DNA from: a bacterium
GTDB lineage: Bacteria; Sysuimicrobiota; Sysuimicrobiia; Sysuimicrobiales; Segetimicrobiaceae
NCBI GenBank assembly: GCA_035295165.1
Contig: DATGJN010000114.1
Coordinates: forward strand, 12,501 to 64,029
DNA: 51,529 nt
Direction: 5' to 3'
Part shown: one piece after another, positions 1 through 51,529 of the stretch
How the letters are laid out: each line of letters starts with the position of its first letter
Numbering within the stretch: the stretch's first letter is position 1
Made by a program: the position numbers and the translations under genes
Notes under the pieces: generated by a model
The model's database searches: none
What the model saw: the letters and a program-made list of their open reading frames with translations, nothing else
Told to the model about the DNA's origin: nothing

Positions 1-438
1 GCCGCGTTGACTGCCTGCGCATACGCCTTGAGCGGATCTCCGCTTGCGTTTGTCGCGGGCGCGGGAGCGGTTGCCGTCGCCACCGCCGATACGTGGGCCA
101 CCGAGGTAGGACGCCTCAGCGCATTTCCGCCGGTGCTCATCACGAACGGCCGGCCCGTGTCGCACGGCGCCTCCGGCGGCGTGACGATCGCCGGCTCTGC
201 AGCCGCGTGCGCCGGTGCTCTGCTCGTCGCGTGGATCGGCGCGGTGCTTGCGCGACACAACCCCGGGGCCTTCACGGTGGCCGTGACCGCGGCTGGCGTC
301 TCCGGCGCGATGCTCGACAGCGTCCTGGGCGCGACCGTCGAGGTGCGGTGCTCGTGGATCGGAAACGGGATCGTCAACTTCGCCGCAACCGCGTGGGGGG
401 CGCTAACCGCGGTGGCGCTGGTGCGATGGTGGATGTAG
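1..438 (+). CDS. DUF92 family integral membrane protein (3' part)
   Basis: The reading frame is open from the left edge of the window to a TAG at 436-438, so this is the C-terminal 145 residues of a gene that starts outside. The visible part is hydrophobic and carries the DUF92 hallmarks: ADTWATEVG near residues 28-36, then GGVT, then a DSVLGAT segment and a C-terminal N-x-x-VN-FAAT stretch. DUF92 proteins are multi-pass membrane proteins. Plant and cyanobacterial members (VTE6) are phytyl-phosphate kinases, while the role of most bacterial members is not known. A possible isoprenoid-phosphate kinase role here is inference. The downstream neighbour is a membrane glycosyltransferase on the same strand, separated by a gap that holds a minus-strand transcription unit. 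Confidence 0.85.
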   Translation, partial: AALTACAYALSGSPLAFVAGAGAVAVATADTWATEVGRLSAFPPVLITNGRPVSHGASGGVTIAGSAAACAGALLVAWIGAVLARHNPGAFTVAVTAAGVSGAMLDSVLGATVEVRCSWIGNGIVNFAATAWGALTAVALVRWWM

Positions 439-470
439 CCACCTCCCTCAGGCACGCGCGCCCACAAATT

Positions 471-537
471 AAGAAAACCGACCCTCTCGGAATCGGTTCC
501 CAACATGCCCCATTGGACTCGCCTGGTCAGCTATGTT
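471..537 (-). ncRNA. candidate small RNA of about 67 nt
   Basis: A perfect consensus promoter ending at 544 should start transcription near 537 on the minus strand, and a hairpin with a U-rich tail ends the transcript near 471. The predicted RNA has a 5' stem (AACAT-bulged A-GC pairing with GCATGTT) followed by the terminator stem, a common two-hairpin small RNA layout. It also contains a possible 14-codon frame (ATG at 513, TAA at 469-471, starting MGHVGNRF) with only a weak ribosome site, so a leader peptide is an alternative. No minus-strand gene lies downstream, because continuing transcripts would run antisense to the DUF92 gene. I do not recognise the RNA as any known family. Confidence 0.5.
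476..498 (-). terminator. Rho-independent terminator of the minus-strand small RNA
   Basis: Read on the minus strand, ACCGA and TCGGT form the base of a hairpin. It extends inward with two G-U pairs and one C-G pair around a 5-base loop, and outward with one A-T pair. It is followed at once by TTTTCTTAATTT. On the plus strand the hairpin is followed by CCCAAC with no T run, so it terminates minus-strand transcripts only. Confidence 0.75.
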
Positions 538-543
538 ACCCAT

Positions 544-572
544 ATTATAAGCACCACCGGCACGCTTGTCAA
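544..572 (-). promoter_or_regulatory. perfect sigma70 consensus promoter for the small RNA
   Basis: On the minus strand TTGACA (572-567), a 17-base spacer and TATAAT (549-544) match the housekeeping sigma consensus at all twelve positions with ideal spacing. It is the strongest promoter sequence I can see in the window. It points away from the glycosyltransferase at 617 and toward the terminator at 498-476. Confidence 0.8.
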
Positions 573-616
573 GCGGACAGTGACGCGGCGCCGCGGCGCT
601 CCTCCCAGGCCCAAAT

Positions 617-2326
617 ATGCGGGGGCGAAAGGTGACCGAGACACCCTCGCCCGAACGCCCGCCTCTGTCCTTGTCCGTTGGACCCGCGCCCACCCCGCCC
701 CGCGAGCGCGTCCCGTTCGAGCGTATCGCGGTGGGGCTCATCCTGCTCACGGCGCTCGCCGTGCGGCTCGTCGGGATTGCGCGGGGTCTTCCCTACATTC
801 ACGAATGGGATGAACCGTACGTAGTCACTTACGTGATTGGCATGGTGCAACGGGGCGATCTCGATCCCAAGGCGTTCTCCTATCCGAGCCTGTACTTCTA
901 CATCCTCTTGCCCGTCACGTATCTCTACTACTTCTATCTGCACCTGAGTGGACACGCGGCGTCTCCATTTGCGATTCAACTGTTTCACCCTCAGGCGCCG
1001 ATCAGCCATCTGCCGCCAACGCTGCCATACTGGTGGTACATCAACGAACCCTCGTTCTACCTGTGGGCCAGGATCGTCACCACCCTGCTGGCCACCGCCG
1101 CGGTCTTTCTCGTCTACCGCCTTGGGAGGGCGACGTTCGGAATCGGCGTCGGGCTTCTCGCCGCGGCGCTCCTCGCGGTGGCGCCGGGATTCGTCTACTA
1201 CGCGGACACCGTCCGGGTCGACGTTCCGATGGTGTTCTTTCTCTGCGCAGCGGTACTCGCCGGTCTGCGCGTGTTGGAGGGCGGCACACCACGTGACTAC
1301 CTCATCGCCGGCGCACTCGGCGGTCTCGCGATGTCGACGAAGCAAGCCGCGTTCGTGATCGTGATCGCCTTCGTTACCGCTCACGCGCTGAACCCGCGGC
1401 GACGCCGGTTCGACCTCCGCCCCCTCGTCACGTTGGGAGCGGGCGTCGCGGGCGGCTTCGTCGCCGGCACGCCGCGCATCTTGGTGACACCGCGCTACCT
1501 CGTGGACGTGTGGGCATCGGAAGGGCGCGCGTACGGCGGCGTGCCCACCCTGGCGTCGCTGAAAGTCGGAGCTGCACAGAACCTCCTCTACTTCGTTCAT
1601 CCGATGCAGGGAGGCAGCCAGAATCCCGAATGGTACGTGACGCCTCACGCCGCGTTCGGGCTCATTCCCGCATCCGCAGCCGTCCTCGGGCTGATCGTCG
1701 CATCGGTGCGAAAACCGCGTCTCGCGCTCTACCTCGGCAGCTTCATGGTGCCGTACTTCTGCCTCATGGCGAGCCAGCGTAACTTCTTCCTGCGCAGCAT
1801 GATCCCGCTATTGCCGTTTGCGGCGGTATTCGCCGCGGTCGGCACGACGTGGATCGGGGAACAGTGCCGGCGCACACGCGCGCTGCGCGGGGGCCTCTCG
1901 GCAACGGTCGCCGCAACCCTGGGGATCCTCATTCTCCTTGCCGAACCCACGGACCGCGCAGTCCATCTCGCATGGCTTCTGCGCCACGACGAGGACACCC
2001 GGACCGAGGCGGTTGCGTGGGTGCGCGCCCACGCCCGCCCGGGAGAGGTGGTGGCGTTCGACGCCAACCTCCGGTGGTTTCTTCCGGCGCTCCGGGACCT
2101 CCCGGTTGAGGTGGTCTACACGACCCCCGACCGAGACCTCGCATGGTGTCGCGCGAACGGCGTCAATCTGGCGGTGGTTGGACGCCTCAGCCGACTCGCC
2201 GATGCGTCGCTCGTGACGCGAATTGCCCGCCCCGCGTACCTCGACGGCGGAGGAGACGAAAGTGGAAACGACGGAGACTTGGTGATCAGCCCCACGATCC
2301 GCATCGTTAGCGTGTCCGGACGCTAA
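617..2326 (+). CDS. GT39-like dolichyl/undecaprenyl-phosphate-sugar glycosyltransferase, membrane bound
   Basis: This 569-residue multi-pass membrane protein is of the GT-C (ArnT/PMT, glycosyltransferase family 39) type. Such enzymes move a sugar from a lipid-phosphate carrier to an acceptor on the outer face of the membrane. After a proline-rich cytosolic tail comes a first membrane helix (about residues 38-56). It is followed by the HEWDEPYVV loop, whose acidic pair matches the catalytic D-E position of the fold. About ten further hydrophobic segments follow, then a soluble C-terminal domain (about residues 455-569). The ATG at 617 has no clear ribosome site. An in-frame GTG at 632 sits 6 bases after GGGGG and may be the true start. 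The donor and acceptor cannot be told from the sequence. Confidence 0.8.
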   Translation: MRGRKVTETPSPERPPLSLSVGPAPTPPRERVPFERIAVGLILLTALAVRLVGIARGLPYIHEWDEPYVVTYVIGMVQRGDLDPKAFSYPSLYFYILLPVTYLYYFYLHLSGHAASPFAIQLFHPQAPISHLPPTLPYWWYINEPSFYLWARIVTTLLATAAVFLVYRLGRATFGIGVGLLAAALLAVAPGFVYYADTVRVDVPMVFFLCAAVLAGLRVLEGGTPRDYLIAGALGGLAMSTKQAAFVIVIAFVTAHALNPRRRRFDLRPLVTLGAGVAGGFVAGTPRILVTPRYLVDVWASEGRAYGGVPTLASLKVGAAQNLLYFVHPMQGGSQNPEWYVTPHAAFGLIPASAAVLGLIVASVRKPRLALYLGSFMVPYFCLMASQRNFFLRSMIPLLPFAAVFAAVGTTWIGEQCRRTRALRGGLSATVAATLGILILLAEPTDRAVHLAWLLRHDEDTRTEAVAWVRAHARPGEVVAFDANLRWFLPALRDLPVEVVYTTPDRDLAWCRANGVNLAVVGRLSRLADASLVTRIARPAYLDGGGDESGNDGDLVISPTIRIVSVSGR

Positions 2327-2432
2327 CAGGCAATTCAGTGTTGCGAGAGTGATCTGCCCATGTGGAACATCACCTGCCCTGCGGAGTGGAGGAACACGCC
2401 GCGGCAACCGCTGCCCGTACGTGCGGTCAGCG

Positions 2433-3120
2433 TTAGCGCAGGGCGAGCGCGATGCTTCCCCAGGAAATGAGGCCAGCTGCGGTGAGACGCGCGATGCGAC
2501 TCCCCCAGGACAGGGTCCTTTCAGCGAGCACCCACACCGCGATCAGTACCATCCAGAGGGCGTTCAGCAGACCCCCGGCGAACAGTAGACACATCAGGGC
2601 CGAACAACAACCGAGGCACGACGCTCCGCAGCGGATGCCTCGCCGCGCCGTGCCTCAGGCATCGGACGGCCATTGGCCCTCGGCGGGGGATCTGCCCGAC
2701 GCGCGGCAGCGCCGCAGACACGTGTGCTTCAACGGACTCACCTGATCGAGCCCGGCGGTGGCAACCACCAGCCCGGCAATCAGGGCCGCGCGGATCGCCA
2801 TGGTCTCCGGCAGCATATTCGCAGAATCGAGTGCCCATTTGCAGGAAGGTCGCGACGACGCTGAACCCGACCCACACCGCGAGATCGCCGGCCGAGACAC
2901 CCAGCGCCATCGGAAGGCGTTCGTCGTTCGGTCGCGCATCGGCTGTGCGAACGACCTGGAGAATGGCCGGCGCCGCGTTCGGCAGCATCATCGCCACCAT
3001 CGTGACAACCCACATTCTCGAACACGAGCGCAGCGTACCGAGCGTCCACGCTGGCCGCATCAGCATCGCGTTCCCAGGGGGTTGTGGCCAGCTGACGCAT
3101 GCCGGCACCGAATCCGGCAC
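2433..3120 (-). pseudogene. decayed DUF2182 integral membrane protein
   Basis: Pieces of one DUF2182 protein (predicted metal-binding membrane family) are spread over three minus-strand frames. The first, upstream of about 2835, holds WVVTMVAMMLPNAAP and the next helix up to VATFLQMG. The second holds NMLPETMAIR followed by the family signature VSPLKHTCLRRCR and then a stop. The third, from about 2640, reads RCGASCLGCCSALMCLLF and continues through two more helices to a TAA at 2435-2433. At least two frameshifts are needed to rebuild the protein. The segment between the C-R motif and the CLGCC motif is also too short for the family. No intact start with a ribosome site is seen. The gene is very unlikely to make a working product. 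Confidence 0.8.
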
Positions 3121-3149
3121 CCCTCACGACGCAAATTCACGCGATTGTG

Positions 3150-3439
3150 GCCGAGGTCAATCGTGCCGGCGACCCCGCGCGGCGTGCGCAGCGTGAGCCG
3201 GCTCAGTTTGGCGCGCGGCAGCGCCAGCAGGCGGTGCACCAGCCCGAGCTCGTCCACGATTTCGATCGTGGACGGCTGCAACGCGTCACGCGGAACTGGC
3301 GATCGAAATCCGTGTGCTCCTCGAGCAGCACCGTGGGGACTCCGCGACGGGAGAGGAGCCGGGCGAGCATGACCCCGGCCGGGCCGCCGCCGACAATGCA
3401 GCAGGCGGTCTGATGGCCCTCGCGTGCGGACTCATCCAT
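3150..3439 (-). pseudogene. truncated, frameshifted FAD-dependent monooxygenase
   Basis: The ATG at 3439 overlaps the TGA of the GmhB-like gene, so this was once a translationally coupled last gene of the purine operon. The start gives a classic Rossmann FAD-binding N-terminus with CCIVGGGPAGVMLARLL and VLLEEHTDFDR. Near 3288-3291 the frame breaks. Restoring one G gives FRGDALQPSTIEIVDELGL, the usual next motif of the aromatic-hydroxylase (PHBH/UbiH-like) family. The second frame runs through HRLLALPRAKLSRLTLRTPRG to GTIDL and then loses similarity near 3150, where the DUF2182 remnant begins. Only about 95 of the usual 400 or more residues remain. This is a clear pseudogene. Confidence 0.85.
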
Positions 3440-4046
3440 CGCGCCCGCCCGCGGTCGATCCCGGATGCCGAGGCAGCGCCACGATCCAGGCGGCCGCGGC
3501 GTCGAGATCCGCGGCGATGTAGTCGGGGGCCGGGGTGCCCCCGGCGCCGGTCTCCGCCGCGTCGGCCCGCACGAGCACGGTCCGGCATCCCGCACGGCGG
3601 CCGGTCTCGACGTCGCTCGCCGCATCGCCAACCATGACCGACGCGGACAGATCGAGTCCCAGCTCCGCCGCCGCGCGCAGCAGCATCCCGGGATTCGGTT
3701 TCCGGCACTCGCAGACCACGCGGTACGCCGGCACCGCGCCCTCCGGGTGGTGCGGACAGTAGTAGATCGCGTCCAGGGAGGCGCCGCGCTCCCGCAGCAT
3801 GGCCAGCAGCACGCGGTGCACGTGCCGCAACTCCTCCTCGCTCACCCATCCCCGTGCGACGACCGACTGATTCGTCGCCACGATCAGCACCCACCCCGCG
3901 GCGCGCAGGCGTACGAGCGCCTCCGGCACGCCGGGGAGGACGCGGAGCTGATCCACGCTGCGCAGGTGGTGCGCGTCCGCGATGAGAACGCCGTCGCGAT
4001 CCAGGAACACGGCGCGCCGGCCCGGCGCATCCGCGGGTACGGTCAT
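3432..4046 (-). CDS. gmhB: HAD-IIIA phosphatase, GmhB-like (heptose 1,7-bisphosphate 7-phosphatase)
   Basis: This 204-residue HAD hydrolase has the DxD nucleophile motif in FLDRDGVL (Asp16, Asp18). It also has the T-N-Q-S motif II region (ATNQSVVARG), a CPHHPEG and C-x-C-RKPNPGM zinc-loop pattern typical of GmhB and histidinol-phosphatase, and VGDAASDVETG as the last motif. GmhB removes the 7-phosphate from heptose bisphosphate in ADP- or GDP-heptose synthesis. I chose the ATG at 4046 because it overlaps the TGA of the upstream nucleotidyltransferase as ATGA. A start 12 bases earlier is possible. The pairing with a sugar-nucleotide pyrophosphorylase supports nucleotide-sugar synthesis, but no isomerase or kinase for heptose is in the window, so the exact substrate is not certain. 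Confidence 0.75.
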   Translation of the reverse strand: MTVPADAPGRRAVFLDRDGVLIADAHHLRSVDQLRVLPGVPEALVRLRAAGWVLIVATNQSVVARGWVSEEELRHVHRVLLAMLRERGASLDAIYYCPHHPEGAVPAYRVVCECRKPNPGMLLRAAAELGLDLSASVMVGDAASDVETGRRAGCRTVLVRADAAETGAGGTPAPDYIAADLDAAAAWIVALPRHPGSTAGGRDG

Positions 4047-5011
4047 CCGCCGCCACACGCGACGACCGGCTCGTCCACGATCTCGTGGGCGACGTCGGCA
4101 CCCTCGAGGACCGCGCCGGGATGCACGATCGCGTCGCGGAGCCGGGATCGGACGATCCGGGCTCCCGGCGCGACCGTGACGTACGGGCCGATTCGGGCCT
4201 CGCGGATGACCGCACCGGGCGCGATCGCGACCGGCGGCACGATCACACTTTCGCCGTCGACGTCTGCGCCGCGGGTCTCGGGCGCACCGAGCCCGGAGTT
4301 CGCCGCGAGCAGCTCACGGTTCGCGAGCAGCACCGTGTCGACGGTGCCGCAGTCGTAGAACCGATCGACCGGAAACGTCTCCACCGCAATGCCGCGGTCG
4401 ATCACGTGCTGCACGGCGTCCACCAACCAGAACTCGCCTGCGCGGCGCGCGTCCCGTCGGACCATCTCGTCCAGCGCCTCCCGCAGCGGTCCGGCGTCCG
4501 GGAAGTAGAACGTCCCCGCGACCGCGCGCCTGCCCCGCGGCTCGGCCGGCTTCTCCCACAGCCGCCGCACGCGCCCCCGATCGTCCACCTCGACGATCCC
4601 GTACCCGCGGGGATCGTCCACCTCTGCAACCGCGATCGAGGCGGCCTCACGCGCGAGCAGCGCTCCGAGGTCGAGGCGCGGGATCGTGTCCCCGAACTGG
4701 ATCAGCACCGGACCTTCGAGGTGGTCGCGCGCCGCGTACACGGCATGACCGTTGCCGAGCGGCTCCGCCTGCACGACCACCCGCGCGGACGCGCCTGGGC
4801 GCGCCGCCAGATACTCCTCGATCTGCCCGCGGAGGTACCCCGCGACAACGACGACGTCCGTCACGCCGAGCGGGGGGAGCGCGTCGAGCAGATGTGCGAG
4901 GATCGGCCGCCCGGCGACGTACACGAGCGGTTTCGGACGTCGCGCGGTGTGCCGGCCGAGCCGACGCCCCACACCGGCCGCCACGATCAGCGCCCGTGGG
5001 CGAGCGGTCAC
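4043..5011 (-). CDS. NDP-sugar nucleotidyltransferase with C-terminal beta-helix tail
   Basis: This 322-residue protein begins with the sugar-nucleotidyltransferase signature LIVAAGVGRRLG and RRPKPLV (Lys27 contacts the pyrophosphate). GNGHAVYAARD and the metal-binding FGDTI follow. Residues from about 240 to the end show the hexapeptide pattern of a short left-handed beta-helix (IAPGAVIREARIGPYVTVAPG). The enzyme should couple a sugar 1-phosphate to an NTP with release of pyrophosphate. The family includes GlmU-like, RfbA-like and heptose-1-phosphate guanylyltransferase-like members, and I cannot choose between them. The start is GTG at 5011, 26 bases after purH. The gene overlaps gmhB by four bases, so the two probably act together at the tail of the purine operon. 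Confidence 0.75.
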   Translation of the reverse strand: MTARPRALIVAAGVGRRLGRHTARRPKPLVYVAGRPILAHLLDALPPLGVTDVVVVAGYLRGQIEEYLAARPGASARVVVQAEPLGNGHAVYAARDHLEGPVLIQFGDTIPRLDLGALLAREAASIAVAEVDDPRGYGIVEVDDRGRVRRLWEKPAEPRGRRAVAGTFYFPDAGPLREALDEMVRRDARRAGEFWLVDAVQHVIDRGIAVETFPVDRFYDCGTVDTVLLANRELLAANSGLGAPETRGADVDGESVIVPPVAIAPGAVIREARIGPYVTVAPGARIVRSRLRDAIVHPGAVLEGADVAHEIVDEPVVACGGG

Positions 5012-5037
5012 CGCCGCGCGTCCACGGCGATTCGGGT

Positions 5038-6570
5038 TCAGTGGCGAAAGTGGCGGATGCCGGTCGTGACCATCGCGACGCCCGCGGCCTCGGCCGCCGC
5101 GGCGACCTCGGCGTCCCGGGTCGCTCCGCCGGGGTGGATCACCGCCGTCACGCCCGCCGCGATCGCCACTTCGACCGCGTCGGGGAACGGGAAAAACGCC
5201 TCGGACGCCATGACGGATCCGGCCGCCCGTTCGCCGGCCTGCCGGACCGCGAGGCGCACCGGTTCCACCCGGTTCATCTGTCCCGCGCCCACCCCGACGA
5301 CCTGCCGGTCGCGCGCGAGCACGATCGCATTGGAGCGCACATACCGGCACACCGTCCACGCAAACCTCAGGTCCACCCACTCCCGCGCGGTGGGGGCGCG
5401 CGAGGTCACGACGGTCAGTCGCGCCTCGTCGAGATCGAGCACGTCGCGGTCCTGGACGAGGAGACCGCCGCGCACGCGGCGCAGGTCGAATCCGGGCGCC
5501 ACGCCCAGGGTGCCGAGCGGGCCGACCTCCATAACCCGCAGGTTCTTCTTGCGGGACAGCACGCCGCGCGCCGTCTCGTCGTACGCCGGCGCGATCACCG
5601 CCTCGAGAAACGTCTCGACGAGGGCCTCCGCGGTCGCACGATCCACGGTCCGGTTCAGCGCGACGATGCCCCCGAACGCGGAGACCGGATCGCCCTCCCG
5701 GGCGTTGAGATACGCCTGGCGAAGCGTGTCGCCCGTGCCCACCCCGCACGGAATCCCGTGCTTGACGACGACCGCGGCCGAGTCGGCAAACTCGCGGACC
5801 AGCTCGAGCGCGGCGTCGAGATCAAAGATGTTGTTATAGGAGAGCGCCTTGCCGCCGAGCTGTCGCGCCGTCGCCACCGACGGCGCGGGGTCTGCGGGTG
5901 CACCGTAGAACGCGCCGCGTTGGTGCGGGTTCTCGCCGTACCGGAGGTCCTGGATCTTGTCGAACGCAAGCACGAGACGCTCCGGAAACGGCTCGCCGCC
6001 GAGGTACCCGGCGATCGCCGCGTCGTACCCGCACGTGCGGGCGAACGCGTTTCGGGCGAGCCGCCGGCGCGTGTCGGCGGCGACCGTCCCTGTGGCACGC
6101 AGCTCCTCGATCACCGGCGCGTACTGCGCCGGGTCGCTCAACACCACAACGCCGTCGAAGTTCTTCGCGGCCGCCCGGAGCAGCGTCACGCCGCCGATGT
6201 CGATCTCCTCGATCATCGCCGCCGCGTCCGCGCCGCGCGCGAGCGCCGCCTCGAACGGGTACAGCGTCACCGCGACGAGGTCGATCGGGCGAATGCCGTG
6301 CCGCGCGAGCTCCGCGTCGTGCGCCGCGTCCCCCCGGATCGCGAGCAACCCTCCGTGCACCGCGGGGTGGAGCGTCTTGACCCGGCCGCCGAGGATCTCC
6401 GGAAACCCGGTCACCTCGCTGAGCGGCGTCACCGCCACGCCGGCATCACGCAGCGCGGCCGCGGTCCCGCCCGTCGAGACGATCTCGACGCCGAGGGCCG
6501 CGAGCGCCGACGCGAGATCCACCGCGCCTGTCTTGTCGGCCACGCTGATCAATGCGCGCTGCACCTTCAT
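5038..6570 (-). CDS. purH: bifunctional AICAR transformylase / IMP cyclohydrolase
   Basis: At 510 residues this is the usual size for PurH, which carries out the last two steps to IMP: formylation of AICAR with 10-formyl-THF, then ring closure. The N-terminal cyclohydrolase domain (about 1-190) shows ISVADKTG, STGGT and GGRVKTLHPAVHGG. The transformylase domain shows RYGENPHQ (about 205-212) and KHGIPCG (about 270), with the catalytic Lys-His pair. The ATG at 6570 gives the standard N-terminus MKVQRALISV. The usual KHxNPCG motif reads KHGIPCG, a minor variation. It is the last biosynthetic purine gene in the operon and is followed closely by the nucleotidyltransferase. Confidence 0.97.
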   Translation of the reverse strand: MKVQRALISVADKTGAVDLASALAALGVEIVSTGGTAAALRDAGVAVTPLSEVTGFPEILGGRVKTLHPAVHGGLLAIRGDAAHDAELARHGIRPIDLVAVTLYPFEAALARGADAAAMIEEIDIGGVTLLRAAAKNFDGVVVLSDPAQYAPVIEELRATGTVAADTRRRLARNAFARTCGYDAAIAGYLGGEPFPERLVLAFDKIQDLRYGENPHQRGAFYGAPADPAPSVATARQLGGKALSYNNIFDLDAALELVREFADSAAVVVKHGIPCGVGTGDTLRQAYLNAREGDPVSAFGGIVALNRTVDRATAEALVETFLEAVIAPAYDETARGVLSRKKNLRVMEVGPLGTLGVAPGFDLRRVRGGLLVQDRDVLDLDEARLTVVTSRAPTAREWVDLRFAWTVCRYVRSNAIVLARDRQVVGVGAGQMNRVEPVRLAVRQAGERAAGSVMASEAFFPFPDAVEVAIAAGVTAVIHPGGATRDAEVAAAAEAAGVAMVTTGIRHFRH

Positions 6571-6622
6571 CTCGGATCCTCGCCACCAGCGGCCGCGCGC
6601 ACCGGCGGCCGGAAATCGTCCG

Positions 6623-7315
6623 TCACCTCGACCGGGACCGCGGGACGCCCGCGCCCGAACCGGGCGCCGGGGCGCCGGCGGAACCCGGTGGGAGAATCCG
6701 CACGCGGGTTCCTTCGATGCGGAGCCGACCCTCCGCAAACCACCTGACCGCACGCGCGTACAACCGCACCTCTTCGCGGCGGACCCGCGCCGACAACTCC
6801 GCCACGGTATCGTCGTCCTCCACCGACACCGCGGCCTGGGCGACGATCGGCCCCCCGTCCGGCACGGCCGTGACGAAATGGACCGTGCAGCCGGTCACGC
6901 GGACGCCCGACCGCAGGACGGCCTCGTGCACGCGATCCCCGTACATGCCCTTGCCGCCGAACGCCGGCAGCAGCGACGGGTGAATGTTCATGATGCGCCC
7001 CGCAAACGCGGCGACGAACGCCGGCGAGAGGATGCGCAGAAACCCCGCCAGGCACACCAGATCGGCGCGCGCGGTCCGGAGCGCATCGCGAAGCGCGGCC
7101 TCGAACGCGGCGGTCGAAGCAAATGTCCGCCGGTCGAGCACCGCCGTCGGGATACCCGCGCGGCGCGCGCGGTCGACGGCGAACGCGCCTTGGACGTCGC
7201 TCGCGACGAGCACGATCTGCGCCGACACCTCGCCGCGCGCACACGCGTCGATCAACCCCTGCAGCGTGGTCCCCGCACCCGACACGAGCACGCCAACGCG
7301 CAGCGGGCTAGACAA
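6623..7315 (-). CDS. purN: phosphoribosylglycinamide formyltransferase
   Basis: This is PurN, about 230 residues, which formylates GAR with 10-formyl-THF (third step). The catalytic set is present: NIHPSLLPAF supplies Asn and His, and TAVPDGGPIV supplies Asp. The GAR phosphate loop reads SGAGTTLQ rather than the common SGxGSNLQ. A GKGMYGDRVH segment follows the His, as in a subset of PurN enzymes outside the proteobacteria. No ATG or GTG lies near the expected N-terminus. The best start is TTG at 7315, just after GGGGTGG, which makes it overlap purM by 8 bases. The C-terminal 20 residues are Gly/Pro/Ser-rich and probably disordered. Confidence 0.93.
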   Translation of the reverse strand: MSSPLRVGVLVSGAGTTLQGLIDACARGEVSAQIVLVASDVQGAFAVDRARRAGIPTAVLDRRTFASTAAFEAALRDALRTARADLVCLAGFLRILSPAFVAAFAGRIMNIHPSLLPAFGGKGMYGDRVHEAVLRSGVRVTGCTVHFVTAVPDGGPIVAQAAVSVEDDDTVAELSARVRREEVRLYARAVRWFAEGRLRIEGTRVRILPPGSAGAPAPGSGAGVPRSRSR

Positions 7316-8363
7316 GCTCCACCCCGCGCGATCCCCCCACGATCTCCCCGACGACCCACGTCCGCTCGCCGGCGCGCTCGAGGCGCGCGACGGCATCGGC
7401 GGCCTGCGCGCGGGGCACCACGAGCAGCAGCCCGAGCCCCATGTTGAACGCCCGCCACATCTCGCCATCGGCGACCCGGCCGCGCCGCTGGATCAGCGCG
7501 AACAGCGGCGGGACAGGCCACCGGCCGCGGTCCACGGCCGCGCGGCAGCCCTCGGGCAGGACCCGCACCAGGTTTCCCGGAATCCCGCCGCCTGTGACGT
7601 GCGCGATCGCGCGGACGTCAACCCGCTCCCGAAGGTCGAGCACCGTGCGCACGTAGCAGCGGTGAGGCCGGAGCAGCGCGTCCGCCAGCGGCTCCGTGAA
7701 ACCGCGCGGCGTGCGCTCGAGCGCGCGCCGCGCCGCGTCGCCGAGGCCGCCGCCCGGCAGCAGCACCGTGCGCGCGAGCGAGTACCCGTTGGTGTGCAAC
7801 CCGTCGCTCGCCAGCCCGACGATCACGTCGCCCGGCCGAACCGCCCGGCCGGTGATCAGGCGGTCCCGTTCGACGGCGCCGACGGTGCAGCCCGCGACGT
7901 CGACCTGCAGGCTCTTGTAGATTCCGGGCATCTCCGCGGTTTCGCCACCGAGCAGCGCGACGCCGTGCCGCCGGCAGGCTGCAGTCATCCCTTCGATGAT
8001 CGGCGCCACGACCTCCGGCGCGAGCGCCTCCGCGGCGATGTAGTCCACCATGAACAGCGGCGTCGCCCCGTGACACAGCACGTCGTTTGCGCCGTGGGCG
8101 ACGATGTCCGCCCCGATCACATCCCAGCGGTCGAACAGCGCAGCGATTCTGGTCTTCGTCCCGACGCCGTCGATGGACGTGACCAGCACCGGATCGCGGT
8201 ACCCCGCCAGCCGGAAGAGTCCGCCGAACTCCCCGCCGGTGTTCAGCACGCCGTCCCGAAACGTCGAGCGCACGAGACCGCCGACCCCCGCCAGGATCGT
8301 CTCCTTCGCGTCGATGTCCACGCCGGCGTCCCGGTACGTCAGTGGCTCGCGCGCCCCGGCCAT
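7308..8363 (-). CDS. purM: phosphoribosylformylglycinamidine cyclo-ligase (AIR synthetase)
   Basis: The 351-residue product matches PurM, which closes the imidazole ring of AIR using ATP. Diagnostic stretches are YRDAGVDIDAKE at the N-terminus, VTSIDGVGTKTRIA, DIVAHGANDVLCHGATPLF, LLGGETAEMPG and VTGGGIPGNL. The ATG at 8363 gives the usual N-terminus directly before YRDAGVD. It lies 10 bases after the purF stop and its end overlaps the TTG start of purN, so translation is probably coupled. Nothing is missing from the ATP-binding or substrate motifs. Confidence 0.97.
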   Translation of the reverse strand: MAGAREPLTYRDAGVDIDAKETILAGVGGLVRSTFRDGVLNTGGEFGGLFRLAGYRDPVLVTSIDGVGTKTRIAALFDRWDVIGADIVAHGANDVLCHGATPLFMVDYIAAEALAPEVVAPIIEGMTAACRRHGVALLGGETAEMPGIYKSLQVDVAGCTVGAVERDRLITGRAVRPGDVIVGLASDGLHTNGYSLARTVLLPGGGLGDAARRALERTPRGFTEPLADALLRPHRCYVRTVLDLRERVDVRAIAHVTGGGIPGNLVRVLPEGCRAAVDRGRWPVPPLFALIQRRGRVADGEMWRAFNMGLGLLLVVPRAQAADAVARLERAGERTWVVGEIVGGSRGVELV

Positions 8364-8373
8364 CGACGTCGCC

Positions 8374-9789
8374 CTACACCCTCGGCGTCTCGAGCGCGAA
8401 CCGTCCGGCCGTCGCCTCGGTCGGCGTCTCGGTGGGGTAGACGCCCGTGAGGCACGCAAGACAGAGATTGCGGCGCGGCAACTCGAGCGCCTCGACGAGT
8501 CCGTCCACGCTGAGGTAGCCGAGACTGTCCGCCTCGATCTCCGCGCGGATCCCGTCGATCGACAGGCGTGACGCGACGAGTTCGCCCCGGTTGCTCGTGT
8601 CGATCCCGTAGAAGCAGGCGTTCCGGACCGGCGGCGAGGAGACGCGGACGTGGACCTCGCGCGCACCTGCGCGGCGGAGCATCCGCACGATCTGCCGGCT
8701 CGTGGTGCCGCGCACGATCGAGTCGTCGACGAGCACGACCCGCCGGCCGTCGATCACGTCGGCAACGGGGTTCAGCTTGACGCGCACGCCGAAGTCCCGC
8801 ATTGACGGATCCGGCTGGATGAACGTCCGCCCGATGTAGCGGTTCTTGATCAGACCGACCTCGTGCGGAATCCCGGCGGCCTCGGCGTACCCCATCGCCG
8901 CCGACGTGCCGGAGTCGGGCACGGCGATGACGATATCGGCCTCGGCCGGGTGCTCGCGCGCGAGCGCCCGCCCCATCCGGCGGCGGGCGTGATGCACGCT
9001 GCGCGCCTCCAGCACCGTGTCGGGGCGCGCGAAATAGATGTACTCGAACACGCACGAGGCGCGCCGCGTGACCGGCAGGACCTGACGCGCCCGCAGCCCG
9101 CTCGCGTCGGCGATGAGCAGTTCGCCGGGCCCAACCTCGCGGACCGCCTCGGCGCCGATGTGATCGAACGCGCAGGTCTCGGACGCGAAGACCACGTCGT
9201 GACCGAGCCGCCCCATCTCGAGGGGACGGATCCCGTTGGGGTCGCGAAACGCAAGCAGCGTCTCCCCCACCATCGCCACGACGGTGTACGCGCCGTGGAT
9301 GCGGCCCATGCTGTAGGCGACCGCGTCCTCGAGCGTCGCCGCGGGCGCCGTGGCGATGAGCTTCGTGATCACCTCGGTGTCGGACGTCGCGGCGAAGCGG
9401 CAGCCGCGAGCCTCGAGCTCCGCGCGGAGCACCGGCGCGTTCACCAAGTTTCCGTTGTGCGCGAGCGCAAGCGTGCCCCACGGCGTGGCCTCGAGAAACG
9501 GCTGCGCGTTCTCGAGGCGCGCCCCGCCCATCGTCGAGTACCGCACGTGACCGATCCCCACGCGGCCGAGCAACAACGCCAGGCGCTCGGGAGAAAAGAC
9601 CTGGGCGACGAGCCCCATCTGTTTCACCAGGTGGGTGTCCGCGCCGTCGTACGTGGCGATGCCCGCGCTCTCCTGCCCGCGATGTTGGAGGGCATACAGG
9701 CCGAGGTGAATGTAGGGCGCGGCCGGGGCGCCGCTCGTCCGCGTCCCGAACACGCCACACTCCTCGCGCAGTTTGTCCCACGGAATCAT
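8374..9789 (-). CDS. purF: amidophosphoribosyltransferase
   Basis: PurF commits PRPP to purine synthesis, transferring ammonia from glutamine. The 471-residue protein starts MIPWDKLREECGVFG. Cys11 is the N-terminal nucleophile exposed after removal of a 10-residue propeptide, as in the Bacillus-type enzyme. The glutaminase domain has LQHRGQESAG, GHVRYSTMG and AHNGNLVN. The PRTase domain has VDDSIVRGTT. Three later cysteines (in RNACFYG and LCLACLTG) match the iron-sulfur ligands of the Bacillus enzyme, so an oxygen-sensitive cluster is likely. The ATG at 9789 follows GAGGGGAG with a 9-base gap. The 71-base gap upstream to purL is the widest in the core operon but shows no promoter. Confidence 0.97.
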   Translation of the reverse strand: MIPWDKLREECGVFGTRTSGAPAAPYIHLGLYALQHRGQESAGIATYDGADTHLVKQMGLVAQVFSPERLALLLGRVGIGHVRYSTMGGARLENAQPFLEATPWGTLALAHNGNLVNAPVLRAELEARGCRFAATSDTEVITKLIATAPAATLEDAVAYSMGRIHGAYTVVAMVGETLLAFRDPNGIRPLEMGRLGHDVVFASETCAFDHIGAEAVREVGPGELLIADASGLRARQVLPVTRRASCVFEYIYFARPDTVLEARSVHHARRRMGRALAREHPAEADIVIAVPDSGTSAAMGYAEAAGIPHEVGLIKNRYIGRTFIQPDPSMRDFGVRVKLNPVADVIDGRRVVLVDDSIVRGTTSRQIVRMLRRAGAREVHVRVSSPPVRNACFYGIDTSNRGELVASRLSIDGIRAEIEADSLGYLSVDGLVEALELPRRNLCLACLTGVYPTETPTEATAGRFALETPRV

Positions 9790-9860
9790 CGCGCCACGCT
9801 CCCCTCTCGTCGCCAAGCGAACCGGCTGTGCCGCGGCGGTCGCGGAACCCCCCGGTCGTC

Positions 9861-12122
<2,262 letters not shown>

Positions 12123-12124
12123 GC

Positions 12125-12853
12125 TCAGTGCACCTCCACCGGCTGCGCCGACAGCCGCCGGCCGGTCGTGATCCACAGCGCGAGCGACGAGAAGATGCGA
12201 AGCCCGTCCGTGCCGCCCACGAGATCCTCGCTCGCGCGCTCGGGGTGCGGCATCAGGCCGAGCACGGCGCCGGACGGACTGGCGATCCCGGCGATCCCGT
12301 CCTCGGCGCCGTTGGGGTTCGCCGCGGGCGTGACATCGCCGCGGGCGTCGCAGTAGCGGAACACGATCTGCCGGTGCGCCGCCAGCGCCGGCCGCGCGGC
12401 GGGATCGACCACGTACCGGCCCTCGGCGTGCGCGATCGGGATCCGCAGGACGTCTCCGGGCGCCAGCCCACACGTAAAGGGGGTGTCCACCCGCTCCGTG
12501 CGAAGATGCACGAACTCGCACCGGAATTGGCCGCCGAGGTTCGGCTGCATCGCCCCCGGCAGCAGGCCGGTCTCCAGCAGCGTTTGAAAGCCGTTGCAGA
12601 TCCCGAGCACGAGCCCGCCGCCGGCGACGTACGGCCCGAGGGCCCGGACGGCCGGCGACGTCGCGGCGATCGCACCGGCGCGCAGGTAGTCCCCATACGA
12701 GAAGCCCCCGGGCAGAATGACGGCGTCGAGCCCGTCGAGCGAACGCTCCTCGTGCCACACATATTGCGCGTGATGTCCCAGCACATCGCGGATGGCATGG
12801 TACGTGTCCGCGTCACAGTTGCTCCCCGGGAAGACGACGATGCCGATGTTCAC
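12125..12853 (-). CDS. purQ: phosphoribosylformylglycinamidine synthase subunit PurQ (glutaminase)
   Basis: This class I glutamine amidotransferase supplies ammonia to PurL. The 242-residue protein starts from GTG at 12853, preceded by AAAGGGGTGG. It shows [24 protein letters not shown], the nucleophile elbow GICNGFQ and the catalytic His-Glu in MPHPERA near the C-terminus. It is encoded between purS and purL with 34 and 2 base gaps, in the order purS-purQ-purL. About 15 residues after the last conserved motif (AQPVEVH) are variable. Confidence 0.97.
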
Positions 12854-12887
12854 GCGCCACCCCTTTCACCCGAGCGTCGTGTGTGCC

Positions 12888-13136
12888 TCACGCGATTTCG
12901 TATCGGTACTGCTCGATCAACGTGTTGGCGAGAAACCCCTCACACATCTCGCGCACGCGCTCGTCCAACCCGTCGGTCGCTTCCACCTCGATCTCGAAGT
13001 AACGACCCGCCCGTACCGCCTGCACGCCGCTGTGCCCCAGCGCGCCGAGCCCTTTGAGAATCGCTTGCCCCGGTGCGTCGAGCACGCCCGGCTTCAGCGT
13101 CACGATGATCCGCACCGTCCGCACGCCGCCTGTCAC
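12888..13136 (-). CDS. purS: phosphoribosylformylglycinamidine synthase subunit PurS
   Basis: PurS is the small bridging subunit that holds PurQ on PurL. The 82-residue frame has the family pattern VTLKPGVLDAPGQAILKGL, then GRYFEIEV and CEGFLANTLIEQYRYEI at the end. The GTG at 13136 overlaps the purC stop as GTGA, which sets the start and indicates coupled translation. A shorter start at an internal GTG would lose the first strand. Confidence 0.95.
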   Translation of the reverse strand: MTGGVRTVRIIVTLKPGVLDAPGQAILKGLGALGHSGVQAVRAGRYFEIEVEATDGLDERVREMCEGFLANTLIEQYRYEIA

Positions 13137-14059
13137 GCCTGCGCCTCTGCCAGGGCGTGGCCGACGAGCCGGCGGTAGACCTCGAGATACCGCGCCCGCG
13201 TCGCGTCGACCACGTCGTCGGGCAGCGTCGGGGCGGGCGGTCGCTTGTCCCAGCCGGTGCGTTCCAGATAGTCGCGCACCACCTGCTTGTCGAAGCTCTC
13301 GGTCGACCCGGTGGCGGCGTACGACGCGGCGTCCCAAAAGCGGGACGAATCGGGCGTCAGCGCCTCGTCGATCAGGGTCAGCGCGTCCCCGCGCAGACCG
13401 AACTCGAACTTGGTGTCGACGAGCAAGAACCCGACGCGCTCCGCCACATCCGCCGCCTCGCGGTACAGCCGGAGGCTCGTCTCCTCCAGCCGTCCGGCGA
13501 GCGCGGGGCCGAGCTGCGCGGCCATCCGGGCCGCGGAGATGTTCTCGTCGTGGCCGCTGTCGTTCTTCGTCGCGGGGGTGAAGATCGGCGCCGGCAGCCG
13601 GCTGCCCGCCCGCAGTCCGGCGGGCAGCGGGACCCCGCAGACCCGCCCCGACGCCTGGTACTCTTTCCAGGCCGAGCCGGCGAGGTAACCTCGCACCACG
13701 CACTCGAAGTCGATCCGCCGGCAGCGGTGCACGAGCATCGTGCGTCCCGCGAGCTGGCCGCGGTACGGACGCAGCGCCGGCGGGAACGCGTCGGGATCGA
13801 CGGTGATCATGTGGTTCGGCACGACGTCGCGGAGCCGCTCGAACCAGAACGCCGACAACCCGGTCAGGACCCGGCCGCGACCCGGAATTCCCGTCGCGAG
13901 CACGCAGTCGAACGCCGAGAGCCGGTCCGTCGCCACCAGCACCAACCGGTCGCCGAGCGCATAGATGTCCCGCACCTTCCCGCGGGAGAACAGCGGCAGA
14001 TCGAGGCGCGTCTCGAGCAGCGCCGCCGGCGGCCGGTTCCCGGTTACGGTGTCGTCCAT
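13133..14059 (-). CDS. purC: phosphoribosylaminoimidazole-succinocarboxamide synthase (SAICAR synthetase)
   Basis: PurC joins CAIR and aspartate using ATP. The 308-residue protein resembles the longer eukaryote-like and actinobacterial form more than the 240-residue E. coli form. Motifs are FSRGKVRDIY, TDRLSAFD, ECVVRGYLAGSAWKEY, FTPATKN and the late LVDTKFEFG and SFDKQVVRDYL. The ATG at 14059 follows GGAGGAAG with a short gap. Its end overlaps purS by four bases. The gap of 50 bases to purB upstream shows no promoter. Confidence 0.97.
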   Translation of the reverse strand: MDDTVTGNRPPAALLETRLDLPLFSRGKVRDIYALGDRLVLVATDRLSAFDCVLATGIPGRGRVLTGLSAFWFERLRDVVPNHMITVDPDAFPPALRPYRGQLAGRTMLVHRCRRIDFECVVRGYLAGSAWKEYQASGRVCGVPLPAGLRAGSRLPAPIFTPATKNDSGHDENISAARMAAQLGPALAGRLEETSLRLYREAADVAERVGFLLVDTKFEFGLRGDALTLIDEALTPDSSRFWDAASYAATGSTESFDKQVVRDYLERTGWDKRPPAPTLPDDVVDATRARYLEVYRRLVGHALAEAQA

Positions 14060-14109
14060 GCCTGCTTCCTCCTTCGTCGGTGGGTATGCCCGCGGCCCGT
14101 CGCCGCGGG

Positions 14110-15467
14110 TCACGGCCGCCCGGTGCCCTGGCGGCCGGCGTGTGCCGGGCGATCGGGCCCGGGTGGTGCGGCCGGGGCGACCGCGTCGAGCCCGACGCGC
14201 GCAAAGATGGCGTCGATGTGCCGCACGGCGTAGGCCGGGTCGAAGCAGGCCGCCAACTCGGCGTCGGTCAAGGCACCCGACGCCCGGACGAGGTCGCGGA
14301 ACGACCCGCCGCTGTCCCACGCCCGCATCGCCGCCGACTGCACGATCCGGTACGCCTCGTCCCGACCGAGCCCTTTGTCGAGCAGCGCCAGGAGCACCCG
14401 ATGGGAAAACACCAGGCCCCCGGTCCGTTCGAGGTTGGCCCGCATGTGCTCGGGGTAGACGCGCAGACCCGCGATGACGGCGGTGAGTTTCCGGACCATG
14501 TAGTCGAGCACCGTCGTGGCGTCGGGCACGATCACACGCTCCACCGACGAGTGGGTGATGTCCCGCTCACCCCACAGCGCGATGTCCTCAAGCGCCGACG
14601 TCGCGTAGCCGCGGACGACGCGCGCGAGCCCCGCGACGCGTTCGCAGATGATCGGGTTCCGCTTGTGCGGCATCGCGGACGACCCGGTCTGGCCGGCGCG
14701 GAACGGCTCCTCCGCCTCGCGCAGTTCGGTGCGCTGCAGGGTGCGGATCTCGGTCGCGATCTTCTCGAGCGTCCCCGCGACGACGGCCAGGTGCGCCACA
14801 TACTCCGCGTGCCGGTCCCGCTGCAGCACCTGCGAGGAGACGGGCGCCGGGCGCAGCCCCAACCGCTCGCACACGAACGCCTCCACCTCCGGCGGGTTGT
14901 GCGCAAACGTCCCGACCTCGCCGGACAGCTTCCCGACCGCGATCACGTCGCGGGCGCGCCGCAGCCGGTCGATCCCCCGTCCGACCTCGGCGTACCACAG
15001 CGCCGCCTTAAGGCCGAACGTGATCGGCTCTGCCTGGACGCCGTGCGTACGCCCCGCCATCACGGTGTGGCGGTGGGCGCGCGCGAGCGTCCCCAGCGCC
15101 GCGCGGAGCCCCTCGAGCCCCGCCTCGAGGATGTCCGCCGCGCGGACCATCAGCGCCGACAGCGCGGTGTCGACGACGTCGGACGACCCGAGCCCCTTGT
15201 GCAGGAACCTCGAGTCCTCGCCGACCGTTTCGCCGACGACGCGCAGGAACGCCACGACGTCGTGCCGGGTCTCCTTCTCCTCGATCTCGTCGATCCGCAC
15301 CGCGCTCGTCACGCGCGCACGCTCGCGCAGGCGCCGGGCCGCGTCACCGGGGACGAGCCCCAGCGCCGCCTGGGCTTCCGCCGCGAGCAGCTCGATCTCC
15401 AGCCAGGTGTTGAACTTGGTCTCCTGACTCCACAACGCCGCCATCTCCGGCGAGGTGTAGCGCGGGA

Positions 15468-15471
<4 letters not shown>
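14110..15471 (-). CDS. purB: adenylosuccinate lyase
   Basis: PurB splits SAICAR to AICAR and adenylosuccinate to AMP, releasing fumarate in both cases. The 453-residue protein starts MIPRYTSPEMAALWSQE and contains KGLGSSDVVDTA, GRTHGVQAEPITFG and the superfamily signature GSSAMPHKRNPI with its flexible loop. The ATG at 15471 overlaps the purA stop as ATGA. The last 25 residues are Pro/Ala/Gly-rich and look like a disordered tail beyond the lyase fold. Being next to purA, it serves both the IMP branch and the AMP branch. Confidence 0.97.
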
Positions 15472-16754
<1,283 letters not shown>

Positions 16755-17297
16755 CTATCGCGCCTCCCTGGGCGGGACCATGCCTGCCTCCGACGAGACG
16801 CCGAGACGCGCGGCCTTCTCCTCGACCTGCGCGGCCAGTTTCGCCTTGTGCGCCCGGTACCGCTCGCGAAGCGCCGGTTCGGCCACGCCGAGAATCTGCA
16901 CGGCCAGCAGCGCGGCGTTCCGCGCTCCGCCGATCGCGACCGTGGCCACGGGGACGCCGCCAGGCATCTGCACGGTGGACAGAAGCGCGTCCATCCCGCC
17001 GAGGGCGCCGCCCGCGAGGGGCACGCCGATCACCGGCAGCACCGTCCGCGCCGCGATCACCCCGGCCAGGTGCGCCGCCGCCCCCGCACCGGCGATCACC
17101 ACCTGGATCCCGCGCTGCTCGGCCTCGGCCACGTACCGCTCGACGCGATCCGGCGACCGATGGGCCGAGGCGATCGTCAGATCGTAGGAGACGCCGAATT
17201 CAGTCAGCACGCGTCCGGCTTCCTGCATCACGGGAAGGTCGGAGTCGCTCCCGACGACGATTGCGACGCGCGCCCGCGTGTCCGCCGTTGTGGTCAT
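16755..17297 (-). CDS. purE: N5-carboxyaminoimidazole ribonucleotide mutase
   Basis: This 180-residue PurE shows [34 protein letters not shown] and the GVPL and GGMDALLS-x-VQMP-GG-PVATVAI segments that form the CAIR site. The sequence looks like class I, which needs PurK to make its N5-CAIR substrate. No purK is present in this otherwise complete cluster. The ATG at 17297 is preceded by GAGGAGG at good spacing, a strong ribosome site. The C-terminus runs about 15 residues past the usual end. Confidence 0.95.
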
Positions 17298-17308
17298 CTC
17301 GAGCCTCC

Positions 17309-18619
17309 TCAGCCGGTCTGAGACGGGACCGCCGCCGCACGCCCGCGCGCATCCGCGCCCGCCGCCCGTGCGCCGATGTCCCGGCGCAGCAGCTTGCCGT
17401 CGTAGTTGATCGCGTCCGCGGCCCGGTACGCGCGCCGCCGCGCCTCGTCGAGCGTTTCGCCCGTCGCGACGACGTTGAGCACGCGCCCGCCCGCCGTGAC
17501 GATCTGCCCGTGTTGCACCGCGGTGCCGGCGTGGAAGACCAGCGTGTGCGGCTCGGACGCCGCGCGGTCGAGCCCGGTGATCACATCGCCGCCCCGGGGA
17601 CGCTCCGGATAGCCGTCGGCGCACAGCACCGTGCACACCGCAGCCCCCGGCCGCCACCTCGGCGCCAGGCGGTCGACGCGGCCGCCCAACGCCGCCTCCG
17701 CCATCTCCAGCAGCCCGGACTCCAGCAGCGCGAGCAACACCTGCGCTTCCGGATCGCCGAACCGGACGTTGAACTCCAGCACGCGCGGGCCGTCCGGGGT
17801 CAGCATGATGCCCGCGAACAGCACCCCCCGGTACGGACGTCCCTCCTGCGCCATCGCCCAGAGCGTCGGCGCCAGGATCTCGTCGACGACGCGATCCAGC
17901 GTGTCCGCGGTCACCTGAGGCGCCGGCGCGACGGCTCCCATCCCGCCGGTGTTCGGGCCGCGGTCGTCTTCGGCGAGGCGTTTGTGATCCTGCGCCGCGA
18001 TCAGCGGCACGAGGTGGACGCCGTCGCAGACCGCGAAGACGCTAACCTCCTCACCGGCCAGCACCTCCTCGACGACGATGCGCGTGCCCGCATCGCCGAA
18101 GCGCCGTTCCATCATCATGGCTTCGACCGCCGCCACCCCGTCGCCGGGGTCCTCCGCGACGACCACGCCTTTGCCGGCGGCGAGTCCATCGGCCTTGATC
18201 ACCAGCGGCCGCCCGGCCCGGCGGACGTACTCCGCGGCCGCAGCACCGTTCTCGAAGACGCGGAACGGAGACGTCGGAATCTCGTACCGCGCACACAGGG
18301 TCTTCATGAAGATCTTGCTGCCTTCGAGCGCGGCCGCCGCCCGAGTGGGCCCAAAGGCCCGGAGCCCGCGCGCGGTGAACGTGTCGACCAACCCGGCGGC
18401 AAGCGGTGCCTCCGGCCCCACGATCGTGAGATCGGCACCCAGCCGCTCCGCGTCGTTGGCCAGAGCGTCGAGGTCGAGAACGGCGGTCGGGACGCAGGTC
18501 GCGACTTCGGAGATACCGGGATTGCCCGGGGCGCAGAAGACTGTCGCGGTTCCGTTGCGCCCGAGAGCCCACGCCAGGGCATGCTCCCGACCCCCAGAAC
18601 CCACCACGAGAACCTTCAT
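17309..18619 (-). CDS. purD: phosphoribosylamine-glycine ligase (GAR synthetase)
   Basis: First gene of the purine operon. PurD makes GAR from phosphoribosylamine, glycine and ATP. The 436-residue ATP-grasp protein starts [19 protein letters not shown]. It contains [67 protein letters not shown] and [11 protein letters not shown]. The start is set by the family's usual N-terminus. An ATG four codons earlier (18631) is also possible, and neither has a strong ribosome site. The C-terminal 20 residues after DIGARAAG are low complexity. About 90 bases of leader separate it from the promoter at 18717-18745. Confidence 0.96.
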
Positions 18620-18660
18620 CGAGGTTGCCATCCCGTGCGATGAGATGGTCTCACCACGGA

Positions 18661-18675
18661 AATGTTCGTGTTTTC
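18661..18675 (-). repeat. PurBox-like repeat copy 1, in the purD leader
   Basis: AATGTTCGTGTTTTC on the plus strand, GAAAACACGAACATT read in the direction of the purine operon. An identical copy lies at 18757-18771. The core CACGAACATT resembles the Bacillus PurR box as I recall it (AWWWCCGAACWWT), with 11 of 13 positions matching. This copy is also flanked by CGGAAA and TTTCCG, which could form a 6-bp hairpin in the leader RNA. The position, about 35-50 bases after the predicted start of transcription, suits a repressor site. Confidence 0.55.
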
Positions 18676-18716
18676 CGGTCGCTGCAACGGAGAATAGTGC
18701 GACTGGGTCCATGCAG

Positions 18717-18745
18717 ACTATAGCATAGCCTATACGATGTGCCAA
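18717..18745 (-). promoter_or_regulatory. promoter of the purine operon
   Basis: On the minus strand TTGGCA (18745-18740), a 17-base spacer and TATAGT (18722-18717) form a strong sigma70 promoter. Transcription should start near 18710, giving a leader of about 90 bases before purD. The surrounding stretch is AT-rich compared with the rest of the window. It is the only good promoter that could serve all fourteen intact genes down to 3432. Confidence 0.8.
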
Positions 18746-18756
18746 GATGCATTTTG

Positions 18757-18771
18757 AATGTTCGTGTTTTC
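18757..18771 (-). repeat. PurBox-like repeat copy 2, upstream of the purine promoter
   Basis: The same 15 bases as at 18661-18675, in the same orientation, 96 bp apart start to start. This copy lies 11 bases upstream of the -35 element, a place where PurR-type regulators act. It also covers the ATG at 18758, the most upstream possible start of the divergent fabF gene. That argues that fabF really starts further downstream, or that both directions share control. Confidence 0.55.
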
Positions 18772-20086
18772 GCCTCCGGCCATTGCCGACGGCAAGGAAA
18801 CCCAGACACCGTGGCGAAGGTTGCACCACGTCTCGCTCGGAGGCCTCGCGGTACGCGCCGTCATTACAGGGATTGGAGCGCTCACGCCTGTGGGGCTGTC
18901 GGCTCCCGAAACGTGGGCCAATCTCCTGGCGGGTCAAAGCGGGGTTCGTCCGCTCACTCGCTTCGACGCCTCGCGCTACCCCGTTCGGATCGCGGCGGAC
19001 GTGCCCGGGTTTGACCCGCTGTCCGTTCTCACCCGCAAGCGGGCGCGCCGGACCGCCCGGTTCGCGCAGTTCGCGATCGCGGCGGCCCACGAAGCGCTGC
19101 GCGACGGCGCCCTCACGCTCACGGATGATCTCCTCGATCGCGTCGGGGTGACGGTGGCGACCGCACTCGGCGGGATCGACGTGATCGACGCCGAAGCGCC
19201 GCACCTCTATGGCGGCGAACCCGACCGGGTCACGCCGTTCCTGCTTCCGATGCTGATCGCGAACATGGCGTCGTCCGCCGTCAGCATTCACTTCGGCATC
19301 CGGGGACCGTCCAACACGTCCGTCGGCGCGTGCGCCAGCGGGGCGATCGCGCTCGCCGAGGCCCGCCGGTGGATCCTCGACGGCGACGCCGACTACGTGC
19401 TCGCCGGAGGCACCGAAGCGGCGCTCACCCCGTCGGTGTGGGCCGCACTGTGCTCGCTCGGCGCGCTCAGCACGCGCAACGACGCGCCGGCGCAGGCGAG
19501 CCGGCCGTTCGATCGGGATCGCGACGGGTTCGTGTACGGCGAGGGCGCCGTGGTGTTTCTGGTCGAGCGGGAGGACGTGGCGAGACGCCGCGAGGCGCGC
19601 ATCTACGCCGAGCTCGCAGGCGCCGCGCTGACGAGCGACGCCTACCACGAAACCGCGCCGCGCCGCGACGGCGACGTCGCGGCGCGCGCGATCCGCCAGG
19701 CGCTGCACAGCGCCGGCGCGAGCGCGGAGGAGGTCGACCTCGTGGTGGCCCACGGCACCGGGACGCCGCTCAACGACATCGCCGAGACCGTCGCCATCAA
19801 GCAGGCGCTCGGAGCCCGCGCGCGGACGACCCCGGTCAGCGCCCCGAAGAGCATGGTCGGCCATCTGATCGGCGCGGCGGGCGCGCTCGCGGCCCTCGTT
19901 GGCGTGCTCGCGATCCACACGGGTGAGATTCCCCCCACGATCAACCTCGACCACGCGGACCCCGTCTGCGACCTCGACTATGTCGCCCTCATCGCGCGCC
20001 GCGCGCACGTGCGGCTCGCCGTCGCGAACGCGTTCGGGTTCGGCGGTCAGAACTGCGTCGTCGCGGTCCGCGCCCTGGAGCGGTAG
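18758..20086 (+). CDS. fabF: beta-ketoacyl-ACP synthase II (FabF-like)
   Basis: Condensing enzyme of fatty-acid elongation with the complete Cys-His-His triad: Cys192 in TSVGACASG, His332 in [11 protein letters not shown] and His369 in [15 protein letters not shown] (numbering from the ATG at 18758). [14 protein letters not shown] marks the usual N-terminus and the C-terminus NAFGFGGQN is intact. The start is uncertain. The ATG at 18758 adds 31 residues that FabF proteins lack and has no ribosome site. A TTG at 18821 has poor spacing. The best Shine-Dalgarno, GGAGG at 18839-18843, is followed 7 bases later by GTA at 18851, which would give 411 residues, the normal FabF length. It is the first gene of a plus-strand acyl-metabolism cluster and diverges from the purine operon. 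Confidence 0.9.
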
Positions 20087-20219
20087 GACCGGCCGCCCGC
20101 GCCACCGAACTGCATCTCGAGATTCCCTCGTCCCTCGACCCGACGATCTTCCAGGGTCCCTCCCGCGCCGTCGCGGCGCCCGGGGCGGTCCTGAGACGCA
20201 GACAAGAGGGGGCGAAGCC

Positions 20220-21029
20220 GTGTTCGACGGAACGTTTGCGGGACGGATTGCGCTCGTCACGGGCGCCTCCCGTGGGATCGGCCGGGCGACGGCGGAAACG
20301 CTTGCCGGAGGCGGCGCGGACGTCGTGGTCCACTACCACCGCAACAAAGTCCTCGCCGAGGAGGTGGCCCACGGGATCGTTGGCCGCGGCCGCCGCGCGC
20401 TCGCCGTCGGGGCCGACCTGGAGAAACCGGAGGAGATCGACCGGCTCTTCGACGAGGTCGCGTCGCAGCTCGGTGCGCTCGACTTCTTCGTCGCCAACCA
20501 CGCGGCCACGGCGTTCAAGACCACGCTCGACGCCAAACCGCACCATCTCCAGCGCACGTTCGATCTGATCGTGCGGTCGCTTGTGCTCTGCGTCCAGCGG
20601 GCGGTCCCCTTGATGCAGGGACGCGAAGGGGCGATCGTGACGATCGGCGGACAGGGCACCGTCGAGATGCTGCCGCACTACGCGATCCTGGCGTCGGCGA
20701 AGGCCGCGATGGAGACGTGGACCCGTTACCTCGCCTACGAGCTCGCGGGGCGTGGCATCACGGCGAACTGCGTCAGCCCGGGTGTGATTGCCACGGACTC
20801 CGCGAAGTTCTACGGCGGCGATCGGTTTGCGGAGTTCGACCGCGTGGTCTCGTCGTTCACGCCGCGGGGCCGGATGGGCACGCCCGAGGACGTGGCGGCG
20901 GTGGTCGCGTTCCTGTGCAGCCCCGGCGCGCGCTACGTCCTGGGGCAGACGATCGTGGTCGACGGCGGCCTCGGGCTGGTCTCGGCGCCGTTCGAAGTGT
21001 TCCGCCGACAAGGGGAGGCGCGCGCATGA
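20220..21029 (+). CDS. FabL-like enoyl-ACP reductase (divergent SDR)
   Basis: This 269-residue short-chain dehydrogenase has the TGASRGIG cofactor loop but not the usual Tyr-x3-Lys. Instead it has Tyr154-x6-Lys161 (HYAILASAK), the spacing that defines enoyl reductases of the FabI/FabL group. The ordinary catalytic Ser position reads TIGGQGT. The rest follows Bacillus FabL closely: [15 protein letters not shown], a PRGRM helix and GQTIIVDGG near the end (GQTIVVDGG here). It would reduce trans-2-enoyl thioesters, the last step of each elongation round. The start is GTG at 20220, 9 bases after AGAGGGGG. The end overlaps the next gene as ATGA. It is less certain that the substrate is ACP-bound rather than CoA-bound, given the CoA-transferase neighbours. 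Confidence 0.75.
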
Positions 21030-21889
21030 ACAAGGTGATGAGTACCGAGGACGTGATCGCGCAGATCCCGGACGGGGCGACAGTCGCGATCGGCGGCTCT
21101 TCGCTCTCCCGGAAGCCGATGGCGCTGGTGCGGGCGCTCGCCCGAAGCGATCGCCGCGACCTGCGCATCATCGTCAACGTCGGCGGGCCCGAGGTGGATC
21201 TGCTGCTCGGCATGGGCAAGGTCGCCGAGGTCATCTTTGCGTTCGTCGGGTTCGAGGTGATGGGGCTGGCGCCGCATTTTCGCCGGGCCCGGCAGGAGGG
21301 TACCGTCAAGTTCCAGGAGTGGACAGAGTACACCGTGATGGCGGGGCTGGACGCGACGATCAAACACGTGCCGTTCCTGCCCACCCACTCCACGCTCGGC
21401 ACCGACGTGCTGCGGGTCAACACGGCGTTCAAAACGATCCAGGATCCGTTCGCCGGCGAGACGCTCGTCGCCGTCCCGGCCCTGCGCCCCGACGTCGCGC
21501 TACTGCACGTGAACCTCGCCGATCCCCAGGGGAACGGCGTCGTGCTCGGCGACGGACACATGGATGCGCTGTGCGCGAAAGCCGCGCGCAAGACGTTCCT
21601 GTCCGCGGAGCAGATCCTGCTCCCCGAGCGTCTGCAGACCTACGGGCGCGACGTGCACATCTTCCGGACAATGGTGACCGGCGTCGTCGAAGCCCCGTGG
21701 GGCGCCCACCTGACCGGGTGCGCGCCCGAGTACCGGGCGGACCTCCAGCACGTGCAGGAGTACCTGGCCGCCGCGCGCGACGGCACGGGGTGGCACGAGT
21801 ACCTGGAGCGCTACGTCTACGTGAGTCACCGGGAGTACGTGCGCGCGCTCGGCGGCGAGCACACGCTGGGGGAGCGGCTGCGAGTGTAG
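21026..21889 (+). CDS. class I CoA-transferase, alpha subunit (GctA/IpdA-like)
   Basis: This 287-residue protein of the class I CoA-transferase family has the alpha-subunit layout. [18 protein letters not shown] is the N-terminal CoA-loop region, [12 protein letters not shown] comes next, and later [20 protein letters not shown] is the typical alpha-subunit signature. Members move CoA between acyl groups or, in the IpdAB branch, open rings of steroid-derived acyl-CoAs. The pair here cannot be assigned to one branch by eye. The ATG at 21026 overlaps the reductase stop and follows GGGGAGG. The beta subunit follows after 78 bases, so the two form one enzyme within the fab-like operon. Confidence 0.8.
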
Positions 21890-21967
21890 CGCGCCGCGGT
21901 CGACGCCCCGCACGGGCCTCGGCCGCACGCACCGGACGCAAGCGATGCAGCGAGGGGGGAATCGGCG

Positions 21968-22813
21968 ATGACCGACTACACCATCGACGAGTTGATCATC
22001 ACGTGCATGTCGCGGGAGCTGCGCGGCGAGCTGCTGGTCAGCTCCGTGACCGCGTTTGGATCGCTCGCGGCGCACTTGGCGCGAAGCACGCATGCGCCGG
22101 ACCTGGCGGTGCTCTCGACGCCGGAATCGGGCATGGATGCGGTACCCCTTCCCACCCTCTCGCTCGGCCAGTTCCTGACCGAGAACCAGCGGGCGATCCC
22201 GCTCACGATGGAGGACATCTTCGACGCCATCTTCACCGACCGGTTCCGCATCTGGATCAACCCGGCGCAGATCGACCAGTACGGCAACGTCAACATCTCC
22301 GTGATCGGCCCGTGGGAGAAGCCGAAGGTCGCGCTGGTCGGCGCGCGGGGGATCCCGGAAGACACGAGCCATCTCTCCCAGGGCCTGTACTATCTGACCC
22401 AACACTCGCCGCGCGCTGTCGTGGAGCGCGTGGACTTCATCAGCGGCGCCGGCTACAACCCCGAGCGCCGCCAGACACTCGGCGCGGCTGGTGCGCCGAC
22501 CTGTCTCGTCACCCCCCTGGGCGTGTTCGGCTGGAACCCCGACTCCGGCCGGATGGTCGTGCGGAGCCTGCACCCAGGGGTGAGCCCCGACGCGGTGCGC
22601 GAGGCCACCGGGTTTGCGATCGAGCTCGGGGCCGGCATCCCCACCACGGAACCGCCGACCGCGGAACAGATCGCCATCATCCACGCGGCCGACCCGCTCG
22701 AGGTACGCAAGCTCGAGCTCCTGTCCGGCAAGGAGGCGGCGGAGAAGTTCGCCGTCATTTACGAGCGCGAGCGTCAGGCGCTGCACGCCGCCTGGCCGCG
22801 CCGCCGGCAGTGA
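21968..22813 (+). CDS. class I CoA-transferase, beta subunit (GctB/IpdB-like)
   Basis: This 281-residue partner of the preceding alpha subunit shows the family stretches RIWINPAQIDQYGNVNISVIG, LVGARGIPED, RVDFISGAGYNP and CLVTPLGVFG. In true transferases the catalytic Glu of the beta subunit sits in an ENG-like motif. Here the corresponding region reads STPESGMDAVP, which may keep the Glu. The IpdB-type hydrolases, which lack it, therefore cannot be excluded. An excellent ribosome site (GAGGGGGGA) precedes the ATG at 21968. It is part of the plus-strand cluster between the FabL-like and BadH-like reductases. Confidence 0.8.
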   Translation: MTDYTIDELIITCMSRELRGELLVSSVTAFGSLAAHLARSTHAPDLAVLSTPESGMDAVPLPTLSLGQFLTENQRAIPLTMEDIFDAIFTDRFRIWINPAQIDQYGNVNISVIGPWEKPKVALVGARGIPEDTSHLSQGLYYLTQHSPRAVVERVDFISGAGYNPERRQTLGAAGAPTCLVTPLGVFGWNPDSGRMVVRSLHPGVSPDAVREATGFAIELGAGIPTTEPPTAEQIAIIHAADPLEVRKLELLSGKEAAEKFAVIYERERQALHAAWPRRRQ

Positions 22814-22855
22814 CGCGCGCGCCGGCGAGCACGCCGCGCTGAGGAGATGCGTGCT

Positions 22856-23623
22856 GTGACCGACGCCTCGCTCGCGGGCCGCCGCGCGATCGTCACCGGC
22901 GGCGGACGGGGCATCGGACGAGCGACCGCGCTCAAGCTGGCCGCGCTGGGTGCCGACGTCGCGGTCGTCTCCCGGACCGAGCGGGAGATCGCCGGCGTCG
23001 CCGCCGAACTCCGGGAGCGGGGCGTGCGGGCCGCGGCGGTTCCCGCCGACCTCACGACCTTCGACGCCTGCCGCGCCGCGATCGAGAGCGCCACGCGCGC
23101 GCTCGGCGGGATCGAGATCTTGATCAACAACGCCGGGTGGACGCTCACGAGCGCGTTCCTCGACGAAGATGAGTCGTACTGGCGCCGCGTCGTGGACGCG
23201 AACCTCTGGAGCACCGTGTTCTGCAGCCGGGTCGCGCTCGAGTGGATGGTCGCGCACGGCGGCGGGACGATCGTGAACGTGGCGAGCGACGCCGGGCGCG
23301 TGGGCACCGCCGGCGAGGCGATCTACTCGGCCGCCAAGGGCGGCGTGATCAGCCTCACCCGGTCGCTGGCCCGCGAGATGGCCCGGTACCAGGTCCGTGT
23401 CAACTGCGTGTGTCCCGGTCCCACGGAGACGGCGGTCCTGACCGAGAACCAGAGCGACCCCGCGCACGCCGGGAAGATCGAGCGGATGATCCGATTGATC
23501 CCGATGCGCCGGGTCGCGCAAGCGGAAGAGATCGCCGACGCCGTCGCGTTCTTCTGCACGGACGCGTCGCGCTACATCACCGGTCAGGTGCTGAGCGTCT
23601 CCGGCGGGCTGACGATGGTCTGA
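22856..23623 (+). CDS. SDR family oxidoreductase, BadH/FabG-like
   Basis: This 255-residue short-chain dehydrogenase has TGGGRGIG, the NNAG motif and the standard Tyr157-x3-Lys161 active site. The stretch VNVASDAGRVGTAGEAIYSAAKGGVISLTR, followed by VNCVCPGPTET, closely matches 2-hydroxycyclohexanecarboxyl-CoA dehydrogenase (BadH) and related hydroxyacyl-CoA dehydrogenases. It could oxidise or reduce a 3-hydroxyacyl thioester and may fill the FabG step in this cluster. I place the start at GTG 22856, nine bases after GAGGAG. The ATG at 22847 is directly against the ribosome site and so less likely. It lies 42 bases after the CoA-transferase beta subunit. Confidence 0.85.
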   Translation: MTDASLAGRRAIVTGGGRGIGRATALKLAALGADVAVVSRTEREIAGVAAELRERGVRAAAVPADLTTFDACRAAIESATRALGGIEILINNAGWTLTSAFLDEDESYWRRVVDANLWSTVFCSRVALEWMVAHGGGTIVNVASDAGRVGTAGEAIYSAAKGGVISLTRSLAREMARYQVRVNCVCPGPTETAVLTENQSDPAHAGKIERMIRLIPMRRVAQAEEIADAVAFFCTDASRYITGQVLSVSGGLTMV

Positions 23624-23732
23624 GCTGGCCTCCCGCAGGCCGCAGCCAGCCGCGAAGGAGGCAACGAGTGATCCACAGGACCAGCGCGAGCCGCACCGCG
23701 ACGCCCCGCGTCCGCTCGACGGAGCCCGTGCC

Positions 23733-24797
23733 ATGACGACCGGAGACGCTCCGATCCGAGTCGCGGTCGACTGCATGGGCGGCGACCGCGCGCCGCGGGA
23801 GATCATCCCGGGCGCGCTCGCGGCCGCGCGCGCGCACGGGTTGCACGTCCTGCTCGTCGGCGTGCCCGACGAAATCACACCGCTCCTGCCCGCCGATGTG
23901 GCGGCCCGCCTCGGGTCCGCGCCGGCGCATGCGGCCGAGCGCCCCGGCGTGGAAGTGGTCACGAGCGACCGCGCCGTGCCCGAGGGCGCCCCACCGCTTC
24001 AAACGCTCCGCGCGATGCCGAAGGCGTCGATGTCGGTGACGATGCGCCTCGTTCACGACGGACGGGCGGACGCCGCCGTCAGCGCGGGCAGCACCGGTCC
24101 GACGCTGCTCGCGGCGATCCGTGAGATCGGCATGATCGAGGGCGTGCGGCGCGCGTGCGTCGGCCGGCAGATCTTGGAGATCCATCCGCACACGTTCCTG
24201 ATCGATCTCGGCCCCACGATCGACTGCGAAGCGCATCACCTCGTCGAGTTCGCGGTGATGGGCACGACGTACATGCGCGTGTTCGGCGGAGTCCCAGACC
24301 CCACGGTGGCCCTGCTCAGCAACGGCCGCGAACCCGGCAAGGGCAACAAGGTCGTCAAGCAGGCCGCGGAGCTCCTCGGCCGCAGCGGACTCCGATACGT
24401 CGGGCTCCTCGAGGGACATCACCTGATGGCTGGCGAGGCGAACGTCGTGGTCTGCGACGGGTTTGTCGGCAACGCCGTCCTGAAGACCGTGGAGGGACTC
24501 GGGCGCGAGACCGCGGCGTGGCTCAGGCGCGAGCTCGAGGACGCGCTGCCCCCCGAGCGCCTGGACGCCCTTGCCGTCCGGCTCGTCGAGTGGACGAACC
24601 CGATCGACCTACGGGGCAGCCTGCCGTTGCTCGGCGTGCGCGGCAACGTCGTCATGGCGCACGGCGCCTCCGACCGGGCCGCGATCCAGGCCGCGATCGC
24701 GCAGGCCGTCCAGGCGGTGCGCGGCGGGTTCGTGGAGAAGCTGCGCGCGGCGCTCGCCGAGACCCGCGGGCGCATCAGCCGATCGGGAGCGACGTAG
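23733..24797 (+). CDS. plsX: phosphate acyltransferase PlsX
   Basis: PlsX turns acyl-ACP into acyl-phosphate, the first step of phospholipid synthesis with PlsY. The 354-residue protein has VDCMGGDRAPREIIPGAL near the start, SVTMRLVHDGRADAAVSAGSTGP (the usual SAGNTGA region), and late segments NPIDLRGSLPLLGVRG (commonly YGGAPLLGV) and VMAHGASDRAAI (commonly HGSS). The ATG at 23733 has no strong ribosome site. It closes the plus-strand acyl cluster, 109 bases after the BadH-like gene, and runs convergent with the glycosidase. In many bacteria plsX sits with fabH/fabD/acpP, which are absent here. Confidence 0.9.
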   Translation: MTTGDAPIRVAVDCMGGDRAPREIIPGALAAARAHGLHVLLVGVPDEITPLLPADVAARLGSAPAHAAERPGVEVVTSDRAVPEGAPPLQTLRAMPKASMSVTMRLVHDGRADAAVSAGSTGPTLLAAIREIGMIEGVRRACVGRQILEIHPHTFLIDLGPTIDCEAHHLVEFAVMGTTYMRVFGGVPDPTVALLSNGREPGKGNKVVKQAAELLGRSGLRYVGLLEGHHLMAGEANVVVCDGFVGNAVLKTVEGLGRETAAWLRRELEDALPPERLDALAVRLVEWTNPIDLRGSLPLLGVRGNVVMAHGASDRAAIQAAIAQAVQAVRGGFVEKLRAALAETRGRISRSGAT

Positions 24798-24884
24798 CCC
24801 GAGCCGGTTCGTGCCCCAGGTGACCGGCGTCCCATGGGGAGCGTGCGCGTGCGCCGTTCATCTGCGACGCACGCCGCGCCGTCC

Positions 24885-26177
24885 TCACACCGATGCCCGA
24901 ATCTTCCGCAGGAGCAGGTCGACCACCAACGCCGCCGTCCACGAGAAATCGCCGCCCCCCAATCCCTCGCCGGTCGACGCGTGAAAGTACTCGCACCATC
25001 CGGCCCGGCGCACGAGATCGATCGTCGCATCCGCGAGGGCGCTGGCGTCATCCCGGAGCCCCAACTCCTCCAACCCGCGGACGACAAACCAGTTCGTGTT
25101 AACCCAGGCGGGGCCGCGCCAGTAGCGGGCCGGCTCGAACTGCGGCTGGTCCGGCAGCACGGTCGGGAGCGGCTGACACCCCCGGCACCGATCACGATAT
25201 CGCCGGTACATCTCCTTGGCCTCACGCACGTCGACCACCCCGGCAAAGACCGCGCCGAGACCGGCGATCGTGTGCACGGGGATACGCCGGCCTGCGCGCA
25301 CGTCGAAGTCCAGAAACAAACAGGACGGCTCGTCCCAGAGTTCCGCCCGATAGGCGTCGCGAAACGCACGCAGCTCCTCCGCCGGCACGTCCGCCGACCG
25401 CCCGAGCGCGGCGGCGATACGGTTCAGATCGAGCGCCGCGCGGTACCAGATCGCGTTGAAGAGCGCATCGTACACGGCAAACGGCGTGTGCGGCAGGAAC
25501 GAGGTCAGCTCGTACCGATGCGCGGCGATCAGCTCCACAAGATACAGGTAGAGGTCGTAGTCGGCGCTGCGGGGCCGCTCCGCCGCCGCCACGACCCCGG
25601 TGTCGTGCCGGGTGTACGCACGGGACGGCCGGAAGCCGCCCTGGGTGGCAAAGTCCCACCTGGGGGCGTTGTCGAGCCCGCTTTCCCAGGGATGCACGAG
25701 CACGATCAGGGGGGACCCGGCAACCGTGCGGTCCCGCGAGAAGAACCGCAGCGCATCGCGCAACGCCTCGTAGATCCGCGCCCACCACGCGTGCCGGACA
25801 CCCGCATTCCGCTGCGCGAGGCCCGCCCAGTACACCGCGGTGGGAAGGACGGGCGGGTGGGAGATGCCGCTCGTCCGCTCCCCGGCCCGCCGCACCGGGA
25901 CATCCGGCCACCACTCCGGCCCGGGGAAATACCCGCTCACCCCGGGGTTGTAGTGGATGTGCGGCAGCATGCCGTTCGCCCACTGCGCGGCCAGGAGCGC
26001 ATCGACCTCCCGCTCCATCCGCGGCCAGTCCAGGTGCGCGAGGGCGAGCGCCACGAACGCGCTGTCCCAGTTCCACTGGTGCGGGTACAGCCGCGGGCTC
26101 GGGCGTGTGTAGTCGCCCATGTCGTTCCGGCGCAACACAGCGAGCGCCTGCGGGATGAGATCGGGCGTCGCGACCAC
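24885..26177 (-). CDS. MGH1-like glycoside hydrolase (GH63 type)
   Basis: This 430-residue (alpha/alpha)6-barrel glycosidase resembles the mannosylglycerate/glucosylglycerate hydrolase branch of GH63. QWNWDSAF (about 34-41), ANGMLPHIHY, LVHPWESGLDNAPRWD (about 160-175), YWRGPAWVNTNW and the final FSWTAAL are the family landmarks. They include the acidic pair expected for an inverting mechanism. There is no signal peptide, so it acts in the cytoplasm, probably on the glycoside imported by the ABC system encoded upstream. The start is GTG at 26177, 8 bases after the ATPase gene. The exact substrate (mannosylglycerate, glucosylglycerate or another alpha-glycoside) is inferred, not shown. Confidence 0.8.
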   Translation of the reverse strand: MVATPDLIPQALAVLRRNDMGDYTRPSPRLYPHQWNWDSAFVALALAHLDWPRMEREVDALLAAQWANGMLPHIHYNPGVSGYFPGPEWWPDVPVRRAGERTSGISHPPVLPTAVYWAGLAQRNAGVRHAWWARIYEALRDALRFFSRDRTVAGSPLIVLVHPWESGLDNAPRWDFATQGGFRPSRAYTRHDTGVVAAAERPRSADYDLYLYLVELIAAHRYELTSFLPHTPFAVYDALFNAIWYRAALDLNRIAAALGRSADVPAEELRAFRDAYRAELWDEPSCLFLDFDVRAGRRIPVHTIAGLGAVFAGVVDVREAKEMYRRYRDRCRGCQPLPTVLPDQPQFEPARYWRGPAWVNTNWFVVRGLEELGLRDDASALADATIDLVRRAGWCEYFHASTGEGLGGGDFSWTAALVVDLLLRKIRASV

Positions 26178-26185
26178 GGTGCCTG

Positions 26186-27277
<1,092 letters not shown>

Positions 27278-27344
27278 GTCACCACCCCGTCCGTTGTCAC
27301 ACACGCGCCCGCGCGTCCCGCGCGGGCGTCGAGTCACCCCGGGA

Positions 27345-28160
27345 TCAGCGGACTGTAACCCCCCACAGCGTCAACAGGTAGCGGCGGATCAACAGCATGA
27401 TCACCAAGGCAGGCACGATCATGAAGAACCCGCCGGCGAACCGGTAGTCCAGCGGCGCGCCGCCGCCGCCCCCCATGACGGCGCTCAGGATCAGCGCCGG
27501 GAGCGTCCGGTGATCGACCGTGAGGATCGTGGCCGCGAACACCTCGTTCCACGAGATGATAAAGGTGAAGATCCCGGCCGCGGCCAACCCCGGCAGCGCC
27601 ATCGGCAGCGTAATGCGCAGCACCGCCTGCAGGCGGCTGCTGCCGAGCGTCATCGCCGCCTCTTCCAGCTCGTACGAGATCGCCACGAAGATGCCGGTCA
27701 CCATCGTCATCACGAACGGTACGGCGAGCGCGGTGTGGACCAGCGCCACGCCGACGAGCGTGTCGTAGAGGCCCCAGCGAATGAACGCGACCGCCAGCGG
27801 AATCGCGAGGATCGTGACCGGGAACATCTTCGTGGTCAGCACCAGCAGCTGCACGGCGTCCCGCCCGCGGAATCGGAACCGCGCGATCGCGTACGCCGTC
27901 GGCGCGGAGATGACGAACGCGAATCCGATCGTCATGAGCGCCACCTCCAGACTGTTCCAGGTGGACTGGAGGACGTCCGTCGAGTTCAGGAAGGCCCGCA
28001 TCGTGTCGAGCGTGAACCGGGTAGGCCAGATCGGGCGCGGCCACGTGTACAGGGCCTCCCGGGGCGTGAACGCGGCGAGGGTAATCAGGACGAGCGGGAA
28101 CACTACCCACGCGGCGATGAGCGTGACGGCGCTGTAGACGACCAACCGCCGGAACGTCAT
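27345..28160 (-). CDS. ABC carbohydrate permease, MalG-like
   Basis: This 271-residue permease has six predicted membrane helices and the coupling-helix EAA loop read as YELEEAAMTLGSSRLQAVLR, followed by ITLPMALPG. It starts with MTFRRLVVYSAVTLIAAWVVFP, and the ATG at 28160 overlaps the stop of the other permease as ATGA. Together they form the membrane channel of a carbohydrate importer (CUT1 family). The stop lies 67 bases before the ATPase start. Confidence 0.92.
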   Translation of the reverse strand: MTFRRLVVYSAVTLIAAWVVFPLVLITLAAFTPREALYTWPRPIWPTRFTLDTMRAFLNSTDVLQSTWNSLEVALMTIGFAFVISAPTAYAIARFRFRGRDAVQLLVLTTKMFPVTILAIPLAVAFIRWGLYDTLVGVALVHTALAVPFVMTMVTGIFVAISYELEEAAMTLGSSRLQAVLRITLPMALPGLAAAGIFTFIISWNEVFAATILTVDHRTLPALILSAVMGGGGGAPLDYRFAGGFFMIVPALVIMLLIRRYLLTLWGVTVR

Positions 28161-29023
28161 CCGCGTACCTCGCCGGCCCGCGGCCGGAGCACGCGCAGAT
28201 ACGTCCAGGTGAACGCGGCCGAAAGCAGGAGGATCAGCGTGCCGTAGGCGCTCGCCACGTTCGGGTTGCGGTACAGCGCGTACCACAGATAGGACTCGCC
28301 GGCCAGCACGGGCACCAGGCGCCCGGTCAGCATCATGACGGTCGCGAACACCTCAAACGCGAGGATCGTGCGGATGATCAGCGCCGTCTGCAGGCTGCCG
28401 CGGAGCAGCGGAAGCGTCACGTGCCGGAGCGTCTGCCACGGGCTGGCGCCGAACACCTGCGCCGTCTCCGCATAGTCCTTCGGGATCAGCTGCAGGCCGC
28501 TCAGCAGGATCAGCATGACGATCGCCGTGGCGCGCCACACCTCCGTGAGGAGAATCGCCGCGAACAGCCAGCCCGGTTGATCGTAGGTCAGGTAGGGGCC
28601 CGGCTGCGAGATCCAGCCGACCGCGGACAGCAAGGCGTTGAGGTAGCCGCGTTCCGTGAAGATCGAGAGCCAGATCAGCCCGGCCGCAAGATCCGAAATC
28701 CCGATCGGCACCGCGCAGAGATAGAGAAAGATCGTGTGTCCCGCAAAGCGCGTCTGGACCAGCATCGCCATCGCGAGGCCGAGCGCGATCTGCAGGGGAA
28801 TGGCGATCGCGGTGATCAGGAGCGTGTCGCGGACCGCGGGAAGGAAGTAGAGGTCCGACGTCATTCGTTGCACGTGCTCGAGCGTCAGCCGCCCGGTCTG
28901 CGCGTTGGTGACCCCGAGGACAAACGCCTGCACCATGGGGTAGACGACGAACACGCCAAGGAACGCCAACGTGGGCAGCACCAGCAGGTACGGGAGCCAC
29001 GCCGTTCGCCTGGATCGGGCCAC
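28157..29023 (-). CDS. ABC carbohydrate permease, MalF-like
   Basis: This 288-residue permease has six to seven predicted helices. The first follows a short basic N-terminus (RSRRTAWLPYLLVLP), as in the MalF/UgpA group. The EAA loop reads DYAETAQVFGASPWQTLRH followed by VTLPLLRGS. It has no large periplasmic insert like that of E. coli MalF. The GTG start at 29023 is 24 bases after the binding-protein gene. The ribosome site is weak. It pairs with the next permease through a 4-base overlap. Confidence 0.92.
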   Translation of the reverse strand: MARSRRTAWLPYLLVLPTLAFLGVFVVYPMVQAFVLGVTNAQTGRLTLEHVQRMTSDLYFLPAVRDTLLITAIAIPLQIALGLAMAMLVQTRFAGHTIFLYLCAVPIGISDLAAGLIWLSIFTERGYLNALLSAVGWISQPGPYLTYDQPGWLFAAILLTEVWRATAIVMLILLSGLQLIPKDYAETAQVFGASPWQTLRHVTLPLLRGSLQTALIIRTILAFEVFATVMMLTGRLVPVLAGESYLWYALYRNPNVASAYGTLILLLSAAFTWTYLRVLRPRAGEVRG

Positions 29024-29047
29024 CGGTCCGTCGCGGCCGAGAACCAG

Positions 29048-30397
29048 TTAATCCAGCTTGCAGGGCGTGATCGCCGGGTCTGGCGGCGGGCACACCGCGT
29101 TTTGCGCTCGGTACAGATCTTCCAGCTTGCGGCCCTGATCGTTGAGCACGTCCTGGATGTTCTTGCCCTCGACGGCGATCAGCCTGAACGTGTCGGCGTA
29201 GATCGGGACGAACTCGCCGGTCCGGGCGCCCAATCCCACGGGCAGCAGCGCCGTGTGCGCGTCCGGGGCACCCGCCTGCGCGGAGACGCCGTCCGCGACG
29301 ACCTTCACCCACCCCGAGCTCACGGTCTTCGCGACTTCGGGCGACACGGGGAAGAACCCGTCGCCCTCGAGCGTGGTCAGTTGGGTCGACGGCCGGGTGA
29401 GGTACTCGATCAGGCGCGCCCCTGTGTCCGGGTCCGGGGCGTTCTTCGGGATCGAGAGCCCCACGATCACCGAGAGGAACGACCGTCCCCGCGGCCCCGC
29501 CGGCGAGGGCAGGATGACAAAGTCGTCGGGCCGCTGGCGCACGGCGGGGATCAACCGCGCGGTGTGATCCCACGCCACCCACACCTCGCCCAGCAGCAGC
29601 GGTTCGTACATGAACTCGTAGGTGAACGACGACGGGTGCGTAACGCCCCAGAGCTGCCGGAGGTACCGCCACATCGCCACGGCGTCGGGAGACTTGAACC
29701 GCTTGACCTGGGCGCCGGTAAACGACGGGTACGCATAGCCGTGGATGAACCGGCCGTACAACCCCTGCGGGCCGACCGGGAACCCGAGCCGGCGCTGCCC
29801 GGTGGCCTGCTGGATCGCCTGTCCCCACTGGAAGAGGTCGTCGTACGTCATCCGCATCGGGTTACGGCCCTTGGGGAAATACTGCAGCGACGCCTTCGTA
29901 GCCGCGAAGACATAGGTCGCCTGCATCCACGGGATGAACGCCTGCATCCCGCCCATGTGAGAGGCGTTCAGCAGATCCTTGTAAAATGTGCGGTCTTTCA
30001 TCCCGTCCAGCTGCTTCTGAAGGGGGGCCATGTCCCGCACGATGTTGGAGCTGAGGAGAATCGGATAGATGCCGTGGAGCGCGCCCGTGACGCCGATCGT
30101 GCCGTGCCCCGCCTTGGCCTCGGCCACCAGCCGATCGACGTACGGCCCATCGCCCTCGGCGATCAGCCGCACGGGCACGCCGGTCGCCTTGGTGAACCCG
30201 GAGAGCAGACTCGTCCGGGCCCACTCCTGCTCTTGGATCGGGATCAGCTGGTCCGTCGTGAACACGATCTCGGCGGGTGCCGCACCGAGCGCGGCCGGTT
30301 CGCCCAGCCGTGCCGCGGCCGCAGCGCCGACCAGCGCCGACCCCGCGGCGATGAACTGTCGTCTCGTGAGCCTGCCGGGATGCCGCCGCTCGGACAT
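29048..30397 (-). CDS. Tat-exported solute-binding protein (family 1)
   Basis: The 449-residue protein opens with a twin-arginine signal: LTRRQFIAAG with Arg12-Arg13, an Ala-rich hydrophobic stretch, and possible cleavage after about residue 40 (LGAAPAEIVF). The mature part has the two-lobe binding-protein look, with FTTDQLIPIQEQEW at the start of the domain and a C-terminal tail with two cysteines (VCPPPDPAITPC) that could form a disulfide. Export folded through Tat is common for sugar-binding proteins of this group. ATG 30397 follows GGAGAGGGAG. It is the first gene of the importer operon. No clear promoter was found in the 30398-30584 stretch upstream. Confidence 0.88.
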   Translation of the reverse strand: MSERRHPGRLTRRQFIAAGSALVGAAAAARLGEPAALGAAPAEIVFTTDQLIPIQEQEWARTSLLSGFTKATGVPVRLIAEGDGPYVDRLVAEAKAGHGTIGVTGALHGIYPILLSSNIVRDMAPLQKQLDGMKDRTFYKDLLNASHMGGMQAFIPWMQATYVFAATKASLQYFPKGRNPMRMTYDDLFQWGQAIQQATGQRRLGFPVGPQGLYGRFIHGYAYPSFTGAQVKRFKSPDAVAMWRYLRQLWGVTHPSSFTYEFMYEPLLLGEVWVAWDHTARLIPAVRQRPDDFVILPSPAGPRGRSFLSVIVGLSIPKNAPDPDTGARLIEYLTRPSTQLTTLEGDGFFPVSPEVAKTVSSGWVKVVADGVSAQAGAPDAHTALLPVGLGARTGEFVPIYADTFRLIAVEGKNIQDVLNDQGRKLEDLYRAQNAVCPPPDPAITPCKLD

Positions 30398-30584
30398 TGA
30401 GATCTCCCTCTCCGACGTGGTCCGGGTGGTGTGGCACGATGTGGTTCGTTCCGCCCGAGGCGAATCCTTCCGCGACCACGGCGGGATCGACAGCGCTCCG
30501 ACACCTGCGGTCGTGCGCGCTCGGTAACCGCGGGAGACCCCAGGGAGAGTCGCACCCGGGCGGCGCGCGCGCTCCCGGACACGC

Positions 30585-30618
30585 GAGCGCGGGGAGATCG
30601 AACGATCTCCCCGCGCTC
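30585..30618 (-). terminator. perfect 16-bp hairpin after groEL
   Basis: GAGCGCGGGGAGATCG (30585-30600), two A bases and the exact reverse complement (30603-30618) form an uninterrupted 16-bp stem, the longest perfect inverted repeat I noticed. It lies 52 bases past the groEL stop and upstream of the importer operon. There is no U tract on either side, so it is either a hairpin-only terminator or a stabilising 3' end for the groESL mRNA. The rest of 30398-30669 holds no gene. Confidence 0.65.
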
Positions 30619-30669
30619 ATGTCGCCAGCCCTGCCGATGGGGCGCCGTCCGCCCCACCCGCCTCGGTGC

Positions 30670-32295
<1,626 letters not shown>

Positions 32296-32607
32296 TTAGG
32301 CCCTCGCCTTGGCCTTCTCGCGGGTCACGATCGCGAGCACATCGCTCTCGCGCAGGATGAGATACTCCTCATCGTCCTGCTTGAACTCCGTTCCAGAGTA
32401 CTTCGCGAAGATGACGCGATCGCCGACCTTGACCTCCATCGGCACGCGGTCGCCCTTCTCGTTCCGTCCGCCGGGACCGACGGCCACGACCTCGGCCTCC
32501 TGCGGCTTCTCCTTGGCGGTGTCAGGCAGGACGATCCCGCCCTTCGTCTTCTCGAGCTCCGCCACCACCTTGACCACGATGCGATCCCCCAGTGGCTTCA
32601 GGTTCAT
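32296..32607 (-). CDS. groES: 10-kDa co-chaperonin GroES
   Basis: GroES caps the GroEL ring. The 103-residue protein has [13 protein letters not shown] at the N-terminus, the mobile loop [25 protein letters not shown] with the hydrophobic tripeptide IVL, and [16 protein letters not shown]. Two extra features are a slightly longer loop ([12 protein letters not shown]) and a basic Ala-rich tail. ATG 32607 is preceded by GGAAGGGAGG. The CIRCE operator starts 28 bases upstream. Confidence 0.98.
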
Positions 32608-32634
32608 ACGAGCCTCCCTTCCATGCGATGAGTC

Positions 32635-32661
32635 TTAGCACTCTATCATTGTGAGTGCTAA
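32635..32661 (-). promoter_or_regulatory. CIRCE operator (HrcA binding site)
   Basis: TTAGCACTC-N9-GAGTGCTAA, a perfect 9-bp inverted repeat with the canonical 9-base spacer, lies between the promoter and groES. It is the binding site of the HrcA heat-shock repressor, so groESL is repressed at normal temperature and released when HrcA is sequestered. hrcA itself is not in the window. Confidence 0.97.
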
Positions 32662-32670
32662 TCTATCCCA

Positions 32671-32700
32671 ACTATAGGGAAACAGGCCGAAGCCAGGCAA
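32671..32700 (-). promoter_or_regulatory. groESL promoter
   Basis: On the minus strand TTGCCT (32700-32695), an 18-base spacer and TATAGT (32676-32671). The start of transcription would fall at the edge of the CIRCE element, the layout seen at CIRCE-regulated groE operons. Confidence 0.65.
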
Positions 32701-32731
32701 CATCAAATTCGATCGAAAACAGGGTGTGTTG

Positions 32732-32744
32732 GCCGAAAATCGGC
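32732..32744 (-). terminator. weak hairpin after tsaD
   Basis: GCCGA-TTT-TCGGC on the minus strand, 33 bases after the tsaD stop and before the groESL promoter. The stem is short and the T run (GTTTTC) comes only 10 or more bases later, so termination here is possible but not sure. Confidence 0.3.
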
Positions 32745-32777
32745 ACCGTTCGAGTTCGCACGCCGTGGATTTCACGT

Positions 32778-33827
32778 TTATGATTGCGTTTCCGGCACCG
32801 GCTCCGTGAGCTCCAATCCGGCGTAAGCGCCGAGACGGAGAGATGAGCGCTCGCCGCGGGCGAGGCGGTAAGCCCCCGCCGCGGCGATCATCCCCGCATT
32901 ATCCGTGCATAGGATCGGGGACGGCACGTACATGGGGAGCCCGAGTGCGGAGGCGGCGTCTCCCATCCCTCTCCGCAACCGCGAGTTGGCCGCGACCCCG
33001 CCGCCGACGACAATCGCCCGCACACGGAACCGTGTTGCGGCGCGCACACTCTTCTCGACGAGGACGCCGGTGATCGCCTCCTGAAACGCCGCCGCGGCGT
33101 CTGACGTCCAGGCGGTGTCCGACGGCGCGCCGCCGTCGGCGACGCGCCGGACGACGGCGCGCATGACGGCGGTCTTGAGACCGCTGAACGAGAAATCGAA
33201 ACTGTCCGCGTCGGGAAACGGTCGAGGCAGCGGCACGGCCTCGGGCCGCCCCCCCGCGGCGGCGCGATCGATCGCGGGCCCACCCGGGTACCCCAGCCCG
33301 AGCGCGCGGGCGGCCTTGTCGAACGCCTCGCCGGCCGCATCGTCCCGCGTCATGCCGAGCACCTGGTACGCGCCGTGCCCGGTCCAGAGAATCAGATCGC
33401 TGTGCGATCCGGACACGATCAGCACGAGCGCGGGCAGCGGAAGATCGGGATGTTCGAGCACGTTCGCGTAGACGTGTCCCTCGAGGTGATTCACGCCGAT
33501 CAGCGGCCGCTCGAGCGAGAGCGCGAGCGCCTTCGCGGTCGCAACGCCGACCGCGAGCGCGCCGACGAGACCGGGGCCGCAGGTGACGGCGATCGCGTCG
33601 ATCCCCGCGAGCCCCACTCCCGCCTGCTCGAGCGCCTCATCGATGACCGGCCCGAGCCGCTCGAGGTGCCGACGGGACGCGAGCTCCGGCACCACGCCCC
33701 CGTACCGCGCGTGCAGATCCACCTGCGACGCGACGATGTTGGAGAGCAGCCGGGCGGCGCCGACGTCCCACGCGAGGACCGCCGCCGAAGTCTCGTCACA
33801 CGAGGTCTCGATCCCGAGGACGTACAC
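32778..33827 (-). CDS. tsaD: tRNA N6-threonylcarbamoyladenosine transferase TsaD
   Basis: TsaD moves the threonylcarbamoyl group onto A37 of tRNAs that read ANN codons, working with TsaB and TsaE. The 349-residue ASKHA-fold protein has VLGIETSCDETSAA, the metal-binding NHLEGH, FSFSGLKTA, VVGGGVAANSRLR and CTDNAGMIAAAG. In place of the usual SGGHT it reads VSGSHSDL, a small change. The start is GTG at 33827, six bases after the rimI stop. All four of tsaE, tsaB, rimI and tsaD are consecutive. The L-threonylcarbamoyladenylate synthase (tsaC/sua5) is not in the window. Confidence 0.96.
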   Translation of the reverse strand: MYVLGIETSCDETSAAVLAWDVGAARLLSNIVASQVDLHARYGGVVPELASRRHLERLGPVIDEALEQAGVGLAGIDAIAVTCGPGLVGALAVGVATAKALALSLERPLIGVNHLEGHVYANVLEHPDLPLPALVLIVSGSHSDLILWTGHGAYQVLGMTRDDAAGEAFDKAARALGLGYPGGPAIDRAAAGGRPEAVPLPRPFPDADSFDFSFSGLKTAVMRAVVRRVADGGAPSDTAWTSDAAAAFQEAITGVLVEKSVRAATRFRVRAIVVGGGVAANSRLRRGMGDAASALGLPMYVPSPILCTDNAGMIAAAGAYRLARGERSSLRLGAYAGLELTEPVPETQS

Positions 33828-33833
33828 GGCGTG

Positions 33834-34382
33834 CTACCTGGGCGGCGCGTCCTGGTCCGGCGCAGGCGGGTCGCGCTCGAGATCCGCGCGGTTCTGTTTG
33901 AAACGCGCCTGGAACGCGTGCTCCCACACGTTCCCGGTCCACATGACGATCGCGTCCTCGCGGTTGTCGCTGTAGTACCCGCGCCGCACGCCGATCTCCT
34001 TGAACCCATACTTCCGGTAGAGCGTCTGAGCGCCGGCGTTCGTCTTCCGCACCTCGAGCGTCACCCACCGCGCGCCCCGCCGCATTGCTTCGTCGAGCAA
34101 TGCCACCAGAAGTCGCTCGCCGATCCGGCGGCGGCGGTGCTCGGGGGCGACCGCGATCGTGGTCACGTGGGCCTCGTCGAGGATGATCCACATCCCCGTG
34201 TAGCCGACGACCTGGTGCATCATCCGCGCCACGAGATAACACGCGAGGCGGTTCTCACGCAGCTCGTGCGCGTACGCATCCCGCGGCCAGGGCGTCGGGA
34301 ACGACGCCTGCTCGATTTCGATCACCCGTGCCACGTCGTCCATGCGCATCGGCACGATCGTGACCTGGTTGGTCAAAACCAT
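33834..34382 (-). CDS. rimI: ribosomal-protein-alanine N-acetyltransferase RimI-like
   Basis: The 182-residue protein is a GNAT acetyltransferase with VTTIAVAPEHRRRRIGERLL (the acetyl-CoA pyrophosphate loop) and TLEVRKTNAGAQTLYRKYGF, the RimI signature. RimI acetylates the N-terminus of ribosomal protein S18. Its position between tsaB and tsaD is typical of bacteria. After the domain there is a 25-residue charged tail (ERDPPAPDQDAPPR) that most RimI proteins lack. ATG 34382 is two bases after tsaB. Confidence 0.9.
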   Translation of the reverse strand: MVLTNQVTIVPMRMDDVARVIEIEQASFPTPWPRDAYAHELRENRLACYLVARMMHQVVGYTGMWIILDEAHVTTIAVAPEHRRRRIGERLLVALLDEAMRRGARWVTLEVRKTNAGAQTLYRKYGFKEIGVRRGYYSDNREDAIVMWTGNVWEHAFQARFKQNRADLERDPPAPDQDAPPR

Positions 34383-34384
34383 GG

Positions 34385-35164
34385 TCACCCGTTTCCCGGT
34401 GGCACGCGGGTTTCCTGCCATTCGCGAAGCGCGGGGCGCCTGCCGTAGACGGGCAGCAGGGTCTCCGGATCGTCCCGGACCCCCTCGAGCAACCGGAGCC
34501 TTCCCAGGAGCCCCACGGCCGCCGCGCGCGGATGCATGTGCGGCCCGCCGGGAACGCCGCGGCCGGCGAGTCCGTCCAGGAGCGCCTGTTCGTGCCTGAC
34601 GAGCGCGTCCCCGACGATGAGGACCGGGTCCCCGACGCCGCGCCGCCGGTGGGCCTCGCTGACCGGAGGAGGATCCGCCGTCCCTACCGGCGCGCCGTCG
34701 AGGACCGCCGCGACTTCCGCCGTCACGACGTCCGGCGGCGCCACGATCGGGGCGACCAGACACCTGGGCGCGCCGGCTGCGGACACATGATAGAGCCCCG
34801 CGGCCACCTCCCCGCGGTGGGCGTCCAGCGCCGCGAGCACGACGGCGGGGCCGCCGGCCGCCAGCGCGAGCGCCTCGAGCGTGTCGACGCCAAGGACCGG
34901 CGTGCGCCGCGCCCGCGCCCACGCGGCCGCGGTGGCGATGCCGATGCGCAGACCGGTGAACCCGCCGGGGCCCCGGCTCACCGCGATTCCCTCGAGCTCC
35001 GCCGGACGCATCCCGAGCCCCCGCAGCATCTCGGCGATCGCCGGGGCGAGCCACTCGAGGTGCCGCATCGGCGCGCGGAGCGCGGCCTCCGCGAGCACGC
35101 CCGACCCGTCCACCACGGCGCAGGACGCGAGGGGCGTGGCGGTCTCTATGCCGAGGACACGCAT
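34385..35164 (-). CDS. tsaB: t6A dimerisation protein TsaB
   Basis: TsaB is an inactive relative of TsaD that serves as its platform in the t6A complex. The 259-residue protein starts MRVLGIETATPLAS and contains AVSRGPGGFTGLRIGIATAAAWA and GVDTLEALA, the family motifs. The sequence after about residue 120 is variable and loaded with Ala, Pro and Gly, as usual. The ATG at 35164 overlaps the end of tsaE by 19 bases. Confidence 0.93.
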   Translation of the reverse strand: MRVLGIETATPLASCAVVDGSGVLAEAALRAPMRHLEWLAPAIAEMLRGLGMRPAELEGIAVSRGPGGFTGLRIGIATAAAWARARRTPVLGVDTLEALALAAGGPAVVLAALDAHRGEVAAGLYHVSAAGAPRCLVAPIVAPPDVVTAEVAAVLDGAPVGTADPPPVSEAHRRRGVGDPVLIVGDALVRHEQALLDGLAGRGVPGGPHMHPRAAAVGLLGRLRLLEGVRDDPETLLPVYGRRPALREWQETRVPPGNG

Positions 35165-35658
35165 CTTGTGAACTCCTCGAGCACGCGGCCGTGCCGTACA
35201 CCGCGGGCGGTGATCCGCAGCACGCGGTCGTCGTCGCCCTGCCCGTAGGCCATCTCGATCCGGAGATGCTCGGCCGGCAGCGCGGACCCCGCGTGCCCCG
35301 CCCACTCGACCGCCGTGACGCCCGGACCGTCGAAGAGCTCCTCGAGTCCGAGCGCGTCCAGGTCTCCGGGCGTCAGCCGGTACAGGTCGACGTGGTAGAG
35401 TGGCACGGCGCCGGGGTACTCGTGCACGAGCACGAACGTCGGACTCCGCACGGCTCCCGACACCCCCAAGCCGCCCGCAAGGCCCTGGACGAAGCAGGTC
35501 TTCCCCGCGCCGAGCGGACCGCACAGTGCGACGACCGCCCCGGGGGCTCCGAGCCGGAGGAACACGGCGCCGAGGGCGGCGCCGGCGGCGCGGGTCTCGA
35601 CGGGTGCGCGGGAGTGGATGACGAGCAGCGCCCCGTGGGTGTCCGCGGATCGGATCGT
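35146..35658 (-). CDS. tsaE: t6A threonylcarbamoylation ATPase TsaE
   Basis: TsaE hydrolyses ATP to reset the TsaBD complex. The P-loop GPLGAGKT (about 47-54), SPTFVLVHEYPG, LYHVDLYRL and VTAVEWAGHAG (the usual EWPE region) identify it. No ATG, GTG or TTG lies between the slipin stop and the P-loop domain except an internal GTG that would remove part of the fold. The best ribosome site, GGGAG at 35669-35665, is followed after 6 bases by ACG (35658), in frame, giving 170 residues. A CTG at 35628 would give 160. Which codon is used cannot be decided here. The start coordinate given is the ACG. Confidence 0.85.
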   Translation of the reverse strand, partial: TIRSADTHGALLVIHSRAPVETRAAGAALGAVFLRLGAPGAVVALCGPLGAGKTCFVQGLAGGLGVSGAVRSPTFVLVHEYPGAVPLYHVDLYRLTPGDLDALGLEELFDGPGVTAVEWAGHAGSALPAEHLRIEMAYGQGDDDRVLRITARGVRHGRVLEEFTRCVSSA

Positions 35659-35660
35659 GC

Positions 35661-36437
35661 CTAGCTCCCGCCGCGGTCCGCGATCTTCTGCTGAAAGAAC
35701 GAGAGGAAATCCAGGGGCACCGGAAACACCGTGATCGAGTTCCGATCCGACGTGATCTCGGTCAGCGCCTGCAGATAGCGGAGCTGTAGGGCGACCGGTT
35801 CCGTGGCGATCTTCGCCGCCGCCTGCACGAGCTTCTCGGCGGCTTGGAACTCGCCCTCCGCGTTGATGACTTTCGCGCGCCGCTCGCGCTCGACCTCGGC
35901 CTGCTTGGCCATCGCCCGCTTCATCCCCTCCGGGAGGGAGACGTCGCGCACCTCGACCAGGGTCACCTTGATCCCCCACGGTTCCGTGCCCTCATCGATC
36001 ACCTGTTGGAGTTGTTGGTTGATCCGGTCGCGCTGGCTCAGCAGTTCGTCCATCTCGTGCTGGCCGAGGACGCTGCGGAGGGTCGTCTGTGCGAGCAGAT
36101 ACGTTGCCTTGGAGTAGTTTTCCACCTTGACCACGGCGTCCTCGGGATTGACGACGCGGAAGTACAAGACGGCGTCCACCGAGACGGGGACGTTGTCGCG
36201 CGTCATCATCTCCTGCCGGGGCACGTCCAGGGTGACCACGCGCAGGTCGATCTTCATCATGCGGTCCACGACCGGAATGAGGATGATCACGCCTGGCCCC
36301 TTGGCGCGGAGCAGCCGACCGAGCCGGAAGATCACCCCGCGTTCGTACTCGCGCGCGATCTTCACCGTCGAGCCGATCAGCGCGATCAGCACGATGATGA
36401 TCGCGACCAGCAGCGGCCCGAGGAACGTGGATACCAT
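35661..36437 (-). CDS. slipin (stomatin/prohibitin-family membrane protein)
   Basis: This 258-residue SPFH-domain protein has one N-terminal membrane anchor (about residues 6-24) followed by [20 protein letters not shown] and [21 protein letters not shown], the slipin signatures. Then come [20 protein letters not shown] and a long Glu/Lys/Ala-rich coiled coil. Slipins form oligomeric membrane scaffolds and are nearly always encoded beside an NfeD-type protease, as here. The ATG at 36437 shares its first base with the nfeD stop (TGATG). A role in membrane quality control is inferred from the family. Confidence 0.93.
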
Positions 36438-37786
36438 CACGACGCCTCCTCTCGGCGTACGCCGAGGTGCAGTCCGCGCACGCGGAGGACGCGGACCCGC
36501 TGACCCGCGGGAATGACGCCGTCCTCGCTCTCCGCGCTCCAGAGTTCCCCTTCCACGAAGACGGTCCCCCCGGGCGCGAGGTCGGTCCGCGCCACCCCCA
36601 CCGCCCCGACCAGCGCCTCGCGGCCGGTCTGGATCTTTCGGCTCTGGGCGCGCACGCCCGCGCCGACCGCGATCCCGAAGAACGCGGCGGTGAGCGCGGC
36701 CATCGTCAGGATCAGCACGAGCGAGATGCGCAGAAACGGCGCCTGCCGTTCCGTCAGCAGCAGCGCCCCGAGCACGAACGCGATGAGCCCGCCCGCCGTC
36801 AGCACGCCGTGACTCGGCACCTTGAGGTCGGCGATGAACAGCACGAGCGAGAAACCGATCAGCAGCAGCCCGGCCACGTTCACCTGGACGACCGCGAACG
36901 ACGTGAGCGCGAGGATCAGCGCCAGGCCGCCGATCACCCCCGGGAACACCGAACCGGGATTGCTCAGCTCGAAGATGATGCCGTAGATCGCCATCGTCAT
37001 CAGGATGAAGCCGACGTTCGGGTCTCCGAGGAGCAGCAGGAGACGCTCGGTCATCTCCATCGGGATCTCGACGATTCGCGCGCCGCGCGTCGCCAGCCGA
37101 CGCGTGCCGGCGCCGGTCTCGACCTCGCGCCCGTCGATCTTCGCCAGCAGCGCGGCGGGCGAGTCGGCGACGAGATCGATGACGTGAAGCCGCAGCGCGT
37201 CTGTTTCCGTGATCGAGACGCTCTTGCGCACCGCCTGTTCGGCCCAGTCGGCGTTTCGGCCGCGCCGCTGGGCGAACCCGCGGATCTCGGCGACGGCGTC
37301 GTTCGTGATCTTGGTCATCTCGGTCTGATCGACCTGGCCGGCGCCGCCGCCCGGTCCCATGGTCACGGGGTGCGCGGCCCCCAGATGCGTCGTGGGCGCC
37401 ATGGCGGCGATGTTCGCCGCGTACGTGATGAACACGCCCGCCGACGCCGCGCGCGCGCCGCTCGGGTACACGTACACCACCGACGGAACCGGCGATGCCA
37501 GCAGCGCCTTCGCGATGTCTTCCATGGAAGTGAGCAGGCCGCCGGGGGTGTCCATCTCGATGATGAGCGCCTGGGCGCCGTCCTGCGACGCCTGGCGGAG
37601 GCCGCGCAGCACGTACCGCGCCGTCGCGGGGCCGACGATGCCGTCGAGCTGGACCACGTCGACCACGGCGCCGCCGGACGCGCCGGCCGCCGGCGGCGCG
37701 CCGATCCCGGCCCACACCGCGAACCCGAACGCCAGCAGCGTCGCGAACAGCGACAGCACCGCCCCAAGGCGCACCCGCGGGGACAT
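36437..37786 (-). CDS. nfeD: NfeD1b membrane serine protease
   Basis: This 449-residue long-form NfeD has an N-terminal signal helix (about 10-30) and a ClpP-like protease domain with MDTPGGLL and the nucleophile Ser115 in [14 protein letters not shown]. Four to five membrane helices follow (about 255-385). It ends in an OB-fold NfeD domain ([23 protein letters not shown]). In Pyrococcus the homologous protease cuts the C-terminus of its partner stomatin. ATG 37786 is preceded by a weak ribosome site. The stop overlaps the start of the slipin gene, which fits a joint unit. Confidence 0.9.
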
Positions 37787-37859
37787 GGGGTGCTGTTCTA
37801 CGCCCCCGGAGGCGCCTCCTGTCCGCCGCCGCGCCGCGGGAGTCCACGTGACGGTGACG

Positions 37860-39617
37860 TTACCCGGCCGGCCCATCGTCCGGGATCCCGGCCGCGTGCC
37901 GGGCCAACCGCGCGTGGAGCGCCCGGACGTCGGCCAGCGTGTTGATCTCTTCCCGCGGCTTGTCGTCGCGAATCCTGACGATGCGCGGGAAGCGCAGGGC
38001 GAAGCCGGAGTCGTGTCGCTCGCTCTTCGTGACCGCGTCGAACGCGACTTCGAGCACGATCGCGGGCTCCACGAGACGGACCGCACCGAGATCGCGCCGC
38101 GTGTGCGCCTGGAACCACGCGCTGAGTCGGGCGATCTCCTGGTCCGTCAGTCCGGAGTACGCCTTGCCGATCGTGGCGAGGCGCGCTCCATCGCGCACCG
38201 CGAACGTGTAATCCGAGAGCACGCCCGCGCGTTTGCCGTGGCCGTACTCGGCGGCGACGACCACGACGTCGAGCGTCCCCACCCCCGGCTTCCATTTCGT
38301 CCACAGCCGACCGCGGCGGCCCGGCTGGTACGGCGAGTCGGGGCGCTTCATCACGATCCCCTCGTTGCCCGCGGCGCGCGCCTCCTGAAATCTCGTCTCG
38401 AGGTCCTCGGGCGTCCGCGCCAGCTCCCCGGCGCTCAGGCGCACGCCACCCTGCCGCGGCACGAGTGCTTCGAGCGCCGCCCGCCGCTCGGACAGCGGGG
38501 CGTCAATGAGGTTGCGGCCGTCGCGATGCAGGAGGTCGAACGCGAAGAGCGCCACGGGGATCTCGTCCAGGAGCGCGCGGGGATCCCGCCGCTGGAGGCG
38601 CTGCTGGAGCCGGAAGAACCCCAGCGGGCGCGTCCCCCGCCATGCGACCACCTCGCCGTCCAGGATGTAGTCGGCGCTGAGCGATCCGAGCGGCCCCGTG
38701 AGCTCAGGGAACGCGGGGGTCACATCGTCGAGCGTCCTCGACAGGATCACGACCCGGGCGGCGGTTCGGTGGACCTGCACCCGGATCCCATCGTACTTGT
38801 CCTCGACCCACAGGATCGGCGACGCGGCGTCGAACGCCTCGGCGGGTGCGGCCACGGGGCTCGCCAGCATGAACCGGAACGGGCGCCCGGGCTCGATCGC
38901 CACCGCCCCGAGCGTGCCAGCCCGCGCGCGGACCGCGATCTCACCGGGCTCCGCGACGAGGAGCGCCGCCCTGCGTACGTCGGCGGCGTCCCGTCCGAAC
39001 GCCGCGGCGATCGCCGGCAGCAGCAACCCCTCGCGCAACCCGACCCGCATGTCCGAGGTCATGATCTTGACGAGGTAGGCGGCCTCCCGCGGCGTCGACC
39101 CTTGCAACAGCCCGCGGAGCGCGGCCGTCTTCGCCCTCCTCGAGGCCGCGCCCTGGGCGGACGCGATCGCGGCGAACGCGCGGGCGACGTCGGCGAGCGT
39201 GAGCGGCGCGGAGAACAGCGCGGGCGGCGGCGGATAGCGCCGCAGCAGCGTCGCCGCGGCGTCGCCGAGATCCCCGTGCGCACGGTACGTCGCGTGGAAC
39301 TCCGCGTCGGGGGCGTGCACCAACTCCCGGAGCACGCGGCCGATCGCCACCCATCCGACGCCGAGCCGCCGGGCGTCACCGTGGGGGAACGGGGCCCCGC
39401 TGAGAAACGTGCACGCCCGCCGGAGGTCGTCGGCGGCGAGCGTGGCGAGGTACCGGCTCAACCGATCCGTCTTCGCCAGCGTGCTCGGCGTCGCGCGCAC
39501 CTCGTCCAGCGCCGCGGCGAGATCGGCGAATCGGGCGCTGTCGGGATCCCGGGAGCCCGCGGCCCCGCCGGCGCTCTCCGGAGCGGGGCGGGACGCATCG
39601 CGCTCGGAACCGGCCGT
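37860..39617 (-). CDS. ATP-dependent DNA ligase (archaeal LigB-like)
   Basis: An ATP-dependent ligase with the nucleotidyl lysine in EDKYDGIR, plus LDGEVVAW, FAFDLLHRDG, EGIVMKRPDSPYQPG and LWTKWKPG, and a complete C-terminal OB domain (YTFAVRDG to VLEVAFDAV). The N-terminal DNA-binding domain is also present. Bacteria normally use NAD-dependent LigA for replication, so this is an accessory repair ligase. No ATG lies at the N-terminus. A GTG at 39500 cuts into a conserved helix (RFADLAAALDEVRATPSTLAK). The strong AGGAGG at 39628-39623 is followed after 5 bases by ACG (39617), in frame, and this gives 585 residues. I used that coordinate, but the start is unproven. It follows dppA with only nine bases between. 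Confidence 0.88.
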   Translation of the reverse strand, partial: TAGSERDASRPAPESAGGAAGSRDPDSARFADLAAALDEVRATPSTLAKTDRLSRYLATLAADDLRRACTFLSGAPFPHGDARRLGVGWVAIGRVLRELVHAPDAEFHATYRAHGDLGDAAATLLRRYPPPPALFSAPLTLADVARAFAAIASAQGAASRRAKTAALRGLLQGSTPREAAYLVKIMTSDMRVGLREGLLLPAIAAAFGRDAADVRRAALLVAEPGEIAVRARAGTLGAVAIEPGRPFRFMLASPVAAPAEAFDAASPILWVEDKYDGIRVQVHRTAARVVILSRTLDDVTPAFPELTGPLGSLSADYILDGEVVAWRGTRPLGFFRLQQRLQRRDPRALLDEIPVALFAFDLLHRDGRNLIDAPLSERRAALEALVPRQGGVRLSAGELARTPEDLETRFQEARAAGNEGIVMKRPDSPYQPGRRGRLWTKWKPGVGTLDVVVVAAEYGHGKRAGVLSDYTFAVRDGARLATIGKAYSGLTDQEIARLSAWFQAHTRRDLGAVRLVEPAIVLEVAFDAVTKSERHDSGFALRFPRIVRIRDDKPREEINTLADVRALHARLARHAAGIPDDGPAG

Positions 39618-39626
39618 GCGGGCCTC

Positions 39627-40448
39627 CTATAGGGTGGACCGCGCCATCACGAGGCACGCGATCGTCACGGTGTAGGCCTGCTCGGCGTCCTTGGCCTTGA
39701 ACCCGATGGCGCGGGCGTTGACGCGCGTCACGCCCGGGATCAACATGCACCGGTCCGCCATCCCCGTGTAGTGCCACTCGATCTCGAGCGCCACCGGCCG
39801 CGGGATGACGAACGGCTTGAGATCTTTCACGCGCTTGAGCGCGCGCAGGGCGCCGTCCTTGATCCGGCGGCGCGCCTCGACCGGCTGGTACGACCGCGCG
39901 GCCACGCGCCCGATCGCCTCCTTCACCGCCACGGCCTCCACCTGCGGGATCAGCTTCTTGACCTGCGCCACCGCCGTGCCGTCGCCGGTCACGAGCGCCA
40001 CCGGCACCTTGAAGAACCCGGCCAGCGCCGCGTTCATCCCGGGCTCGCCGACCACGAGATTACCGAGCTTGATCTGCCGCACCGACGCGCTGCTGAACGA
40101 ATGGTCCAGGATCGCGTTGGCCGTGCCGGCAATGCCGTGGTACCCGGTGAAGAACACGGCGTCGAACGACGCGTCGATCCCCTGCATCATGCTGTAGGGC
40201 TTCGGGCTCCCGCTGATGAGCTGGACCTGCGGATGCAGCTCCTCGATCAGGATGTTCCGCATGTCGGCGTGGGAGTCGTTGACGACGATCTCCTTGGCCC
40301 CGCCCTCGATCGCGCCGAGCGCCGCCGCGTTGACCTCCTCGGTCATCAACCGCCGGAACCGGGCATACTCGGGGTGTTTCGCCATGACCTGTTCCCAGTC
40401 GGTCACACCGGCCGTGCCTTCCATGTCCGCGGAGATGAAGACCTTCAT
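39627..40448 (-). CDS. dppA: D-aminopeptidase DppA-like (M55)
   Basis: This 273-residue zinc peptidase of the M55 family has SADMEGTAGVTDW (metal ligands Asp and Glu), VNDSHADMRNILIEEL, FFTGYHGIAGT and ILDHSF, all characteristic. Bacillus DppA forms a decamer that removes N-terminal D-alanine and is thought to help recycle cell-wall peptides. ATG 40448 follows GGGGGGAG. Neighbours are an asparaginase and an amidase, so it fits a peptide and amino-acid amide scavenging group. Confidence 0.93.
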   Translation of the reverse strand: MKVFISADMEGTAGVTDWEQVMAKHPEYARFRRLMTEEVNAAALGAIEGGAKEIVVNDSHADMRNILIEELHPQVQLISGSPKPYSMMQGIDASFDAVFFTGYHGIAGTANAILDHSFSSASVRQIKLGNLVVGEPGMNAALAGFFKVPVALVTGDGTAVAQVKKLIPQVEAVAVKEAIGRVAARSYQPVEARRRIKDGALRALKRVKDLKPFVIPRPVALEIEWHYTGMADRCMLIPGVTRVNARAIGFKAKDAEQAYTVTIACLVMARSTL

Positions 40449-40505
40449 GGACTCCCCCCTTGGGGACGCCGTATCGGGCCAGCGTCCTGGAATACGCGCT
40501 CGCTG

Positions 40506-41519
40506 CTAGGACACCTTCTCGAGCGTGAACACCGCCCGCATCTCGCCGACCACCCGTCCATCGGTGCCGCGGATCTCCGGCCGGTAGTGCGCCGCGAGCG
40601 CGTCCAGGTCCGACGCGCTCACGAACTCGAGCTGCCGAAGCGTCTCCAAGACCACCGCTCCCAACCCGCGCCGGCTGCCGTCCTCGATCTTGACGCCGAT
40701 CCCCCAGCCGCGGTCGAGGAGCCCGATCCCAGACACGCCCTCGGCGCCCTCCTTCGCGACGAGCCGGCCGGGGAGCGCCTCCATCAGGACCGTGTCCAAG
40801 CGGCCGGTGCCGGCCACCATGCGCGGATGGGCGACCATCACGCGCGCAAGGCGCGCCGCCGCGGCGGACCGCCGAGGCCCCAGGTCCGACGGATCGGCGA
40901 GCCGGGCGAACGCGAGCGCGGTCTGCCAGACGGTGAGGTGGAACGTCGGCACGCCGCACCCGTCGGTGCCGGTGGCCAGGGCGTCGCTCGGCACCCCGCA
41001 GAACTCGCCCACGATCCTGGCGATCTCGCGCTGCACGGGGTGCTCGGGCGCCCGATACGTCTCCACCGGCCAGCCGCGCGCCCGGCACGTCGCGAGCATC
41101 CCCGCGTGCTTGCCCGAGCAGTTATGGTGGAGCGCCGTGGGCGCCCGGCCGGCGCGCTCGAGCGCCGCGGCCTGCGCGGCGCCGAGCGGCGGGTGGACGC
41201 CGCACTGCAGTGCGCCCTCGTCCAGTCCGGCCTTGTCGAGAATCGATCGGACGGCCGCAAGATGCTCCGGCTCTGCCGAGTGAGAGCCGCACGTCACCGC
41301 GACCTCCTCCTCGCCGAACCCGAACGTCTCTGCCGCCCCGGATTCGACCAAGGGGATGGCCTGCAGCGGCTTTGCCGAGGAGCGAAGAAAGAGTTCCATC
41401 TCCGGGTCGCCAGCCCGGTAGCGGAGCCGGCCGGCGCAGTCCACGACCGCCACCGCTCCCCGGTGCAGGCTCTCCCGCGCGGTGCCGCGGGTGACCTGCA
41501 CCAGCGGCGCTCTAGCCAA
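40506..41519 (-). CDS. type II (class 3-like) L-asparaginase
   Basis: A 337-residue enzyme of the asparaginase II family (Rhizobium/ReAV class). It has SSAKPLQAIPLVESGAAETF, EVAVTCGSHSAEPEHL, HHNCSGKHAGMLATC and GTDGCGVPTFHL. The motif Ser-x2-Lys and the C-S-G-K-H loop carry the proposed active site and zinc-binding cysteines. It turns asparagine to aspartate and ammonia. There is no signal peptide, so it is cytosolic. The start is TTG at 41519, seven bases after GGGAA and overlapping the amidase stop. No ATG is near the N-terminus. Confidence 0.9.
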   Translation of the reverse strand: MARAPLVQVTRGTARESLHRGAVAVVDCAGRLRYRAGDPEMELFLRSSAKPLQAIPLVESGAAETFGFGEEEVAVTCGSHSAEPEHLAAVRSILDKAGLDEGALQCGVHPPLGAAQAAALERAGRAPTALHHNCSGKHAGMLATCRARGWPVETYRAPEHPVQREIARIVGEFCGVPSDALATGTDGCGVPTFHLTVWQTALAFARLADPSDLGPRRSAAAARLARVMVAHPRMVAGTGRLDTVLMEALPGRLVAKEGAEGVSGIGLLDRGWGIGVKIEDGSRRGLGAVVLETLRQLEFVSASDLDALAAHYRPEIRGTDGRVVGEMRAVFTLEKVS

Positions 41520-42327
41520 TGCGCGTTCCCGGGACGGCGCTCCGCTCCGGCGACCCCGCGCCCGAAGCCGGAGCCGACGCCGCCCGGTGACGGGACGTCT
41601 CCGCAGCCGCTCGCACGAGCGCCCGGAACAACCGTGCGCACGTCGCGTCCTGGCGCCACATGCGCTCCGGGTGCCACTGCACGCCCACGACGAACCGGTG
41701 CTGCGGCGCCTCGACGGCCTCGATCAGCGGCGCGTCCTGCGTCTCGATCGAGCGGGCGGTCACGACCAGTTCCGGGGCCACGTCCTTCAGGGCCTGATGA
41801 TGAAACGTGTTCACCCCGAGCGTGTCGGCGCCCGCAAGGTCGCGCAGGCGGGTACCGGGCGCAATCGCGATCTCGTGCAGTGCCGCGTGGAGCGGTGCGT
41901 CGGGTTGAGACTTCCGCTGTTCGTGACTCCACTGCTGGCGACCGGTTCGCTCCACGTCCACGTCCTGGATCAGCGTGCCCCCGAGCGCGACATTGAGCGT
42001 CTGGATGCCGCGGCAGATCGCGAACACGGGCAGGTCCTGCCGGACGGCCTCGCGCGCGAGCGGGAGTTCGAGCGCGTCGCGCTCAGGATCGGCCGTCACG
42101 GACATCTCCGGCCGCGTAGCCTCACCGTACGCCTCGGGCGTGACATCGGGCCCACCGGTCAGCAGCACCCCATCGAGATCGTCTAGCGCCCGCTGAGGCG
42201 ACGCGCCGGGGAGCACCGGGACGGCTTCGCCGCCAGCGGCTTCCACCGCCTCGACGTACGCGCGAAACGAGTCGCGCTCCCGATCGGTCCGTGTTGCTCC
42301 AACGACACCGATCCGCGGACGTTGCAT
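41512..42327 (-). CDS. class I glutamine amidotransferase, gamma-glutamyl-GABA hydrolase (PuuD) type
   Basis: A 271-residue class I amidotransferase with LTGGPDVTPEAYGE, the nucleophile elbow VFAICRGIQTLNVALGG and the His-Glu pair in VGVQWHPERM. GVNTFHHQAL and the LIQDV segment match the PuuD/peptidase C26 group, which cleaves gamma-glutamyl amides such as gamma-glutamyl-GABA. No other putrescine-utilisation gene is near, so another gamma-glutamyl substrate is possible. ATG 42327 follows GGGGGAG at some distance. The promoter at 42370-42399 should start the operon that runs down to tsaD. Confidence 0.85.
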   Translation of the reverse strand: MQRPRIGVVGATRTDRERDSFRAYVEAVEAAGGEAVPVLPGASPQRALDDLDGVLLTGGPDVTPEAYGEATRPEMSVTADPERDALELPLAREAVRQDLPVFAICRGIQTLNVALGGTLIQDVDVERTGRQQWSHEQRKSQPDAPLHAALHEIAIAPGTRLRDLAGADTLGVNTFHHQALKDVAPELVVTARSIETQDAPLIEAVEAPQHRFVVGVQWHPERMWRQDATCARLFRALVRAAAETSRHRAASAPASGAGSPERSAVPGTRIG

Positions 42328-42369
42328 AGCCACGGGCGCTCCCCCGGAGATGACGTCACGCACGCTCAC

Positions 42370-42399
42370 ACTGTACAATGCGAACCAACGGGAAGTCAA
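42370..42399 (-). promoter_or_regulatory. promoter upstream of the puuD-asparaginase-dppA operon
   Basis: On the minus strand TTGACT (42399-42394), an 18-base spacer and TACAGT (42375-42370) match sigma70 at nine of twelve positions. The start of transcription would fall about 36 bases before the amidase ATG. It lies just after the PIN toxin gene, separating the toxin module from the operon. Confidence 0.65.
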
Positions 42400-42441
42400 A
42401 AGGCGCGCGTCCGCGGTCTCGCGGGCACTATCGCCGCGGGT

Positions 42442-42870
42442 TCACCGGTGGTCGCCTACCCACCTGATCCACGGAGCGTTGACGGCGTTCACCAGCCGTC
42501 GGTCCGCCGTCCACATCTCGCATCCCAACATCGCCGCCACGGCTAGGTACTGCGCGTCGTAGGCTCTCGGGCGATTGTAGGCTTTGGCGAGTGACCAAGC
42601 CTGCGGTTGGAGCCCCGTGGATGAGATGCCTCGAATCCGCAGGCTCGTAAACACGGCGAACGCCTGGTCCCCATCGCTGTTGCTGAGGATTCCGCGGTAC
42701 ACGTGCTCCCGCAGGACCGAGGTCACTTCGGCAAAAAACAGAGGCGCCGTCACCCGGTCGACGCCCTCTCTCGTCCACAGGCTCCAGAGCGCGTCCGCTT
42801 GCGTTGTGAGGTCGTGCGGAAGCAGCAGCATGAGCGCGATGCTGGCGTCGATGCATACTCGGCCCGCCAT
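42442..42870 (-). CDS. VapC-like PIN-domain ribonuclease toxin
   Basis: A 142-residue PIN domain whose acidic metal-binding residues are all present: Asp8 in CIDASIA, Glu48 in FFAEVTSVL, Asp105 in AYDAQYLA and Asp123 in TADRRLV. This group cuts RNA with magnesium or manganese, often tRNA or rRNA. The ATG at 42870 follows directly on the TAG of the upstream gene. The base composition is lower in GC than the surrounding genes, which fits a transferred module. Confidence 0.88.
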   Translation of the reverse strand: MAGRVCIDASIALMLLLPHDLTTQADALWSLWTREGVDRVTAPLFFAEVTSVLREHVYRGILSNSDGDQAFAVFTSLRIRGISSTGLQPQAWSLAKAYNRPRAYDAQYLAVAAMLGCEMWTADRRLVNAVNAPWIRWVGDHR

Positions 42871-43212
42871 CTACGGATGGCGCTCCCTGGACCGATCAAG
42901 GGCCGTCAGCACATCGACCGTTCCGCCGACACGCCGACGGATGCGGTCCCGCACAGCGCGGGCCCGCCTGAGTACGACCAACTGGTTCGGATAGCCGCGC
43001 TTCTCCGCGGTCCCCGCGGTCCCCCCAGGAACGCGCCGCGCCTTATCGCGACTGACGCGCGCCAGGTCATCCCGCTTGACGAAGAGCTGGTTGCCCAGTT
43101 TGCTGGCCGGCAGCTTCCCGTTCCAGATCCACCGGCGGATGGTCTCGGCGGTCCGGTGACACTCCCGCGCGACCTCCCTCACCGTTACAAGATCCTCGAG
43201 TGTTCTCGCCAC
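42871..43212 (-). CDS. excisionase-like HTH antitoxin
   Basis: This 113-residue protein has a winged helix of the MerR/excisionase (HTH_17) type at residues 10-50: VTVREVARECHRTAETIRRWIWNGKLPASKLGNQLFV. A basic tail (RRVPGGTAGTAEKRG, then RRARAVRDRIRRRVGG) should hold the toxin-binding part. It is immediately upstream of the PIN gene, so it is the likely antitoxin and self-repressor of a type II module, in place of the more common AbrB, RHH or Phd antitoxins. The start GTG at 43212 follows GGGGTGG. The family is identified from the HTH only. Confidence 0.75.
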   Translation of the reverse strand: MARTLEDLVTVREVARECHRTAETIRRWIWNGKLPASKLGNQLFVKRDDLARVSRDKARRVPGGTAGTAEKRGYPNQLVVLRRARAVRDRIRRRVGGTVDVLTALDRSRERHP

Positions 43213-43243
43213 GACGCCACCCCGTTTGCGGACAAGGAGTAGT

Positions 43244-43260
43244 AGACTACACCATAGTCT
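43244..43260 (-). promoter_or_regulatory. palindromic operator of the toxin-antitoxin module
   Basis: AGACTA-N5-TAGTCT, a perfect 6-bp inverted repeat 31 bases upstream of the antitoxin GTG. It overlaps a possible -10 region (GACTAT). A likely -35 TTGACG lies at 43283-43278 with an 18-base spacer. It is the expected place for the HTH antitoxin to repress its own operon. Confidence 0.55.
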
Positions 43261-43300
43261 CACCGGGAACAGCGCCACGTCAAGCCGGACGGCTCATCGT

Positions 43301-44962
43301 TCACGCGCGCTCAAAACGAAGCGACGCGAGGTACGCCGCCTCGTCCTGCGACGCCCGGCGCGACGTCTCCCAATCGACGGCGCGAAACCGCAGCGGCGTG
43401 CCGCGAGGCAGCTGGGCCAAGAGGCGCAGATCCCGACGCACGACCGCGGCGATCTTCGGGTAGCCGCCCGCCGTTGGACCGTCGGCCATGATGACGATCG
43501 GCTGGCCGCCGGCGGGCACCTGGATCGCTCCGGGGAGCAGCCCGTCGGACAGCAGCTCGACGCGGGCCCGGTGCGAAAGGCGTGGGCCGTCGAGCCGATA
43601 CCCCACCCGGTCCACCTCGTAGCTCAGGTGGTACTCCTCGGCAAGGAACGCCGCGACCGCCTCCGGGGTGAAGTAGTCCTCCTGGGGACCCATTACGACG
43701 CGCACCTCGGCGTCGCCGCCGATCCGGGGCGCATGCGGTCCGGCGAGCCGCAACGATGCGGCAGGCGCCCGGCGCGACGCGGCGAGGCGATCGCCGCCGC
43801 GGAGCCGCCGTCCGCCGTAGCCGCCGATCCCGCCGCGAACATAGGTGGCCCGGCTGCCCAACACCGGGGACACGTCCACGCCACCGGGCATCGCCACGTA
43901 CCCCCACAGCCCGGTGCGCGGCGCGCCAAACGAGAGCACGTCGCCCTCGGCGAGCGCCACAGCGCACCACATCGGCGCGTCTCGCCCGTTCACGAGCGGC
44001 GCGAGATCGGCCCCCCCAATCGCGATCGTGGTGCGATGGAGCGCGATGAGACGAGGCCCTGGGAACGTGACCTCCACCGCAGCCGCGCCCGGCGGGTTTC
44101 CCAGCAGCAGGTTGACGATCCGCAGCGCGAGCGGGTCCATCGCGCCGCTCTGGGGCATCCCGAAGCGCCGATATCCGGGACGTCCGAGATCCTGGATCGT
44201 GGTGAGGAGCCCTCCGTGCTCGGCGACGAAGTCCGGCCGGGATGGGATCACCGCCGGCAGTGTGGACTCGTCGACCGGTGCCCGCTGTTCGTACTCCTCG
44301 GCAGAGATCGCCGCATAGCGCACCCGGTCTCCGGCGTCGAGCAGGAACGGTTCCGAGCGCAACGGATCATAGATCCTCAGCGGCGTCCGGCCGATCAACC
44401 GCCATCCGCCCGGGCTATCCGTCGGGTACACACCGGTCTGCTGACCCGCCATCGCGACGGAACGTACGGGCACCCTGGTGCGCGGCGACGGGAGCCGCGG
44501 CACGCGAATCGGAGGGGGCAGCGTGCCCATGTAGGGGAATCCAGGCGAAAACCCCAGCATGTAGACTCGGTACTCGGCGCCGGTGTGCACCGCCACAACC
44601 TGGGCCTCCGACAGTCCGGTCTCCGCGGCCACGCCCGCGAGATCGGGCCCGTGGACGCCGCCATACGCCGTCGGGATCTCGATCAGGCGCCCCGCGGGCA
44701 GGTGCATCAGGTCGGCTTCGCGCAACCGCTCCGTGACGGCGGTGCGGACCTCCGACGCTGACGTGGACGCCGGATCGTACACCACGAGCAGCGAGCGGTA
44801 CGTCGGCACCGTCTCCCGCACCCCCGCCGGCGGGCGCGCGTCGAGTTCCCGCCGGAGTGCAAGCACGGCGGCGTTTGCCGCATCGGAGATCTCGTCGCCG
44901 CCGAACTCGACGACGAGCCCCGCATCTCCGAGCGGACGGAACTGCGGGGTCGTCACGTCCAT
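43301..44962 (-). CDS. pxpBC: fused 5-oxoprolinase subunits PxpB-PxpC (KipI-KipA)
   Basis: One 553-residue polypeptide carries both ATP-dependent 5-oxoprolinase subunits. The PxpB (KipI/AHS1) domain is at residues about 1-230 with VPTYRSLLVVYDP, PTAYGG, YMLGFSPGFPYMG and GGWRLIGRTP. The PxpC (KipA/AHS2) domain is at about 245-545 with TTIQDLGRPGYRRFG, SGAMDPLALRIVN, GYVAMPGGVDV and GPTAGGYPKIA. The enzyme opens 5-oxoproline to glutamate using ATP, together with PxpA (LamB/YcsF). pxpA is not in the window. ATG 44962 is 73 bases after alr. Fusions of the two domains occur in some lineages. Confidence 0.9.
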   Translation of the reverse strand: MDVTTPQFRPLGDAGLVVEFGGDEISDAANAAVLALRRELDARPPAGVRETVPTYRSLLVVYDPASTSASEVRTAVTERLREADLMHLPAGRLIEIPTAYGGVHGPDLAGVAAETGLSEAQVVAVHTGAEYRVYMLGFSPGFPYMGTLPPPIRVPRLPSPRTRVPVRSVAMAGQQTGVYPTDSPGGWRLIGRTPLRIYDPLRSEPFLLDAGDRVRYAAISAEEYEQRAPVDESTLPAVIPSRPDFVAEHGGLLTTIQDLGRPGYRRFGMPQSGAMDPLALRIVNLLLGNPPGAAAVEVTFPGPRLIALHRTTIAIGGADLAPLVNGRDAPMWCAVALAEGDVLSFGAPRTGLWGYVAMPGGVDVSPVLGSRATYVRGGIGGYGGRRLRGGDRLAASRRAPAASLRLAGPHAPRIGGDAEVRVVMGPQEDYFTPEAVAAFLAEEYHLSYEVDRVGYRLDGPRLSHRARVELLSDGLLPGAIQVPAGGQPIVIMADGPTAGGYPKIAAVVRRDLRLLAQLPRGTPLRFRAVDWETSRRASQDEAAYLASLRFERA

Positions 44963-45035
44963 GCGCCCGTGACGCGGCGCCGCGGTCGGGCGCCGCCAAG
45001 CGAGGCGGGCCGCGACGGTCGTGGCTCTTCTGTCG

Positions 45036-46244
45036 TCATTGGTCCCCGCACAGCGTCCGCACCGCGCACACGCGCCCCTGTTCGAGGAAGACCCGGGGAA
45101 CCCGGCGCGACGTCCGCGCCAGCACCTCGTACGAGATCGTCCGAGCCGCCCGCGCCACAACCTCGACCGGCACGGCGGGGCCCCAGAGCTCGACCTCGTC
45201 GCCCGGTTCAGCGGGCGCGTCGCCCGCGTCCACGGTCATCTGATCCATGCTGATGCGGCCGACGATGGGCGCGCACCGGCCGGCGAGCAGCACGGTACAT
45301 CCGTCGCCGGCGAGCCGCGGGTAGCCGTCGGCGTAGCCGACGGGGAGCGTCACCAGCGTCGTTTCGCGCGAGGTGCGGTGCGTGTGGCCATAACCGACCG
45401 GCGTGCCGGCCGGCACGCGCTTGCGGTACACGATCCGCGCGCACAAGCGCATCACCGGGCGCAGGGCGACCCGCCCCGCGAGATGCGGCGCCGGTGGAAT
45501 TCCGTAGAGCGCGATCCCGCAGCGCACGAGATCGAGGCGCGACGCCGGCATCGCGAGGGTCGCCGCGCTGTTGGCCGCGTGCCGGAACGCGGGGCGCACG
45601 CCCGCGCGTTCGAGTCCCTCGAGCACCCCGCGGAACACCGCCAATTGCCCAGACGCGGACGCGAGATCGACCTCGTCGGCGCTGGCAAAGTGGGTGAAGC
45701 AGCCCTCCAGGGCCACGTGCGGGAGTGCCGTGACGCGGGTCGCAAGCGGGGCCGCGTCCTCCGGCGCAACGCCGAGCCGCCCCATCCCGGTGTCGACCTT
45801 CAGGTGTAGATGCGCGACCCGCCCGACGGTGGCGGCCGCACGGCTCGCGGCGAGCGCGACGGTCGTCTCCGAGACCGTCAGACGCAGCTCATGCGCGACC
45901 GCCGCCTCCGCTTCCTCGGGCCGGATCGAGCCCAGCACCAGCACGGGCGCCGCGATCCCCGCGCGGCGCAGCTCGATCCCCTCGTCCACCGTGGCGACGC
46001 CGAGCCCCCACGCGCCGGCCCCCACCGCTGCGCGCGCGACCTGCACGGCACCGTGACCGTACGCGTCGGCCTTGACGACCGCGAGCATGCGCGCCGGTGC
46101 CGCCACGCCGCGGAGAGCGCGGAGATTCTCGCGCACCGCATCGAGGTCGATCTCCGCCCACGCCGCGCGCGTCGGTCTCGGGACCTCGGTCCGGGGCGAC
46201 GTCCCGCGCGGCGGCGGGCGGTCAGGAGACGGTCCGGAGCCCAT
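45036..46244 (-). CDS. alr: alanine racemase
   Basis: PLP-dependent Alr converts L-alanine to D-alanine for peptidoglycan. The 402-residue protein has WAEIDLDAVRENLRAL, the PLP lysine in VVKADAYGHGAVQVAR (Lys58), HLKVDTGMGRLG, GYGHTHRTSR and, near the end, VGRISMDQMTVDAG. The start chosen is ATG 46244, which gives a 20-residue Pro/Arg-rich prefix before the domain and overlaps nnrDE by 23 bases. The usual N-terminus lies at about residue 20 and has no other good start codon. Being next to nnrDE is common in bacteria. Confidence 0.94.
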   Translation of the reverse strand: MGSGPSPDRPPPRGTSPRTEVPRPTRAAWAEIDLDAVRENLRALRGVAAPARMLAVVKADAYGHGAVQVARAAVGAGAWGLGVATVDEGIELRRAGIAAPVLVLGSIRPEEAEAAVAHELRLTVSETTVALAASRAAATVGRVAHLHLKVDTGMGRLGVAPEDAAPLATRVTALPHVALEGCFTHFASADEVDLASASGQLAVFRGVLEGLERAGVRPAFRHAANSAATLAMPASRLDLVRCGIALYGIPPAPHLAGRVALRPVMRLCARIVYRKRVPAGTPVGYGHTHRTSRETTLVTLPVGYADGYPRLAGDGCTVLLAGRCAPIVGRISMDQMTVDAGDAPAEPGDEVELWGPAVPVEVVARAARTISYEVLARTSRRVPRVFLEQGRVCAVRTLCGDQ

Positions 46245-47793
46245 CGTCGACGTCGCCCGTGCGCACACGGACGAGCGCACGGGGAATCGCGTCGGCCACC
46301 TCGTGCGCGAGGAGTCCCAGTTCCCCGGAGGCGGCCAGATCGCCGGCCAGCCCGTGGAGATAGGCCGCGCAGGCCGCGGCCTCGAACGGCGGCAGCCCGG
46401 CGGCCAGCAGCGCCGCGGCCGCGCCGGTGAGCACGTCCCCCATGCCGCCGGTCGCCATCGCCGCGTTGCCGGTCGGGATGATCCGCGCCGCGCCGCCGGG
46501 CTCGGCGACCACGGTCCGCGCGCCCTTGAGCACGACCGTGACCCCGAACGACCGGGCGGCGGACCGCGCGGTCTCCACACGGTCCCGCTGCACGTCCGGG
46601 ATCCCGCATCCGAGCAGGCGCGCCATCTCTCCGGGGTGCGGCGTGATCACCACGGGCCCCGCCGCCTCTCGCAGCCGCTGCGGCTCGCCGGCGAGCGCGT
46701 TCAAGGCGTCGGCGTCCAGCACCGCTGGGCGCCCGAGTCGGGGGAGCAGCCGGCGCACAAATGCCACCGCCTCGGGGTGCATCGTGAGCCCCGGCCCGAC
46801 GGCCACGGCGGAGGAGGCCTCGACGAGCTCCAGCACGGTCTCCACGGCGCGTTCGGCGATCGTCCCGTCCGGCGTCTCGGGAAGCGGGTGCGTCATCGCC
46901 TCAGGCAGCGAGCCGGCCGGAACGGCGGCGAGGGACGCGGGCAACGCTATGGTCACGAGGCCCGCGCCGGCGCGAATCGCGCCGCGGGCCGCCAAGATCG
47001 ACGCGCCCACAAACCCGCGGGCGCCCGCGACGAGCGCGACCCGGCCGAACTGGCCCTTCTGGCCGTCCGCCGGCCGGCGGGGGATCGTGCGCTCCACCCA
47101 CGCTGCGGTCGCAAGCGCGGTAGCGATCGGCGCCGCCTCCGTAAGCGACGGCGGCATGCCGATGTCGGCGACGACCACGGAGCCTGCGCAGGCAGCGGCG
47201 GGGTACTGCATCAGGCCCACCTTGGGCAACCCCATGGTCACCGTCGCGACCGCTCGGACGCACGGCGGGTCCGCCCGGCCCGTCGCGGCGTCGATGCCGG
47301 ACGGCACGTCCACCGCGAGAATCGAGACGCCCGAACGGTTCGCGGCCTCGATCAGTCGAGCGGGCTCGCCCGCCGCGGGTCCCCGGAATCCGGTACCGAA
47401 GATCGCATCGACCAGCAGGTCGGCCGCCCCGAGGATGCGACCGAGTGCCAGGTCGTCGAGCGACGCGGCGTCGTGCACCGGGACGCGCCGCGCTCGGAGC
47501 GCGCGCAGCCGGACCGCAGCCTCGCCCCGCACCTCCTCTTCGGGCGCGGCGAGCACGACCGTGACCGTGAGATCCGCCGCGAGGTCGCGCGCGGCGACGA
47601 ACCCGTCGCCGCCGTTGTTGCCCCTGCCGGCCAGCACGACGACGCGGCGCCCGCCGCGCGGGCGCAGCAGACGCCGCGCGACCTCCGCCGTGCACGCGCC
47701 GGCGCGGTCCATCAGTGCCGCCACGGAGATGCCGAACGCGTCTTGGGCGTGCCGCTCGAGCGCCGCCATCTCTGCCGGCGTCGGGAGTTTCAC
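46222..47793 (-). CDS. nnrDE: bifunctional NAD(P)HX epimerase / ADP-dependent dehydratase
   Basis: This 523-residue repair enzyme restores damaged NAD(P)HX. The N-terminal epimerase domain (about 1-210) shows VVVLAGRGNNGGDGFVAARDLA, DAIFGTGFRG and VDVPSGIDAATG. The C-terminal kinase-fold domain (from about 235) has KGQFGRVALVAGARGFVGA, PGLTMHPEA, LDADALNALAGEP, VITPHPGEMARLL and the catalytic NAAMATGGMGDVLTG. The start is GTG at 47793. The order acpS, nnrDE, alr is a frequent bacterial arrangement. Confidence 0.95.
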   Translation of the reverse strand: MKLPTPAEMAALERHAQDAFGISVAALMDRAGACTAEVARRLLRPRGGRRVVVLAGRGNNGGDGFVAARDLAADLTVTVVLAAPEEEVRGEAAVRLRALRARRVPVHDAASLDDLALGRILGAADLLVDAIFGTGFRGPAAGEPARLIEAANRSGVSILAVDVPSGIDAATGRADPPCVRAVATVTMGLPKVGLMQYPAAACAGSVVVADIGMPPSLTEAAPIATALATAAWVERTIPRRPADGQKGQFGRVALVAGARGFVGASILAARGAIRAGAGLVTIALPASLAAVPAGSLPEAMTHPLPETPDGTIAERAVETVLELVEASSAVAVGPGLTMHPEAVAFVRRLLPRLGRPAVLDADALNALAGEPQRLREAAGPVVITPHPGEMARLLGCGIPDVQRDRVETARSAARSFGVTVVLKGARTVVAEPGGAARIIPTGNAAMATGGMGDVLTGAAAALLAAGLPPFEAAACAAYLHGLAGDLAASGELGLLAHEVADAIPRALVRVRTGDVDDGLRTVS

Positions 47794-47847
47794 TCGCGCC
47801 CCCGCGTTCCGGCAGCCCGGGTCGCGTCGCGCGTCACCGCCACGAGC

Positions 47848-48228
47848 TCACCCCGGGCACTCGGCGATGACAACGGCGGTCGCCAGGTCACGGGTGTGGG
47901 AGATCGAGACGGCCCAGGAGCCGATGCCGCGCCGTAACGCCGCCTCCGCCGCCCGGCCGGTGAGCCGCACGAGCGGGTTGCCGAGCGCGTCGTTCTCGAT
48001 CTCGATCTCGCGCCACGCCACACCCCGCCACCCGGTGCCGAGCGCTTTCATCACGGCCTCCTTGGCCGCGAACCGACCGGCCAGCCGCTGCGCCACACTG
48101 GGGGACGCACCGACGTGACGGAGCTCGGCCGCGGTGAATACCCGACCGAGAAACGCCTCGCCCCACCGAGCGATCACACGCTCGACCCGGGGCACCTCCA
48201 CGACGTCCAATCCCACCGCGCAGATCAT
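47848..48228 (-). CDS. acpS: holo-[acyl-carrier-protein] synthase
   Basis: AcpS attaches the 4'-phosphopantetheine arm to ACP. The 126-residue protein has AVGLDVVEVPRVERVIAR with the metal Asp, FTAAELRHVG, RLAGRFAAKEAVMKALGTGW with the second acidic ligand, and VSISHTRDLATAVVIAE at the end. ATG 48228 gives the normal N-terminus, and an earlier in-frame start would add an unrelated Arg/Pro stretch. It lies 13 bases after the Trm112-like gene. Confidence 0.95.
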   Translation of the reverse strand: MICAVGLDVVEVPRVERVIARWGEAFLGRVFTAAELRHVGASPSVAQRLAGRFAAKEAVMKALGTGWRGVAWREIEIENDALGNPLVRLTGRAAEAALRRGIGSWAVSISHTRDLATAVVIAECPG

Positions 48229-48241
48229 CGGCGGTGCGGCA

Positions 48242-48430
48242 CTACGGCGTACGCGGCTCGGCCGCACCCGGCTCCGCCTCGTCGACGAGCATCACCGCGA
48301 TGCCGTCCCGGATCGGATATCGCCGTCCGCACTTGGTGCAGACGAGCCGCTCCGCCTGCTCGATCACCGGCGCCTTGCACACCGGGCACGCCAGAATCTC
48401 GAGCAACTCCTTGTCGATCACGACGGCCAT
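48242..48430 (-). CDS. Trm112/UPF0434-family small zinc-ribbon protein
   Basis: A 62-residue protein with IDKELLEILACPVCKAPV, then LVCTKCGRRYPIRDGIAVML. Cys15, Cys18, Cys31 and Cys34 give two CxxC pairs that can bind zinc. In E. coli the homologue is YcaR. Eukaryotic and archaeal Trm112 activates methyltransferases, but the bacterial role is not established. The ATG at 48430 is preceded by GGGGGAGG. It is 28 bases after the epimerase gene. Confidence 0.85.
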   Translation of the reverse strand: MAVVIDKELLEILACPVCKAPVIEQAERLVCTKCGRRYPIRDGIAVMLVDEAEPGAAEPRTP

Positions 48431-48458
48431 CCTCCCCCGCGCCCCCGGCCGCACCACC

Positions 48459-49400
48459 TCACGCGCCGGCGGCGCCCGCGGAACCCTGCTGTCGAAACCA
48501 TTCGACGGTGCGCCGAAGCCCTTCCTCCAGCGAGACGCTCGGCCGCCACCCAAGGACGCGCGCGGCGCGCGCGGGCGACAGCACGATCTTGTGCACCTCG
48601 CCGGAGACGGCCGGGCCGTGCTCCGGTTCGACCGATGCCCCGGTGAGCACCCGGAGCTGCCACGCGAGCTCGTTGACCGAGGTGCCGACGCCGGTTGCGA
48701 TGTGCATCGGCTGGTCGATGTGCCGCCCGATCGCGCGGAGGTTCGCCTCCGCGACGTCGCCCGCGTACACGAAGTCGCGCACCTGCGTCCCGTCGCCGAA
48801 GATCGTGGGACGCCGTCCCGCGAGCAACGCCTCGGTGAAGATCGCGATGACGCCGGCCTCGGTCTGGGGATCCTGGCGCGGTCCGTAGACGTTGCCGTAG
48901 CGCAGCACCGTCGTGTTCAGCCCCGGCATGCGCCGGTAGTACCCGAGGTATTGCTCCCCAAGGTACTTGTGGAATCCGTACGGCGACGTCGGCAGGATCG
49001 GATCGTCCTCGTCCACCGGCAGCCGCGCCGGCTCACCGTACAGCGCGCCGGCCGTGGACGAGAAAATGATCTGGGACACGTGATGGCGGGCCGCCAGCTC
49101 GAGCACCCGCAGCGTCCCCAGCACGTTGGTCTCCGCGTCCGCGACCGGGTTGGCGATCGACGCGCGGACGTTCGCCTCGGCGGCGTGGTGCGATACGACC
49201 TCGGGGCGCTCCTCCCGGAAGACCTCCGCGAGCTCGGGCCGCCGGATGTCCATGCGATAGAACATCACCCCCGGCGGCGTGTTGTTGCGCCGGCCGCCGC
49301 TCAACACGTCCACGACCGCGACGTGGTGGCCCGCGTCGCGGTACGCCTCCGCGACGTGCGACCCGACAAATCCCGCTCCACCGGTCACGAGGATTCTCAT
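48459..49400 (-). CDS. NAD-dependent sugar epimerase/dehydratase, UDP-glucose 4-epimerase-like
   Basis: The 313-residue extended SDR has the NAD loop GGAGFVGSH (7-15), HHAAEANVRASIANP and STAGALYGEP with the Ser/Thr, and Tyr141-x3-Lys145 in SPYGFHK. LRYGNVYGPRQDP and GDGTQVRDFVYAGDVAEAN follow. The sequence is closest to GalE-type enzymes that epimerise UDP-glucose, UDP-GlcNAc or related sugars. ATG 49400 overlaps the glmS stop as ATGA, so the two genes are translationally coupled, and a GlcNAc-derived substrate is plausible. Confidence 0.88.
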   Translation of the reverse strand: MRILVTGGAGFVGSHVAEAYRDAGHHVAVVDVLSGGRRNNTPPGVMFYRMDIRRPELAEVFREERPEVVSHHAAEANVRASIANPVADAETNVLGTLRVLELAARHHVSQIIFSSTAGALYGEPARLPVDEDDPILPTSPYGFHKYLGEQYLGYYRRMPGLNTTVLRYGNVYGPRQDPQTEAGVIAIFTEALLAGRRPTIFGDGTQVRDFVYAGDVAEANLRAIGRHIDQPMHIATGVGTSVNELAWQLRVLTGASVEPEHGPAVSGEVHKIVLSPARAARVLGWRPSVSLEEGLRRTVEWFRQQGSAGAAGA

Positions 49401-51226
49401 TCGACCGTCACGCTCTTCGCGAGGTTCCGCGGTTGATCCACGTCGTTCCCGCGGAGCCGCGCGACGTGGTAGGCGAACAACTGCAGCGGGATGACGGACA
49501 GCACCGGGGCGAGCAGCGGGTCCGTCGCGGGCACGTCGAGCAGGGTGTTCACGTGCGGCCGGAGGGCATCGGCGGTGTCGGCCGTCGCGACCCCGATCAC
49601 ATCCGCCCCACGCGCGCGCACCTGCTGGATGTTGCTGACGGTCTTATCCAGCAGATCCGGCTGGGTGGCGAGCGCCACGACGACCACCCCCGGCGTGACG
49701 AGCGCGAGCGTTCCGTGTTTCAGCTCGCCGCCCGCGAGCGCCTCCGAGTGGATGTAGCTGATCTCCTTGAACTTGAGCGACCCTTCCATCGCAACGTAGT
49801 AGTCGAGCCCCCGGCCGATGAAGAAGACGTCCTCGGTCGTGTACAGACGCTCCGCGAGTGCGACGATCTCCGGCTCGCGCCGCAACACCGACTGCGCGAG
49901 CGAGGGCAGCGCGCGAAGCCCGCGGATCAACGCCGTGCCCCGGGCCGGCTCGAGCGTGCCCCGGGCCTGCCCCAGGTGCACCGACAGCATCGTCAACGCC
50001 GCGAGTTGCGTCAGGTAGGCTTTGGTCGAGCACACGGCGATCTCGGGCCCCGCCCGGGTGTAGAGTACATCGTCGGCTTCGCGCGGGAGCGTGCTGCCGA
50101 TGACGTTTGCGACGGCAAGGGTCCGCGCGCCGTGCGCGCGCCCCTCGCGGGAGGCCGCGATCGTGTCCGCGGTCTCCCCGGACTGACTGATCGCCACCGC
50201 CAACGCTCGGCGCCCCACGAGCGGGTGCCGGTAGCGGAACTCGCTCCCGAGGTCCGCCTCCGCCGGGATCAGCGCCAGGCGTTCGAGCAGGGCCCGACCG
50301 ACGAGCCCGGCGTGGTAGGCGGTCCCGCACGCCACGAGCCACACCTTGTCCAACGCGCGCGCGACGTCCGGGGGAAGCGCGACCCCGTCCAGCGCGACCG
50401 CCCGGTCGTCCGGCAGACGCCCCATCATCGTCTCCTGAAGCGCCCGCGGCTGTTCGTGGATCTCCTTGAGCATGAAGTGGGCGTATCCGCCTTTCTCCGC
50501 GGCGTCCGCGTCCCACTCCACGCGCATCGGCTCGCGTATGATGGCGCCGCCGCCGATGCGGGTGAGCGTCACCCCGGCGCGTGTCAGCACGGCCATCTCT
50601 CCATCTTCGATCACGAGCACGTCGCGCGTGTAGGGGAGCAGCGCGGGAATGTCGGACGCGAGCAGCATCTCGCCCCGCCCGAGCCCGACGATCAGCGGGC
50701 TGATCCGACGCACGGCGACGATCTTGTCGGGCTCGTCTGCCGAGAGGACGACGAGCGCGTAGGCGCCCCGCGCGCGATCCACCGCCTGCTCGACTGCGGA
50801 CGGAAGGTCGCCCCGGTAGGTCTCCTCGATGAGGTGCGCGAGCACCTCGGTGTCCGTCTCAGAGTGGAACCGGTGGCCGCGCGCCAGCAACTCCTCCTTC
50901 AGCTCCAGGAAGTTCTCGATGATGCCATTGTGAATCACGACGATCCGGCCCCGGCAGTCCGCGTGGGGATGCGCGTTCTCATCCGACGGATGACCGTGCG
51001 TCGCCCACCGTGTGTGCCCGATTCCGAGCGCGCCGTGCACCGGCGACCGTTCCATGATCTCCGCCAGGCGCGCGAGCTTGCCCGCCGCCTTGCGCACCTC
51101 GACAGACCCGCCGTTCATGACCGCGACGCCCGCGGAGTCATACCCGCGATACTCCAGCCGGCGAAGCCCGTCCAGCAGCACCGGGACCGCCGGGCGTTCA
51201 CCGATGTACCCCATGATTCCACACAT
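49397..51226 (-). CDS. glmS: glutamine-fructose-6-phosphate aminotransferase (isomerizing)
   Basis: GlmS makes glucosamine 6-phosphate, the entry to UDP-GlcNAc. The 609-residue protein starts MCGIMGYIG, where Cys2 becomes the N-terminal nucleophile. It has LEYRGYDSAGVAV, HTRWATHG, HNGIIEN and SETDTEVLAHLIEE in the glutaminase domain. The linker ends KEIHEQP. The first sugar isomerase domain has ACGTAYHAG and AISQSGETADT, and the second has FIGRGLDYYVAMEGSLKFKEISYIHSEA and ends LAKSVTVE. GGAGG precedes the ATG at 51226. Confidence 0.97.
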   Translation of the reverse strand: MCGIMGYIGERPAVPVLLDGLRRLEYRGYDSAGVAVMNGGSVEVRKAAGKLARLAEIMERSPVHGALGIGHTRWATHGHPSDENAHPHADCRGRIVVIHNGIIENFLELKEELLARGHRFHSETDTEVLAHLIEETYRGDLPSAVEQAVDRARGAYALVVLSADEPDKIVAVRRISPLIVGLGRGEMLLASDIPALLPYTRDVLVIEDGEMAVLTRAGVTLTRIGGGAIIREPMRVEWDADAAEKGGYAHFMLKEIHEQPRALQETMMGRLPDDRAVALDGVALPPDVARALDKVWLVACGTAYHAGLVGRALLERLALIPAEADLGSEFRYRHPLVGRRALAVAISQSGETADTIAASREGRAHGARTLAVANVIGSTLPREADDVLYTRAGPEIAVCSTKAYLTQLAALTMLSVHLGQARGTLEPARGTALIRGLRALPSLAQSVLRREPEIVALAERLYTTEDVFFIGRGLDYYVAMEGSLKFKEISYIHSEALAGGELKHGTLALVTPGVVVVALATQPDLLDKTVSNIQQVRARGADVIGVATADTADALRPHVNTLLDVPATDPLLAPVLSVIPLQLFAYHVARLRGNDVDQPRNLAKSVTVE

Positions 51227-51529
51227 GTCTGTGCCTCCGTAATGCCCTACACGAGCCGGCAGGCGCACGACGTCTGCGGGCGTGCAGCGACAGGGTTGGA
51301 CCCGACGACGATCTCGCGCCACCCCGTTCCGCCGCCGCGCGCGCGGCTCGATGTACTCCACCCCTGTCGGGGTCCGACCGTGCGGGCGCGCTGGGCGTGG
51401 GGAACGGCACGAGCGAGCAGCGGCGGGCACACGGTCCGCCGATGGCGCCGTGGGGACGGGGTATCCGCCACGTCGCCCGCTGCCTGTCGGGGCTCTGGTC
51501 CCAGACGCCTTTTGTCCCCGCGGTCGCCC
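51227..51529. other. 303-base stretch upstream of glmS with no recognised gene
   Basis: Apart from the glmS ribosome site, I see no coding region, strong promoter, or known RNA element. The short CCTGTCGGGG occurs twice, near 51364 and 51483. The glmS ribozyme landmarks are not visible. The glmS promoter may lie here or the gene may belong to an operon that begins outside the window. Confidence 0.5.

Follow-up and report, generated by a model that had tools for sequence, protein, structure and literature searches.

A six-gene operon in the window studied here (the whole stretch of 51,529 nucleotides, positions 12501-64029 of contig C114 of a 4.79 Mb draft genome) combines a FabF-type ketosynthase (KS) and a PlsX homolog with two SDRs and the two subunits of an enzyme of the CoA-transferase type. 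The host belongs to the family Ca. Segetimicrobiaceae of the phylum Sysuimicrobiota, whose members live in soil and are uncultured. Does this operon stand in for a missing part of standard fatty-acid synthesis (FASII), does it add a branch to FASII, or does it serve another purpose?

Gene content and family assignment

The six co-directional genes (18758-24797, forward strand) lie where a preliminary description of this DNA had placed them (Table 1), and most neighboring genes are either joined by a start-stop overlap (ATGA between SDR1 and CtA) or separated by a short gap. The family labels given in that description survived to a different extent. FabF passes the TIGR03150 cut-off, whereas FabL, BadH and PlsX are the nearest families, each with a score below its curated cut-off, and the term CoA-transferase pair holds at the level of the fold (GCT/IpdAB).

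Table 1. Features of the operon and its upstream region (positions within the window)
Feature	Positions	Strand	Basis or remark
KS2, FabF-type ketosynthase	18758..20086	+	TIGR03150; functional start probably near 18851
SDR1, FabL-like SDR, probable NADPH-type enoyl reductase	20220..21029	+	best NCBIfam match FabL
CtA, alpha subunit, GCT/IpdAB-type enzyme	21026..21889	+	PF01144, 83.7 bits
CtB, beta subunit, GCT/IpdAB-type enzyme	21968..22813	+	profile match to IpdB, GCT-B, AibB
SDR2, BadH/FabG-like reductase	22847..23623 (start may be GTG 22856)	+	TIGR03206
PlsX2, diverged PlsX paralog	23733..24797	+	PF02504, 236.5 bits
Repeat ATGTTCGTGTTTTC, copy 1	18662..18675	+	purD/KS2 divergent region; exact match
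Repeat ATGTTCGTGTTTTC, copy 2	18758..18771	+	96 bp downstream of copy 1; overlaps apparent KS2 start

Conservation and distribution

The order KS2-SDR1-CtA-CtB-SDR2-PlsX2 is identical in all of the other Segetimicrobiaceae genomes that have the locus (10 out of 10), which bears out the conservation that the preliminary description had proposed to look for. Among named records, orthologs of the locus are found in MAGs that carry the label 'Terrabacteria group bacterium ANGP1', at present Candidatus Segetimicrobium genomatis at NCBI. CtB orthologs with 78-89% identity were found in 10 of the 11 other family genomes searched (the sole genome without one is 64% complete), and the next best matches were paralogs at 39% identity or less. 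Identity within the family is 74-88% for KS2 orthologs and 82-92% for CtA. The six-gene operon is absent from the sister families.

Wherever the contig is long enough, the locus adjoins divergent pur genes and groEL/groES/tsaD; one locus (L051) is a fragment showing the operon only. Across the family, PlsX2 and groEL are 0.2 to 5.9 kb apart, so that the region as a whole is not simply frozen, and the span of the operon stays at ~6 kb. The operon genes are under strong purifying selection, with dN/dS values (window paired with locus L043) from 0.07 for CtA to 0.19 for PlsX2, and 0.09-0.12 for purA, purB and purE. Given the same order in every one of these genomes, the close spacing and the low dN/dS, the arrangement is not due to chance.

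Standard fatty-acid synthesis in the same genome

A plsX-fabD-fabG-acpP-fabF-rnc cluster is present on contig C104 of the same genome, which also encodes FabH on C66 (with a score that passes the cut-off of TIGR00747), three FabZ proteins outside the operon and FabI on C61; these genome-wide statements are based on family searches, in which FabK was not found. The FabI query, an approximate E. coli sequence, gave a single clear ortholog in most genomes. In the genus of the window and one other genus, fabH has moved out of its slot between plsX and fabD, and it is still present in this genome. A genome-wide absence of fabH, which the preliminary description had suggested checking, is thus contradicted by the gene on C66, ruling out the operon as a replacement for it; likewise, the presence of FabI rules out SDR1 as the sole enoyl reductase. 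Of the two findings that the same description had named as jointly speaking against its view, a complete standard fab set elsewhere and a loss of gene order, the first is a fact and the second is not. The operon is a real conserved unit added to a normal FASII rather than a stand-in for a missing fabH.

In its general layout it resembles the standard cluster (plsX-fabH-fabD-fabG-acpP-fabF), which also unites a FabF-type KS, SDR reductases and PlsX. On the other hand, it lacks fabH, fabD and acpP and contains additional genes for the GCT/IpdAB-type pair and a FabL-like SDR.

KS2 and PlsX2

KS2 only just exceeds the cut-off of the FabF equivalog TIGR03150 (494.2 versus 493.75 bits) and retains the catalytic Cys (GACASG), His (AHGTGTP), and Lys and His (KSMVGH). 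All eight full-length copies compared within the family share the changes G107A, I108L, F133L and F202L (E. coli numbering) at acyl-pocket positions of E. coli FabF (Gly107, Ile108, Phe133 and Phe202), as well as M269E in the gating loop. The reference sequences of E. coli FabF and B. subtilis FabL used for the residue comparisons were approximate, and the known motifs fell in register.

PlsX2 has the PF02504 domain, and its score with the PlsX equivalog TIGR00182 (227.5 bits) is below the cut-off of 243.4. It is ~43% identical to the canonical PlsX encoded elsewhere in this genome and retains most of the residues that are invariant in canonical PlsX, with several of them altered (e.g. DVGAN to DLGPT). 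Among 386 genomes, PlsX2 orthologs (at least 71% identity) are confined to Segetimicrobiaceae, all other matches (~44%) being canonical PlsX. Every high-completeness genome of the family has two PlsX copies, and the sister families have one at most. In their respective trees, the KS2 sequences cluster together with good support, and so do the PlsX2 sequences; each cluster has a long stem and is separate from the canonical FabF or PlsX sequences included.

The two SDRs

In both NCBIfam and PDB, SDR1 matches the enoyl-ACP reductase FabL (PDB 3OIC) best, although its score against the FabL profile (218.5 bits) is below the curated cut-off of 328. Tyr154 and Lys161 are kept with six residues between them (YAILASAK and variants, 11 of 11 copies), a Y-x6-K spacing shared with FabI and FabL and described as the FabL motif (PMC9260719). 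Unlike in FabL, the catalytic Ser is changed to Gly in all copies, which leaves the Asn-Ser-Tyr-Lys set incomplete. The Y-x6-K spacing combined with the loss of Ser argues against a simple ketoreductase.

SDR2 matches TIGR03206 (BadH, 2-hydroxycyclohexanecarboxyl-CoA dehydrogenase) with 239.1 bits, below the cut-off of 431.2; among solved structures, the chains closest to it are for the most part FabG-type 3-oxoacyl-ACP reductases, and a YxxxK motif is found in all copies. Both SDRs have Arg in the TGxxRGIG motif, which is typical of NADPH-type SDR enzymes.

The CtA/CtB pair

Profile comparison, and for CtB the predicted structure as well, assign CtA/CtB to the two-subunit fold of glutaconate CoA-transferase (GCT, PDB 1POI). 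Among solved proteins, CtA is closest to IpdA, followed by AibA and GCT. CtB falls just below the Pfam CoA_trans cut-off, and its predicted fold (pTM 0.78) matches 6con_B and 1poi_B with E ~1e-19; model confidence was pLDDT 37 with nine near-identical sequences and pLDDT 78 with a 20-sequence alignment. By sequence and predicted fold, the nearest relatives of CtB are IpdB (a hydrolase), GCT-B (a transferase) and AibB (a decarboxylase). As this fold is common to transferases, hydrolases and decarboxylases, CtAB may be any of the three, and our label for it is a fold-level one.

The active-site region allows two alignments. An ESG motif at Glu53 is invariant in CtB, and the profile aligns it with the ESG motif of GCT (Glu53 with Glu54). 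However, unlike GCT, CtB carries a two-residue insertion before this Glu, the ungapped position being occupied by Thr, and model confidence is low there. Because of this shift, retention of the GCT nucleophile by CtB cannot be taken as certain. In IpdAB of actinobacterial steroid degradation, the closest solved relative of both subunits, a Gly (Gly57 in RHA1 IpdB; PMC5380842) stands in place of Glu54, the nucleophile of GCT, and the ESG motif of CtB lies two residues after that Gly57 position. The Bacillota homologs of CtAB described below share with IpdAB the presence of SDR and crotonase genes nearby. In contrast to IpdAB, the Segetimicrobiaceae operon has no steroid-ring genes, and no KstR2-type gene neighborhood exists at the locus, where the neighbors are KS2, the SDRs, PlsX2, and pur and gro genes. 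Assignment of CtAB as a straight IpdAB steroid hydrolase is therefore not supported by gene context.

A related module in Bacillota

Homologs of CtA (58-70% identity), CtB and SDR2 occur in Sulfobacillus and other Bacillota-labelled genomes, many of which also have SDR1 (53-61%). The usual layout is ECH-DECR-(SDR1)-CtA-CtB-SDR2, where ECH is a PaaG-like enoyl-CoA hydratase and DECR a 2,4-dienoyl-CoA reductase, and we found no published name for this module. The four genes from SDR1 to SDR2 match those of Segetimicrobiaceae in both homology and order; the Bacillota version differs in having ECH and DECR upstream and in lacking KS and PlsX, and some Bacillota have CtAB without the ECH, DECR and SDR partners. 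The Segetimicrobiaceae genomes contain no ortholog of the dienoyl reductase (best match 43%). In the CtAB tree, Segetimicrobiaceae and Bacillota are placed on separate sides with moderate support.

By homology and gene order, SDR1-CtA-CtB-SDR2 is a wider four-gene module, which KS2 and PlsX2 joined only in Segetimicrobiaceae. Since the Bacillota version has neither KS nor PlsX, the original task of this core may be unrelated to lipids. The core can be defined as a conserved enzyme module of Bacillota and Sysuimicrobiota, with a substrate that biochemistry can identify.

Functional interpretation

Gene content, conservation and residue patterns are what we observe, and from them we infer the functions discussed here. 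The interpretation that we tentatively prefer, at somewhat below even chances, is that the operon is a dedicated side branch in which an unusual acyl chain is made and then handed over to lipid synthesis in the form of acyl-phosphate. In this scheme, CtAB would activate or reshape a carboxylic acid as a CoA thioester, and KS2 would condense with malonyl-ACP an acyl primer poorly handled by ordinary FabF. The ketone would be reduced by SDR2, dehydration would be left to a shared FabZ encoded elsewhere, and the enoyl group would be reduced by SDR1. PlsX2 would finally convert the special acyl-ACP to acyl-phosphate for PlsY and membrane lipids, so that the normal acyl type would be accompanied by a second, which may be branched or alicyclic.

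This proposal is consistent with the strict order, tight spacing and purifying selection of the operon, with a complete FASII elsewhere in the genome and with a second PlsX that sets the family apart from its sister families. Its gene complement also fits: a condensing enzyme, complete in its catalytic residues and uniformly altered in its pocket, accompanies a YxxxK reductase, an SDR of the Y-x6-K enoyl-reductase type and a PlsX paralog with most canonical invariants; in addition, CtAB and SDR2 have orthologs in Sulfobacillus, for species of which omega-alicyclic fatty acids have been reported (PMC4378227). Against it, the operon has no dedicated ACP, dehydratase or acyl-CoA ligase, the fold of CtAB suits transferase, hydrolase and decarboxylase alike, KS and PlsX are missing from the Bacillota version, and three of the proteins do not reach the curated cut-off of their nearest family (FabL for SDR1, BadH for SDR2, PlsX for PlsX2). 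Both options offered in the preliminary description, a CoA-primed elongation cycle that supplies lipid synthesis and a pathway for branched or cyclic acids, are compatible with the predicted gene functions.

A bolder form of the side-branch proposal, which we regard as rather unlikely, is that all Segetimicrobiaceae possess a second, CoA-primed pathway that has a condensing enzyme, reductases and an acyl-phosphate synthase to itself and produces a new or alicyclic membrane chain by way of a GCT-fold enzyme of a kind not known to take part in lipid synthesis. If the operon does supply membrane lipids with a separate acyl chain, a dedicated branch of fatty-acid synthesis, having a PlsX of its own and primed through an enzyme of the CoA-transferase fold, can operate in bacteria in parallel with the standard one, and a lipid marker is predicted for a little-studied phylum that is sometimes abundant in soil. 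The searched text of the published account of Sysuimicrobiota (PMC11604079) makes no mention of fatty acids or lipids.

A more specific possibility, unlikely in our estimation, is that the core produces or processes a short acyl-CoA that is alicyclic or unsaturated (e.g. a cyclohexanecarboxyl-CoA-like starter), which KS2 and PlsX2 elongate and load into lipids, yielding omega-alicyclic or other terminally modified fatty acids. The PaaG-like hydratase and 2,4-dienoyl-CoA reductase of the Bacillota core would be suited to isomerizing and saturating a ring acid, SDR2 is nearest to BadH, and the small-for-large changes F133L and F202L in the KS2 pocket agree with such a starter, as do the omega-alicyclic fatty acids of Sulfobacillus (PMC4378227). 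However, ECH is missing from the Segetimicrobiaceae operon and the dienoyl reductase from the family's genomes, the BadH score of SDR2 is far under the cut-off, and in some Bacillota CtAB lacks these very partners. The link of the operon to cyclic fatty acids is thus circumstantial, drawn by analogy with Sulfobacillus.

That the operon is instead catabolic seems improbable. CtAB would then resemble IpdAB in hydrolyzing ring or beta-keto acyl-CoAs, oxidation or reduction of intermediates would fall to the SDRs, and PlsX2 would act as a phosphotransacylase conserving energy as acyl-phosphate. Both subunits are indeed nearest to IpdA and IpdB by sequence and fold, Glu53 of CtB may miss the nucleophile position of GCT owing to the insertion, and SDR genes are numerous in family members. 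Yet a decarboxylating KS with an intact active site points to chain building, both SDRs have the NADPH-type Arg, thiolase, acyl-CoA dehydrogenase, ligase and transporter genes are missing from the operon, and its conservation in every family member is at housekeeping level.

Least probable of all is that the operon is a small cluster similar to type II polyketide systems and makes a diffusible metabolite, with CtAB supplying a starter and PlsX2 serving as acyl-phosphate donor to a non-lipid acceptor: a KS with an altered pocket, a ketoreductase and an enoyl reductase without dedicated FabZ or ACP would fit, but the operon has neither an ACP of its own nor a cyclase, transporter or tailoring gene, and strict family-wide conservation with dN/dS near that of purine genes is unusual for a specialized metabolite. 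BioZ-like synthesis of pimelate from GCT-supplied glutaryl-CoA was also considered and is disfavored, KS2 being of FabF type with no bio gene nearby.

Start of KS2 and the upstream repeat

The annotated start of KS2 at 18758 is doubtful because its ATG sits within a conserved 14-base repeat, ATGTTCGTGTTTTC, and the conserved protein begins near 18851, probably the true start. Near this position GGAGG is present in the window, and GTG or ATG is found there in relatives. The chance expectation for the repeat is 0.09 at two or fewer mismatches, and it was found again at a similar place in relatives.

Junctions of the KS2 operon

The region between purD and the divergent gene for KS2, the FabF-type ketosynthase that opens the operon, carries a direct repeat, ATGTTCGTGTTTTC (table), and in the family genomes with two detected copies these are spaced 94-96 bp apart. 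The reverse complement of this sequence is similar to the PurR box of B. subtilis. The two copies are a possible operator common to the purine genes and the KS2 operon. At the likely start position of KS2 (window ~18848-18860) the window's genus has GTA or GTC, versus GTG or ATG in relatives.

At the other end of the operon, the gene content between PlsX2 (the diverged PlsX paralog) and groEL differs among genera, as the window holds glycosidase-like and ABC transporter genes there while the interval spans just ~0.2 kb in L046 and L050.

Features of the window and of compared Bacillota loci
Feature	Location	Remark
Direct repeat ATGTTCGTGTTTTC	window 18662-18675 and 18758-18771	copies 96 bp apart
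Glycosidase-like gene and ABC transporter set (ATPase, two permeases, binding protein)	window 24885-30397	between PlsX2 and groEL
Compact six-gene module ECH-DECR-SDR1-CtA-CtB-SDR2	L120 4832-9966; L130 5498-10431; L134 4201-9278	Bacillota genomes

fabH and PlsX

Two genera, the window's own and one other, have an empty fabH slot at the canonical plsX-fabD junction (L070, L073, L010); the slot is ~1 kb long in other family members, where FabH is encoded in L071. The FabH of the window's genome lies on contig C66, amid acyl-CoA genes. No PF02504 (PlsX) match was obtained in the sister-family genomes G015, G019, G022, G023 and G026 (94-99% complete).

Related modules in other genomes

No ligase or thiolase gene adjoins the Bacillota module, which combines an enoyl-CoA hydratase (ECH) and a dienoyl-CoA reductase (DECR) with SDR1, CtAB and SDR2, at the three loci listed, and a published name for it was not found. 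Orthologs of CtAB, the GCT/IpdAB-type pair, also occur without the remaining module genes in L124, L126, L129 and L138 (~65-67% to the window CtA), where they adjoin genes for a P-type ATPase of the copper type and for an alcohol dehydrogenase/quinone-reductase-like protein.
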